Program-made: the position numbers and the translations under genes | The notes under the pieces: model-generated | Database searches by the model: none | The model's input: the letters and a program-made list of their open reading frames with translations, nothing else | Told to the model about the DNA's origin: nothing | Assembly: GCA_024103135.1 (NCBI GenBank) | Contig: JAGFIZ010000014.1 | Coordinates: 1 to 38,754, forward strand | Length of the DNA: 38,754 nucleotides | From: Bradyrhizobiaceae bacterium | GTDB lineage: Bacteria; Bacteroidota; Ignavibacteria; Kapaibacteriales; Kapaibacteriaceae | Direction: 5' to 3' | Shown here: one piece after another, positions 1 to 38,754 of the stretch | Numbering within the stretch: position 1 is the first letter of the stretch | Layout of the letters: the number at the start of each line of letters is the position of its first letter

Positions 1-2
1 GG

Positions 3-1337
3 ACCTTGAAGTCACGTGTTTACGACCGCTTGATTCGATCAATCCTACAACTACAGGTCAAGCAACCCGAGCACTCTGAATACCTGAGCTACTACTACAA
101 GTGCACTAGGAATATGATATGTGCACAATCGCTTATAAGGTTCGCATCAAGAACGGCGGGGCTAGAAATCGCAGAACGAACTATGGCCATTGCTGCGAAG
201 TACCAGTTTACTGACATCTGTGTAACACTTAGCAGGATGCTATCTGAGACTGCAGCCGTACAGGGTCACAAACGAAAGTTTGAGCAATACCGGGACTTAA
301 CCTTAAAGTATCTGGAGATATTGCATGCAGAGTATCAGTCAGACTTCCTTCTGGATCAATTCCTTCTTACGAGCAACCTGTCTACAATAACCATACAGAG
401 TCAAGTAAAACAAGGCAAAGTAGCGCTAGAAGAAATTTCGAAGTACGAATCCATTTTTCACACACATACACTAAAGCTGAACAAATTCAGAATACAGATC
501 GCCTTATATGAAGTTCAAGAAGAGCGTGATCAGTTTCTAAGTGCATGCAATGAAGCGATAAACTACCTTGAGAGCAATCCACATTTATCCCAGCCTGCTC
601 GACTAGGTGAATTCAGACTACGTAAGCTGATGATGTTGTTAATGACCCAAAACATCGAAGAGGCATACATAACTGGCGAATCAGTATTTAACTCATTCAG
701 ATCTGGTGGTAACAACTGGTATGTATCGCTCTATTTCTCTGCTGTTGCATGTTTGAGGTTTGGCGATTTTTCAAAAGCTAAAGAATATCACAGTCTTGCT
801 GTTGGGCACCGCCAGTATCCGCTACAAGTAGAGGCCACTCACGAAACGTGGAAAATCATACATGCTTACATAACATTGGCTGACCTTCTGATGATCTCTG
901 ATAATCAAAGAACTTTTCCTCGGGAACAGGACTTCAATGTTCAAGAGTTCATTGCAAGTGTTCCTGAAGAGAGTAAGAAGAAGAAGGTAGCTAACGTTGT
1001 GATTCTTATATCTCATGTTTGCTTCCTAATTCTAAATAAGGACTTTGCTGGCGTTGAGACCAGAATTGACTATATAAAGGTCTACGTTTCGCGCTACATG
1101 AGGGAGAAGCAATACAATCGAGTACGGACGTTCTTACGCATGCTGCAGAACTTTTCAAAACTCAGTTTTGACACAAATGCCATAAAGAAAGAGAATGCAG
1201 GTTTATATAAAACTTTAAAGAGCACAAAGCACATGCACACGACGGTAACGATGTGCGAGTTTATTCAGTTTGAAACACTGTACGAAGCATTGCTGGCATT
1301 CCTTGAAAAGTACGAGTTAGAATTGGATCAACTTTGA
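3..1337 (+). CDS. Helical-repeat protein of unknown function, copy 1 (5' end cut by window edge)
   Basis: I do not recognise the family. The frame is open from the first bases of the window, and the TTG at position 6 is not the true start: the codons around it (Thr-Leu-Lys-Ser-Arg) align with an internal Thr-Leu-Lys-Ser-Arg of the next gene, so about 70 N-terminal residues lie outside the window. The protein is hydrophilic, predicted almost entirely helical in a TPR-like rhythm, with no signal peptide or membrane segment, so probably cytoplasmic. Blocks shared with the next gene include QPEHSEYLS, GGNNW, EESKKKK followed by a hydrophobic ISH stretch, and a C-terminal QFE-LY-ALL block. The DNA is visibly more AT-rich than the rest of the window (many AGA, ATA and CTA codons), which may point to transfer or relaxed selection. 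It ends at TGA 1335-1337. The existence of the gene is clear; its function is unknown. Confidence 0.8.
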   Translation, partial: TLKSRVYDRLIRSILQLQVKQPEHSEYLSYYYKCTRNMICAQSLIRFASRTAGLEIAERTMAIAAKYQFTDICVTLSRMLSETAAVQGHKRKFEQYRDLTLKYLEILHAEYQSDFLLDQFLLTSNLSTITIQSQVKQGKVALEEISKYESIFHTHTLKLNKFRIQIALYEVQEERDQFLSACNEAINYLESNPHLSQPARLGEFRLRKLMMLLMTQNIEEAYITGESVFNSFRSGGNNWYVSLYFSAVACLRFGDFSKAKEYHSLAVGHRQYPLQVEATHETWKIIHAYITLADLLMISDNQRTFPREQDFNVQEFIASVPEESKKKKVANVVILISHVCFLILNKDFAGVETRIDYIKVYVSRYMREKQYNRVRTFLRMLQNFSKLSFDTNAIKKENAGLYKTLKSTKHMHTTVTMCEFIQFETLYEALLAFLEKYELELDQL

Positions 1338-1539
1338 TTGTCAAATAGAGCAGCTATCTTCAAACGAAAAATCTATTGCTCGCAGACATAGCAGGCAAGA
1401 ATCTCGCCGCCAGCTTCATACAGTTCCTAATATTTCGCTGACCGAGAATGGCAGCCATGTACCATCGGGTCTATTTTTTTGATACTTTCTCATCCTTTTC
1501 GGATTTCAGAAACAATACATCCCGTATTCTGAGGTGTTT

Positions 1540-3054
1540 ATGGATGTTGTGAAAGAAATTCTTGATGTTATAACATCAAAGGTTAACATCCGTAAGGTCT
1601 TTCCCGACCTTAAGAAGAAGAAATCCGTACAGTCTCCACGAACCCGTTACATTGATGGATTAGTCAACAATCTTTATACAAGTGACAAACAAGCAGCAAA
1701 GGACCTTTACGGTGTCGACACACCCGACCAACGTTTTCGAACGTTGAAATCTAGGACTTTGGAAGCTGTTGTTTCAGCAAGCCTTACTCTTGAGTTTAAG
1801 CAGCCAGAGCACTCTGAATACCTGTCCCAGTATTTCAAGTGCGCCAGATATTTCTTTTGCGCAAACATTCTAAACCGTTTCGCCTCAAGAGCAGCTGGAA
1901 GTGCAATCGCTGACAAGGCGTTCAGCATCTCAAAGCAATATGGGTTTACGGACTTCTCTGTCCAATTCTGCAAGATGTTAGGAGAAACGGCAGCACTATG
2001 GGGTCAGCGGAAGCAAGCAATCACGTATGACAAGCAGCTCACCGAGCTTCTCGCGGTGCAGAAAGCTGAGTTCCGAGCAGACACTCTAATTGATCTGTTT
2101 GCATTGGAAACTGGTGTAAGCCAGAATACGCTCGAAGATATTATCAAATTCGGTGATGAAGCTATAAAAGAGACTCAAGCATATTATGATCTTTACGGCA
2201 CACATACCCTTCAATTGAATCTCTTCAGAATCACAATTGCAGTTGGTGAGTTCAGGGAGAACTCCAGCGACCTATTGGCACTGTGTGATGAAGCGATTGA
2301 CTATCTCCACCGCCATCCCCAGTATCTGCAACCAGCACGTTTAGCCGAGTTCAAGCTTAGAAGGGTAATCCTGCTTTTGATTACCCATCAAATCGACTCC
2401 GCATACCTGGAATCATACTCACTACATGATTCCTTTAGGAATGGCGGGAACAATTGGTTCTTGGCACTTTATTTGTCCTCAATGACTGCATTGCGGGTCT
2501 CGGAGTACAGACGAGCGGCTGATCTGCTCAGTATTGCACAAGATCACAGACAGTTTAAGCATTTGGATGAAACGAGTAAAGAGTCGTTTGCAATCCTTAA
2601 TGCATTTGTAGAGCTAGCGGACCTTCTTGGTTTGTTCCGGCGGAAGCGGCCAAAGAAAGTATTCCGCCTTTCTCGCTACATCAACAGTCTCGAAGAAGAG
2701 AGCAAGAAGAAGAAGACCACCAACATTGCCATAATCATTTCGCATATCTGTTTGGCGATTGCCTTGGATGACTACGACGAGGCAGACGAGCAAGCCGATG
2801 GTTTGCAGGACTACATCGCCAACTATCTGCAAGAACCACACTTCAATCGAGTAAGGGTGTTTCTTGATCTTCTGGCATCGTTTTCAAGAGGCAACTACTA
2901 TGCGACAACCATCGAAAAGTCCAATCGGAAGTTGTTGCCATTGCTTCAGGAGACCAAGAATGACCACTCGCCACCTACGCTGTTTGAGTACATGCAGTTC
3001 GAAGTACTGTACGACGCTCTACTCAAACACGTGCGGAAACATGAGGCTGCCTAG
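1540..3054 (+). CDS. Helical-repeat protein of unknown function, copy 2 (complete)
   Basis: This is a full-length paralogue of the truncated gene at the left edge, about 504 residues. A GTG at 1534 is in frame, but the ATG at 1540 is preferred because a GAGG at 1531-1534 sits five bases before it. The N-terminal 70 residues are Lys/Arg-rich and include the segment KDLYGVDTPDQRF just before the conserved LKSR. The rest is amphipathic helix pairs like a TPR or HEAT-type scaffold, without signal peptide or membrane segments. Landmarks shared with copy 1 are QPEHSEYLS, GGNNWF, EESKKKK and the QFEVLYDALL block at the end. The roughly 196-base gap before it holds no obvious hairpin or gene. Tandem copies of a soluble helical scaffold suggest a lineage-specific expanded family. 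A regulatory or protein-binding role is possible, but nothing in the sequence proves it. Confidence 0.8.
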   Translation: MDVVKEILDVITSKVNIRKVFPDLKKKKSVQSPRTRYIDGLVNNLYTSDKQAAKDLYGVDTPDQRFRTLKSRTLEAVVSASLTLEFKQPEHSEYLSQYFKCARYFFCANILNRFASRAAGSAIADKAFSISKQYGFTDFSVQFCKMLGETAALWGQRKQAITYDKQLTELLAVQKAEFRADTLIDLFALETGVSQNTLEDIIKFGDEAIKETQAYYDLYGTHTLQLNLFRITIAVGEFRENSSDLLALCDEAIDYLHRHPQYLQPARLAEFKLRRVILLLITHQIDSAYLESYSLHDSFRNGGNNWFLALYLSSMTALRVSEYRRAADLLSIAQDHRQFKHLDETSKESFAILNAFVELADLLGLFRRKRPKKVFRLSRYINSLEEESKKKKTTNIAIIISHICLAIALDDYDEADEQADGLQDYIANYLQEPHFNRVRVFLDLLASFSRGNYYATTIEKSNRKLLPLLQETKNDHSPPTLFEYMQFEVLYDALLKHVRKHEAA

Positions 3055-3055
3055 G

Positions 3056-3103
3056 TACAGCACACCGTGCATGAAAGATGTGAGGAAACGTGAGATCGCC
3101 TAA
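3056..3103 (+). pseudogene. Possible leftover 3' end of a third copy of the helical-repeat family
   Basis: Just past the stop of copy 2, bases 3080-3103 read Val-Arg-Lys-Arg-Glu-Ile-Ala-stop. Copy 2 itself ends Val-Arg-Lys-His-Glu-Ala-Ala-stop. By eye 18 of 24 bases agree. This could be the tail of a further tandem copy left by deletion, or a local duplication. The match is short and could be chance. Confidence 0.3.
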
Positions 3104-3188
3104 GAAGGCCGTACGTGGACTGTTAGAGTTGCGGTACTCATGCTCACGGTTTGCTGATGGCCGCGTATCGTAGGTATGTACAGATCAA

Positions 3189-3551
3189 CTACTGCATAGC
3201 CCCCTGCTGCTTGACCACTAGAGCGATCCCGGCAAGGATGAGCGTCATGCCTAGTGCCATGGGAAGCGAGATGCGTTCCGATTGGACGAGTGTGGCATAG
3301 ACAATTGTCGTAATGAAAACTAGACCTGTGCTCAAAGGCACGAAGACGGAAACCTTCGCAAAGGTGAGTATCACGCTCGTGAGCACGAATGATCCAAGAA
3401 GGAGGACGATACCTGCGATGCCTTCGATGGTTGCTATCGCAGTACTCATGTGACGCACAGTCAACGGTCTGCCATGAAGTGCAGAGTTGATGAGCCCCAT
3501 GCCTACCACCGTGCAAATGCTTTGAAGTAAGGAAAGCAGCGTGAGCTTCAT
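3189..3551 (-). CDS. Small four-helix membrane protein, DMT/SMR (EamA-like) type
   Basis: The 120-residue product is almost wholly hydrophobic and divides into four predicted transmembrane helices, the size and layout of small multidrug resistance/EamA half-transporters. The last helix has the form ALGMTLILAGIALVV, which resembles the final helix of EmrE-like proteins. The first helix lacks the glutamate that SMR drug exporters use for proton coupling, so drug export is not supported; a role in small-metabolite or lipid-carrier transport as a dimer is as likely. It starts at ATG 3551, five bases after the stop of the DUF4175 gene, so it is probably the last gene of the rsmG-DUF4159-DUF4175 operon. 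A longer overlapping frame on the same strand (3100-3597) has no protein-like composition. Confidence 0.7.
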   Translation of the reverse strand: MKLTLLSLLQSICTVVGMGLINSALHGRPLTVRHMSTAIATIEGIAGIVLLLGSFVLTSVILTFAKVSVFVPLSTGLVFITTIVYATLVQSERISLPMALGMTLILAGIALVVKQQGAMQ

Positions 3552-3556
3552 ATGCG

Positions 3557-6500
3557 TTAGTTGTTAACCCCTGTTCGCTGTCGTTGAAGAACTTCAAAAT
3601 ACGCCCGGATCAACGACTCGTAATCCTTTGTGTAACCCCTCTTCAACTGATCCATCAAGGTGCGCATGGCGGCAGGATCTTGGCTTCGATTGAGTAGTGC
3701 GGCAGGACTCTGCCGGGTGACGTCAACTCCACTGTTACTCTCGCGAGTCTTCTCGTAATCCCGTTCGTTCATCGAGCGTGATGCGTTAAGGAGGCGGCTA
3801 AGAATTCGTTCCTGGCGGAGCTTCGTCTCAGGCGTTATGCTTCCCGTCTGCATATCCGTCATTACCTCCTTCATGTCGGAAGCAATCTGATCAAGGTTGC
3901 CAATGGGCTTCCGAGTACCGCCTGCCTCCCTGGTTTCGCGCTCAAGTTCTTGCAATGCCTTGAGTGCTCGACCTTGCTGCTGAGCCAGTCTACCGTACTC
4001 GGCAAGCTGTTCTTGTGTTGGCTGTGAACCGTTGGAGCCAGCCCCTTGACCAGAACCACCTGGATTCTGCCCCATTTGACCCATCTGTTGGTTGATCTGT
4101 TGTTGCTGATCGGCGAGTTGCTGAAGCCGCTGGAATGGACTCTGTCCTGAGCCCTTTCCCTGTCCAGGGTTTTGCCCATCACCGCCTTGCCCTGATCCGT
4201 CGCCTTGCATCATCTGGCTGAGTGCATCGCTCATGCGTTTTGCTGCGCTGTTCATGGAGCTCATGGCACCTTGCTGACTTTGCATGGACATGCGGCTCTG
4301 ACCATCCTGCATCTGGCTCAAAGCATTCTGCATGTGCTGCAAGGCGTCGCCCATGTCCTGTGCCATCTCAGGCGTGACGCTCATGCTTTTCTGCGATAGT
4401 TGCATCATTGAGTTGGCCATGTTCTTCATGGCCTCCTGCACTTGTTGTTGCTTTTGAGCCAGACGATTGAACTGTTGCGTTCCGGGTGAAGCATTCTCCA
4501 TTTGCTTCATCAGGTCTTCTTGTTGTTTGGACAGATCCAACATATCGTTCATGCCGCGCTGCATCTGCCTCATTGCCTCTCGATTGGCATTCTTGTTCAT
4601 CTGCTTCTTAACCTGCTTCATCTGCTGTGCAAAGCGCTGAAGGTTGGCAGATGCACTTTTCTGCTTCTCAGCAGCTTTTTGCATGTCGGCACTGGACATT
4701 TGTTGTTCGGCTTGTTGCATATCGGCTGCAGTCTGCTCTGCATCCAGTTCCTCGAGAGCACGTTCCATAAGGTCGTTAGGCATGGTTGCACCGAGATCCT
4801 TCATTTGCTGCTGAAGCTCCTTGCTCTCCTGCGCAAGCTTATTCAATTCGTCCTTGAGGTTCTGCTGCTGTTTGGCCAACTGCTCCCTTGCCTCTTTCGA
4901 TTGCGCATTCGTGTTCTCCGTCTGCTTCCGCAAATCCTCCTGTTGTTGCATTAGCTCCTCGGCGCGCTTGGCGAGTTCATCGGCCTTCTGCTCCGCCTGA
5001 ATGCGCTTGAGCAGGTTCATCGTACGCTCGATATTCTGCTTGAACTTCTCTTCGTCGAACTTGAAGTTCTGCATCATTTTCTCAAGCTCCTCCGGAGAGA
5101 CCTGTTTCATCGCTTCCTGCATCTGACGCTGCATACGCTCGAGCTCGGGACTTTTGACCTTCTTCATCAGTTCTTGTAATTCCTTGTACTTCTCAAGAGT
5201 CTCGGGACTAATTGCCTGATGCTGTTCGAGTTTCTCCGTCATCTGCTCGAGTTTGGCAGCAGCCTCCTCCATACGTTTTTCGAGTTGCTGTTGTCTCTTG
5301 GCTAGGTCTTCGGTCTTCTTACGCTCTGACCATTGTGATTGCGTCTTCCCTTGCGATTGTTGCTTCTGTAGTTCCTTCTGCAACTCTTCACTCTCCCGAC
5401 GTATCTGCTCCGTTTCCTTGGCAATCTCCTTGAGCTCCTTGGTCAGCGACTCTTGAGTGCGGTCCGCTTGTGCGTAGACTTCGGCGAGAGAGGGCATGCG
5501 GACGTGATACGTACTGGAACGGGCCGACTTAGGTCCGCTGACTACGTCGTTATCAAACACCTCCACATAGAACTCGTACTCATCATCCGGTGTGATGTCA
5601 ACCTTGGCGAGGTCCCACACATACCCCACATCCGTCGATGTAACACCTTGTTGGATCGGGATACGAATCTCGCGGTAGTCTTTGTCGGCAGCTGCATATC
5701 GCGACTTCACGAGTTTGTACTTCAAACGAAGACTACTAAACCCATAGTCATCGGCAACCGCAACAAGTAGCGGTAGCCGTGCAGAAGCATCGATGTCCAC
5801 ATCCTTCTGTGGTTCGACCATCGAGATAGTCGGATAGGCGTCAGTGAGAGCAATGATCTTGTGCTTGACTGGATTGGCGTTGGATTGACCGTCCTTGTCA
5901 ACAATCTCAATGTGATAGGCGCCTGACTGCTTGACTGAAAAGTTTGCTGTTGCTTGCGTACCACTGACGGTCATCGGAACGACGGTGGTGTCCACACTTC
6001 CTGTATCGGCATCTGACTCGACGATAATTCGTGCATGATGAAGTTCCTTGCTGGCAATTACACGAATGCTTGCGACTGAACCACGCAATGTGGCAATGTC
6101 TGCTGTCTGATCAGAAATCTCCGTTGGTGCTTGTCCTGTATACGAAGGTGGTACTACCCTACCGGTAAGCGAGCGAATGAGAGGTTTATCGATGACGGTA
6201 ATGCCCACCGTATCCGTAGATACTCCACTCTCATTCCATGGCGCATGTGCAAACAACACCACGCTGCTTGACATTCCTTGAAACTCATGGACAATCGTTT
6301 TACTCGTGTCGAACTCAATAGCAACGGGTACAAACCGCTCTGAGCGGACATCTCGCACAAACAGTTGCGTGCCTGTTGGAATCGTGCCAATGGCACTAAT
6401 CTGCACTTGCCCGTTCTCGCCTCGCATGACAGTGTCGGCCATCACCCTGATGGCTAGGCGGAAGGGGGCTGGTGGCATGTAGCTCACATCGTAGTTCCAA

Positions 6501-7036
6501 AGGCGCTGAAGCGCACTGCCGAGTGACTGTGGAAGCAAGCCGATCAACAGTGCAAGGAGTCCGATGGATGCCACTCCTCTAAGCAGTCCCATGCGGTACT
6601 TCTTCTTGTTGATGATTGCCGTAAAATCCTTGGGCGATGCTACAGTTTGTGCATCAAGTACTGCTGCAGATACAAGCTCCCGTGAGCCATGCTGGGTAGA
6701 TTCAAGCTGCAAGGAATTCGACAACGTATCACGAACATCAGGATACACCTCGCCTACGCGGAGTGCCAGCGTTTCGACTGAGTCGATGGAAGCCAGGCCG
6801 AGTAGTCGTAGAACGGGTTTGGAGAGGAAGACAACGGCGCAGGCAACCGTGCCGACGAGCCAAGCACCAGCGAGGACTGTCCTACCAACGACGGATCCGT
6901 GCAGGAGTGCTTCGAGGACGATCACTAGTAACAACGCAGCTGCTGACACAAAGCTCACGGTTCCCAAGCCCCCTACGAGAAACCAAAGCTGCTCCAGTTT
7001 ACCAGTGGAATGAAGTCGGTTGCGTATCGAACTCAT
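3557..7036 (-). CDS. DUF4175 family membrane protein with long Gln/Met-rich coiled coil
   Basis: The 1159-residue product has two transmembrane helices near the N-terminus (about 14-45 and 54-76), a third at about 150-169, then a beta-rich extracytoplasmic region (about 190-510), a Glu/Gln/Lys coiled coil (about 515-790) and a Gln/Met/Gly/Ser-rich low-complexity region (about 800-1040). The segment around 81-112, with VETLALRVGEVYPD, is typical of the DUF4175 family as I know it from Bacteroidota and Ignavibacteria. The molecular function of this family is unknown; it usually lies beside DUF4159 and MoxR/VWA-type genes, and a cell-envelope role is likely. Its ATG overlaps the stop of the DUF4159 gene by four bases (ATGA), so translation is coupled. 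The coiled coil and Met/Gln tract create several spurious frames on the opposite strand. Confidence 0.85.
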   Translation of the reverse strand: MSSIRNRLHSTGKLEQLWFLVGGLGTVSFVSAAALLLVIVLEALLHGSVVGRTVLAGAWLVGTVACAVVFLSKPVLRLLGLASIDSVETLALRVGEVYPDVRDTLSNSLQLESTQHGSRELVSAAVLDAQTVASPKDFTAIINKKKYRMGLLRGVASIGLLALLIGLLPQSLGSALQRLWNYDVSYMPPAPFRLAIRVMADTVMRGENGQVQISAIGTIPTGTQLFVRDVRSERFVPVAIEFDTSKTIVHEFQGMSSSVVLFAHAPWNESGVSTDTVGITVIDKPLIRSLTGRVVPPSYTGQAPTEISDQTADIATLRGSVASIRVIASKELHHARIIVESDADTGSVDTTVVPMTVSGTQATANFSVKQSGAYHIEIVDKDGQSNANPVKHKIIALTDAYPTISMVEPQKDVDIDASARLPLLVAVADDYGFSSLRLKYKLVKSRYAAADKDYREIRIPIQQGVTSTDVGYVWDLAKVDITPDDEYEFYVEVFDNDVVSGPKSARSSTYHVRMPSLAEVYAQADRTQESLTKELKEIAKETEQIRRESEELQKELQKQQSQGKTQSQWSERKKTEDLAKRQQQLEKRMEEAAAKLEQMTEKLEQHQAISPETLEKYKELQELMKKVKSPELERMQRQMQEAMKQVSPEELEKMMQNFKFDEEKFKQNIERTMNLLKRIQAEQKADELAKRAEELMQQQEDLRKQTENTNAQSKEAREQLAKQQQNLKDELNKLAQESKELQQQMKDLGATMPNDLMERALEELDAEQTAADMQQAEQQMSSADMQKAAEKQKSASANLQRFAQQMKQVKKQMNKNANREAMRQMQRGMNDMLDLSKQQEDLMKQMENASPGTQQFNRLAQKQQQVQEAMKNMANSMMQLSQKSMSVTPEMAQDMGDALQHMQNALSQMQDGQSRMSMQSQQGAMSSMNSAAKRMSDALSQMMQGDGSGQGGDGQNPGQGKGSGQSPFQRLQQLADQQQQINQQMGQMGQNPGGSGQGAGSNGSQPTQEQLAEYGRLAQQQGRALKALQELERETREAGGTRKPIGNLDQIASDMKEVMTDMQTGSITPETKLRQERILSRLLNASRSMNERDYEKTRESNSGVDVTRQSPAALLNRSQDPAAMRTLMDQLKRGYTKDYESLIRAYFEVLQRQRTGVNN

Positions 7037-7740
7037 TGTGTTAGCGCGTAGACGATGATATTGGTACCGATCTTCAATGCCGCTTCTCGCTTCTCTGGTG
7101 GATCATGATGTACGTCGGGATCTGCCCAACCATCACTAGGATTGGTTTCCACCGTATAGAACACACACAGTCGCTTTCCCGAGAAAAGTCCATACCCGCG
7201 TGGCGGCTTGTTGTCGTGCTCATGAATCTTTGGCAAACCGTTCGAGAAATCAAAGTGTGCATGGTATATGGGATGGTCAAATGGCAACTCAACGAGTTCC
7301 TGATCAGGATAGATCTTCTTGAGCTCCTTGCGAATGCTTTGATCCATTCCGTAATCATCGTCAATGTACAAGAATCCGCCGTTGTCCAAATACGCCCGAA
7401 GCCGCTTGGCCTCTGCATCGCTAAAGTTCACCGTACCATGACCAGTCATGAACACCAATGGATAGCGAAAAAGATTGTCGCTCTTTAACTCTACAAACTC
7501 GTATTCGGGAACGACGTCGATGTTGGTGTGTGCTCGTACATATTGGAGTAGGTTGACCTCGGCACTTGGGTCGTTATACCAGTCTCCCCCACCGCTGTAC
7601 TTAAGTCGTGCAAGCCGAACGCCCGAAGCCGTCGAACTGGCCGAGGTCGACGGGGCCGGACCAGGCAGACGGGTGCCTAGTTGCGCTGGAGCGTCTGCAA
7701 CCAGTACGACAAGTACGATGGCAGTTAGGAAAACTTGCAT
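7033..7740 (-). CDS. DUF4159 domain-containing secreted protein
   Basis: The 235-residue product opens with a signal peptide (hydrophobic residues about 3-19, cleavage plausible near Ala-Gln). The mature part matches the DUF4159 family: a GGGDWYND segment near the start, the FMTGHG motif, LRAYLDNGGFLYIDDD, and a conserved LPFDHPIY segment. The fold is thought to be related to class I glutamine amidotransferase/ThuA-like proteins, but a catalytic triad is not established for the family. It starts at ATG 7740, 16 bases inside the end of rsmG, and runs four bases into the DUF4175 gene, so the three are almost certainly co-transcribed. The pairing with DUF4175 is a recurrent arrangement and suggests a shared periplasmic or envelope task. 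The family call is firm; the function is unknown. Confidence 0.85.
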   Translation of the reverse strand: MQVFLTAIVLVVLVADAPAQLGTRLPGPAPSTSASSTASGVRLARLKYSGGGDWYNDPSAEVNLLQYVRAHTNIDVVPEYEFVELKSDNLFRYPLVFMTGHGTVNFSDAEAKRLRAYLDNGGFLYIDDDYGMDQSIRKELKKIYPDQELVELPFDHPIYHAHFDFSNGLPKIHEHDNKPPRGYGLFSGKRLCVFYTVETNPSDGWADPDVHHDPPEKREAALKIGTNIIVYALTQ

Positions 7741-8408
7741 GTAAGTACTTTCTTTTGATCAACCTTGAACCACGGCATCCCGAATGCGTCGATAGGAGTC
7801 TCAACGACAGAAAGGCGTGGAAACATGTGCCTTGCTTGTGCAATTTCTTCGGTAAGGTCGCCACCTTTGAGGATGACGTATTGACCTCGAGCCGAAAGTA
7901 GCGGCTTACTCCATGAAACGAGGTCAGCCAATGGTGCTACGGCACGAGATACAATAACGTCGAACCCGCCAGAGTATTTCGGATTCTCTGCAAGCTGCTC
8001 TACTCTGGCCAGCTCTACGGTAATGTCCTTCAAACCCGTGTGCTCGGCAAACATGCGTACCATCGATACCTTCTTCTTGATGCTGTCGACCATGGTGAGT
8101 TTGATGTCCTCACGTGCAATCTTCAAGGGGATGCCTGGCAAGCCCCCTCCCGTACCGATATCCAACACCCTAGCTCTAACGGGGAACTCTGCATAGCGAA
8201 GGATCATGAGTGAGTGCAGGATATGGCGTTCCCAAACCTGGTCTACATCCTTACGGCTTATCATGTTAACCCTCTGGTTCCAGTACAGAAGGTCGTCGTG
8301 ATACCGTTGAAGCGATTCCATCTGATCCTTCGACAACACAATACCCGCTGAAGAGAGTAAGGTCCAAACATCCACGAGGGCAAGCGTCGGCTTGGTATTT
8401 TCCGTCAT
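7725..8408 (-). CDS. rsmG: 16S rRNA (guanine(527)-N(7))-methyltransferase RsmG
   Basis: RsmG (GidB) uses S-adenosylmethionine to methylate N7 of G527 in 16S rRNA in the cytoplasm. The 227-residue length fits the family. Residues 81-95 carry the SAM-binding loop VLDIGTGGGLPGIPL, preceded by the family segment ISRKDVDQVWERHILHSL. A later ISRAVAPL-type motif (VIVSRAVAPL) and an ILKGG segment are also characteristic. The ATG at 8408 is chosen because homology starts there; the frame extends 54 codons further but into the divergent glycosyltransferase gene. It is the first gene of a leftward operon, with its end overlapping the DUF4159 start by 16 bases. Only 34 bases separate it from the divergent GT2 start. 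Loss of rsmG is known in other bacteria to give low-level streptomycin resistance. Confidence 0.95.
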   Translation of the reverse strand: MTENTKPTLALVDVWTLLSSAGIVLSKDQMESLQRYHDDLLYWNQRVNMISRKDVDQVWERHILHSLMILRYAEFPVRARVLDIGTGGGLPGIPLKIAREDIKLTMVDSIKKKVSMVRMFAEHTGLKDITVELARVEQLAENPKYSGGFDVIVSRAVAPLADLVSWSKPLLSARGQYVILKGGDLTEEIAQARHMFPRLSVVETPIDAFGMPWFKVDQKKVLTCKFS

Positions 8409-8442
8409 GCGAGACTTATCTGGTAATGATGAATTGCGGCCA

Positions 8443-9072
8443 ATGTTCACCGTCGTGACGTGTACTTGGAATCGCGCGAAAACGTTGCCAAGAGCGCTAG
8501 ACTCATTACTGAGCCAGGATGAGCACTCTTGGGAGTTGGTTGTTGTAGATGATTTCAGCGCCGACAACACCGCAACCGTCTTGCAAAACTACACGATGCA
8601 GATGCCACGAATGAGCGTCGTTCACCATGAGACCCGGCGTGGCACGGCAGCAGCACGGAATGCCGGTATTGCGAGGGCTAGGGGGCGATTTGTGACGTTC
8701 CTTGACAGTGACGATGAATATCGTCCTGATCACCTGTCAACACGCAAACAGTTTCTTACGGAACATCCACAGGTGCAATTGTTGCATGGTGGCGTACTGG
8801 TAATTGGCAACCCGTATGTTGTCGACAAGGATAATGCGGATTCGCTCATTCACCTGAATGAATGCGTGATAGGTGGAACGTTTGTCATTCGCCGCGATGT
8901 GTTTGACCACGTTGGCTACTTTGACGAGAATCTACGGTATGCTGATGACAGCGACTTCTTCAGTCGTGCTCAGACATCAGGCATTGTTATCGACTCCGTG
9001 GACTACCCAACCTACATCTACCATCGTGATGTAGAAGGACAGCTTACCTCCGTATGGAAGGATAAGCCATGA
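8443..9072 (+). CDS. Family 2 glycosyltransferase (GT-A fold)
   Basis: The 209-residue product starts directly with the GT2 nucleotide-sugar-binding strand (FTVVTCTWNRAKTL), followed by the WELVVVDDFSADNT segment and the FLDSDDEY motif, which holds the metal-binding DxD of GT-A enzymes. A GTAAARNAGIARARG helix lies between them, and a later FDENLRYADDSDFF segment supplies the acidic catalytic-base region. The protein is short for GT2, with only the catalytic domain and no membrane helix. The acceptor cannot be read from sequence; surface polysaccharide or glycoprotein glycan is likely, given other glycosyltransferases in the window. An in-frame ATG at 8407 would overlap the rsmG start; 8443 is preferred because the domain begins at that Met. 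It is followed 64 bases later by nth. Confidence 0.88.
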   Translation: MFTVVTCTWNRAKTLPRALDSLLSQDEHSWELVVVDDFSADNTATVLQNYTMQMPRMSVVHHETRRGTAAARNAGIARARGRFVTFLDSDDEYRPDHLSTRKQFLTEHPQVQLLHGGVLVIGNPYVVDKDNADSLIHLNECVIGGTFVIRRDVFDHVGYFDENLRYADDSDFFSRAQTSGIVIDSVDYPTYIYHRDVEGQLTSVWKDKP

Positions 9073-9136
9073 CGCCAAGCGGTCAAGCACCACAATGTTC
9101 GATATGGGTGGAGACATGAAACGACATGCACAAGCC

Positions 9137-9769
9137 ATGACTGACAAGAAGAGGATGATAACGATCCTGGATATCCTTGCACGGACGTATCCAGATGCTC
9201 GCGTGGGGCTTGACTACACTACGCCTTTTGAATTGCTGATTGCTACGATCCTTTCGGCTCAGTGTACCGATGAGCGGGTGAACATCGTCACAAAGAGATT
9301 GTTTGTCAAGTACAAGTCACCAAACGACTATCTAAGCGTTAGTGTAGAAGAGTTGGAATCGGATATTCATTCTACGGGATTCTATCGCAATAAGGCCCGG
9401 AACATTCAGGGTTGTTGTGCTACACTGTTGGATACGTATGGTGGAAATGTCCCAGAAACGCTAGAAGATCTTATCGCACTGCCTGGCGTTGGAAGGAAAA
9501 CGGCAAATTGCGTGCTCAGTACCTGCTATGGTAAGCCAGCCATCACAGTCGATACACACGTTACACGGGTAAGCGCCTTGCTAGGATTCACCCAATCATC
9601 AAACGCCGAAATCATCGAGCGTGATCTTATGGAGATCACACCATCGGAACTATGGAATTCAATTAACTTGTTGTTTATCACTCACGGCAGACGAATCTGT
9701 ATTGCACGCAGACCACGGTGTAATGATTGTGCAATTGCCGATTACTGTCCATCCTCCCAACGTGATTGA
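9137..9769 (+). CDS. nth: Endonuclease III, DNA glycosylase/AP lyase
   Basis: Nth removes oxidised pyrimidines and cleaves the abasic site in base excision repair. Counting from the ATG at 9137, the 210-residue protein matches the E. coli enzyme almost position for position: helix-hairpin-helix LPGVGRKTAN with the catalytic lysine at 121, the essential aspartate at 139 in ITVDTHV, and the [4Fe-4S] ligands Cys188-x6-Cys195-x2-Cys198-x5-Cys204. Upstream in-frame starts exist from 9095, but the region before 9137 does not resemble the family. The stop lies 43 bases before the likely start of the following OmpA-like gene, and the frames overlap if an earlier start is used there. Confidence 0.96.
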   Translation: MTDKKRMITILDILARTYPDARVGLDYTTPFELLIATILSAQCTDERVNIVTKRLFVKYKSPNDYLSVSVEELESDIHSTGFYRNKARNIQGCCATLLDTYGGNVPETLEDLIALPGVGRKTANCVLSTCYGKPAITVDTHVTRVSALLGFTQSSNAEIIERDLMEITPSELWNSINLLFITHGRRICIARRPRCNDCAIADYCPSSQRD

Positions 9770-9812
9770 CGTAAGCATGTCACGCCACACATCCTTGTTC
9801 ACACATCAAAAC

Positions 9813-11759
9813 ATGCGGTATCTCACATGTATGCTGTGCGTCTTTTCAATGGTGGCCGTTACGCGCGTCCGGTCACAGTCTTCTGAAGTTGCCTTGCATG
9901 GTGGCATTGCGTTGAATGCTCATGCTGCTTCCTTTACACAGCTTGGGAACTATGCCTCGTGCTGTCCGGAGTTTTCTGGTGGAAGTGGATTTGGATACTG
10001 GTTTGGAGCTGGGTATCGACTGTCAATCGCAAAACACTGGCTCATTGGTGCTTCCTTGATTTACAACTCGCAGCAAGGAACCATGGACTACAGCGAGCTC
10101 TCCGTTGTGGCCGATCTGCGCGATACTCCACGCGTACGCCAGGCGGAGTTTCTGCATGAGCTCACGAGTACGGTAACATCGCTAGGCATTGAACCGCACA
10201 TTACGTTCAGAGTAGGCAAACGACTCGACCTATCACTAGGTATGAGAATAGCCAGCGTGTTCACGCACCATTTCACACAACGTGAAACGTTGCAGAAACC
10301 AGAAGACTATGGCGAGTACTTAGGTGCAGGGCGAACATGGGTCAACCACGATGCAGACATCCCCGATGCGGCATCCATCTACCTGGGATTACTCAGTTCC
10401 ATTCGGTATGCTATCCCGCTCAACAACAGTAGTAGTTGGCTCATCCAACCGGAGCTTGCCTACATAGCCCCCTTCAGTCAGGTTACGACCTCGGCCTCAT
10501 GGTCAACGTCCGACCTTCGATTTGGTATCGGCATTGCCCATGTGTTCGGGACCGACACTGCCGTGGCAATCCCCGATACGATTTATGGTAAACCAAAGGA
10601 AACTCAGCCCCCTTCCCCACCACCATTACCAGATCCGCCGGTTGCGTCGATTCAAGTACGAATCCTAAACGATGACTCCAATGCAACCGTGGACTCCATC
10701 CTTGTCGAGGAGACAAAGTACGTTGACTATTTACCGGTACTTCCACACGTGTACTTTGATCTTGGTAGCTCAACAATCCCTCAGAGATTTAGAGTGGACA
10801 AGAACGATCTAACCGACAACACCAAGTACTCCGAATCCTCAAAGGCCATTCAGTCCGTACTCCTCACCGTTGCGAAACGACTGATGGACAATCCAAAAGC
10901 AAACATTACCCTTACTGGTTGTACGTCGGAGGCAGAGTCTTCATCAGATGCAAACCTTGCACGCAATCGTGCGTTGGCGGTACAAGCCATGCTCGTTGAA
11001 TTAGGCGTTGCAAAGGACCGAATCGACATTAAGGCGCGGAAGCTTCCGCTTGCAGCAACACGCGCATCGAAGTCTGCAGACCAGCAGCAGGCCGATGAGG
11101 AGAATCAACGTGTTGAGATTCTGTCCTCAGATCTGGATATTCTACAGCCAATGGTACTTAGTACGGTGGACACCACGATTACTCCCGATTCCATCGTCGT
11201 GCATGGTAGAGCTTCTGCCGATGGTGGCATCAAATATTCGGCTGCAATTCCATTCACTTCCGTAGAAGCACAGTCACACAGGTGGGAATACACTGTTGCA
11301 ATACCCTCTCCACGTCGCACGGACTCTGCCTTTATAGAAGTCACTGATTCCCTGGGACGCATCGCTCGTGCTTCGCAGACGATCCCTGTGTCGGTCATGA
11401 CCGTAGAACGCAAACTCACCGAACAGCGCGGCAATGCAGAAATTGAACGCTACAGCCTCATACTCTTTGATTTTGACAAGGCCGACATCACGCCAGCCCA
11501 CCAACACGTGTTAGCAAAGATTCTCAAGCGGATCAGGGAGGGGGCTTTGGTTCAAGTGTATGGGATGACAGACTCCATGGGGTCAGACGAATACAACATG
11601 GATCTGTCACGACGCCGTGCAATGGAAGTGGCACGAGCCCTTGGTTTGACTGAGGATCTGGTCTATGCCTTGGGTGCGAGGAACCCTCGGTTTAGTAATG
11701 ATACGCCAGAAGGTCGCGCATACAATCGCACCGTAATTATCGAGATCCACAAGAAATAG
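9813..11759 (+). CDS. Outer-membrane OmpA-family protein with two OmpA-like domains, copy 1
   Basis: From the ATG at 9813 the 648-residue product has a signal peptide (about 1-22, cleaved near Arg-Ser-Gln), an N-terminal beta-rich domain of about 300 residues that looks like an outer-membrane barrel, a Pro-rich linker (KPKETQPPSPPPLPDPP), a first OmpA-like domain (about 327-440) with the NITLTGCTSEAE segment, a spacer, and a second OmpA-like domain at the C-terminus (about 545-648) with LILFDFDKADITP and an SRRRAMEVARALG helix. OmpA-like domains normally bind peptidoglycan. The barrel-like region carries an adjacent cysteine pair in CCPEFSGG, which recurs in the second copy downstream. Another ATG at 9777 would add 12 residues. 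It is followed 84 bases later by the WD40/VWA surface protein. Architecture is clear; the exact role is unknown. Confidence 0.85.
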   Translation: MRYLTCMLCVFSMVAVTRVRSQSSEVALHGGIALNAHAASFTQLGNYASCCPEFSGGSGFGYWFGAGYRLSIAKHWLIGASLIYNSQQGTMDYSELSVVADLRDTPRVRQAEFLHELTSTVTSLGIEPHITFRVGKRLDLSLGMRIASVFTHHFTQRETLQKPEDYGEYLGAGRTWVNHDADIPDAASIYLGLLSSIRYAIPLNNSSSWLIQPELAYIAPFSQVTTSASWSTSDLRFGIGIAHVFGTDTAVAIPDTIYGKPKETQPPSPPPLPDPPVASIQVRILNDDSNATVDSILVEETKYVDYLPVLPHVYFDLGSSTIPQRFRVDKNDLTDNTKYSESSKAIQSVLLTVAKRLMDNPKANITLTGCTSEAESSSDANLARNRALAVQAMLVELGVAKDRIDIKARKLPLAATRASKSADQQQADEENQRVEILSSDLDILQPMVLSTVDTTITPDSIVVHGRASADGGIKYSAAIPFTSVEAQSHRWEYTVAIPSPRRTDSAFIEVTDSLGRIARASQTIPVSVMTVERKLTEQRGNAEIERYSLILFDFDKADITPAHQHVLAKILKRIREGALVQVYGMTDSMGSDEYNMDLSRRRAMEVARALGLTEDLVYALGARNPRFSNDTPEGRAYNRTVIIEIHKK

Positions 11760-11792
11760 CCCGCCGTATGTGGTTCAAGCGTGGGAGTTCTG

Positions 11793-11800
11793 TACTTTTG
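11793..11800 (+). promoter_or_regulatory. Possible Bacteroidota -7 element before the WD40/VWA gene
   Basis: The bases TACTTTTG match the Bacteroidota TAnnTTTG -7 consensus and lie 43 bases before the ATG at 11844, in the 84-base gap. No TTG stands at the usual distance upstream, so this is only half a promoter. Confidence 0.25.
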
Positions 11801-11843
11801 GGACTCTTACGACAATTGATCCCACCTATTCCAGGGGCACACA

Positions 11844-14800
11844 ATGCGGTGTTTTTCCTATGCCTTGGCATTATTTCTTGTATGTACGATCTCCACAGCA
11901 GCTCAGAACTACGTAGTTGTTGAGGCACTTACCAGTGGGTACCCCAGCGTTGTCCTCCGAGCGTATGGTTTTGATGAAAATGGGGCACCGCAGTCGGTAA
12001 GTGGTGCAACGCTCAAGGAAGATGGTGTAGATAGGCAGGCGAACGTGTTTGACGAGCCCAGCTCAGACGGTAAAATTCTGTCGTGCATGGTTCTTGTAAG
12101 CACGTCTGCAAACCTTTCCTCAGGTGGGAACCCGTCGAACCTCCTCCTTGCAAAGTCAGCCGCTACAGCTGCAGCATCGCCGCTTACATCGACATCCGAC
12201 GAGATCGGTCTCGGCATCTTTGATGCTCGAGCACGGATTCTTCATGGGTTAACCAATGATAAGCAGGGCTATGCTCAGGCAATTGCGGACATTGCCATTG
12301 GTAGCGGATGTAATCTCGACTCTGGTCTGCTTGCCAAACCCGAGGGTGCGCTAACACACTTGCGTAATGCTCGATACAACCGCATGTTATTGCTCATTGT
12401 GGATGGTGCACCATCGTTTGCTCAACTCAAGGCCGCACAAACCGCTATTAGCTTTCACATACCAGTGTACATCATTGGTATTAGGACGACGTTGTCGGCC
12501 GAGTTGAAGCAGCTATCCGACACCACCGGTGGTGCTTATGCAGAAGGCGTTTCAACTGATGCAGATGCTGCCACCTACGCACGCGCCTTCGTTTCTCATG
12601 CCAAGCAACTTCCAGCAACACGGTTAAGCTATACGTCAGCTGCACAATGTAGTCCGATGCACACCGTAGAGGTCACGTCGGCATCGATCGTCCGTCAGTT
12701 CACCTATCAATTGCCATCGATCCTGCTTCCCTACCTGGAGTGGGATGTCACCGGTGTCGACTTTGGTACTGCCTCAGCAGCCAGCGAACGAACTGTCCAG
12801 CTTACAGCTAGAAACAAGGCCATCACCATTACCTCGTTGTCGAGTGACGACCCGTCATTCACGATCGTAACTGGTATTACTCCTGGTACGGTTCTTCAGC
12901 AGAATGCCAGCATTCCTGTGACCGTGAGGTATCAAGGTGGAGCTCAAGGGGCGTTCGGAACACTTACGCTAGTGGCCGATGGGTCGTGTGCAACTCCAGA
13001 ACTGCCAATGCGCGCCGGTGGGTATACGAGTGGCAAGACACTAAAGGTTGTCTCACCCAATGGAGGCGAATCCTACCTTGCTGGACGTGCCACTGCCATA
13101 CGATGGACAAACGTCCTACCCGAAGACGTTGTTCGTATTGAGTATAGCAGCAATGACGGAACATCATGGATGCCCTTAACGGAGACTGCAACCGGCTTGT
13201 CCTATACATGGGTGCCAGGTCCTGAGCTGACGACCAGTGGAAGAATTCGAATCCAGCGAACGGCTATACCTGCGGAAGCAATCGTAACACTGTCAGGTCA
13301 TCGCGATCCAGTGTACGGTGCTGCATTTTCTTATGACGGACAGTACGTCATCACAGGAGGGCATGACGGAACCGTCCGCCTGTGGAATTCTGCAACTGGC
13401 ACACAGGTCCAGGAGTTAGGCAACCATGGCAGCCAATTCGCTTGGGCCGTAGCTGCCCACCCATCAGAATTGATTGGTGCAAGTGGTGGACATGATGGAA
13501 CCGTTAAAGTGTATGACCTGGTTACGGGTGAGCGACTAGCGGTGATCTATGCTCCGTCGAGAGTCTGGTCTGTTGCCTTCTCACCCGACGGGAATAACGT
13601 CGTCATTGGTACGGAGCAGTCAATTCTCATTGTCAATTGGCGGACCAGTGAAGTGGTCAATTCAATTGTTGTGGCTGGCGGGCCCGTCTATGAAGTCCGC
13701 TATAGCTCGGATGGCACAATGCTCTTGAGTGCAGAAGCCGACAGAGCATCACTTCGAAGTACTACGACCTACGATGTTCTTCAAACGTTGGCAACAGGTA
13801 CTGGCATCGTATTCGCAGCAGATATCTCGCCCGACAACAAAACCATTGCAACCGGTGGTTCAGATTTTATCCTCCGTACATGGGATGTTCAGAACGGCAA
13901 TCTGATTGGTAGCACTCCATCATACAATGCCAGCATTCAGAGTCTGGACTTCTCAGCCAGTGGATCAACAATTGTCGCTGGCAGCAGTGATGGTGCCGCT
14001 AAAGTATTTCGAACAGCGACACTGGAATTGGCAAACTCCTTTGCAAGCTCCAGTTCAATCATTTACTGTGTGCAGTACGACAACCAAGGTAACCGAATTG
14101 TCACTGCTGGCACAGATGCTAAAGCCCGCGTTTGGAATCTCCAGGGAGCCACGCTCTCAGAGGACGTAAGCGATGCAACGTTCACCATTCGTGGCGGTAA
14201 GATTGAGCAGACTTCCATTGACCATGGCGACATCTATGTTGGTGATGCTGACGAACGAGTGAGCCAGGTGCTCAAGAACACCGGCTCCGATACCTTGGTA
14301 GTCAATGGTTGGAGACTCGTCAGCGGTGATCTTGCGGAAGTTGATGTTCCAACCGTATCAAAAGCAACACTCCTGGCACCAAATGAGTCCCTCTCGCTCC
14401 GAACCATCTGTCAGCCAGCTTCCACGGGGGACGTATCAGCGACCCTGCTCATTAGTGCAGGTGGTGGCAATGTTTCGACAACGATTCGTGGCAAGGGAGT
14501 CCAGCAGCAGTTAGTCACACCAGACGTGGTGAACTTTGGTCGGCATATCGCAGGTCAGAGCGTTATCGACACTACCATTCTCCTTCAAGCTAGAGTTGGC
14601 AGCACACCCGTGACCGTAACTAGGACGGTACTCATGGGCGTGCAGCAAGGGGCATTTGAAATCGTAGAAGGTGGTGGCACATTCTCGATTGGATCCGGAC
14701 AGACTCATAAACTCTCATTGCGCTACTCCCCTGCATCGTTTGGTCGATTTGCAGCATGGATTGAGTTTACACTTGAAGATGGTTCAGTCCGCACAATGTG

Positions 14801-16160
14801 TCTCTACGGCGAAGGTACTGGCGACGCTCGCTTCCGCTCATCTGCCTCCACGTTGCTCTTTACCACTGATCAGTGTTCGTCGGCATCCGTCAGTGAGAGC
14901 GTGTCCGTAAGCAATGCCGGCAACACACCACTTATCATCTACAATGCAGAGATAACAGGAACGCATGCCAATGAGTTTACGCTTGTAGCGCCTGACACGT
15001 TCCCGGTACAAATAGCTCCAAACGACACGGTTAAGTTCCAGGTAAGTTTCGATCCGCAGAGCGTAGGTGTCAAGGATGCTGCGCTACAGATTGCATCGAG
15101 TGCCGTTGATGCTATAAACGGCATTTCTGTTATTGCCATCGTTGCAAGAAAGGACAGTGTTGGATTTGAGCTTTCTCGCACCAAGGTAGATTTTGACGGA
15201 GTGAATGAAGGCGAGAAGGCCATTCAGCGTATTACGATATTCAACACCGGTAGTACAACGCTGCGCTGGCCAGTTGTGGGGACGCTTGTTGGTTCGTTTA
15301 GAATCAGTGCTCCCGAGCCCCCTGTCACCCCTCCAGGTGGAGCTAGCGAAGTCACCATCGAGTTTCTCGGTGGAAGCGTAAACCAAAGTTATACGGGTAG
15401 TTACAACTATGTAGACACGGTATGTAATCGCTCGCGTCTACTTGAGCTTAGTGCAACGGTAAAAAGCTACATCGGCTGTACTGTAGCAATCGATACCGTT
15501 GGGACGACAATCGGATCAACAGTGTCGGTTCCAATACGCATACGTAACAAGGTGAATTTTGATAGAACATCAATCACCGAGATTCATGCTCGCATTCGCG
15601 TGAATGGTTCGATACTTAAACCTGTTGGCATCCAAAGCACACAACTCGGCAATGGCGACCGCGTGTTCGAAGTCGCAATTCCTATACCACAGAGTGGTGA
15701 CCTGGCATCCAACCTTACCTTCAACACTATGTGGGGTAACGACACGGCGGGATTCATTCGACTGGACAGTGTTTGGTCGGCCGACACCGTACTCATTCGA
15801 ACCGTACATGGACAAGTACAGCTAACCGATCTCTGTAGAGAAGGTGGCCCTCGGCTCTTACTACGCGAGCGTGATCGTAATGGTGGGTTACCGGCACATG
15901 CACCAGCACAGGTGCGGGTGGTTCCAGCTCCGGTGTCGAGCGTTGCTACCATTGACCTACGCATCGTCGAGGATGGACCAACACGCGTCGACCTTGTTGA
16001 TGCATCAGGAAAGGTCGTTCAAACCCTTGTTGACAGAGAACTCACGATTGGCAACTACCTCTTGCCACTGGAAGTAGATTCATTAGAGAATGGTATGTAC
16101 ACGTTACAGCTTGTGACCAGAACTCAACGCATGTCTAACCGATTCACAGTAGTAAAATGA
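11844..16160 (+). CDS. Giant secreted VWA / seven-blade WD40 / ASH-repeat surface protein with T9SS-like sorting tail
   Basis: The 1438-residue product has a signal peptide (1-20), a VWA-like domain (about 25-285), an ASH-type beta-sandwich (about 290-395), a KNH-like domain starting at about 401 with VVSPNGGESYLAG, exactly seven WD40-type repeats (about 482-770) that could close one beta-propeller, about four further ASH/choice-of-anchor D domains (starting near 786, 890, 997 and 1106), a further beta-domain, and a C-terminal tail (about 1360-1438) with VDLVDASGKVV and LENGMYTLQL, the pattern of T9SS type A sorting domains. The VWA metal site is degenerate: Ser86-Thr-Ser-Ala-Asn90 stands where Asp-x-Ser-x-Ser is expected. 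It lies between two paralogous OmpA-like genes and overlaps the second by four bases (ATGA), suggesting a surface complex. No enzyme domain is visible. Confidence 0.85.
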   Translation: MRCFSYALALFLVCTISTAAQNYVVVEALTSGYPSVVLRAYGFDENGAPQSVSGATLKEDGVDRQANVFDEPSSDGKILSCMVLVSTSANLSSGGNPSNLLLAKSAATAAASPLTSTSDEIGLGIFDARARILHGLTNDKQGYAQAIADIAIGSGCNLDSGLLAKPEGALTHLRNARYNRMLLLIVDGAPSFAQLKAAQTAISFHIPVYIIGIRTTLSAELKQLSDTTGGAYAEGVSTDADAATYARAFVSHAKQLPATRLSYTSAAQCSPMHTVEVTSASIVRQFTYQLPSILLPYLEWDVTGVDFGTASAASERTVQLTARNKAITITSLSSDDPSFTIVTGITPGTVLQQNASIPVTVRYQGGAQGAFGTLTLVADGSCATPELPMRAGGYTSGKTLKVVSPNGGESYLAGRATAIRWTNVLPEDVVRIEYSSNDGTSWMPLTETATGLSYTWVPGPELTTSGRIRIQRTAIPAEAIVTLSGHRDPVYGAAFSYDGQYVITGGHDGTVRLWNSATGTQVQELGNHGSQFAWAVAAHPSELIGASGGHDGTVKVYDLVTGERLAVIYAPSRVWSVAFSPDGNNVVIGTEQSILIVNWRTSEVVNSIVVAGGPVYEVRYSSDGTMLLSAEADRASLRSTTTYDVLQTLATGTGIVFAADISPDNKTIATGGSDFILRTWDVQNGNLIGSTPSYNASIQSLDFSASGSTIVAGSSDGAAKVFRTATLELANSFASSSSIIYCVQYDNQGNRIVTAGTDAKARVWNLQGATLSEDVSDATFTIRGGKIEQTSIDHGDIYVGDADERVSQVLKNTGSDTLVVNGWRLVSGDLAEVDVPTVSKATLLAPNESLSLRTICQPASTGDVSATLLISAGGGNVSTTIRGKGVQQQLVTPDVVNFGRHIAGQSVIDTTILLQARVGSTPVTVTRTVLMGVQQGAFEIVEGGGTFSIGSGQTHKLSLRYSPASFGRFAAWIEFTLEDGSVRTMCLYGEGTGDARFRSSASTLLFTTDQCSSASVSESVSVSNAGNTPLIIYNAEITGTHANEFTLVAPDTFPVQIAPNDTVKFQVSFDPQSVGVKDAALQIASSAVDAINGISVIAIVARKDSVGFELSRTKVDFDGVNEGEKAIQRITIFNTGSTTLRWPVVGTLVGSFRISAPEPPVTPPGGASEVTIEFLGGSVNQSYTGSYNYVDTVCNRSRLLELSATVKSYIGCTVAIDTVGTTIGSTVSVPIRIRNKVNFDRTSITEIHARIRVNGSILKPVGIQSTQLGNGDRVFEVAIPIPQSGDLASNLTFNTMWGNDTAGFIRLDSVWSADTVLIRTVHGQVQLTDLCREGGPRLLLRERDRNGGLPAHAPAQVRVVPAPVSSVATIDLRIVEDGPTRVDLVDASGKVVQTLVDRELTIGNYLLPLEVDSLENGMYTLQLVTRTQRMSNRFTVVK

Positions 16161-18175
16161 GCACCTGCAAACTTGCAATCGTATTGATCCTTGCCAGTGT
16201 CGTAGGCGCTGTTGCACAACCATCATCATCCACCAAACTTTGGAAACAGCATCCGCGGCTTGCCTTGTTTGGTGATGCCGACGTCGCACTTTCGACGGCA
16301 CAATTTGGCGGGTTACCTACTGTGCCGAGCTGTTGCCCGGAATACACTGGCGCAACCGATATCGGTTTCGTTGCAGGCCTGGCCTACATTTCACCTCTCG
16401 ACGACCTGATGTCAGTCCACATCCGCATGCACTATAGCACGTATGGTTCGCCACTGACGTCGACGCAAACGTTGCCTATTGACCCGATTGACAATGGCCC
16501 ATCTACGGCAACCATTGAGCACTCTCTTACAGGTACGTTCCAACAGATCAGCGTCGAACCCTTGTTTGGCTATGAAATCGCCAATGGTCTTAACGCTCTT
16601 GGTGGTTTAACACTGGGCGCAGCATTCTCCGCTACCTATGATCAGAAGGAGACGCTGATGGATCCGCCTGACGCCACGTTCCAAAACAGGTCACGAGTAA
16701 GGAATGCCCTCTCTGGTGACATTCAGAATGCCAACGTCTTCCAAGCAGGGATTACGGTGGGTCTTAGCTACGACCTTCCTCTCACAAGCGATGGCTCAGT
16801 ACTGATTAGCCCAGAGGTATTGTTCACGTATTCGTTGCTACCCCACACATCGGACGTTTCGTGGAACACACACCACCTTCGTGCTGGATTGGCCGTGGGC
16901 TTCGTACCAGTACCGGAAACAGACTCGCTGACGGACGTAGAGCTCTACGAATTCACAAAGGGTATCAAGGCACCAACGACTGTTGCACCAGGCATTCCCT
17001 TTGTAGCAAGGATCTCTCACAGTGGCATAACCGAGACTGGTAGCAATGCAGATGGCTCGAGTATTCGCATTGAGGAATTCACATCGAATAGAATACGTCC
17101 ACTCCTTCCATACGTCTTCTTCACGCCTGGCTCGTCCGACCTCCAGAGCAAGTATCGTAGACTAACAGCAGAGCAGGTCGAGAGCTTCTCGATGAAGAAC
17201 TTCTACAACCTTGATGCAATTGTCACCTACCATCATTTGCTCAATATCGTGGGTAAGCGCCTGCAGGAGAATCCATCAGCAACCATTACGCTTACCGGTT
17301 GCGCAGACCCAGCAGAAGCCACACAGACAACTGCCAGCGCTCGTGCCAATGTCGTACGGGATTATCTGGTGGACACGTGGAATATCGAGCCGAGTCGCAT
17401 TACCGTGAATTCTCAAGGTTTGCCCGAGCGTGCATCCCGATCGAATGAAGCCGATGGTGTAGCAGAAAATGCACGCGTAGAAATCAATGCATCCACACCA
17501 GAAATCCTTGCACCGGTTGAAAGTACCGATACCATGCTCGTAACCACACCTAGCGGCATTCGCTTTGCACCGAGCATTGATCCTCGCGTACATATCGCTG
17601 GCTATACGCTCTTCATTGCACAGAATGGAACACTGCTGAAAACTATTGACGGCCCCGATCCATTGCCCAGTGCCTTGGATTGGCGCGTTAGCGAAAGTGC
17701 TCCATGGATCAGCAAGGATCAGAAAGAAATCAGCTACTTGATTGCCGTACGGGATAGTTCGGGAGCAGTTATTCCATCGGCTACCCACACCATCCCTATT
17801 GAACGTGTTGGTAGTACCGGTGAAAACAAGACAGGCAAGTCCAAGACACGCCTTGACCGATACTCGCTGATCCTCTTCGGATTCGACCAAGATGCACTCA
17901 GTGCTGAACATCAAGGTCAGATCGCAATGTTCAAGCAACGAATTCAACCATCAAGCACGGTGAAGGTTGTCGGCTATACCGATAGGACTGGTGACGCTTC
18001 CTACAATCAGTCACTTAGCGAACGACGTGCCCGCACCGTCGCAGCAGCCCTTGGTGTTCCTGAAAGCTCGGCCATGGGACGTGGAGAGGTCTTGCCTTTG
18101 TACGACAATTCGACTCCTGAAGGACGATTCTATTCTCGCACGGTAGAGGTACTGGTAGAAACACCACAACCATAA
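16157..18175 (+). CDS. Outer-membrane OmpA-family protein with two OmpA-like domains, copy 2
   Basis: The 672-residue product is a paralogue of the OmpA-like protein upstream of the WD40 gene. It has a signal peptide (1-20, ending Ala-Val-Ala-Gln), a barrel-like N-terminal domain of about 270 residues with the same cysteine pair (SCCPEYTG), a first OmpA-like domain (about 318-450) containing ATITLTGCADPAEA, a beta-rich spacer, and a second OmpA-like domain (about 565-672) with LILFGFDQDALS and SERRARTVAAALG. It lacks the Pro-rich linker of copy 1. The ATG overlaps the stop of the WD40 gene (ATGA), and its own stop overlaps the following GT4 start by one base (TAATG), so the three are translationally coupled. 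Peptidoglycan anchoring of an outer-membrane complex is the likely role, inferred from the OmpA fold. Confidence 0.87.
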   Translation: MSTCKLAIVLILASVVGAVAQPSSSTKLWKQHPRLALFGDADVALSTAQFGGLPTVPSCCPEYTGATDIGFVAGLAYISPLDDLMSVHIRMHYSTYGSPLTSTQTLPIDPIDNGPSTATIEHSLTGTFQQISVEPLFGYEIANGLNALGGLTLGAAFSATYDQKETLMDPPDATFQNRSRVRNALSGDIQNANVFQAGITVGLSYDLPLTSDGSVLISPEVLFTYSLLPHTSDVSWNTHHLRAGLAVGFVPVPETDSLTDVELYEFTKGIKAPTTVAPGIPFVARISHSGITETGSNADGSSIRIEEFTSNRIRPLLPYVFFTPGSSDLQSKYRRLTAEQVESFSMKNFYNLDAIVTYHHLLNIVGKRLQENPSATITLTGCADPAEATQTTASARANVVRDYLVDTWNIEPSRITVNSQGLPERASRSNEADGVAENARVEINASTPEILAPVESTDTMLVTTPSGIRFAPSIDPRVHIAGYTLFIAQNGTLLKTIDGPDPLPSALDWRVSESAPWISKDQKEISYLIAVRDSSGAVIPSATHTIPIERVGSTGENKTGKSKTRLDRYSLILFGFDQDALSAEHQGQIAMFKQRIQPSSTVKVVGYTDRTGDASYNQSLSERRARTVAAALGVPESSAMGRGEVLPLYDNSTPEGRFYSRTVEVLVETPQP

Positions 18176-19290
18176 TGCGCATCCTTGTTGTAAACTGGCA
18201 AGACCGACTACATCCACAGTCAGGTGGTGCCGAAGTTCACTTACACGAGATCTTTGGAAGAATTGCAGGAATGGGTCACCACGTGACCCTTCTTTGTTGT
18301 AGGTGGAAGGGGGCTCAGGCACGCGAGGAGTTGGACGGAATCCACGTCCAACGAATTGGTGTGCGTTCGACGTTTAACTACATGGTACCGTTGTGGTGGC
18401 TTGCCGTTGGCCAGCGTATGGACTTCGACATCGTTGTCGACGACATTAACAAGCTCCCCTTTCTCACACCGCTGTACGTTCGTAAACCGATCCTGGCCTT
18501 GGTTCACCACTTTTTTGGTGACAGTATCTATGCCGAGGTCAATCATTTGGCGGGAATGTATGTGTCCGCCTTCGAACGCAGCATCCCATTGGTATACGCG
18601 AAGACCATACTCTGTGCAGTTAGTGAAAGTACAAAGCAGGAGTGTCTGTCAAAGGGCTTCGCCAGCTCGCAGGTGCGGGTGATCTACAATGGAATCGACC
18701 AGAGTCTCTTCCCAATGGCGGTGACGGAGAAGAATGCAGCTCCGACAATCGTCTACTTTGGTAGGCTTAAGCGATATAAAAGTGTCGACCACATCATCCG
18801 TGCTCTTGCCATTGTACGCCAGCATATCCCGGATGCACAGTTGGAGGTTTTGGGTACTGGGGACGAGTTGATGCAGCTACAGGAGCTTGCCGTTAAGCTC
18901 AACGTTCACAACCACGTACATTTCCGTGGCTTTGTAAGCAACGACATGAAGGCCGCCTACCTGTCCAAAGCCCACTTGGCCGTCAATCCATCGGTAAAGG
19001 AGGGCTGGGGCATCACCAACCTAGAGGCCAATGCCTGCGGAACACCGGTAATCAGTGCCGACGTGCCTGGCTTGAGAGATTCTGTCAAGGATGGTCAGTC
19101 AGGTCTGCTCTACCCCTACGGTAACATTGAACGGTTGGCTGAGTTGATCGTACGCCTCCTGTCGGACAGCACCGAGCGGGAGCAGTTAAGCAACGGAGCT
19201 GTTGATTGGGCAGCTAAGTTTACATGGGACTGTAGCGCAGAGCAAATGCTGGCGTTATGTGAGGAGGTTTGTCAAACACCAACTTCATAG
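18175..19290 (+). CDS. Family 4 (GT-B) glycosyltransferase
   Basis: The 371-residue product has the two-domain GT-B layout. The N-terminal domain starts MRILVVNWQDRLHPQSGGAE, a glycine-rich acceptor-side loop common in GT4 enzymes. The C-terminal nucleotide-sugar domain starts near TIVYFGRLKRYKSVDHIIRA and holds the donor-binding EGWGITNLEANACGTPV segment with the E-x7-E motif. It transfers a sugar from a nucleotide donor, probably at the cytoplasmic face of the inner membrane. Its start overlaps the stop of OmpA copy 2 by one base, which ties it to the surface-protein cassette. T9SS cargo in other Bacteroidota is attached to or decorated with sugars, so glycan synthesis for the neighbouring proteins is plausible but unproven. 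Donor and acceptor are unknown. Confidence 0.9.
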   Translation: MRILVVNWQDRLHPQSGGAEVHLHEIFGRIAGMGHHVTLLCCRWKGAQAREELDGIHVQRIGVRSTFNYMVPLWWLAVGQRMDFDIVVDDINKLPFLTPLYVRKPILALVHHFFGDSIYAEVNHLAGMYVSAFERSIPLVYAKTILCAVSESTKQECLSKGFASSQVRVIYNGIDQSLFPMAVTEKNAAPTIVYFGRLKRYKSVDHIIRALAIVRQHIPDAQLEVLGTGDELMQLQELAVKLNVHNHVHFRGFVSNDMKAAYLSKAHLAVNPSVKEGWGITNLEANACGTPVISADVPGLRDSVKDGQSGLLYPYGNIERLAELIVRLLSDSTEREQLSNGAVDWAAKFTWDCSAEQMLALCEEVCQTPTS

Positions 19291-19300
19291 GAATGGAGTT

Positions 19301-21316
19301 ATGAAGTCAGTTGTACTCTGCATTGCCATCGTGATTATGGTTTGCGGCTTGTCTGCACAGACTCTGCGAACATCACTAGGACAAGACTTCTGGATTGCCT
19401 TCCCACCAACGGAGCATGGGAATACTGCTTCTGCAACAGTGTTCATTTCTGCCGATGCAACAACCAACGCTGTCGTTGCATCAAGAGACCGTAGCGGAAG
19501 ACCACACTCTGACGTAATCACCATTCCCGCAGGAAGTGTACGTGCGGTAGACTTTGACATTCTTGATTACGAGCTCCGTGCTTACGCATTCGCAGGCAGT
19601 TTAAATGGCGATTGCGAACAGGTTATGCCACAGCACGTTCATATCACGACAGATGCCGATGTTGCAGTATATGCAGTTGTTCGAGATGACAGGACCTCTG
19701 ATGCATGGCTGGTACTGCCGACGCAATCGCTTGGCACGGAGTATCGCGTCATGTCGTACCCCTCCGAGTATGCGAATCAATTATTTCAGTTAAAGAAGTA
19801 TCCGAGTCAGTTTGTCGTTGTCGCAACGGAAGACAACACAGAAATCGAGATAGACCTCAACACCAACAGCTCAAGAGTAGCAGCTGGCAAGCATCGCTCG
19901 GTGGTTATGAACCAAGGCGATAGTTACCTGCTTCAAGCAGACGTAAGCTCAAGCAAGCCAAATGACGATCTAACAGGGACTCGAATAAGAGCAACAAAGC
20001 CGATTGTTGTGCTTGGTGGACATTACAGAGCACAAGTGCCCGTGTTAGGTGATATGGCATCCCGGGACATGTTGGTAGAACAGATGCAAAGCGTTGATGT
20101 ATGGGGCAAATACTACGTTGTTCCGCCCTTGAAGCCACCCACGAAATCCAAGCAGTCTGATCCAAACGACGTTGTGATGGTGCGCGTTTTGACTTGTCTC
20201 GATAGCACGACCATTACCGTGGAAGGCATCGCCACATCGACCATACCACGCGCTGGCGGCATCTGGGACCTACCTCTTGGCAAGGGACGAGTGATTCATG
20301 CAACACAACCCATTATGGTTGCAATACTCGATCGCACTGCCAACAGGAATACGATGAATGTCAATTACAGCGGAGATCCATCATTGATCATCGTTCCGCC
20401 TGTTGAGCAATACCTCGCTAGCTACCGAACCGTCAATATTGAACCAATTGTCGCTGGTCGTCCATTATATGACCAACATCAGATTACAGTTTTCGCACCA
20501 CTCAGCAACACCAGAATTCGAGTTGATGGAGCAGCTGTTCCAGCACTTACTCGCATTGGAACGAGTGACTTTGGTTACGCTCATTTGGACGTAAGCTCGG
20601 GAACACACCGGAGTGCATCTGCGATTAACCCGTCGACAGGAAGCAGCGAGGGGTTTGGCATCCTCATTTATGGTTACGGTCCAGCTGAATCATACGGATA
20701 TACTGGCGGCATGGCCTTTGAGAAGCTATATCAACCAACTGTGTGGTTAAGAGCGTTGGATACAAGTGGCGCTGCGGGTGACAAGACATCACTCGTTGTG
20801 GTCGTGGACTCCATCTCGCAACGAGAATCACTAAAGCTATTGGATGTCCATGAACTCACATCGTCCATATCATACAACTCCACGATCTGGGTGCCAGCAC
20901 CAGAAATCGTTTCAAGTTGGTCTCGACAAGATGCCGAACATGCACTGCTCAATTTTACGTACCAATTCGACAGCTTGAGTGCTGGAGACACTGTTGCCGT
21001 TCTCCCTGGTCGCATGGTTCTTGGCTCCACAACAAAGGATTCTCTCTTCCTTGGTACAGTTCGATGGCTCAACAGCGTAGGCAATCCGATGTCGGTTGCC
21101 TACCGCATAAAGGGCGCAGAACTTACACTCACGGATGTTTGCGACAAGAATGGACTCCGACTATTCGACCCGCTCAGCACAACAGGTACGGCACCGACAG
21201 TTCGTTACTACGATTTGATGGGACGCGAAATCAGGGAGAGACCAACTGGTCCTTGTTTAGAAGTTCAGTCTGATACTCGCGGAATACGGTCGGCGCGTTT
21301 GCTGCTCAAAGAGTAG
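19301..21316 (+). CDS. Secreted IgGFc-binding-like protein
   Basis: From the ATG at 19301 the 671-residue product has a signal peptide (about 1-20, ending Leu-Ser-Ala-Gln), followed by GQDFWIAFPPTEHGN, a signature seen at the start of secreted IgGFc-binding-domain proteins of Bacteroidota. The middle (about 60-430) fits the IgGFc-binding N-terminal domain: repeated beta-strands with VVATEDNTEIEI and IVVLGGHYR-type segments. The C-terminus contains LTLTDVCDKNGLRLF and then VRYYDLMGREI, resembling a short T9SS-type sorting tail. An AGGA at 19289-19292 lies eight bases before the ATG and supports this start; the frame extends upstream into the GT4 gene. The domain name comes from a mucin-associated animal protein and does not imply antibody binding here; adhesion or a surface-coat role is the likely meaning. 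The gene overlaps ccmF tail to tail by 11 bases. Confidence 0.8.
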   Translation: MKSVVLCIAIVIMVCGLSAQTLRTSLGQDFWIAFPPTEHGNTASATVFISADATTNAVVASRDRSGRPHSDVITIPAGSVRAVDFDILDYELRAYAFAGSLNGDCEQVMPQHVHITTDADVAVYAVVRDDRTSDAWLVLPTQSLGTEYRVMSYPSEYANQLFQLKKYPSQFVVVATEDNTEIEIDLNTNSSRVAAGKHRSVVMNQGDSYLLQADVSSSKPNDDLTGTRIRATKPIVVLGGHYRAQVPVLGDMASRDMLVEQMQSVDVWGKYYVVPPLKPPTKSKQSDPNDVVMVRVLTCLDSTTITVEGIATSTIPRAGGIWDLPLGKGRVIHATQPIMVAILDRTANRNTMNVNYSGDPSLIIVPPVEQYLASYRTVNIEPIVAGRPLYDQHQITVFAPLSNTRIRVDGAAVPALTRIGTSDFGYAHLDVSSGTHRSASAINPSTGSSEGFGILIYGYGPAESYGYTGGMAFEKLYQPTVWLRALDTSGAAGDKTSLVVVVDSISQRESLKLLDVHELTSSISYNSTIWVPAPEIVSSWSRQDAEHALLNFTYQFDSLSAGDTVAVLPGRMVLGSTTKDSLFLGTVRWLNSVGNPMSVAYRIKGAELTLTDVCDKNGLRLFDPLSTTGTAPTVRYYDLMGREIRERPTGPCLEVQSDTRGIRSARLLLKE

Positions 21317-23708
21317 ACGTACCTTGTTCTATCGGCGCTTGTGTTGCTGGTTCCACCGAGGAAGCACTGCTTAGATCTTCCTTGCGAGGTTGCGCGCTTG
21401 CAGCGGCAAGTCTTGCATAACGTCCAATGCTAAAGGCAAACCCCAGAACCATGGTCAACACCCCAGCCCATACAAGAGAGATCCATGGCTTTTCCGAGAA
21501 GTCCACAACGAAAACCTCACGTGGCACTTGCAGCGGCTTTGTCATATCTCTAAATCCGAATTCAGCACTACTTCTGTTCGGATCCTCATTGTTCCGGATA
21601 ACCTTGGTTAGACCGATGCCATAGGTGGTGCCAGGAATTGAAGTCCACTCTGGTTCAAACGTAGGTCCGTTCTCTCCCTGACCAATTGCCGTTCTCACCT
21701 TCAGTGTGTTAGTTGAATCGGATCCTGAACCGCCCCTGTCAATCAACAACATGGCTGCCATGCGCATGCGACCATCTTCGGTCTGCTGTTCCTCCATAGG
21801 CATGGTGAAACGATCCAGAGTAATCTTGATGGACGAGTCGAGTGGCATGCGGACTGAAGCCCCCTTCATCACCGTCTTTGATTTAAAGAGGTCCTCCTCG
21901 CTAGTTGCCTTCGGCGTAAGATAAAGGTCGTTGTGTATTCCCCATCGAATGCCTGGCTCCAGGAATGCGCTTTGGCGCTGATTGTAATCGCTCCAGTACA
22001 GTGTGGCTGACAGACGTACGGCATCGGATGGGTCTTGGTCTGCCTTACGCACATCAACATGGTAGCGGTACTTCTCTCTGTCCTTCCATTGCTTCTCGAT
22101 TTGCTCCCGACCTTCATACGTGAGCACGTACTCCCCCACGGCTGTCGGCACGCCTTTGACGAGCACTGCATGATGGATGACGCTAAACTGTGAGCTGGTG
22201 ATCACACCAAATACCAAGAGTGCTATGCCGGTGTGGGAGATGTATGCCCCCGCATGGGTTGGTGAACGACGGATAACGGGCCATGCCATCTGAGCATTGA
22301 CTACGAGTGCAAACCAACCACCAAAGGTTAGAGCAATCATACCGAGGTTGGTGATTCCAAGGGCAATTGCAGGGAGCGTAAGGACAGCAGAAATACCTGC
22401 GGCGATTATTGTTCGCTTTTTAAATGTCCGAAGCGTTGTTCCTCGCCACTGTACAAGCAACGATATGCCGTTCACAAGGAGAACCAAGGGAACTAGAATG
22501 CTGTGAATCTGATTGTAGAAACCCGTAGTCACGGCGACCTTTGGCTGCCCGATGATTTCCATGATCACAGGCCACGACGTGCCAACCGTAACAAATACTG
22601 CACTGGCCATGACCAAGGCCGAGCCAATGCTGAGCATGAACTCTCTGGTCGTTGGTGCGAAGTCATCCTTGGCTTTGTCAATGTCCTTTGCACGCATTAC
22701 CAAGAGTGTTACGCCAATGCCAGAGAAAACAATCATGAAGCCAAGCAAGATCCAGAATGCGAAAGCACCTGGGTCCACAAAGGAATGCACGCTCGTGTCC
22801 CCCAGCACCCCACTACGCGTAAGAAACGTCGAATACAGAACGAAGACAAACGCTGCAATGGCAAGAGCAACGGTGGTTTTGACTAGCCCACGCGTACGCT
22901 TTTGTACAAGCATCGTGTGAACCAAGGCCACGCTAACGAGCCAGGGAATCAGACTACTATTCTCCACTGGATCCCACGCCCAGAAGCCACCCCAACCAAG
23001 CGTCTCGTATGCCCAGAAACCACCGAGCATGATTCCAAACCCAAGGATTGCCGTTGCAAACAACGTCCATGGCAACGCAATCACTATCCACCGATGATAT
23101 TCTTTCTTGATCAACCCAGCGACGGCAAAGACAAAGCTCACCGTCATCGATGCAAACCCGGCAAAGAGTATTGGAGGATGAATCGTAATCCATGTATTAT
23201 GGAGCAGCGGGTTCATACCCTTACCATTTGCTGGGAGGTCCGCTGCAGTCAGTCCGTTCTTGGCAAAGGACTCCCAATACAAGGCGAAGGGATTCTTGGC
23301 AACCAGCAGCAGAGTAAGAAAGCACAGGATGCCACCGAATAAGGTCATCGCTGTTGGCTCATAGCCAAACCGACGAGCGTGAGGGAGTGCAAAGACGGCA
23401 ATGATCGAAACAAACATTGCCCATAGTAAGAAGCTCCCCTCCTGTCCCGAATAGAAGCTGGCAATCAGCAGGTGTAACGGCATCTCGCGCGAACTCTGGT
23501 TCCACACATATGTGTATTGGAACTGGTGCTGCACAATGTTGATGATGAGCATTGATGCACAGGCAATCAAGCCGAACATCAGCATCGTAAGTAGCGTCCG
23601 ACCAAGTTTTATGAAATGCGCACCATTCGCTCTGTGAGCAAGGGCGTAGCTAACGGTTGTTCCAACTGCAAGACCAAGCAGCAGGTGAACGATAAGTTGC
23701 TCTATCAA
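21306..23708 (-). CDS. ccmF: Cytochrome c haem lyase subunit CcmF
   Basis: CcmF ligates haem, delivered by holo-CcmE, to apocytochrome c on the outer face of the inner membrane. The 800-residue protein has many transmembrane helices and the haem-handling tryptophan-rich motif WGGFWAWDPVENSSLIPWL at about 239-257, followed by conserved histidines. It is longer than the usual roughly 650 residues; the extra length is a soluble region between about 500 and 740, before the final transmembrane helix, and a charged C-terminal tail. The best start is TTG at 23708, which overlaps the stop of the second CcmE-like gene by four bases (TTGA); no ATG lies near the family start. It is the last gene of the ccmC-ccmD-ccmE-ccmE2-ccmF run. 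No ccmG or ccmH follows in the window. Confidence 0.92.
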   Translation of the reverse strand: MIEQLIVHLLLGLAVGTTVSYALAHRANGAHFIKLGRTLLTMLMFGLIACASMLIINIVQHQFQYTYVWNQSSREMPLHLLIASFYSGQEGSFLLWAMFVSIIAVFALPHARRFGYEPTAMTLFGGILCFLTLLLVAKNPFALYWESFAKNGLTAADLPANGKGMNPLLHNTWITIHPPILFAGFASMTVSFVFAVAGLIKKEYHRWIVIALPWTLFATAILGFGIMLGGFWAYETLGWGGFWAWDPVENSSLIPWLVSVALVHTMLVQKRTRGLVKTTVALAIAAFVFVLYSTFLTRSGVLGDTSVHSFVDPGAFAFWILLGFMIVFSGIGVTLLVMRAKDIDKAKDDFAPTTREFMLSIGSALVMASAVFVTVGTSWPVIMEIIGQPKVAVTTGFYNQIHSILVPLVLLVNGISLLVQWRGTTLRTFKKRTIIAAGISAVLTLPAIALGITNLGMIALTFGGWFALVVNAQMAWPVIRRSPTHAGAYISHTGIALLVFGVITSSQFSVIHHAVLVKGVPTAVGEYVLTYEGREQIEKQWKDREKYRYHVDVRKADQDPSDAVRLSATLYWSDYNQRQSAFLEPGIRWGIHNDLYLTPKATSEEDLFKSKTVMKGASVRMPLDSSIKITLDRFTMPMEEQQTEDGRMRMAAMLLIDRGGSGSDSTNTLKVRTAIGQGENGPTFEPEWTSIPGTTYGIGLTKVIRNNEDPNRSSAEFGFRDMTKPLQVPREVFVVDFSEKPWISLVWAGVLTMVLGFAFSIGRYARLAAASAQPRKEDLSSASSVEPATQAPIEQGTSTL

Positions 23709-24055
23709 TTCGAGTATACCTGTGTTGCATGAAAATATGGAGGGGTGGTACCGTGAACGTGACCGACGAAGTCCACTGAACTCCCTTCGGTGAAGGGTTT
23801 GTCAGGGGGCTTACCAGTGTATTCAACACTAAACTGAACACCATACCTATCCTCACACAGCCATCGATCGGCTTCTTGCCGAAGGATGGTGCTGGTAATA
23901 ATCATTTTGGGGGCCTGCTCCTCACTGCTGGCATGCTCCGAACGCTTGATTGCTTGTTCAAAGGTGACCGATTCTAGTGAGCCATACTGCGAGGCCACAT
24001 AGAATGCCAGAGGAACCATGACAATCGTTGCAACGATGATGATCCGCTTAAGCAC
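23705..24055 (-). CDS. Second CcmE-like OB-fold protein lacking the haem-binding tail
   Basis: Using a GTG at 24055, which overlaps the ccmE stop by eight bases, the product is 116 residues: a single N-terminal membrane anchor (about 3-21) and a beta-rich domain ending FVGHVHGTTPPYFHATQVYSN-like. That last stretch corresponds to the final strands of the CcmE OB fold, where CcmE proteins read GxxxGxFxAxxVL just before the haem-binding motif, but here the chain stops and no HxxxY or CxxxY follows. An in-frame ATG at 24121 exists but would put 22 extra residues over the end of ccmE and spoil the short N-terminus. Position between ccmE and ccmF suggests a haem-relay accessory or a non-catalytic partner of CcmE. 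The family link is by pattern only. Confidence 0.7.
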   Translation of the reverse strand: MLKRIIIVATIVMVPLAFYVASQYGSLESVTFEQAIKRSEHASSEEQAPKMIITSTILRQEADRWLCEDRYGVQFSVEYTGKPPDKPFTEGSSVDFVGHVHGTTPPYFHATQVYSN

Positions 24056-24425
24056 CTTGAGGCGTGCCTTCGTATTTGGATGGACATTTTGTAAGAACGT
24101 TCTGTGCCTTGAGGACACCATTCTCTACACGCCCCTTAACGACCAGACTTACAGCGATCTCGAAATTGTTTGGCTTTGACCCAGCCAGCTCTACTGGGAT
24201 ACTCTTCCCGTTCTGGTCCTTCAACGTGAACCGGAAGATGTCCTGGTTCTGGTCATACGAACTACCATCATCCTTCACCCACGTACCAACGATCTGTACG
24301 GTACTGCCGAGCTTCTCTGCCTTGTCGACGTTGGTATACTCGATGGCGCTGTTGTCAAGAGCATACCATCCGATGAGGACAAGGGCGACAACAACAATGC
24401 CGCCGATCACATAGCGCTTGTTCAT
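24048..24425 (-). CDS. ccmE: Cytochrome c maturation haem chaperone CcmE, Cys-x3-Tyr variant
   Basis: CcmE binds haem covalently outside the inner membrane and passes it to CcmF. The 125-residue product has one N-terminal membrane anchor (about 5-23), the OB-fold beta-domain, and the family segment VVKGRVENGVLKAQNVLTK. In most CcmE proteins a histidine in HxxxY carries the haem; here the motif is Cys114-Pro-Ser-Lys-Tyr118. CxxxY forms of CcmE are known from archaea and some Desulfovibrio-type bacteria. Its ATG overlaps the stop of ccmD (ATGA). The following CcmE-like gene starts inside its last codons. Identity is strong from fold pattern and operon; the haem linkage is inferred. Confidence 0.9.
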   Translation of the reverse strand: MNKRYVIGGIVVVALVLIGWYALDNSAIEYTNVDKAEKLGSTVQIVGTWVKDDGSSYDQNQDIFRFTLKDQNGKSIPVELAGSKPNNFEIAVSLVVKGRVENGVLKAQNVLTKCPSKYEGTPQGA

Positions 24426-24550
24426 TTTCGCTGTTCAAGATTTTTCACACGTGCATCCAGGCGCCAGAGATAACCGGCAATACCTACCCAGATCACTAAA
24501 ACCGTGGCTAAAACCACGTATGGGGCGTTATGACTTAGGAATTCCATCAT
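24422..24550 (-). CDS. ccmD: CcmD-like small membrane protein
   Basis: The 42-residue product starts MMEFLSHNAPYVVLATVLVI: one transmembrane helix followed by a short basic tail (RLDARVKNLEQRK), the size and topology of CcmD, which helps release holo-CcmE from the CcmC complex. The ATG at 24550 overlaps the ccmC stop (ATGA) and its own stop overlaps the ccmE start (ATGA). A longer in-frame start at 24658 would lie within ccmC and is not credible. Sequence similarity is low, as usual in this family, so the call rests on topology and position. Confidence 0.8.
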   Translation of the reverse strand: MMEFLSHNAPYVVLATVLVIWVGIAGYLWRLDARVKNLEQRK

Positions 24551-25569
24551 TGACGTGTTGACGAAGCAGTGTCCTGAAGCTTGGCTAGGCGAACACGCAA
24601 ATTCACAAGCCAGAAATAGACCATCGTAAAGGCAAAGAGTGCAAGCCCAAACACCCACTGCTTGGTGGTATTCAAGGCATCACTCTTCAAACTGAGCATT
24701 GGACCAGCCGTGGAATCGTCCGAGCTTCCTGGATGCAGTCCTGGCATTAAGCGTGGGAGGATGAAGAACAGGAATGGAACGGAGACAAACCCCAGTATGG
24801 AGTACACGGCACTTAGGCGGGCTCGCCGCTCTGGATCGTCGATTGACCCCCTTAGCAAGAAGTAGGCACCGTAGATTAAGAGGACGAGAAAAATTGCCGT
24901 CTGCTTGGGGTCCCAATTCCAGAACATTCCCCAATTGAAACGTGCCCATACGGCTCCGGTTACCGTTGCCAGGATTCCATAGAGAGTGGCTACGGAATTC
25001 AGGGCCATCGACATCCTGTCGTGATCCATTGAACGCGAACGGAGATACTTGATGCCGTAAATCATGGCAATGAGGTAGGCAATGGTGGCTACCCAGCTCA
25101 TCGGAACATGGAAGAAAATAATTCGTGCACGATCTGCAAGGCCCACGATGTATGGCATGGTAATCCACGGGTCGTGTGCTACAATGCGTAAACCAGTAAA
25201 CACCTGATCAGACGTTGAGCGTTGTACGTCGACCACGGCTGTTGTCCACGTTTCATTGATCTGCTTGCCAGCAACACCGTTGATGACGATGACTACGTTG
25301 GCATCTCGTGCATCTGCCCAAGCCCCGTCACCAAGGGGTTTCACAAGAATTGGAACGACGGCGGAACTATCGGCCCTGCCGGCAATCACGGCGTCAGTAA
25401 CCGTCCCCGCCGTTGGTGGAAGGATGGCAAGGAGCGAAGTAATAATCACTGCTACAATGGCAATGACTCGCCACCATGCGGGGTACTGCGTTGCAACTGA
25501 TTTTCGAAGTGGGAGTAAACCAGCAACCGTTCCAAGGATGGTTGCCGCCATCATGATGGCAAATTTCAT
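24547..25569 (-). CDS. ccmC: Haem-handling protein CcmC with enlarged first periplasmic loop
   Basis: CcmC loads haem onto CcmE. The 340-residue product has the tryptophan-rich motif WGMFWNWDPKQT at 213-224 flanked by the conserved histidines His154 (in FFHVPMSW) and His279 (in GLHPGS), matching the CcmC layout. The family is usually around 220-250 residues. Here about 90 extra residues lie between the first transmembrane segment (about 34-50) and the helix leading to His154, forming a soluble periplasmic insertion. It is the first gene of the ccm run and starts at ATG 25569, 39 bases after the stop of the RsbW-like gene. ccmA and ccmB are not next to it. Confidence 0.92.
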   Translation of the reverse strand: MKFAIMMAATILGTVAGLLPLRKSVATQYPAWWRVIAIVAVIITSLLAILPPTAGTVTDAVIAGRADSSAVVPILVKPLGDGAWADARDANVVIVINGVAGKQINETWTTAVVDVQRSTSDQVFTGLRIVAHDPWITMPYIVGLADRARIIFFHVPMSWVATIAYLIAMIYGIKYLRSRSMDHDRMSMALNSVATLYGILATVTGAVWARFNWGMFWNWDPKQTAIFLVLLIYGAYFLLRGSIDDPERRARLSAVYSILGFVSVPFLFFILPRLMPGLHPGSSDDSTAGPMLSLKSDALNTTKQWVFGLALFAFTMVYFWLVNLRVRLAKLQDTASSTRQ

Positions 25570-25573
25570 GATG

Positions 25574-25581
25574 CAAACATA
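25574..25581 (-). promoter_or_regulatory. Possible -7 element immediately before ccmC
   Basis: On the minus strand the bases TATGTTTG fit TAnnTTTG. They end only four bases before the ccmC ATG, so a transcript from here would be nearly leaderless. No TTG is found at the usual upstream distance. The match may be chance. Confidence 0.22.
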
Positions 25582-25608
25582 GGGTGAAGTCAGTAAACCG
25601 TTGGGTGA

Positions 25609-26043
25609 CTAGCGTTGCTTAACCAGGGTTAGCGTGTTGTAGTTGGTACCGTTGGTTGCCGGAACGTACTCAATGCTATCCATCACCCTGGTCATAAGGA
25701 GGACGCCAAGCCCGTGATGTCGGTGCTCAAGAAAGTAGCGTCGCATATCGGGTAAGGGTGCCGTCTTCGGGTCGAATGGCGTACTGGTATCAGAGATCTT
25801 CACGACAAATTCGGTAGATGTGTAGGTAATGCTGACGCCGATCTGCTTCGTGAAGTCATTCTTGTAAGCATGCTGAATGAGATTCGCACAGGCCTCGTCA
25901 ACGGCAAGGGCTACGGCTTGAGCTTCCATCTCGGGAAGGCCGGCGGTGGCAGCGGCTGACCGTACGTACTTGCGGATGGCAATCAGGTTTGCCGTGATTG
26001 CAGGGACGCACAGTGGCGGTATGGTGACTTCTGGTAAACTCAC
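25609..26043 (-). CDS. RsbW-like anti-sigma factor / serine-protein kinase (HATPase)
   Basis: The 144-residue product matches the GHKL-type ATPase of anti-sigma kinases: the N box reads VDEACANLIQHAYKND (about residues 48-63), the G1 region VKISDTSTPFDP, and the G2 region HHGLGVLLMTRVMD. Such proteins bind a sigma factor or another target and phosphorylate the STAS antagonist. The start is GTG at 26043, overlapping the stop of the RsbV-like gene by four bases (GTGA). It is the third gene of an RsbU-RsbV-RsbW-type set. No sigma-factor gene lies in the window, so the target of this switch is unknown. Confidence 0.9.
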   Translation of the reverse strand: MSLPEVTIPPLCVPAITANLIAIRKYVRSAAATAGLPEMEAQAVALAVDEACANLIQHAYKNDFTKQIGVSITYTSTEFVVKISDTSTPFDPKTAPLPDMRRYFLEHRHHGLGVLLMTRVMDSIEYVPATNGTNYNTLTLVKQR

Positions 26044-26396
26044 GGCGCTGGGAATGCTGCTAGAGCATCGTCGACTTGCTCATAAATGCTAAACAACACA
26101 GGGAAACCTAAGAGGTCGAATACAGAGTACACCTTGGTCGGCATGGCCGCAAGCTTGATGTCACCCTTGTTAGCCCGAACTTCCTCAATGAAGACCATGA
26201 ACACTCCAAGTCCCGCACTGCTGATGTATTCCAAAGAGCCGAAGTCGACTATGATCCTATGTCGGCCTTGCCGAACAGATGTTCGAATCTCCTTCTCCAA
26301 CTCTGGAGCTGTATGAGCATCAAGGTAGCCAGCAACGTGGATTATACTGACGTTGCTTGGTTCCATATACTCGGATGTAATCGAAAAACTGGTCAT
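26040..26396 (-). CDS. STAS-domain anti-sigma factor antagonist (RsbV/SpoIIAA-like)
   Basis: The 118-residue product is a single STAS domain. The phosphorylation loop reads YISSAGLGVFM; by alignment with SpoIIAA, Ser60 is the likely phosphoacceptor. In partner switching, the unphosphorylated form binds the anti-sigma kinase and frees its target, and a PP2C phosphatase reactivates it. The ATG overlaps the stop of the phosphatase gene (ATGA) and its stop overlaps the kinase start (GTGA), so stoichiometry is probably set by translational coupling. The phosphatase before it and the kinase after it are its expected partners. Confidence 0.92.
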   Translation of the reverse strand: MTSFSITSEYMEPSNVSIIHVAGYLDAHTAPELEKEIRTSVRQGRHRIIVDFGSLEYISSAGLGVFMVFIEEVRANKGDIKLAAMPTKVYSVFDLLGFPVLFSIYEQVDDALAAFPAP

Positions 26397-28516
26397 GCTG
26401 CTACCTCTTCAATCCTTGTTGGGACATCGTCAACCGACTCCACATTTCCCAATCGTGGTATTCGCACGGCAACGATGGTGATATCATCATGTGGTTCCGT
26501 TCCGTCAGCATGGATTTCTACCAAACTCAATGCCTGTTGTACGAGCTCCGTCGCATGCGAGGCAGAAGAGCTACCTAGCATGGTCACGAGCGGATCAAGT
26601 GATAGCTCGTCCATGTTCTCATTACGTCGCTCCGTTACACCATCGGTTGTGAGCAAACAAAGATCGCCTGGTGCAACGGCAACCTGCTCTTCAGATAGCA
26701 AACCATCGAACTGTGCCGATGGGAGCAACCCGATGGCAATTCCTGGCGGATTAACGGTCTTGACGGAAGCAGCTGTCCGCACAAGCGTTGGCGTGTGCCC
26801 TGCCCTTGCAATGCGAAGGATCATGGTATCCGAATCAAACTCGACTACGGCAATGGAAATGTATGTCCGCCTCTCCATGGTTCTGTAGAGAGCAGAGTTT
26901 ATCAGGCGTAGCAAGTGTGCTGGACCCGTAGCATTTCTGGATTCGGCAAGTACCACACCTTTCAGCGTTGCCATATACAATGCAGCGGGAATACCTTTTC
27001 CACTCACGTCCGCAATGATCACACCACTTCTACCGTTTCCAAAGGAGAAGAAATCATAGTAGTCCCCCCCAACCTTTGCAGCAGGAATCATCACGGCATC
27101 AATCTCCCAGTCAGTCGTGGGTGCCGTGCGCGGGAGTAGCGAAATCTGAATGGAGCGTGCAACTTCGAATTCACGTTGTAGTCGCTCCTTTTCTGCTGAC
27201 GATTCCTGTAGGCGGGCTTGCTCGAGTCCAACACTGATGGTGTCGGCAAAGGCCGAGAGGAGCAATACGTCGTCCTGATCAAATCCATACTCAACGGTAC
27301 TAAACATCACCAAGGTGCCAGTGTGTACTCCTGCGGTGATCAGTGGGATGGCAATGAGTGATTTTATCAGTACAACACCATGGGTATTGACATGCTGTTC
27401 GGTCAGGGCGTCGACATGCAGTGGTTGCTTTGCGCTACGTAACGTTGCTCCGAGCGAGGTTTCGTTATGCAGGTGGGTTATGTACTCAGGAGTGACCAGT
27501 TGCTCACCGACAATGCGCACCTGCTTGCCATCGTATAACTCGCACCATGCGCCGTGACCACGACAGACCGAAAGTGCATATTGTGAAACGGATTCGAGAA
27601 GCGCATCAACACTAGCGGATTGAGCTACTAGTCTGGTCAACCCGGAGAGTGCCTGTACCTCGTCGGATCGACGATCCACGATACCACTATTGGGCAATGA
27701 TGCAAGAGTGGCCAGGATCATGCGGATAAAGAACAGGAACCCATAAAGGTTGATAACTGCTGGTACACAAATGCCACTGCGGAGGAACATCTGTGAACTG
27801 ACCGACACATAGGATTCCGTGTTCACGGCAAGTAACACGGCAAGAACTACTGCAGCAAAGGCACCGCACGTACACAACCACAGTAGCCGCACCTTCTTCT
27901 CAAGAGGGATCGTCCCCAACCAACTCAGACGTCGGATATTCAACAGTGTCACAAACCCACCGATGATGGTCAGCACGATGGATATTGCTTCGAAAGCCTC
28001 GCCGACCTCAAGGAGTAGCGTTGCAAGCCAGATACCTAGAACGCATAGCGTCTGAATACCCAGATACAGACGGGTCCGCTTGTGCTGTCGTTGCAAGGCA
28101 ACAACGGCAAGAAACGTGGCGAGTGTAATGGCTATCGTAAACGTCCCAACAGCCACGAGGTGTGATGTGAGGACGGTAATCCAATCGGCAGGACGTCCGT
28201 CGACAAACTCACCAGGGGCGACGGCTGCGAACAACAACAAGGCGAGGGTGCTGACGGCAAACGTTGTGGTTGCCATCACGATGTTATCGTAACGGAATTC
28301 TTGCGATAGGCGCTTGACGTAGAACGTTGCCGCGGCACCGGCCGCCGATGTAAGGATGAGCATGCTTAGGACGGATAGTCCAAGTTCCATCCAGACATTT
28401 TCATGGACAGCATGATCGCCGACAAGGGACCAAAGCAGTACAACAAGCACACGGACAACGGTGAACAAGACACCGAATACAACAAAGGACCATGTGATGT
28501 TGTGCCTAAGCTGCAT
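26393..28516 (-). CDS. Membrane-bound PP2C (SpoIIE/RsbU-type) phosphatase with GAF domain
   Basis: The 707-residue product has about eight hydrophobic segments in the first 275 residues, a GAF-like sensor domain (about 285-440), a short helical linker with ERLQREFEVARSIQISLLP, and a C-terminal PP2C-SpoIIE catalytic domain (about 460-695). The catalytic domain has metal-binding motifs GGDYYDFF, IIADVSGKGIPAALYM and a terminal DDITIVAVR, so it should be active. It would dephosphorylate the STAS protein encoded next. The ATG overlaps the stop of the DUF4920 lipoprotein by one base (TAATG). The input could be a membrane or small-molecule signal; the ligand is not readable. The multi-helix N-terminal region is unlike that of Bacillus RsbU. 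Confidence 0.92.
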   Translation of the reverse strand: MQLRHNITWSFVVFGVLFTVVRVLVVLLWSLVGDHAVHENVWMELGLSVLSMLILTSAAGAAATFYVKRLSQEFRYDNIVMATTTFAVSTLALLLFAAVAPGEFVDGRPADWITVLTSHLVAVGTFTIAITLATFLAVVALQRQHKRTRLYLGIQTLCVLGIWLATLLLEVGEAFEAISIVLTIIGGFVTLLNIRRLSWLGTIPLEKKVRLLWLCTCGAFAAVVLAVLLAVNTESYVSVSSQMFLRSGICVPAVINLYGFLFFIRMILATLASLPNSGIVDRRSDEVQALSGLTRLVAQSASVDALLESVSQYALSVCRGHGAWCELYDGKQVRIVGEQLVTPEYITHLHNETSLGATLRSAKQPLHVDALTEQHVNTHGVVLIKSLIAIPLITAGVHTGTLVMFSTVEYGFDQDDVLLLSAFADTISVGLEQARLQESSAEKERLQREFEVARSIQISLLPRTAPTTDWEIDAVMIPAAKVGGDYYDFFSFGNGRSGVIIADVSGKGIPAALYMATLKGVVLAESRNATGPAHLLRLINSALYRTMERRTYISIAVVEFDSDTMILRIARAGHTPTLVRTAASVKTVNPPGIAIGLLPSAQFDGLLSEEQVAVAPGDLCLLTTDGVTERRNENMDELSLDPLVTMLGSSSASHATELVQQALSLVEIHADGTEPHDDITIVAVRIPRLGNVESVDDVPTRIEEVAA

Positions 28517-28968
28517 TACCGTGATTCAAACCTCACACCAGTTGCCGTCATCAATGGAATACGTGTGTCACCCTTGATGTTTGAGATCTCCGACGAGTCC
28601 CACCCGAGGGTTTCTGCTAGAAGCTTGGCGTCTTCTTCACTGTATATCTCCTCGGAAACGGTTCCTTGCACGACCACCGTGCCCTGCAGGTCCATCGGAA
28701 CTACAAAGGACGCACCATCAAAGGTTACCCGCAAGCCGTTAACAGAGTCGATGACCGTCATCCAACACCCTTCGTCCTGACACACTTCATGTACATCGCC
28801 CCTTACCTGAACAACCTTACCCAGACGCGATGGTTCTATCGCTTGAGTAACGGTGAGAATTGGTAAATCGCTAGACAGTGGACTGCCTACGTGATCTGGG
28901 CGGCTACAAGACGCGACAACAAAGGAAAAGATACAGGCGACGCAAAAAAAACTCAGGATGTTTTTCAT
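28516..28968 (-). CDS. DUF4920-type lipoprotein
   Basis: The 150-residue product starts with a lipoprotein signal peptide whose lipobox is Val-Ala-Ser-Cys21. The mature part is a small beta-rich domain with VQVRGDVHEVCQDEGCWMTV (Cys-x4-Cys-Trp-Met) and a FVVPMDLQGTVVVQGTV segment, which fits the DUF4920 family found in Bacteroidota. Its function is unknown; the Cys pair with Met suggests metal binding. It is coupled by one base (TAATG) to the phosphatase gene, so it might be the periplasmic sensor partner of the partner-switching module. The tRNA-Thr gene ends 57 bases upstream. Confidence 0.8.
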   Translation of the reverse strand: MKNILSFFCVACIFSFVVASCSRPDHVGSPLSSDLPILTVTQAIEPSRLGKVVQVRGDVHEVCQDEGCWMTVIDSVNGLRVTFDGASFVVPMDLQGTVVVQGTVSEEIYSEEDAKLLAETLGWDSSEISNIKGDTRIPLMTATGVRFESR

Positions 28969-29025
28969 ACTGCAAAGCTACCGACGTGAAGCCTTGCTGC
29001 GTCATGTTATTTGGTCGGAAAGGAG

Positions 29026-29098
29026 AGCCAACTGCCGGACTTGAACCGGCGACCTGTTCATTACGAATGAACTGCTCTACCAGCTGAGCTAAGTTGGC
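29026..29098 (-). tRNA. tRNA-Thr (anticodon CGT)
   Basis: On the minus strand these 73 bases fold as a complete cloverleaf: acceptor GCCAACT paired with AGTTGGC, D arm GCTC/GAGC, anticodon stem GTTCA/TGAAC with loop TTCGTAA, and T arm GCCGG/CCGGC with loop TTCAAGT. The anticodon CGT is at 29063-29065 (complement) and reads ACG. The discriminator base is T, as expected for threonine tRNAs. The CCA end is not encoded. It starts two bases after the stop of the SMUG2-like gene. Confidence 0.96.
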
Positions 29099-29100
29099 GT

Positions 29101-29790
29101 TCAACGAAGACGCGAATATACGGCAATCGCCTCGACATACTGTTTCACATAATCGTCAATTTTACTTCGGCGATACTGCATGATAAATCGTGGATGATCA
29201 AGGGCAACGAGTGTTACACCATCAAACAGGTCCGTCAAGTACGTCCTTGCATATCGCTGAAGTGAACCACTACCCAGCAGCAGGGCATGGCTGCGCTTAA
29301 GCCCAAAGCTGCCAATCGTTCGGACTGCCTGATCAATAAATGGCACGATCTTCTTTGCCAGTGAAGGGTCGTCATAAAAATTGATGTTCTTCCCATCCTT
29401 CACAAAGCCAAGTGGCGAAAGTGCACCTAGGTGCACGTCAGCATAAAACTTCGTTGGTCCACCATAGGCATCAATAACCTTCCCGATAAACTCTGCCGAG
29501 AGTTCGCGCTTACCCGTGAGTGTTGTGGCGATCGACAGTTGCGTGGTCAAGGCATGAGGGTCAGTGAACGACAAACCTGTAATGCCCGCACCAAACCGTC
29601 CAGGATTGATGCCCCAAATACCTAGTCGTTCCTGATTGCCATGATAGTATTGCTTGCAAAACTCGGCGACCACTCGCTGCACCTCCGGGTTGCCGTAGGG
29701 ATTCATGACATGAAATCCCTTTGGTAGTCGAAGATCAAGTGTCAGTGAGCACAAAAACTCAGAGAGCTTCTGTCCAAAGTCAGATGCCAT
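29101..29790 (-). CDS. DUF4918/SMUG2-like uracil-DNA glycosylase family protein
   Basis: The 229-residue product fits the uracil-DNA glycosylase superfamily, closest to the DUF4918/SMUG2 group of Bacteroidota. Residues around 58-75 read LGIWGINPGRFGAGITGL, the counterpart of the SMUG1 active-site loop GMNPGPFGMAQTG, and the second motif near the C-terminus is LDHPRFIMQYRR, the counterpart of the HPSPR loop. It would excise uracil or a related damaged base from DNA. The ATG at 29790 is preferred over a GTG at 29796; both overlap the end of the M32 peptidase gene. The stop lies two bases before the tRNA-Thr gene, so it is probably co-transcribed with it. Confidence 0.85.
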   Translation of the reverse strand: MASDFGQKLSEFLCSLTLDLRLPKGFHVMNPYGNPEVQRVVAEFCKQYYHGNQERLGIWGINPGRFGAGITGLSFTDPHALTTQLSIATTLTGKRELSAEFIGKVIDAYGGPTKFYADVHLGALSPLGFVKDGKNINFYDDPSLAKKIVPFIDQAVRTIGSFGLKRSHALLLGSGSLQRYARTYLTDLFDGVTLVALDHPRFIMQYRRSKIDDYVKQYVEAIAVYSRLR

Positions 29791-31270
29791 ACACACGTGC
29801 CGCTTTTTTGGTCACGTATTCAAGGAAATCAACTTCAGTTAGGGGGCTATGGCAAACACGTTGGATGATCTGGTCTGGCTTCTCCGTCTTGCCATACTGA
29901 TGAATATTCTTCCGTAGCCATTCAAGGATTGGCGCAAACTCGCCATTGCTGATCGAATCTGCTGCATTGGGAAGCTCGCGGTTCATGGCATTCCAGAGCA
30001 TGGCACTATACAACTTGCCCAAGGTATAGGATGGGAAGTAACCGATACCGCCAAAACTCCAGTGAACGTCTTGCAAACATCCTTCATCATCCGATGCAGG
30101 GACAACGCCAAGCAACTCGTTCATCTTGGCATTCCATGCCGCTGGAATATCATTGACGCGCAGGCTGCCATCCATAAGATCGCGTTCGAGTCCAAACCGG
30201 AGAATGATGTGCAGGTTATACGTAACCTCGTCACTCTCTACTCTGTTGAGCGACGGCTTGATACAATTGATGGCCTTGAAGAAGCTTTCGGGAGTCTGAT
30301 CGGACATCTGACTTGGGAAGGCGTCCTTCACTCGTGGGAATGCCCAGTGCCAGAACTCTTCGCTTCTCGCAACAATGTTTTCCCAGAAGAGCGATTGCGA
30401 CTCATGGATTCCCATGCTCGCTCCTTGAGCACTCAAGGTGCCACTCAACGAATCGTCGACGCCTTGCTCATACATTCCATGACCAGATTCATGGATCAAG
30501 CCAAACAAACACGAGCGAAGATCGTGCTCGCGAATACGGGTGGTTAGCCGAACGTCCGTCCTGTCGAACTGCGTACAGAATGGGTGTGCACTAAGGTCGA
30601 CCCTTCCTGTGCTCATCGAGAACCCAAGCTTCTGAATAATCTCCGTAGCAAGCTTGAGCTGTTGTTGTCCGTCGTATGTACGGAACAGTACTTCGTCGGA
30701 AACAGTTGCCGAGCGTGGCTCGATGCGGGCAAGTAAGGACTTGATACCACTTCCCAGTGCATCAAACACGGGATTCAGGTGATCAACCGTTAGGCCTGGC
30801 TCGTAGATGTCGAGCATGGCATTGTAGGGATGTCCTTCGTAGCCGAGCAGTTCGGCTTCTGACTTCTTTAACTCGGTGATTTCCGACAAAGCATCGCTAA
30901 ACAGCGCAAAGTTCTTGGCATCCTTTGCACGCTTCCATGCATCCTGTCCCAACGTCGTAGCACGTGCAAGACGCTCGACGTGTTCTGCTGGCAGTTTCAA
31001 AGAGCGCTCTTGTTCTTCGAGAAAGTTCTCTACGACAAGACGTTGGCGTTCAGGCAAGTCATGTGCAAGCTTCCTAGCCCCCTCCCCAATCCGCTGCGAT
31101 TCTTCGCTGGTAAGGTGCTGGTGTCTGAGTCCACTTAGCGTTGCCAGTTGCTCAGCACGACTCTGCACGGCACCTTCGGGCATGTAGGTTTCTTGATCCC
31201 ATGACAGGACAGCCATGGCATTGTCGAGGCGCGTGACGGTGTTCATCACGCGATGGAGTGAATCGAGCAT
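29780..31270 (-). CDS. M32 family metallocarboxypeptidase (Taq/thermostable carboxypeptidase 1)
   Basis: The 496-residue product has the full M32 signature. The zinc-binding motif is His260-Glu-Ser-Gly-His264, the third ligand lies in GIHESQSLFWEN (Glu290), and a later VTYNLHIILRFGLERDL segment completes the family pattern. The N-terminus (TRLDNAMAVLSWDQETYMP) is typical as well. These enzymes trim C-terminal residues from peptides in the cytoplasm; no signal peptide is seen. It starts at ATG 31270, only three bases after the queA stop, and its end overlaps the SMUG2-like gene by 11 bases, so it sits in the middle of the leftward run. Confidence 0.95.
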   Translation of the reverse strand: MLDSLHRVMNTVTRLDNAMAVLSWDQETYMPEGAVQSRAEQLATLSGLRHQHLTSEESQRIGEGARKLAHDLPERQRLVVENFLEEQERSLKLPAEHVERLARATTLGQDAWKRAKDAKNFALFSDALSEITELKKSEAELLGYEGHPYNAMLDIYEPGLTVDHLNPVFDALGSGIKSLLARIEPRSATVSDEVLFRTYDGQQQLKLATEIIQKLGFSMSTGRVDLSAHPFCTQFDRTDVRLTTRIREHDLRSCLFGLIHESGHGMYEQGVDDSLSGTLSAQGASMGIHESQSLFWENIVARSEEFWHWAFPRVKDAFPSQMSDQTPESFFKAINCIKPSLNRVESDEVTYNLHIILRFGLERDLMDGSLRVNDIPAAWNAKMNELLGVVPASDDEGCLQDVHWSFGGIGYFPSYTLGKLYSAMLWNAMNRELPNAADSISNGEFAPILEWLRKNIHQYGKTEKPDQIIQRVCHSPLTEVDFLEYVTKKAARVYGI

Positions 31271-31273
31271 CGA

Positions 31274-32320
31274 TTAGATGATCAGCATGGCATCGCCATA
31301 GGCATGGAAGCGATAGTTGGAACGTGCTGCTTTCCGATATGCCTTGAACAAGGTCTCCTTGTCCCCTACGTATGCGGTTGCGAGGAGCAATCCAGGTGAC
31401 GCTGGCTGATGGAAGTTTGTGATGAATCGGTTTGCGATCTTGAACTCATAAGGAGGATGGATAAACTTATCGGTCCATCCCTTGTTTGGCTTTACGATGC
31501 CACTGGTGAGTACACTGCTTTCAAGTGCGCGGACAACACTGCATCCTACGGCATACACGTTGCGCTTGCTCTTGAGTGCCTTGTTGATCACATCGGCATT
31601 GTCCTTTGTGATCTCGAAGTACTCACTGTACATACGGTGCTTGGTAAGATCTTCGACCTCGATGGTCTCGAAGACGCCCTGTCCGATATTCAAGCGCACG
31701 GTAGCTATCTTGATGCCCTTCTTGTCGGCTGCCTTTAGCAGACGCTGACTAAAGTGCAAGCCTGCTGTAGGCGGAGCAATCGAGCCCACCTTGTCTTCAT
31801 GCGCAAAGACGCATTGATAGTTTTCCTTGTCGGAATCATCGGGATCACGCTTGATGTAATCTGGCAGCGGCATTTGACCGATGGTCTCGATTACTTCATG
31901 GAGATCGCCGTCGTACGAGAACCGAACGGTGCGTCCACGTGACGTGGTATTGTCGATAATCTCGCAGTAGAAATTGTTGTTGTCGAAGTAGATCTTGTTA
32001 CCGATGCGTACCTTACGAGCTGGCTCTACCAGAACATCCCAAATACGTTCTTGTGCCTTGAGCTCTCGAAGGAGCATGACTTCGATTTTGGCATTAGTCT
32101 TCTCTTTCTTGCCAAAGAGCCGCGCCGGAAAGACTCGAGTATCGTTGACAACGATCACGTCGCCCTTCTGCATGTAGCTGAGAATATCCTTGAAGCTTTT
32201 GTCCTCTGTCTCCCCCGTCTCCTTGTTCAGCACCATCAGCTTTGAGCTGTCACGTGGCTCGGCCGGGTACTTGGCAATGGCGTTCTTGGGGACAGCAAAC
32301 TTGAATTCGGACAGCTTCAT
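31274..32320 (-). CDS. queA: S-adenosylmethionine:tRNA ribosyltransferase-isomerase QueA
   Basis: QueA moves the ribosyl part of S-adenosylmethionine onto preQ1 in tRNA to form epoxyqueuosine. The 348-residue product from ATG 32320 matches the family in length and order: MKLSEFKFAVPKNAIAKYPA at the start, VIVNDTRVFPARLFG, the active-site segment GSIAPPTAGLHFS, and FHQPASPGLLLATAYVG near the end. An in-frame start at 32362 is rejected because the promoter element overlaps it. The Bacteroidota-type promoter mapped just upstream fits this start with an about 35-base leader. Substrate tRNAs would be those with GUN anticodons, not the tRNA-Thr in this window. Confidence 0.96.
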   Translation of the reverse strand: MKLSEFKFAVPKNAIAKYPAEPRDSSKLMVLNKETGETEDKSFKDILSYMQKGDVIVVNDTRVFPARLFGKKEKTNAKIEVMLLRELKAQERIWDVLVEPARKVRIGNKIYFDNNNFYCEIIDNTTSRGRTVRFSYDGDLHEVIETIGQMPLPDYIKRDPDDSDKENYQCVFAHEDKVGSIAPPTAGLHFSQRLLKAADKKGIKIATVRLNIGQGVFETIEVEDLTKHRMYSEYFEITKDNADVINKALKSKRNVYAVGCSVVRALESSVLTSGIVKPNKGWTDKFIHPPYEFKIANRFITNFHQPASPGLLLATAYVGDKETLFKAYRKAARSNYRFHAYGDAMLII

Positions 32321-32361
32321 GTGGGCTCCAGAATGTGGTACGTCTCTTCTAGCAAAAGACA

Positions 32362-32392
32362 CAAAGATACGGCTGTTTCACAGGTTGGTCAA
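32362..32392 (-). promoter_or_regulatory. Bacteroidota-type promoter for queA
   Basis: On the minus strand a TTG (32390-32392) is followed after 20 bases by TATCTTTG (32362-32369), a full match to the -33/-7 pattern TTG-N19-21-TAnnTTTG. It would start transcription near 32357, giving a leader of about 35 bases before the queA ATG. The same TATCTTTG occurs before the Wzz-like gene. No preQ1 riboswitch pattern is seen in the leader. Confidence 0.5.
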
Positions 32393-32524
32393 TACGCAGA
32401 ATCATGTGTTATCTAAGGAGGTTACGTTTTGTTCCCTTGGACATACAGTCACCGGACAGATACCGGATACCAGCAAAACAACCAGCGCCAGAAGAACTCG
32501 CAGTCGTAAGTTTATTGTTTTGGC

Positions 32525-34549
<2,025 letters not shown>

Positions 34550-34640
34550 TCAAGGAGTGCTACTGCCGTAGGTTATGGCAAATGCGGTTCTCGACATTGG
34601 TGTACACACTGCCACTAGCCAAAGCTATTGATTACAAGGA

Positions 34641-35780
34641 CTAGCCAATTCGAGATGCGTGCGTTGCCAGGTGAACGAGTTCCCACATCTTGTTTGCGCT
34701 CTCATCCCACGAATACTGAGCAGACCTCAGAAAACCCTTTGCAATGAGCTTCTCGCGCAAAGGCGTATCGGTTGCAATGAGTTTAATTGCATCGGCTACC
34801 GTTTTGTCGTTCGTGTCCTCGACATACAGTGCTGCATCACCTGCAACCTCCGGAAGTGCTGTTGTACGTGAACAAACCACTGGAACACCACAGGCCATGG
34901 CTTCAATGATTGGAATGCCAAAGCCCTCATAGTGCGGGATGTAGACCATTGCCGTGGCTGAGCCCATTACCTTGACTAGTTCTTCGTCGGGTATCCAACC
35001 TGTTGTGATGATCCTGTCCCTGCACCCCAAGGTTGCAATGAATGAATCAACGGCACCGTGACCATAAGATTTTCGTCCGGCTAGGACGAGTTTAACATCT
35101 TCCAACCCATCGCTACATGCTCTGTCAAAGGCCTTTAACAGCCCTTCAAAGTTCTTACGCGGTTGAATGGTCCCGACAAAGACAATGTAGGGCGAACCAT
35201 TGGTCACCCGTTGCCGAGTTTCAGACTTGACGGCCTCGCTAACAGGCGAAAAAATCTCTCGTGCAGCATTGGGAACGATGTGCACGTCTGCCTTGTTGAC
35301 TCCAAACTCCTTCACGATCTGGTTGCGTGAAAACTCCGACACCGTTGCCTTAACCGTTGCAGCTCTAAAACACTGTGGAAAGCGGTTATGGTAGTACCAC
35401 AGAGTCAGCTTGTCAACCTGTTCGGGAACTGCCAGGTAGCCAAGATCGTGTTGAACCAGGATGGTGGGAATGTCCAATCCAAGCGGCAGTGACCCATCGG
35501 TGCTAATAAACACGTCAGGATTGATGCTCTTTAAGAGCGACGGCACACGCCACTGGAACCAGATATCATACAGCCATGCTCTTCTGGCAGGCGGCAGTAG
35601 ACGATGCTGAACCACATTGTCTGCATACTGGATACGAGGGTCAGGCCTCCTATCGTGAATGAGATGGAATTCGACATCGGGGTTTGCTTCAATATTCCGG
35701 CGCAATATTTCGTTAGTGTACCATCCAATCCCGTCCAGCCTTCCAGGCCTGACGGTACGGACGTTGATTGCAACCTTCAT
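34641..35780 (-). CDS. Family 4 (GT-B) glycosyltransferase
   Basis: The 379-residue product from ATG 35780 is a GT-B enzyme. The N-terminal domain starts MKVAINVRTVRPGRLDGIGW, and the C-terminal donor domain has IVFVGTIQPRKNFEGLLKAF and EGFGIPIIEAMACGVPV with the E-x7-E motif. It resembles mannosyl/rhamnosyl transferases of polysaccharide clusters, but the sugar cannot be told. A start at 35795 is possible but adds five residues that do not resemble the family. It is divergent from the Wzz-like gene with 83 bases between, which together suggest a surface polysaccharide locus. The 91 bases between it and uvrB hold no clear terminator. Confidence 0.92.
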   Translation of the reverse strand: MKVAINVRTVRPGRLDGIGWYTNEILRRNIEANPDVEFHLIHDRRPDPRIQYADNVVQHRLLPPARRAWLYDIWFQWRVPSLLKSINPDVFISTDGSLPLGLDIPTILVQHDLGYLAVPEQVDKLTLWYYHNRFPQCFRAATVKATVSEFSRNQIVKEFGVNKADVHIVPNAAREIFSPVSEAVKSETRQRVTNGSPYIVFVGTIQPRKNFEGLLKAFDRACSDGLEDVKLVLAGRKSYGHGAVDSFIATLGCRDRIITTGWIPDEELVKVMGSATAMVYIPHYEGFGIPIIEAMACGVPVVCSRTTALPEVAGDAALYVEDTNDKTVADAIKLIATDTPLREKLIAKGFLRSAQYSWDESANKMWELVHLATHASRIG

Positions 35781-35824
35781 TGACGGAACTCCCACTCCAT
35801 TTGGCGCAATTTAATCATGTCCTA

Positions 35825-35851
35825 TTGCTTGTCCCCTTGCTGTTATCTTTG
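35825..35851 (+). promoter_or_regulatory. Possible promoter for the Wzz-like gene
   Basis: TATCTTTG at 35844-35851 matches the Bacteroidota -7 element TAnnTTTG and is identical to the one before queA. A TTG at 35825-35827 lies 16 bases upstream, shorter than the usual 19-21. The ATG is 12 bases after the element, so the leader would be very short. Confidence 0.38.
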
Positions 35852-35863
35852 TAGCTACCTACC

Positions 35864-37012
35864 ATGCAGACTCAAGAGACCGAAAAACCATTCGTCGCAG
35901 CACGCGTTGTACAGCTTATCGTAAAACGTAAGTGGATTATTCTCATCATCGGTCTTGTGTCAGGGGTTGCCGGGTATTTGTATGCCCTCTCCCTCCCCAA
36001 CTACTACAAGAGTACGATCAATTGCGTTCCTGCTGCCAATGAGCAGTCCTTGCTTGGCGGCTCCCTTGGTAGTCTTGGTGGTGCGTTAAAGGATATTGGT
36101 CTCTCCAAACTCTCCAAAGGTTCGTCCGAATCGTTTGAGTTCATCGTTGTATTGTATACGCGCCAGATTCGAGACTCGATGATCCGCAAGTACGATTTGG
36201 TTCGGCAGTATGAAATGGAAGGTGAGCCAATGCACTATGTACGAGAGGCATTCGAGGACAACCTTGAGGTCAACCTCCGTGCAGAAGGCAACTACGAGAT
36301 CACCATCTGGAGTGAAAGCCCACAGCAAAGCGTGGAGATGTGTCAGTCCTTTGTGAACTATGCCAACGATGTTGCCAACGCCATCGCTCGCAAGGAGGCC
36401 CTTAAGACCACAGGATATCTGCAGAGTCGCATTCGCCTGATCGATAGTGCGTTGTCGGCTCTGTCCGACTCCATGGCCTACTACTCGAAAACCTACCTGA
36501 TGTTCTCGCCGATGGATCAAGCTAAGTCATCGGCAACGGCCCTGGCAGCAGCCAAGACCATGTTACTGGAACAAGAGACCGTGCTTGGACTATTGCAACG
36601 CTCGTATGGAGCAGATGATCCACAGACTAAGGCGCAGGCCGGGCTTGTCGAGCAGTTGCGTACGCAGTATAGTGACCTGACATCCAAGCCAGGCTTCGTT
36701 GGTGACTACAGCATCCGTGATGCCGCTGGCATTGGTTCAAGCTTTATGAAACTTGTTGCCGAGTTCGAAGCACATTCGAAGCTCAAGGCATTTATCCTTC
36801 CTACGTTAGAGCAGGCACAGTTGGATCAGGCAAAGTCGACTCCGAGTTTGATTGTGGTAGACGACCCCGTACCAGCCGAGAAGAAGGATAGACCAAAACG
36901 ATCGTTGTACGCTGCAGGTTCTGCTCTTGGTGCATCGCTGTTGGTCATCGCACTCATGTTGATCTGGTACTCACTGCGCGACCTTCTACGTCCGTTGAAA
37001 GAGAATGCCTGA
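35864..37012 (+). CDS. Wzz-type polysaccharide chain-length regulator
   Basis: The 382-residue product has the Wzz/PCP topology: a transmembrane helix near the N-terminus (about 24-45), a long periplasmic helical region, and a second transmembrane helix near the C-terminus (about 347-370). The Pro-rich segment DDPVPAEKKDRPKRS just before the second helix is a typical Wzz feature. The N-terminal extracytoplasmic part has a Gly/Leu-rich loop (LLGGSLGSLGGALKDIG). No tyrosine-kinase domain is fused, so it is a PCP-1/PCP-2b-like form without the kinase. It sets chain length for O-antigen or exopolysaccharide with the polymerase encoded next; its stop overlaps that start by eight bases. Confidence 0.85.
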   Translation: MQTQETEKPFVAARVVQLIVKRKWIILIIGLVSGVAGYLYALSLPNYYKSTINCVPAANEQSLLGGSLGSLGGALKDIGLSKLSKGSSESFEFIVVLYTRQIRDSMIRKYDLVRQYEMEGEPMHYVREAFEDNLEVNLRAEGNYEITIWSESPQQSVEMCQSFVNYANDVANAIARKEALKTTGYLQSRIRLIDSALSALSDSMAYYSKTYLMFSPMDQAKSSATALAAAKTMLLEQETVLGLLQRSYGADDPQTKAQAGLVEQLRTQYSDLTSKPGFVGDYSIRDAAGIGSSFMKLVAEFEAHSKLKAFILPTLEQAQLDQAKSTPSLIVVDDPVPAEKKDRPKRSLYAAGSALGASLLVIALMLIWYSLRDLLRPLKENA

Positions 37013-38378
37013 CGTACCCCTCCTTGCCTGGCTACCAATAGCAATTTCTGCCGGGATACTCTTTGCTTGGGCCATGAGTACCAAACCAAAGGTCTGGCTC
37101 GGCACGGTAGTGCTGTTGCTCCCGGTCTTCCTTGCCGACACGGGCGTCGGGCTTAGTGTTTCCGAGGCAATTGTTGCAGGACTCATCATAGGATCGTCCT
37201 TAACGTGGGCAATTGCTCACCTAGCTGTTGGAAAACGCCTTATTCGATCCTGGGCGGATTTCTTTGTTGTTGCATTCATCGTCCTTTCCGCTACGAACTT
37301 CATCGTCGCAGTCTGTAACGAAGGGAAACTCGATCGGTGGTTATTCGAATGGATGTTATTCCTGATCATGTTCCTGTACTTCCCATTACGCGAGGTGTTT
37401 GGACAGGACAGAGAGAGTCTCAAACAACTACTTGTGCTTTGCGCCATTACAACCGTTGGGATGTTGGCATTCAGCATTTATGAATGGACGCATCGAAGCA
37501 GTGGTATTCTGATATATGCCTATCAGCTTATCGATTCACGGAGCAGACTCTTTGCGCCTGTGTTTGTGTTTGCCTTGGCCATCGGTATACCGATGTATTT
37601 CCATGTTAGAAGGCGGTCTGCCAAGCTCGCTCTATTCCTTTGCATCTTCTTGAATCTTGCCGGCCTTGCACAGTCAATGACACGGTCATTGTGGGGTGCA
37701 TTTGCCGTTTCACTGGCACTTACGATCCCGTTTCTAAGTCTCAAGGAGAACTTCAAGCTTCTGGTCACTAGTCTCGCTATTGCAGCAGCTGTCTATGGAA
37801 CCGCCATGGTTGTAGCCCCTCGTATTACTGAACTGGCGGTTAAACTCACGTTTAAACGACTTGGGGAGGCATCACTATCGGGTGGTGACTACTCTTTTGA
37901 GACGAGGACGAACGAGATTGATGTAATCTGGCGCGACATCAAGCGGTTTCCTCTGTCTGGTTCCGGAGTCCAGGCTCAACTGCTGTCATGGGATCCTATT
38001 GTTCAGTTTCACTGGCGCAAGAGCTTTGTGCACATTGGGTATGCAGGACTCCTCTTTAAGGTTGGAGCTGGTCTCACTCTGCTCATGATGGCGATGCTTG
38101 TAGCATTTTCGATACAATCAACACGCCTTGCTATCAAGTACTTCAAGCGGGGCTCATGCGATCCACTACTCCGAAGTCTGGCCATTGGCGTCTTTGCATT
38201 CCAACCAGTGTTGTACAGTTTTATCCTTGTTGCTGGGTTCTTTGACCAGCGCTATGGGATGGCAATTCTTGCCATTATGTTTGCGTTCATTGGTATACTA
38301 ACAAAGCTCTTGTCGCGTCCGCAACCCCCAGCAATGCTACCTAGCCCCCTTCAACCAATTCCTTTGCACGTTCAATGA
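37005..38378 (+). CDS. O-antigen ligase / Wzy-like polysaccharide polymerase
   Basis: The 457-residue product has about ten to twelve predicted transmembrane helices and a large periplasmic loop (about 285-345), the topology of O-antigen ligases (WaaL) and polymerases (Wzy). The segment AQSMTRSLWGAFAVSL stands where these proteins have a conserved TxSRGxW-type motif, and the loop contains FPLSGSGVQAQL, like their HxxxxGxG region. Whether it polymerises repeat units or transfers them to lipid A core or protein cannot be decided. It overlaps the Wzz-like gene by eight bases and the PBP2 gene by four (ATGA), so all three are coupled. Position after a Wzz favours polymerase. Confidence 0.82.
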   Translation: MPDVPLLAWLPIAISAGILFAWAMSTKPKVWLGTVVLLLPVFLADTGVGLSVSEAIVAGLIIGSSLTWAIAHLAVGKRLIRSWADFFVVAFIVLSATNFIVAVCNEGKLDRWLFEWMLFLIMFLYFPLREVFGQDRESLKQLLVLCAITTVGMLAFSIYEWTHRSSGILIYAYQLIDSRSRLFAPVFVFALAIGIPMYFHVRRRSAKLALFLCIFLNLAGLAQSMTRSLWGAFAVSLALTIPFLSLKENFKLLVTSLAIAAAVYGTAMVVAPRITELAVKLTFKRLGEASLSGGDYSFETRTNEIDVIWRDIKRFPLSGSGVQAQLLSWDPIVQFHWRKSFVHIGYAGLLFKVGAGLTLLMMAMLVAFSIQSTRLAIKYFKRGSCDPLLRSLAIGVFAFQPVLYSFILVAGFFDQRYGMAILAIMFAFIGILTKLLSRPQPPAMLPSPLQPIPLHVQ

Positions 38379-38754
38379 TCCAGTCTCCATTTGGTGGTGA
38401 GTTTGGCTCACTTGGACGTCAGCGCTTATTTACTTGGCTGGTCTTGACGCTTGCCCTGATGTTCGGACTCCGCCTTGCATGGTTACAGATCGTGCAAGGT
38501 GGGGCTTATCGGTTAAAGGCGGAAGCACAGGCCATCAAGCAAATCAAGGTTGAACCTTTTCGCGGCGTGATGATCGATCGGAATGGCAAGATTGTCGTTC
38601 AGAATTCACCAGGATTTTCGGTAGCCATAACCCCGTATCAGTTTACCGAAGAGTCTGCCCAAGTGCTGGCTTCTATCCTTGCCGTACCTGACTCGGTCAT
38701 TATCCAGGAAGTACGGAAGGCAGCGTTAAAGAACAAGTTCAATCCAGTCAAGAT
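38375..38754 (+). CDS. mrdA: Penicillin-binding protein 2 (3' end outside window)
   Basis: Only the first 126 codons are visible. They show a cytoplasmic start, a transmembrane anchor (about 19-40, TWLVLTLALMFGLRLAWLQI), and the start of the PBP dimerisation domain with the conserved FRGVMIDRNGKIV and NSPGFSVAITP segments typical of PBP2/MrdA, the transpeptidase of the elongation machinery. The transpeptidase domain is beyond the window, so PBP3 cannot be fully excluded. Its ATG overlaps the stop of the polymerase-like gene (ATGA). A PBP2 gene coupled to Wzz/Wzy-type genes instead of mreCD is unusual. Confidence 0.85.
   Translation, partial: MIQSPFGGEFGSLGRQRLFTWLVLTLALMFGLRLAWLQIVQGGAYRLKAEAQAIKQIKVEPFRGVMIDRNGKIVVQNSPGFSVAITPYQFTEESAQVLASILAVPDSVIIQEVRKAALKNKFNPVK

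Follow-up and report, generated by a model that had tools for sequence, protein, structure and literature searches.

A putative T9SS cargo protein and a candidate peptidoglycan-anchored barrel encoded side by side in a conserved Kapaibacteria cassette

The window, the whole stretch of 38,754 nucleotides that was analysed, contains five adjoining genes in which two proteins with paired OmpA domains flank a large protein that combines VWA, WD40, and ASH domains. This raises the question of whether the products act together and, if so, on which side of the outer membrane. Literature searches found no description of a VWA-WD40-ASH / double-OmpA combination, as an initial sequence-only reading of the locus had supposed. 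The reading favored here, at a probability of about 0.58, is that a cargo of the type IX secretion system (T9SS) would be docked on a barrel that is dedicated to it and anchored to peptidoglycan, perhaps via a disulfide. The features of the cassette are as follows:

9813..11759, + strand: OmpA1, with a signal peptide, an 8-strand OmpA-like barrel (predicted by alignment to the OmpA2 model), and two OmpA-like domains
11844..16160, + strand: VWD, the VWA/WD40/ASH protein of 1438 aa (open reading frame and domain searches)
15834..15857, + strand: codons of the pre-tail cysteine motif CREGGPRL (VWD Cys1331, invariant in 18/18)
15924..16148, + strand: T9SS type A-like sorting tail of VWD (TIGR04183, 23.6 bits)
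16157..18175, + strand: OmpA2, with a barrel and two OmpA domains separated by an Ig-like domain (domain search, AlphaFold2 model)
16331..16336, + strand: codons of the invariant CC (OmpA2 Cys59-Cys60) in barrel loop 1, predicted to be extracellular
18175..19290, + strand: GT4 glycosyltransferase, without a signal peptide, a cistron conserved in the family only
about 19301..21316, + strand: secreted protein with an IgGFc_binding domain, a single invariant cysteine, and a short tail

VWD and OmpA2 are joined by an ATGA overlap and OmpA2 and GT4 by TAATG; the coordinates bear out the open reading frames and both junctions as first described. The domains of VWD are arranged in the order VWA, ASH, Ig-like, seven-blade WD40 propeller, three to four ASH, a cohesin-like region, a C-x2-GG-x-RL motif, and the tail. 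Domain searches returned the WD40 and HYDIN/ASH matches, the latter in agreement with the several ASH domains noted at the outset (one before the propeller, the others after it). The propeller is confirmed by a confident AlphaFold2 model of residues 1-1104, in which strands 490-765 form seven three-strand units and a closing strand (mean pLDDT 89). The VWA domain is indeed degenerate, its fold being present with VSTSA at the metal site, where most relatives have DxSxS. The T9SS-like tail is borderline against TIGR04183 (cut-off 23; hmmscan gave 20.6 bits and the genome search 23.6) and is conserved in 18/18 aligned family members. Together with a signal peptide recognized by inspection, it places VWD, as a borderline case, among type A cargos.

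OmpA1 and OmpA2 are double-OmpA proteins, as claimed, each with two matches to PF00691 (83.5 and 74.4 bits, respectively; cut-off 27.2). OmpA2 comprises a barrel (residues 34-249), a degenerate OmpA domain (319-445), an Ig-like domain (454-551), and an intact OmpA domain (563-671). In its AlphaFold2 model, the barrel has eight strands and matches E. coli OmpA (structures 1bxw and 9fzd), while the C-terminal domains match OprF/OmpA. The D/N/R triad for peptidoglycan binding (PMC7192894) is found in the second domain as D609/N617/R624, invariant in 31/31, and is absent from the first, so that PF00691, triad, and predicted 8-strand barrel all agree with the OmpA family. In plasmid records, matches were confined to generic ones in the C-terminal OmpA part, and none reached 80% coverage. 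Pfam and NCBIfam searches of OmpA1, OmpA2, and VWD gave no match to the PorP/SprF families, and the modeled barrel has eight strands; kinship with PorP or with type B cargos was therefore rejected.

The strongest support for a working pair comes from the wider order. Sixty barrel-plus-two-OmpA proteins were picked by OmpA score alone, ignoring their neighbors, and at 37 of these loci the immediate same-strand neighbor has a T9SS tail, the two genes often overlapping by ATGA, against 5-9 expected at an assumed neighbor rate of 8-15%. At least seven families show a double-OmpA barrel adjoining a T9SS cargo, and VWD-like proteins outside the cassette adjoin or are fused with double-OmpA proteins in families f1, f2, f3, f7, f8, f9, and f10; the OmpA gene may lie upstream or downstream or be fused. 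The order also has many VWD-like proteins, and many CC barrels, that stand without an adjacent partner. The five-gene cassette exemplifies a large two-part family, and a pairing of anchor and cargo, located at the surface and forming a complex, is on balance probable.

The following route can be envisaged. VWD, and probably the IgGFc-like protein too, would enter the periplasm via Sec and then pass through the SprA translocon by virtue of the C-terminal tail. Outside the cell, VWD would dock on extracellular loops of OmpA1 and OmpA2, while the periplasmic OmpA domains of these 8-strand barrels would hold peptidoglycan, so that a large WD40/ASH/VWA scaffold would be linked across the membrane to the cell wall. 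A disulfide between the cysteine pair of loop 1 and the single pre-tail cysteine of the cargo may make docking covalent. The machinery for export is at hand: SprA was found in each of the 22 genomes searched, and the genome of the cassette has about 81 T9SS tails.

The disulfide step is suggested by matched cysteines. A CC in predicted extracellular loop 1 is invariant in both barrels (31/31 in the family), and each of the two cargos has a single invariant cysteine immediately ahead of its C-terminal tail. In the IgGFc-like protein, this residue (in TDVCDKNGLRLF) is kept in 14/14 and is the only conserved cysteine, and many VWD-like proteins have no other cysteine within their last 300 residues. 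Among 84 pairs compared, a cysteine cargo stands opposite 77 of 79 two-cysteine loops and cysteine-free loops accompany cysteine-free cargos in 4/4, counts that are not independent because the pairs share phylogeny, the cysteine-free ones all coming from family f7 and forming one cluster at 40% identity. The f7 genomes that hold them also keep intact pairs, and one cysteine-free cargo there retains the motif as LNYAGGGVRLL, with the cysteine alone gone. Two loops taken for exceptions to the CC rule (L269 and L286) each retain one cysteine at the place, and like L055, the other one-cysteine loop, they still pair with cysteine cargos; a third, L185, had its CC hidden by a long N-terminal extension. 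There is a precedent for such chemistry, as the carriers SprF and PorG have twin cysteines that undergo exchange with a single GldK cysteine (PMC12635249).

The cysteines may serve otherwise, the cargo residue forming an intramolecular disulfide or being structural in the last strand of the cohesin-like domain and the CC forming a bridge within its loop. This explanation concerns the disulfide step only, is compatible with anchor-cargo pairing, and is a serious contender that falls somewhat short of an even chance. It gains from the 27/50 unpaired T9SS-tail proteins of the genome that have a cysteine near the pre-tail position, for which reason a bare cysteine was rejected as a specific mark. 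Only the fuller C-x2-GG-x-RL motif is specific, occurring in 57/84 paired cargos vs 0/50 unpaired T9SS-tail proteins. The solitary state of the cargo cysteine, its absence where the partner loop has none, and its presence opposite one-cysteine loops all speak against a purely internal role. A barrel-cargo disulfide, read from this pattern of co-occurrence, is accordingly put forward tentatively. The broadest version, in which Kapaibacteria would possess a large clade-specific carrier-cargo set whose peptidoglycan-anchored OmpA-type barrels covalently capture T9SS cargos, the C-x2-GG-x-RL cysteine exchanging with a strained loop 1 CC, is rather unlikely; if true, covalent capture would be a further way of T9SS anchoring beside A-LPS linkage and PorP/SprF docking.

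The cassette might also work inside the envelope, with VWD as a PorE-like propeller held to peptidoglycan by the OmpA proteins and bracing the envelope or the T9SS. PorE itself joins TPR, propeller, carboxypeptidase-regulatory-like, and OmpA domains in one chain. Its propeller and OmpA parts lie in the periplasm (PMC9143113). The only true one-chain versions of the cassette's parts are natural fusions in f7, where VWA-ASH-WD40-ASH is joined to both OmpA domains without barrel or tail. These count against the surface reading since they suggest that a VWA-WD40-ASH protein is able to function in the periplasm; the joint loss of barrel and tail is also what would be expected if the barrel were needed only to bridge to an outside cargo. 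Across the family, unfused VWDs have the T9SS tail, as do nearly all intact copies in the order, whereas fused copies lack it, and unfused OmpA proteins retain the barrel. Moreover, several separate PorE-like propeller-OmpA genes exist in the same genome. A periplasmic scaffold is improbable.

The same observations dispose of the earlier idea that the parts of PorE are here split over neighboring genes, as PorE has no barrel and the propeller protein of the cassette has a secretion tail. On the PorE model NF052230 (cut-off 600), OmpA1 and OmpA2 score 40.9 and 24.3 bits through the OmpA domain only and VWD has no match, although 600 is reached in no genome searched, the PorE-like genes of this genome included.

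Within the family, the order OmpA1, VWD, OmpA2, GT4 is unbroken wherever contigs reach (17 loci, several genera), which answers the gene-order check that the sequence-only reading had called for. VWD homologs with 35-49% identity over the full length occupy the same locus throughout, indicating that the cassette is not a chance arrangement. Both flanks (endonuclease III, a CcmF-like gene, and others) also hold their order, so cassette synteny alone is weak evidence and was rejected as proof of a complex; recurrent pairing across the order is stronger. A stable operon of surface proteins, maintained by general synteny and with independent products, would account for the ordered flanks and for the IgGFc gene being next in 13/15 and missing in two genomes. 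It does not explain why pairs recur at unrelated loci of several other families, in varied orders and as fusions, nor why cysteines match between partners, and is quite improbable.

GT4 was identified by domain search (137.8 bits); the enzyme has no export signal and adjoins barrel-cargo pairs only within the cassette's own family; the suggestion that the complex has its own glycosylation enzyme is unsupported. An IgGFc-binding-like secreted protein does follow (PF17517, 185.1 bits; cut-off 25.6), with no implication of IgG binding. Its short YD-GR tail, resembling a shortened T9SS tail, is visible by eye only; the protein has no NCBIfam match, TIGR04183 included, and none to a clade-specific tail model, so a type A sorting domain is not recognized; the protein is probably also a T9SS cargo. 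Of the outer-membrane-anchored surface complex first proposed, the core stays plausible, given the conserved order, overlapping cistrons, and pairing in at least seven families, while the split PorE and the GT4 role fall away.

Least probable of all is an export carrier that takes the cargo from SprA like PorV/SprF and then releases it: SprF is both export carrier and surface anchor of its neighbor SprB (PMC12635249; PMC9143113) and the partner genes here are translationally coupled, but the barrels of PorV and PorP-like proteins are described as belonging to the FadL family, with 14 strands (PMC9143113), and a barrel of OmpA type, with eight strands and a peptidoglycan domain, suits holding over shuttling.

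Retention of T9SS proteins at the surface is understood in few cases, namely, A-LPS linkage and PorP/SprF docking. The docked cargo proposed here would be a testable third case in an uncultured, little-studied lineage (Kapaibacteria), with residues named on both partners. It connects to the recent finding of twin cysteines serving as donor disulfides in T9SS-associated barrels, and it supplies a rule by which surface proteins not otherwise known could be assigned, from genome sequence, to the anchors that go with them.

Among known systems, SprF-SprB of Flavobacterium johnsoniae likewise has adjoining genes for an outer-membrane barrel and the T9SS cargo that it anchors (PMC9143113; PMC12635249), and SprF has conserved twin cysteines used for a disulfide to a partner (PMC12635249). 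SprF differs in its FadL-type barrel, type B cargo, and cysteines in a periplasmic tail that bind GldK, whereas the cassette has an OmpA-type barrel, a type A-like cargo tail, and cysteines in a predicted extracellular loop. PorG, an outer-membrane protein with a cysteine pair in a disulfide to a T9SS component (PMC12635249), also has them in a periplasmic tail, with GldK/PorK as partner. The slim porins OmpA/OprF share eight strands and a C-terminal peptidoglycan-binding domain with the triad; the cassette barrels have a pair of OmpA domains (only the second with the triad) separated by an Ig-like domain, the loop 1 CC, and an attached cargo gene. PorE-PorP-PG1035 of Porphyromonas gingivalis resembles the proposed assembly in having an outside cargo, a membrane barrel, and a propeller with peptidoglycan-binding OmpA (PMC9143113), but the cassette puts barrel and peptidoglycan binding in one protein and the propeller on the exported cargo, with no PorP or PorE match over cut-off. 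The best reading is that the cassette works like SprF-SprB or PorP-PG1035 while being a member of neither.

The cassette lies on one entire contig of a 2.71-Mb genome assembly, whose public-record relatives carry the labels Candidatus Kapaibacterium or Ignavibacteria. The five genes, overlaps and domains described in the sequence-only reading were confirmed by ORF calls and domain searches:

9813-11759, plus strand, OmpA1 (double-OmpA protein: a barrel with two OmpA domains)
11844-16160, plus strand, VWD (1438-residue VWA/WD40/ASH protein with a T9SS type A-like tail)
16157-18175, plus strand, OmpA2 (double-OmpA protein)
18175-19290, plus strand, GT4
19301-21316, plus strand, IgGFc-like protein

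The double-OmpA proteins are most likely dedicated surface anchors for T9SS-tailed cargos. In the predicted model of OmpA2 (mean pLDDT 87), residues 34-249 form an 8-strand barrel, followed by two OmpA domains, the first degenerate and the second intact, with an Ig-like domain between them; structure comparison matches the model to OmpA of E. coli and to the C-terminal domain of OprF. Three peptidoglycan-binding residues are known from PorE (PMC7192894); this triad (D609/N617/R624) is invariant in the second OmpA domain of 31/31 family proteins, while the first domain has not retained its D and N. The model of VWD residues 1-1104 (mean pLDDT 89) contains a seven-blade propeller, preceded by VWA, ASH and Ig-like domains and followed by three ASH domains; it matches seven-blade propellers and ciliary proteins rich in ASH-like domains. 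The tree shows the two OmpA proteins to be distinct paralogues of ancient origin, with every family OmpA2 in one supported group and the OmpA1 proteins outside it.

Same-family genomes possess VWD homologues of 35-49% identity, and the conserved gene order proposed earlier as a check was found in 17 fetched family loci, where OmpA1-VWD-OmpA2 is kept wherever the contig permits. The VWD/OmpA2 overlap is 1-4 bases in most family genomes, GT4 directly follows OmpA2 in all 15 loci reaching that far (one copy detected only by tblastn), and the IgGFc-like gene comes next in 13 of 15, being absent from L032 and L042. The genes flanking the cassette on both sides are likewise conserved, so family synteny by itself is no proof of joint function. 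Neighboring minus-strand genes carry DUF4175 and DUF4159 (window:3557-7740). A downstream minus-strand cluster (window:21306-26396), whose genes resemble those for cytochrome c maturation (CcmF-like, WAWDPVEN motif), stays adjacent within the family. GT4 lacks an export signal, adjoins barrel/cargo pairs only in Kapaibacteriaceae and may supply a surface glycan; nothing links it to these proteins as the cassette's own glycosylation enzyme, the role once suggested.

Elsewhere in the order, VWD-like proteins often adjoin a single double-OmpA gene, up- or downstream. The reverse sampling, in which 60 double-OmpA loci were chosen by OmpA score alone, is a cleaner test than the VWD-based search; the immediate same-strand neighbor ends in a T9SS tail in 37 of them, frequently with an ATGA overlap. 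The chance probability (~1e-25 at an assumed neighbor rate of 8%, ~2e-16 at 15%) is too small owing to the relatedness of the loci, but the pairing nonetheless occurs in at least seven families. The window's own genome also has double-OmpA genes beside ASH or WD40 proteins at C116, C125 and C119. In a phylum-wide sample of 148 genomes, the full-length architecture of a barrel with two OmpA domains was found in 12/12 order genomes and one other genome of the class; in four more, the match is confined to the C-terminal part.

An adjacent cysteine pair (OmpA2 residues 59-60) is invariant in 31/31 family OmpA1 and OmpA2 proteins. It lies between strands 1 and 2 of the OmpA2 model, in a loop predicted to be extracellular because the two ends of the barrel have to lie on the periplasmic side, the side on which the OmpA domains bind peptidoglycan. 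VWD has one invariant cysteine, Cys1331, immediately ahead of the tail in the motif C-x2-GG-x-RL (18/18), and the sole invariant cysteine of the IgGFc-like protein sits in an equivalent motif (14/14); the cassette thus contains two Cys-pair barrels and two Cys-motif cargos. Among 84 adjacent pairs, two-Cys loops accompany a Cys cargo in 77/79, the exceptions (L176 and L187) being downstream neighbors and perhaps not the real partners, and Cys-free loops accompany Cys-free cargos in 4/4, which form one evolutionary cluster. The only single-Cys loop has a Cys cargo, as do two such loops found later. All Cys-free pairs come from three genomes of f7, one family of the order, which carry intact pairs (L179, L180, L183) as well. 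The strict motif occurs in 57/84 paired cargos vs 0/50 among the window genome's unpaired tail proteins, 27 of which have a bare cysteine.

Several variants were also observed. Two adjoining double-OmpA/cargo modules at L117:1796-13501 have lost both loop and cargo cysteines, one cargo retaining GGGVRLL with the Cys lost; the extremely divergent OmpA1 at L042:2841-4901 (tree end branch 3.1) still keeps its loop CC; and in the double-OmpA genes L202, L204, L195 and L048, CPSC replaces CC in the loop, with a spacing similar to that in thiol-exchange proteins.

In f7, single chains of 1508-1618 residues combine a VWA, ASH, WD40-propeller and ASH part with the two OmpA domains and have neither barrel nor T9SS tail:

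L106:3619-8211, VWA-ASH-WD40-ASH + two OmpA fusion
L113:4851-9707, fusion of the same type
L114:3776-8404, fusion of the same type
L126:2415-7172, fusion of the same type
L128:12573-17099, fusion of the same type
L130:4924-9714, fusion of the same type

The VWA domains of these six retain the DxSxS metal motif. The fusions support a functional link between the VWD part and the double-OmpA protein, and the fact that barrel and tail were lost together agrees with a barrel required only for outside cargo; they equally show that a periplasmic version, the main rival to surface anchoring, can exist. The earlier proposal that PorE parts are split over the cassette genes fails, since the genome separately encodes several PorE-like proteins and the cassette is therefore no replacement for PorE. 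At L052:5085-6915 (contig C116), WD40 and OmpA ORFs overlap in different frames, as if a PorE-type protein had been divided between two genes or frameshifted.

For export, the window's genome encodes SprA (844 bits) and ~81 T9SS tails above cut-off, including that of VWD (23.6 bits). Tentatively, and at well below even odds, the single cargo cysteine would exchange with the twin cysteines of the barrel on the outer face, by analogy with F. johnsoniae, where the carrier SprF anchors its neighbor SprB, and where the twin cysteines of SprF and PorG form a strained donor disulfide attacked by the single cysteine of GldK (PMC9143113; PMC12635249). The logic of a twin-Cys barrel and a single-Cys partner would be common to both systems, being placed here on the outer face.
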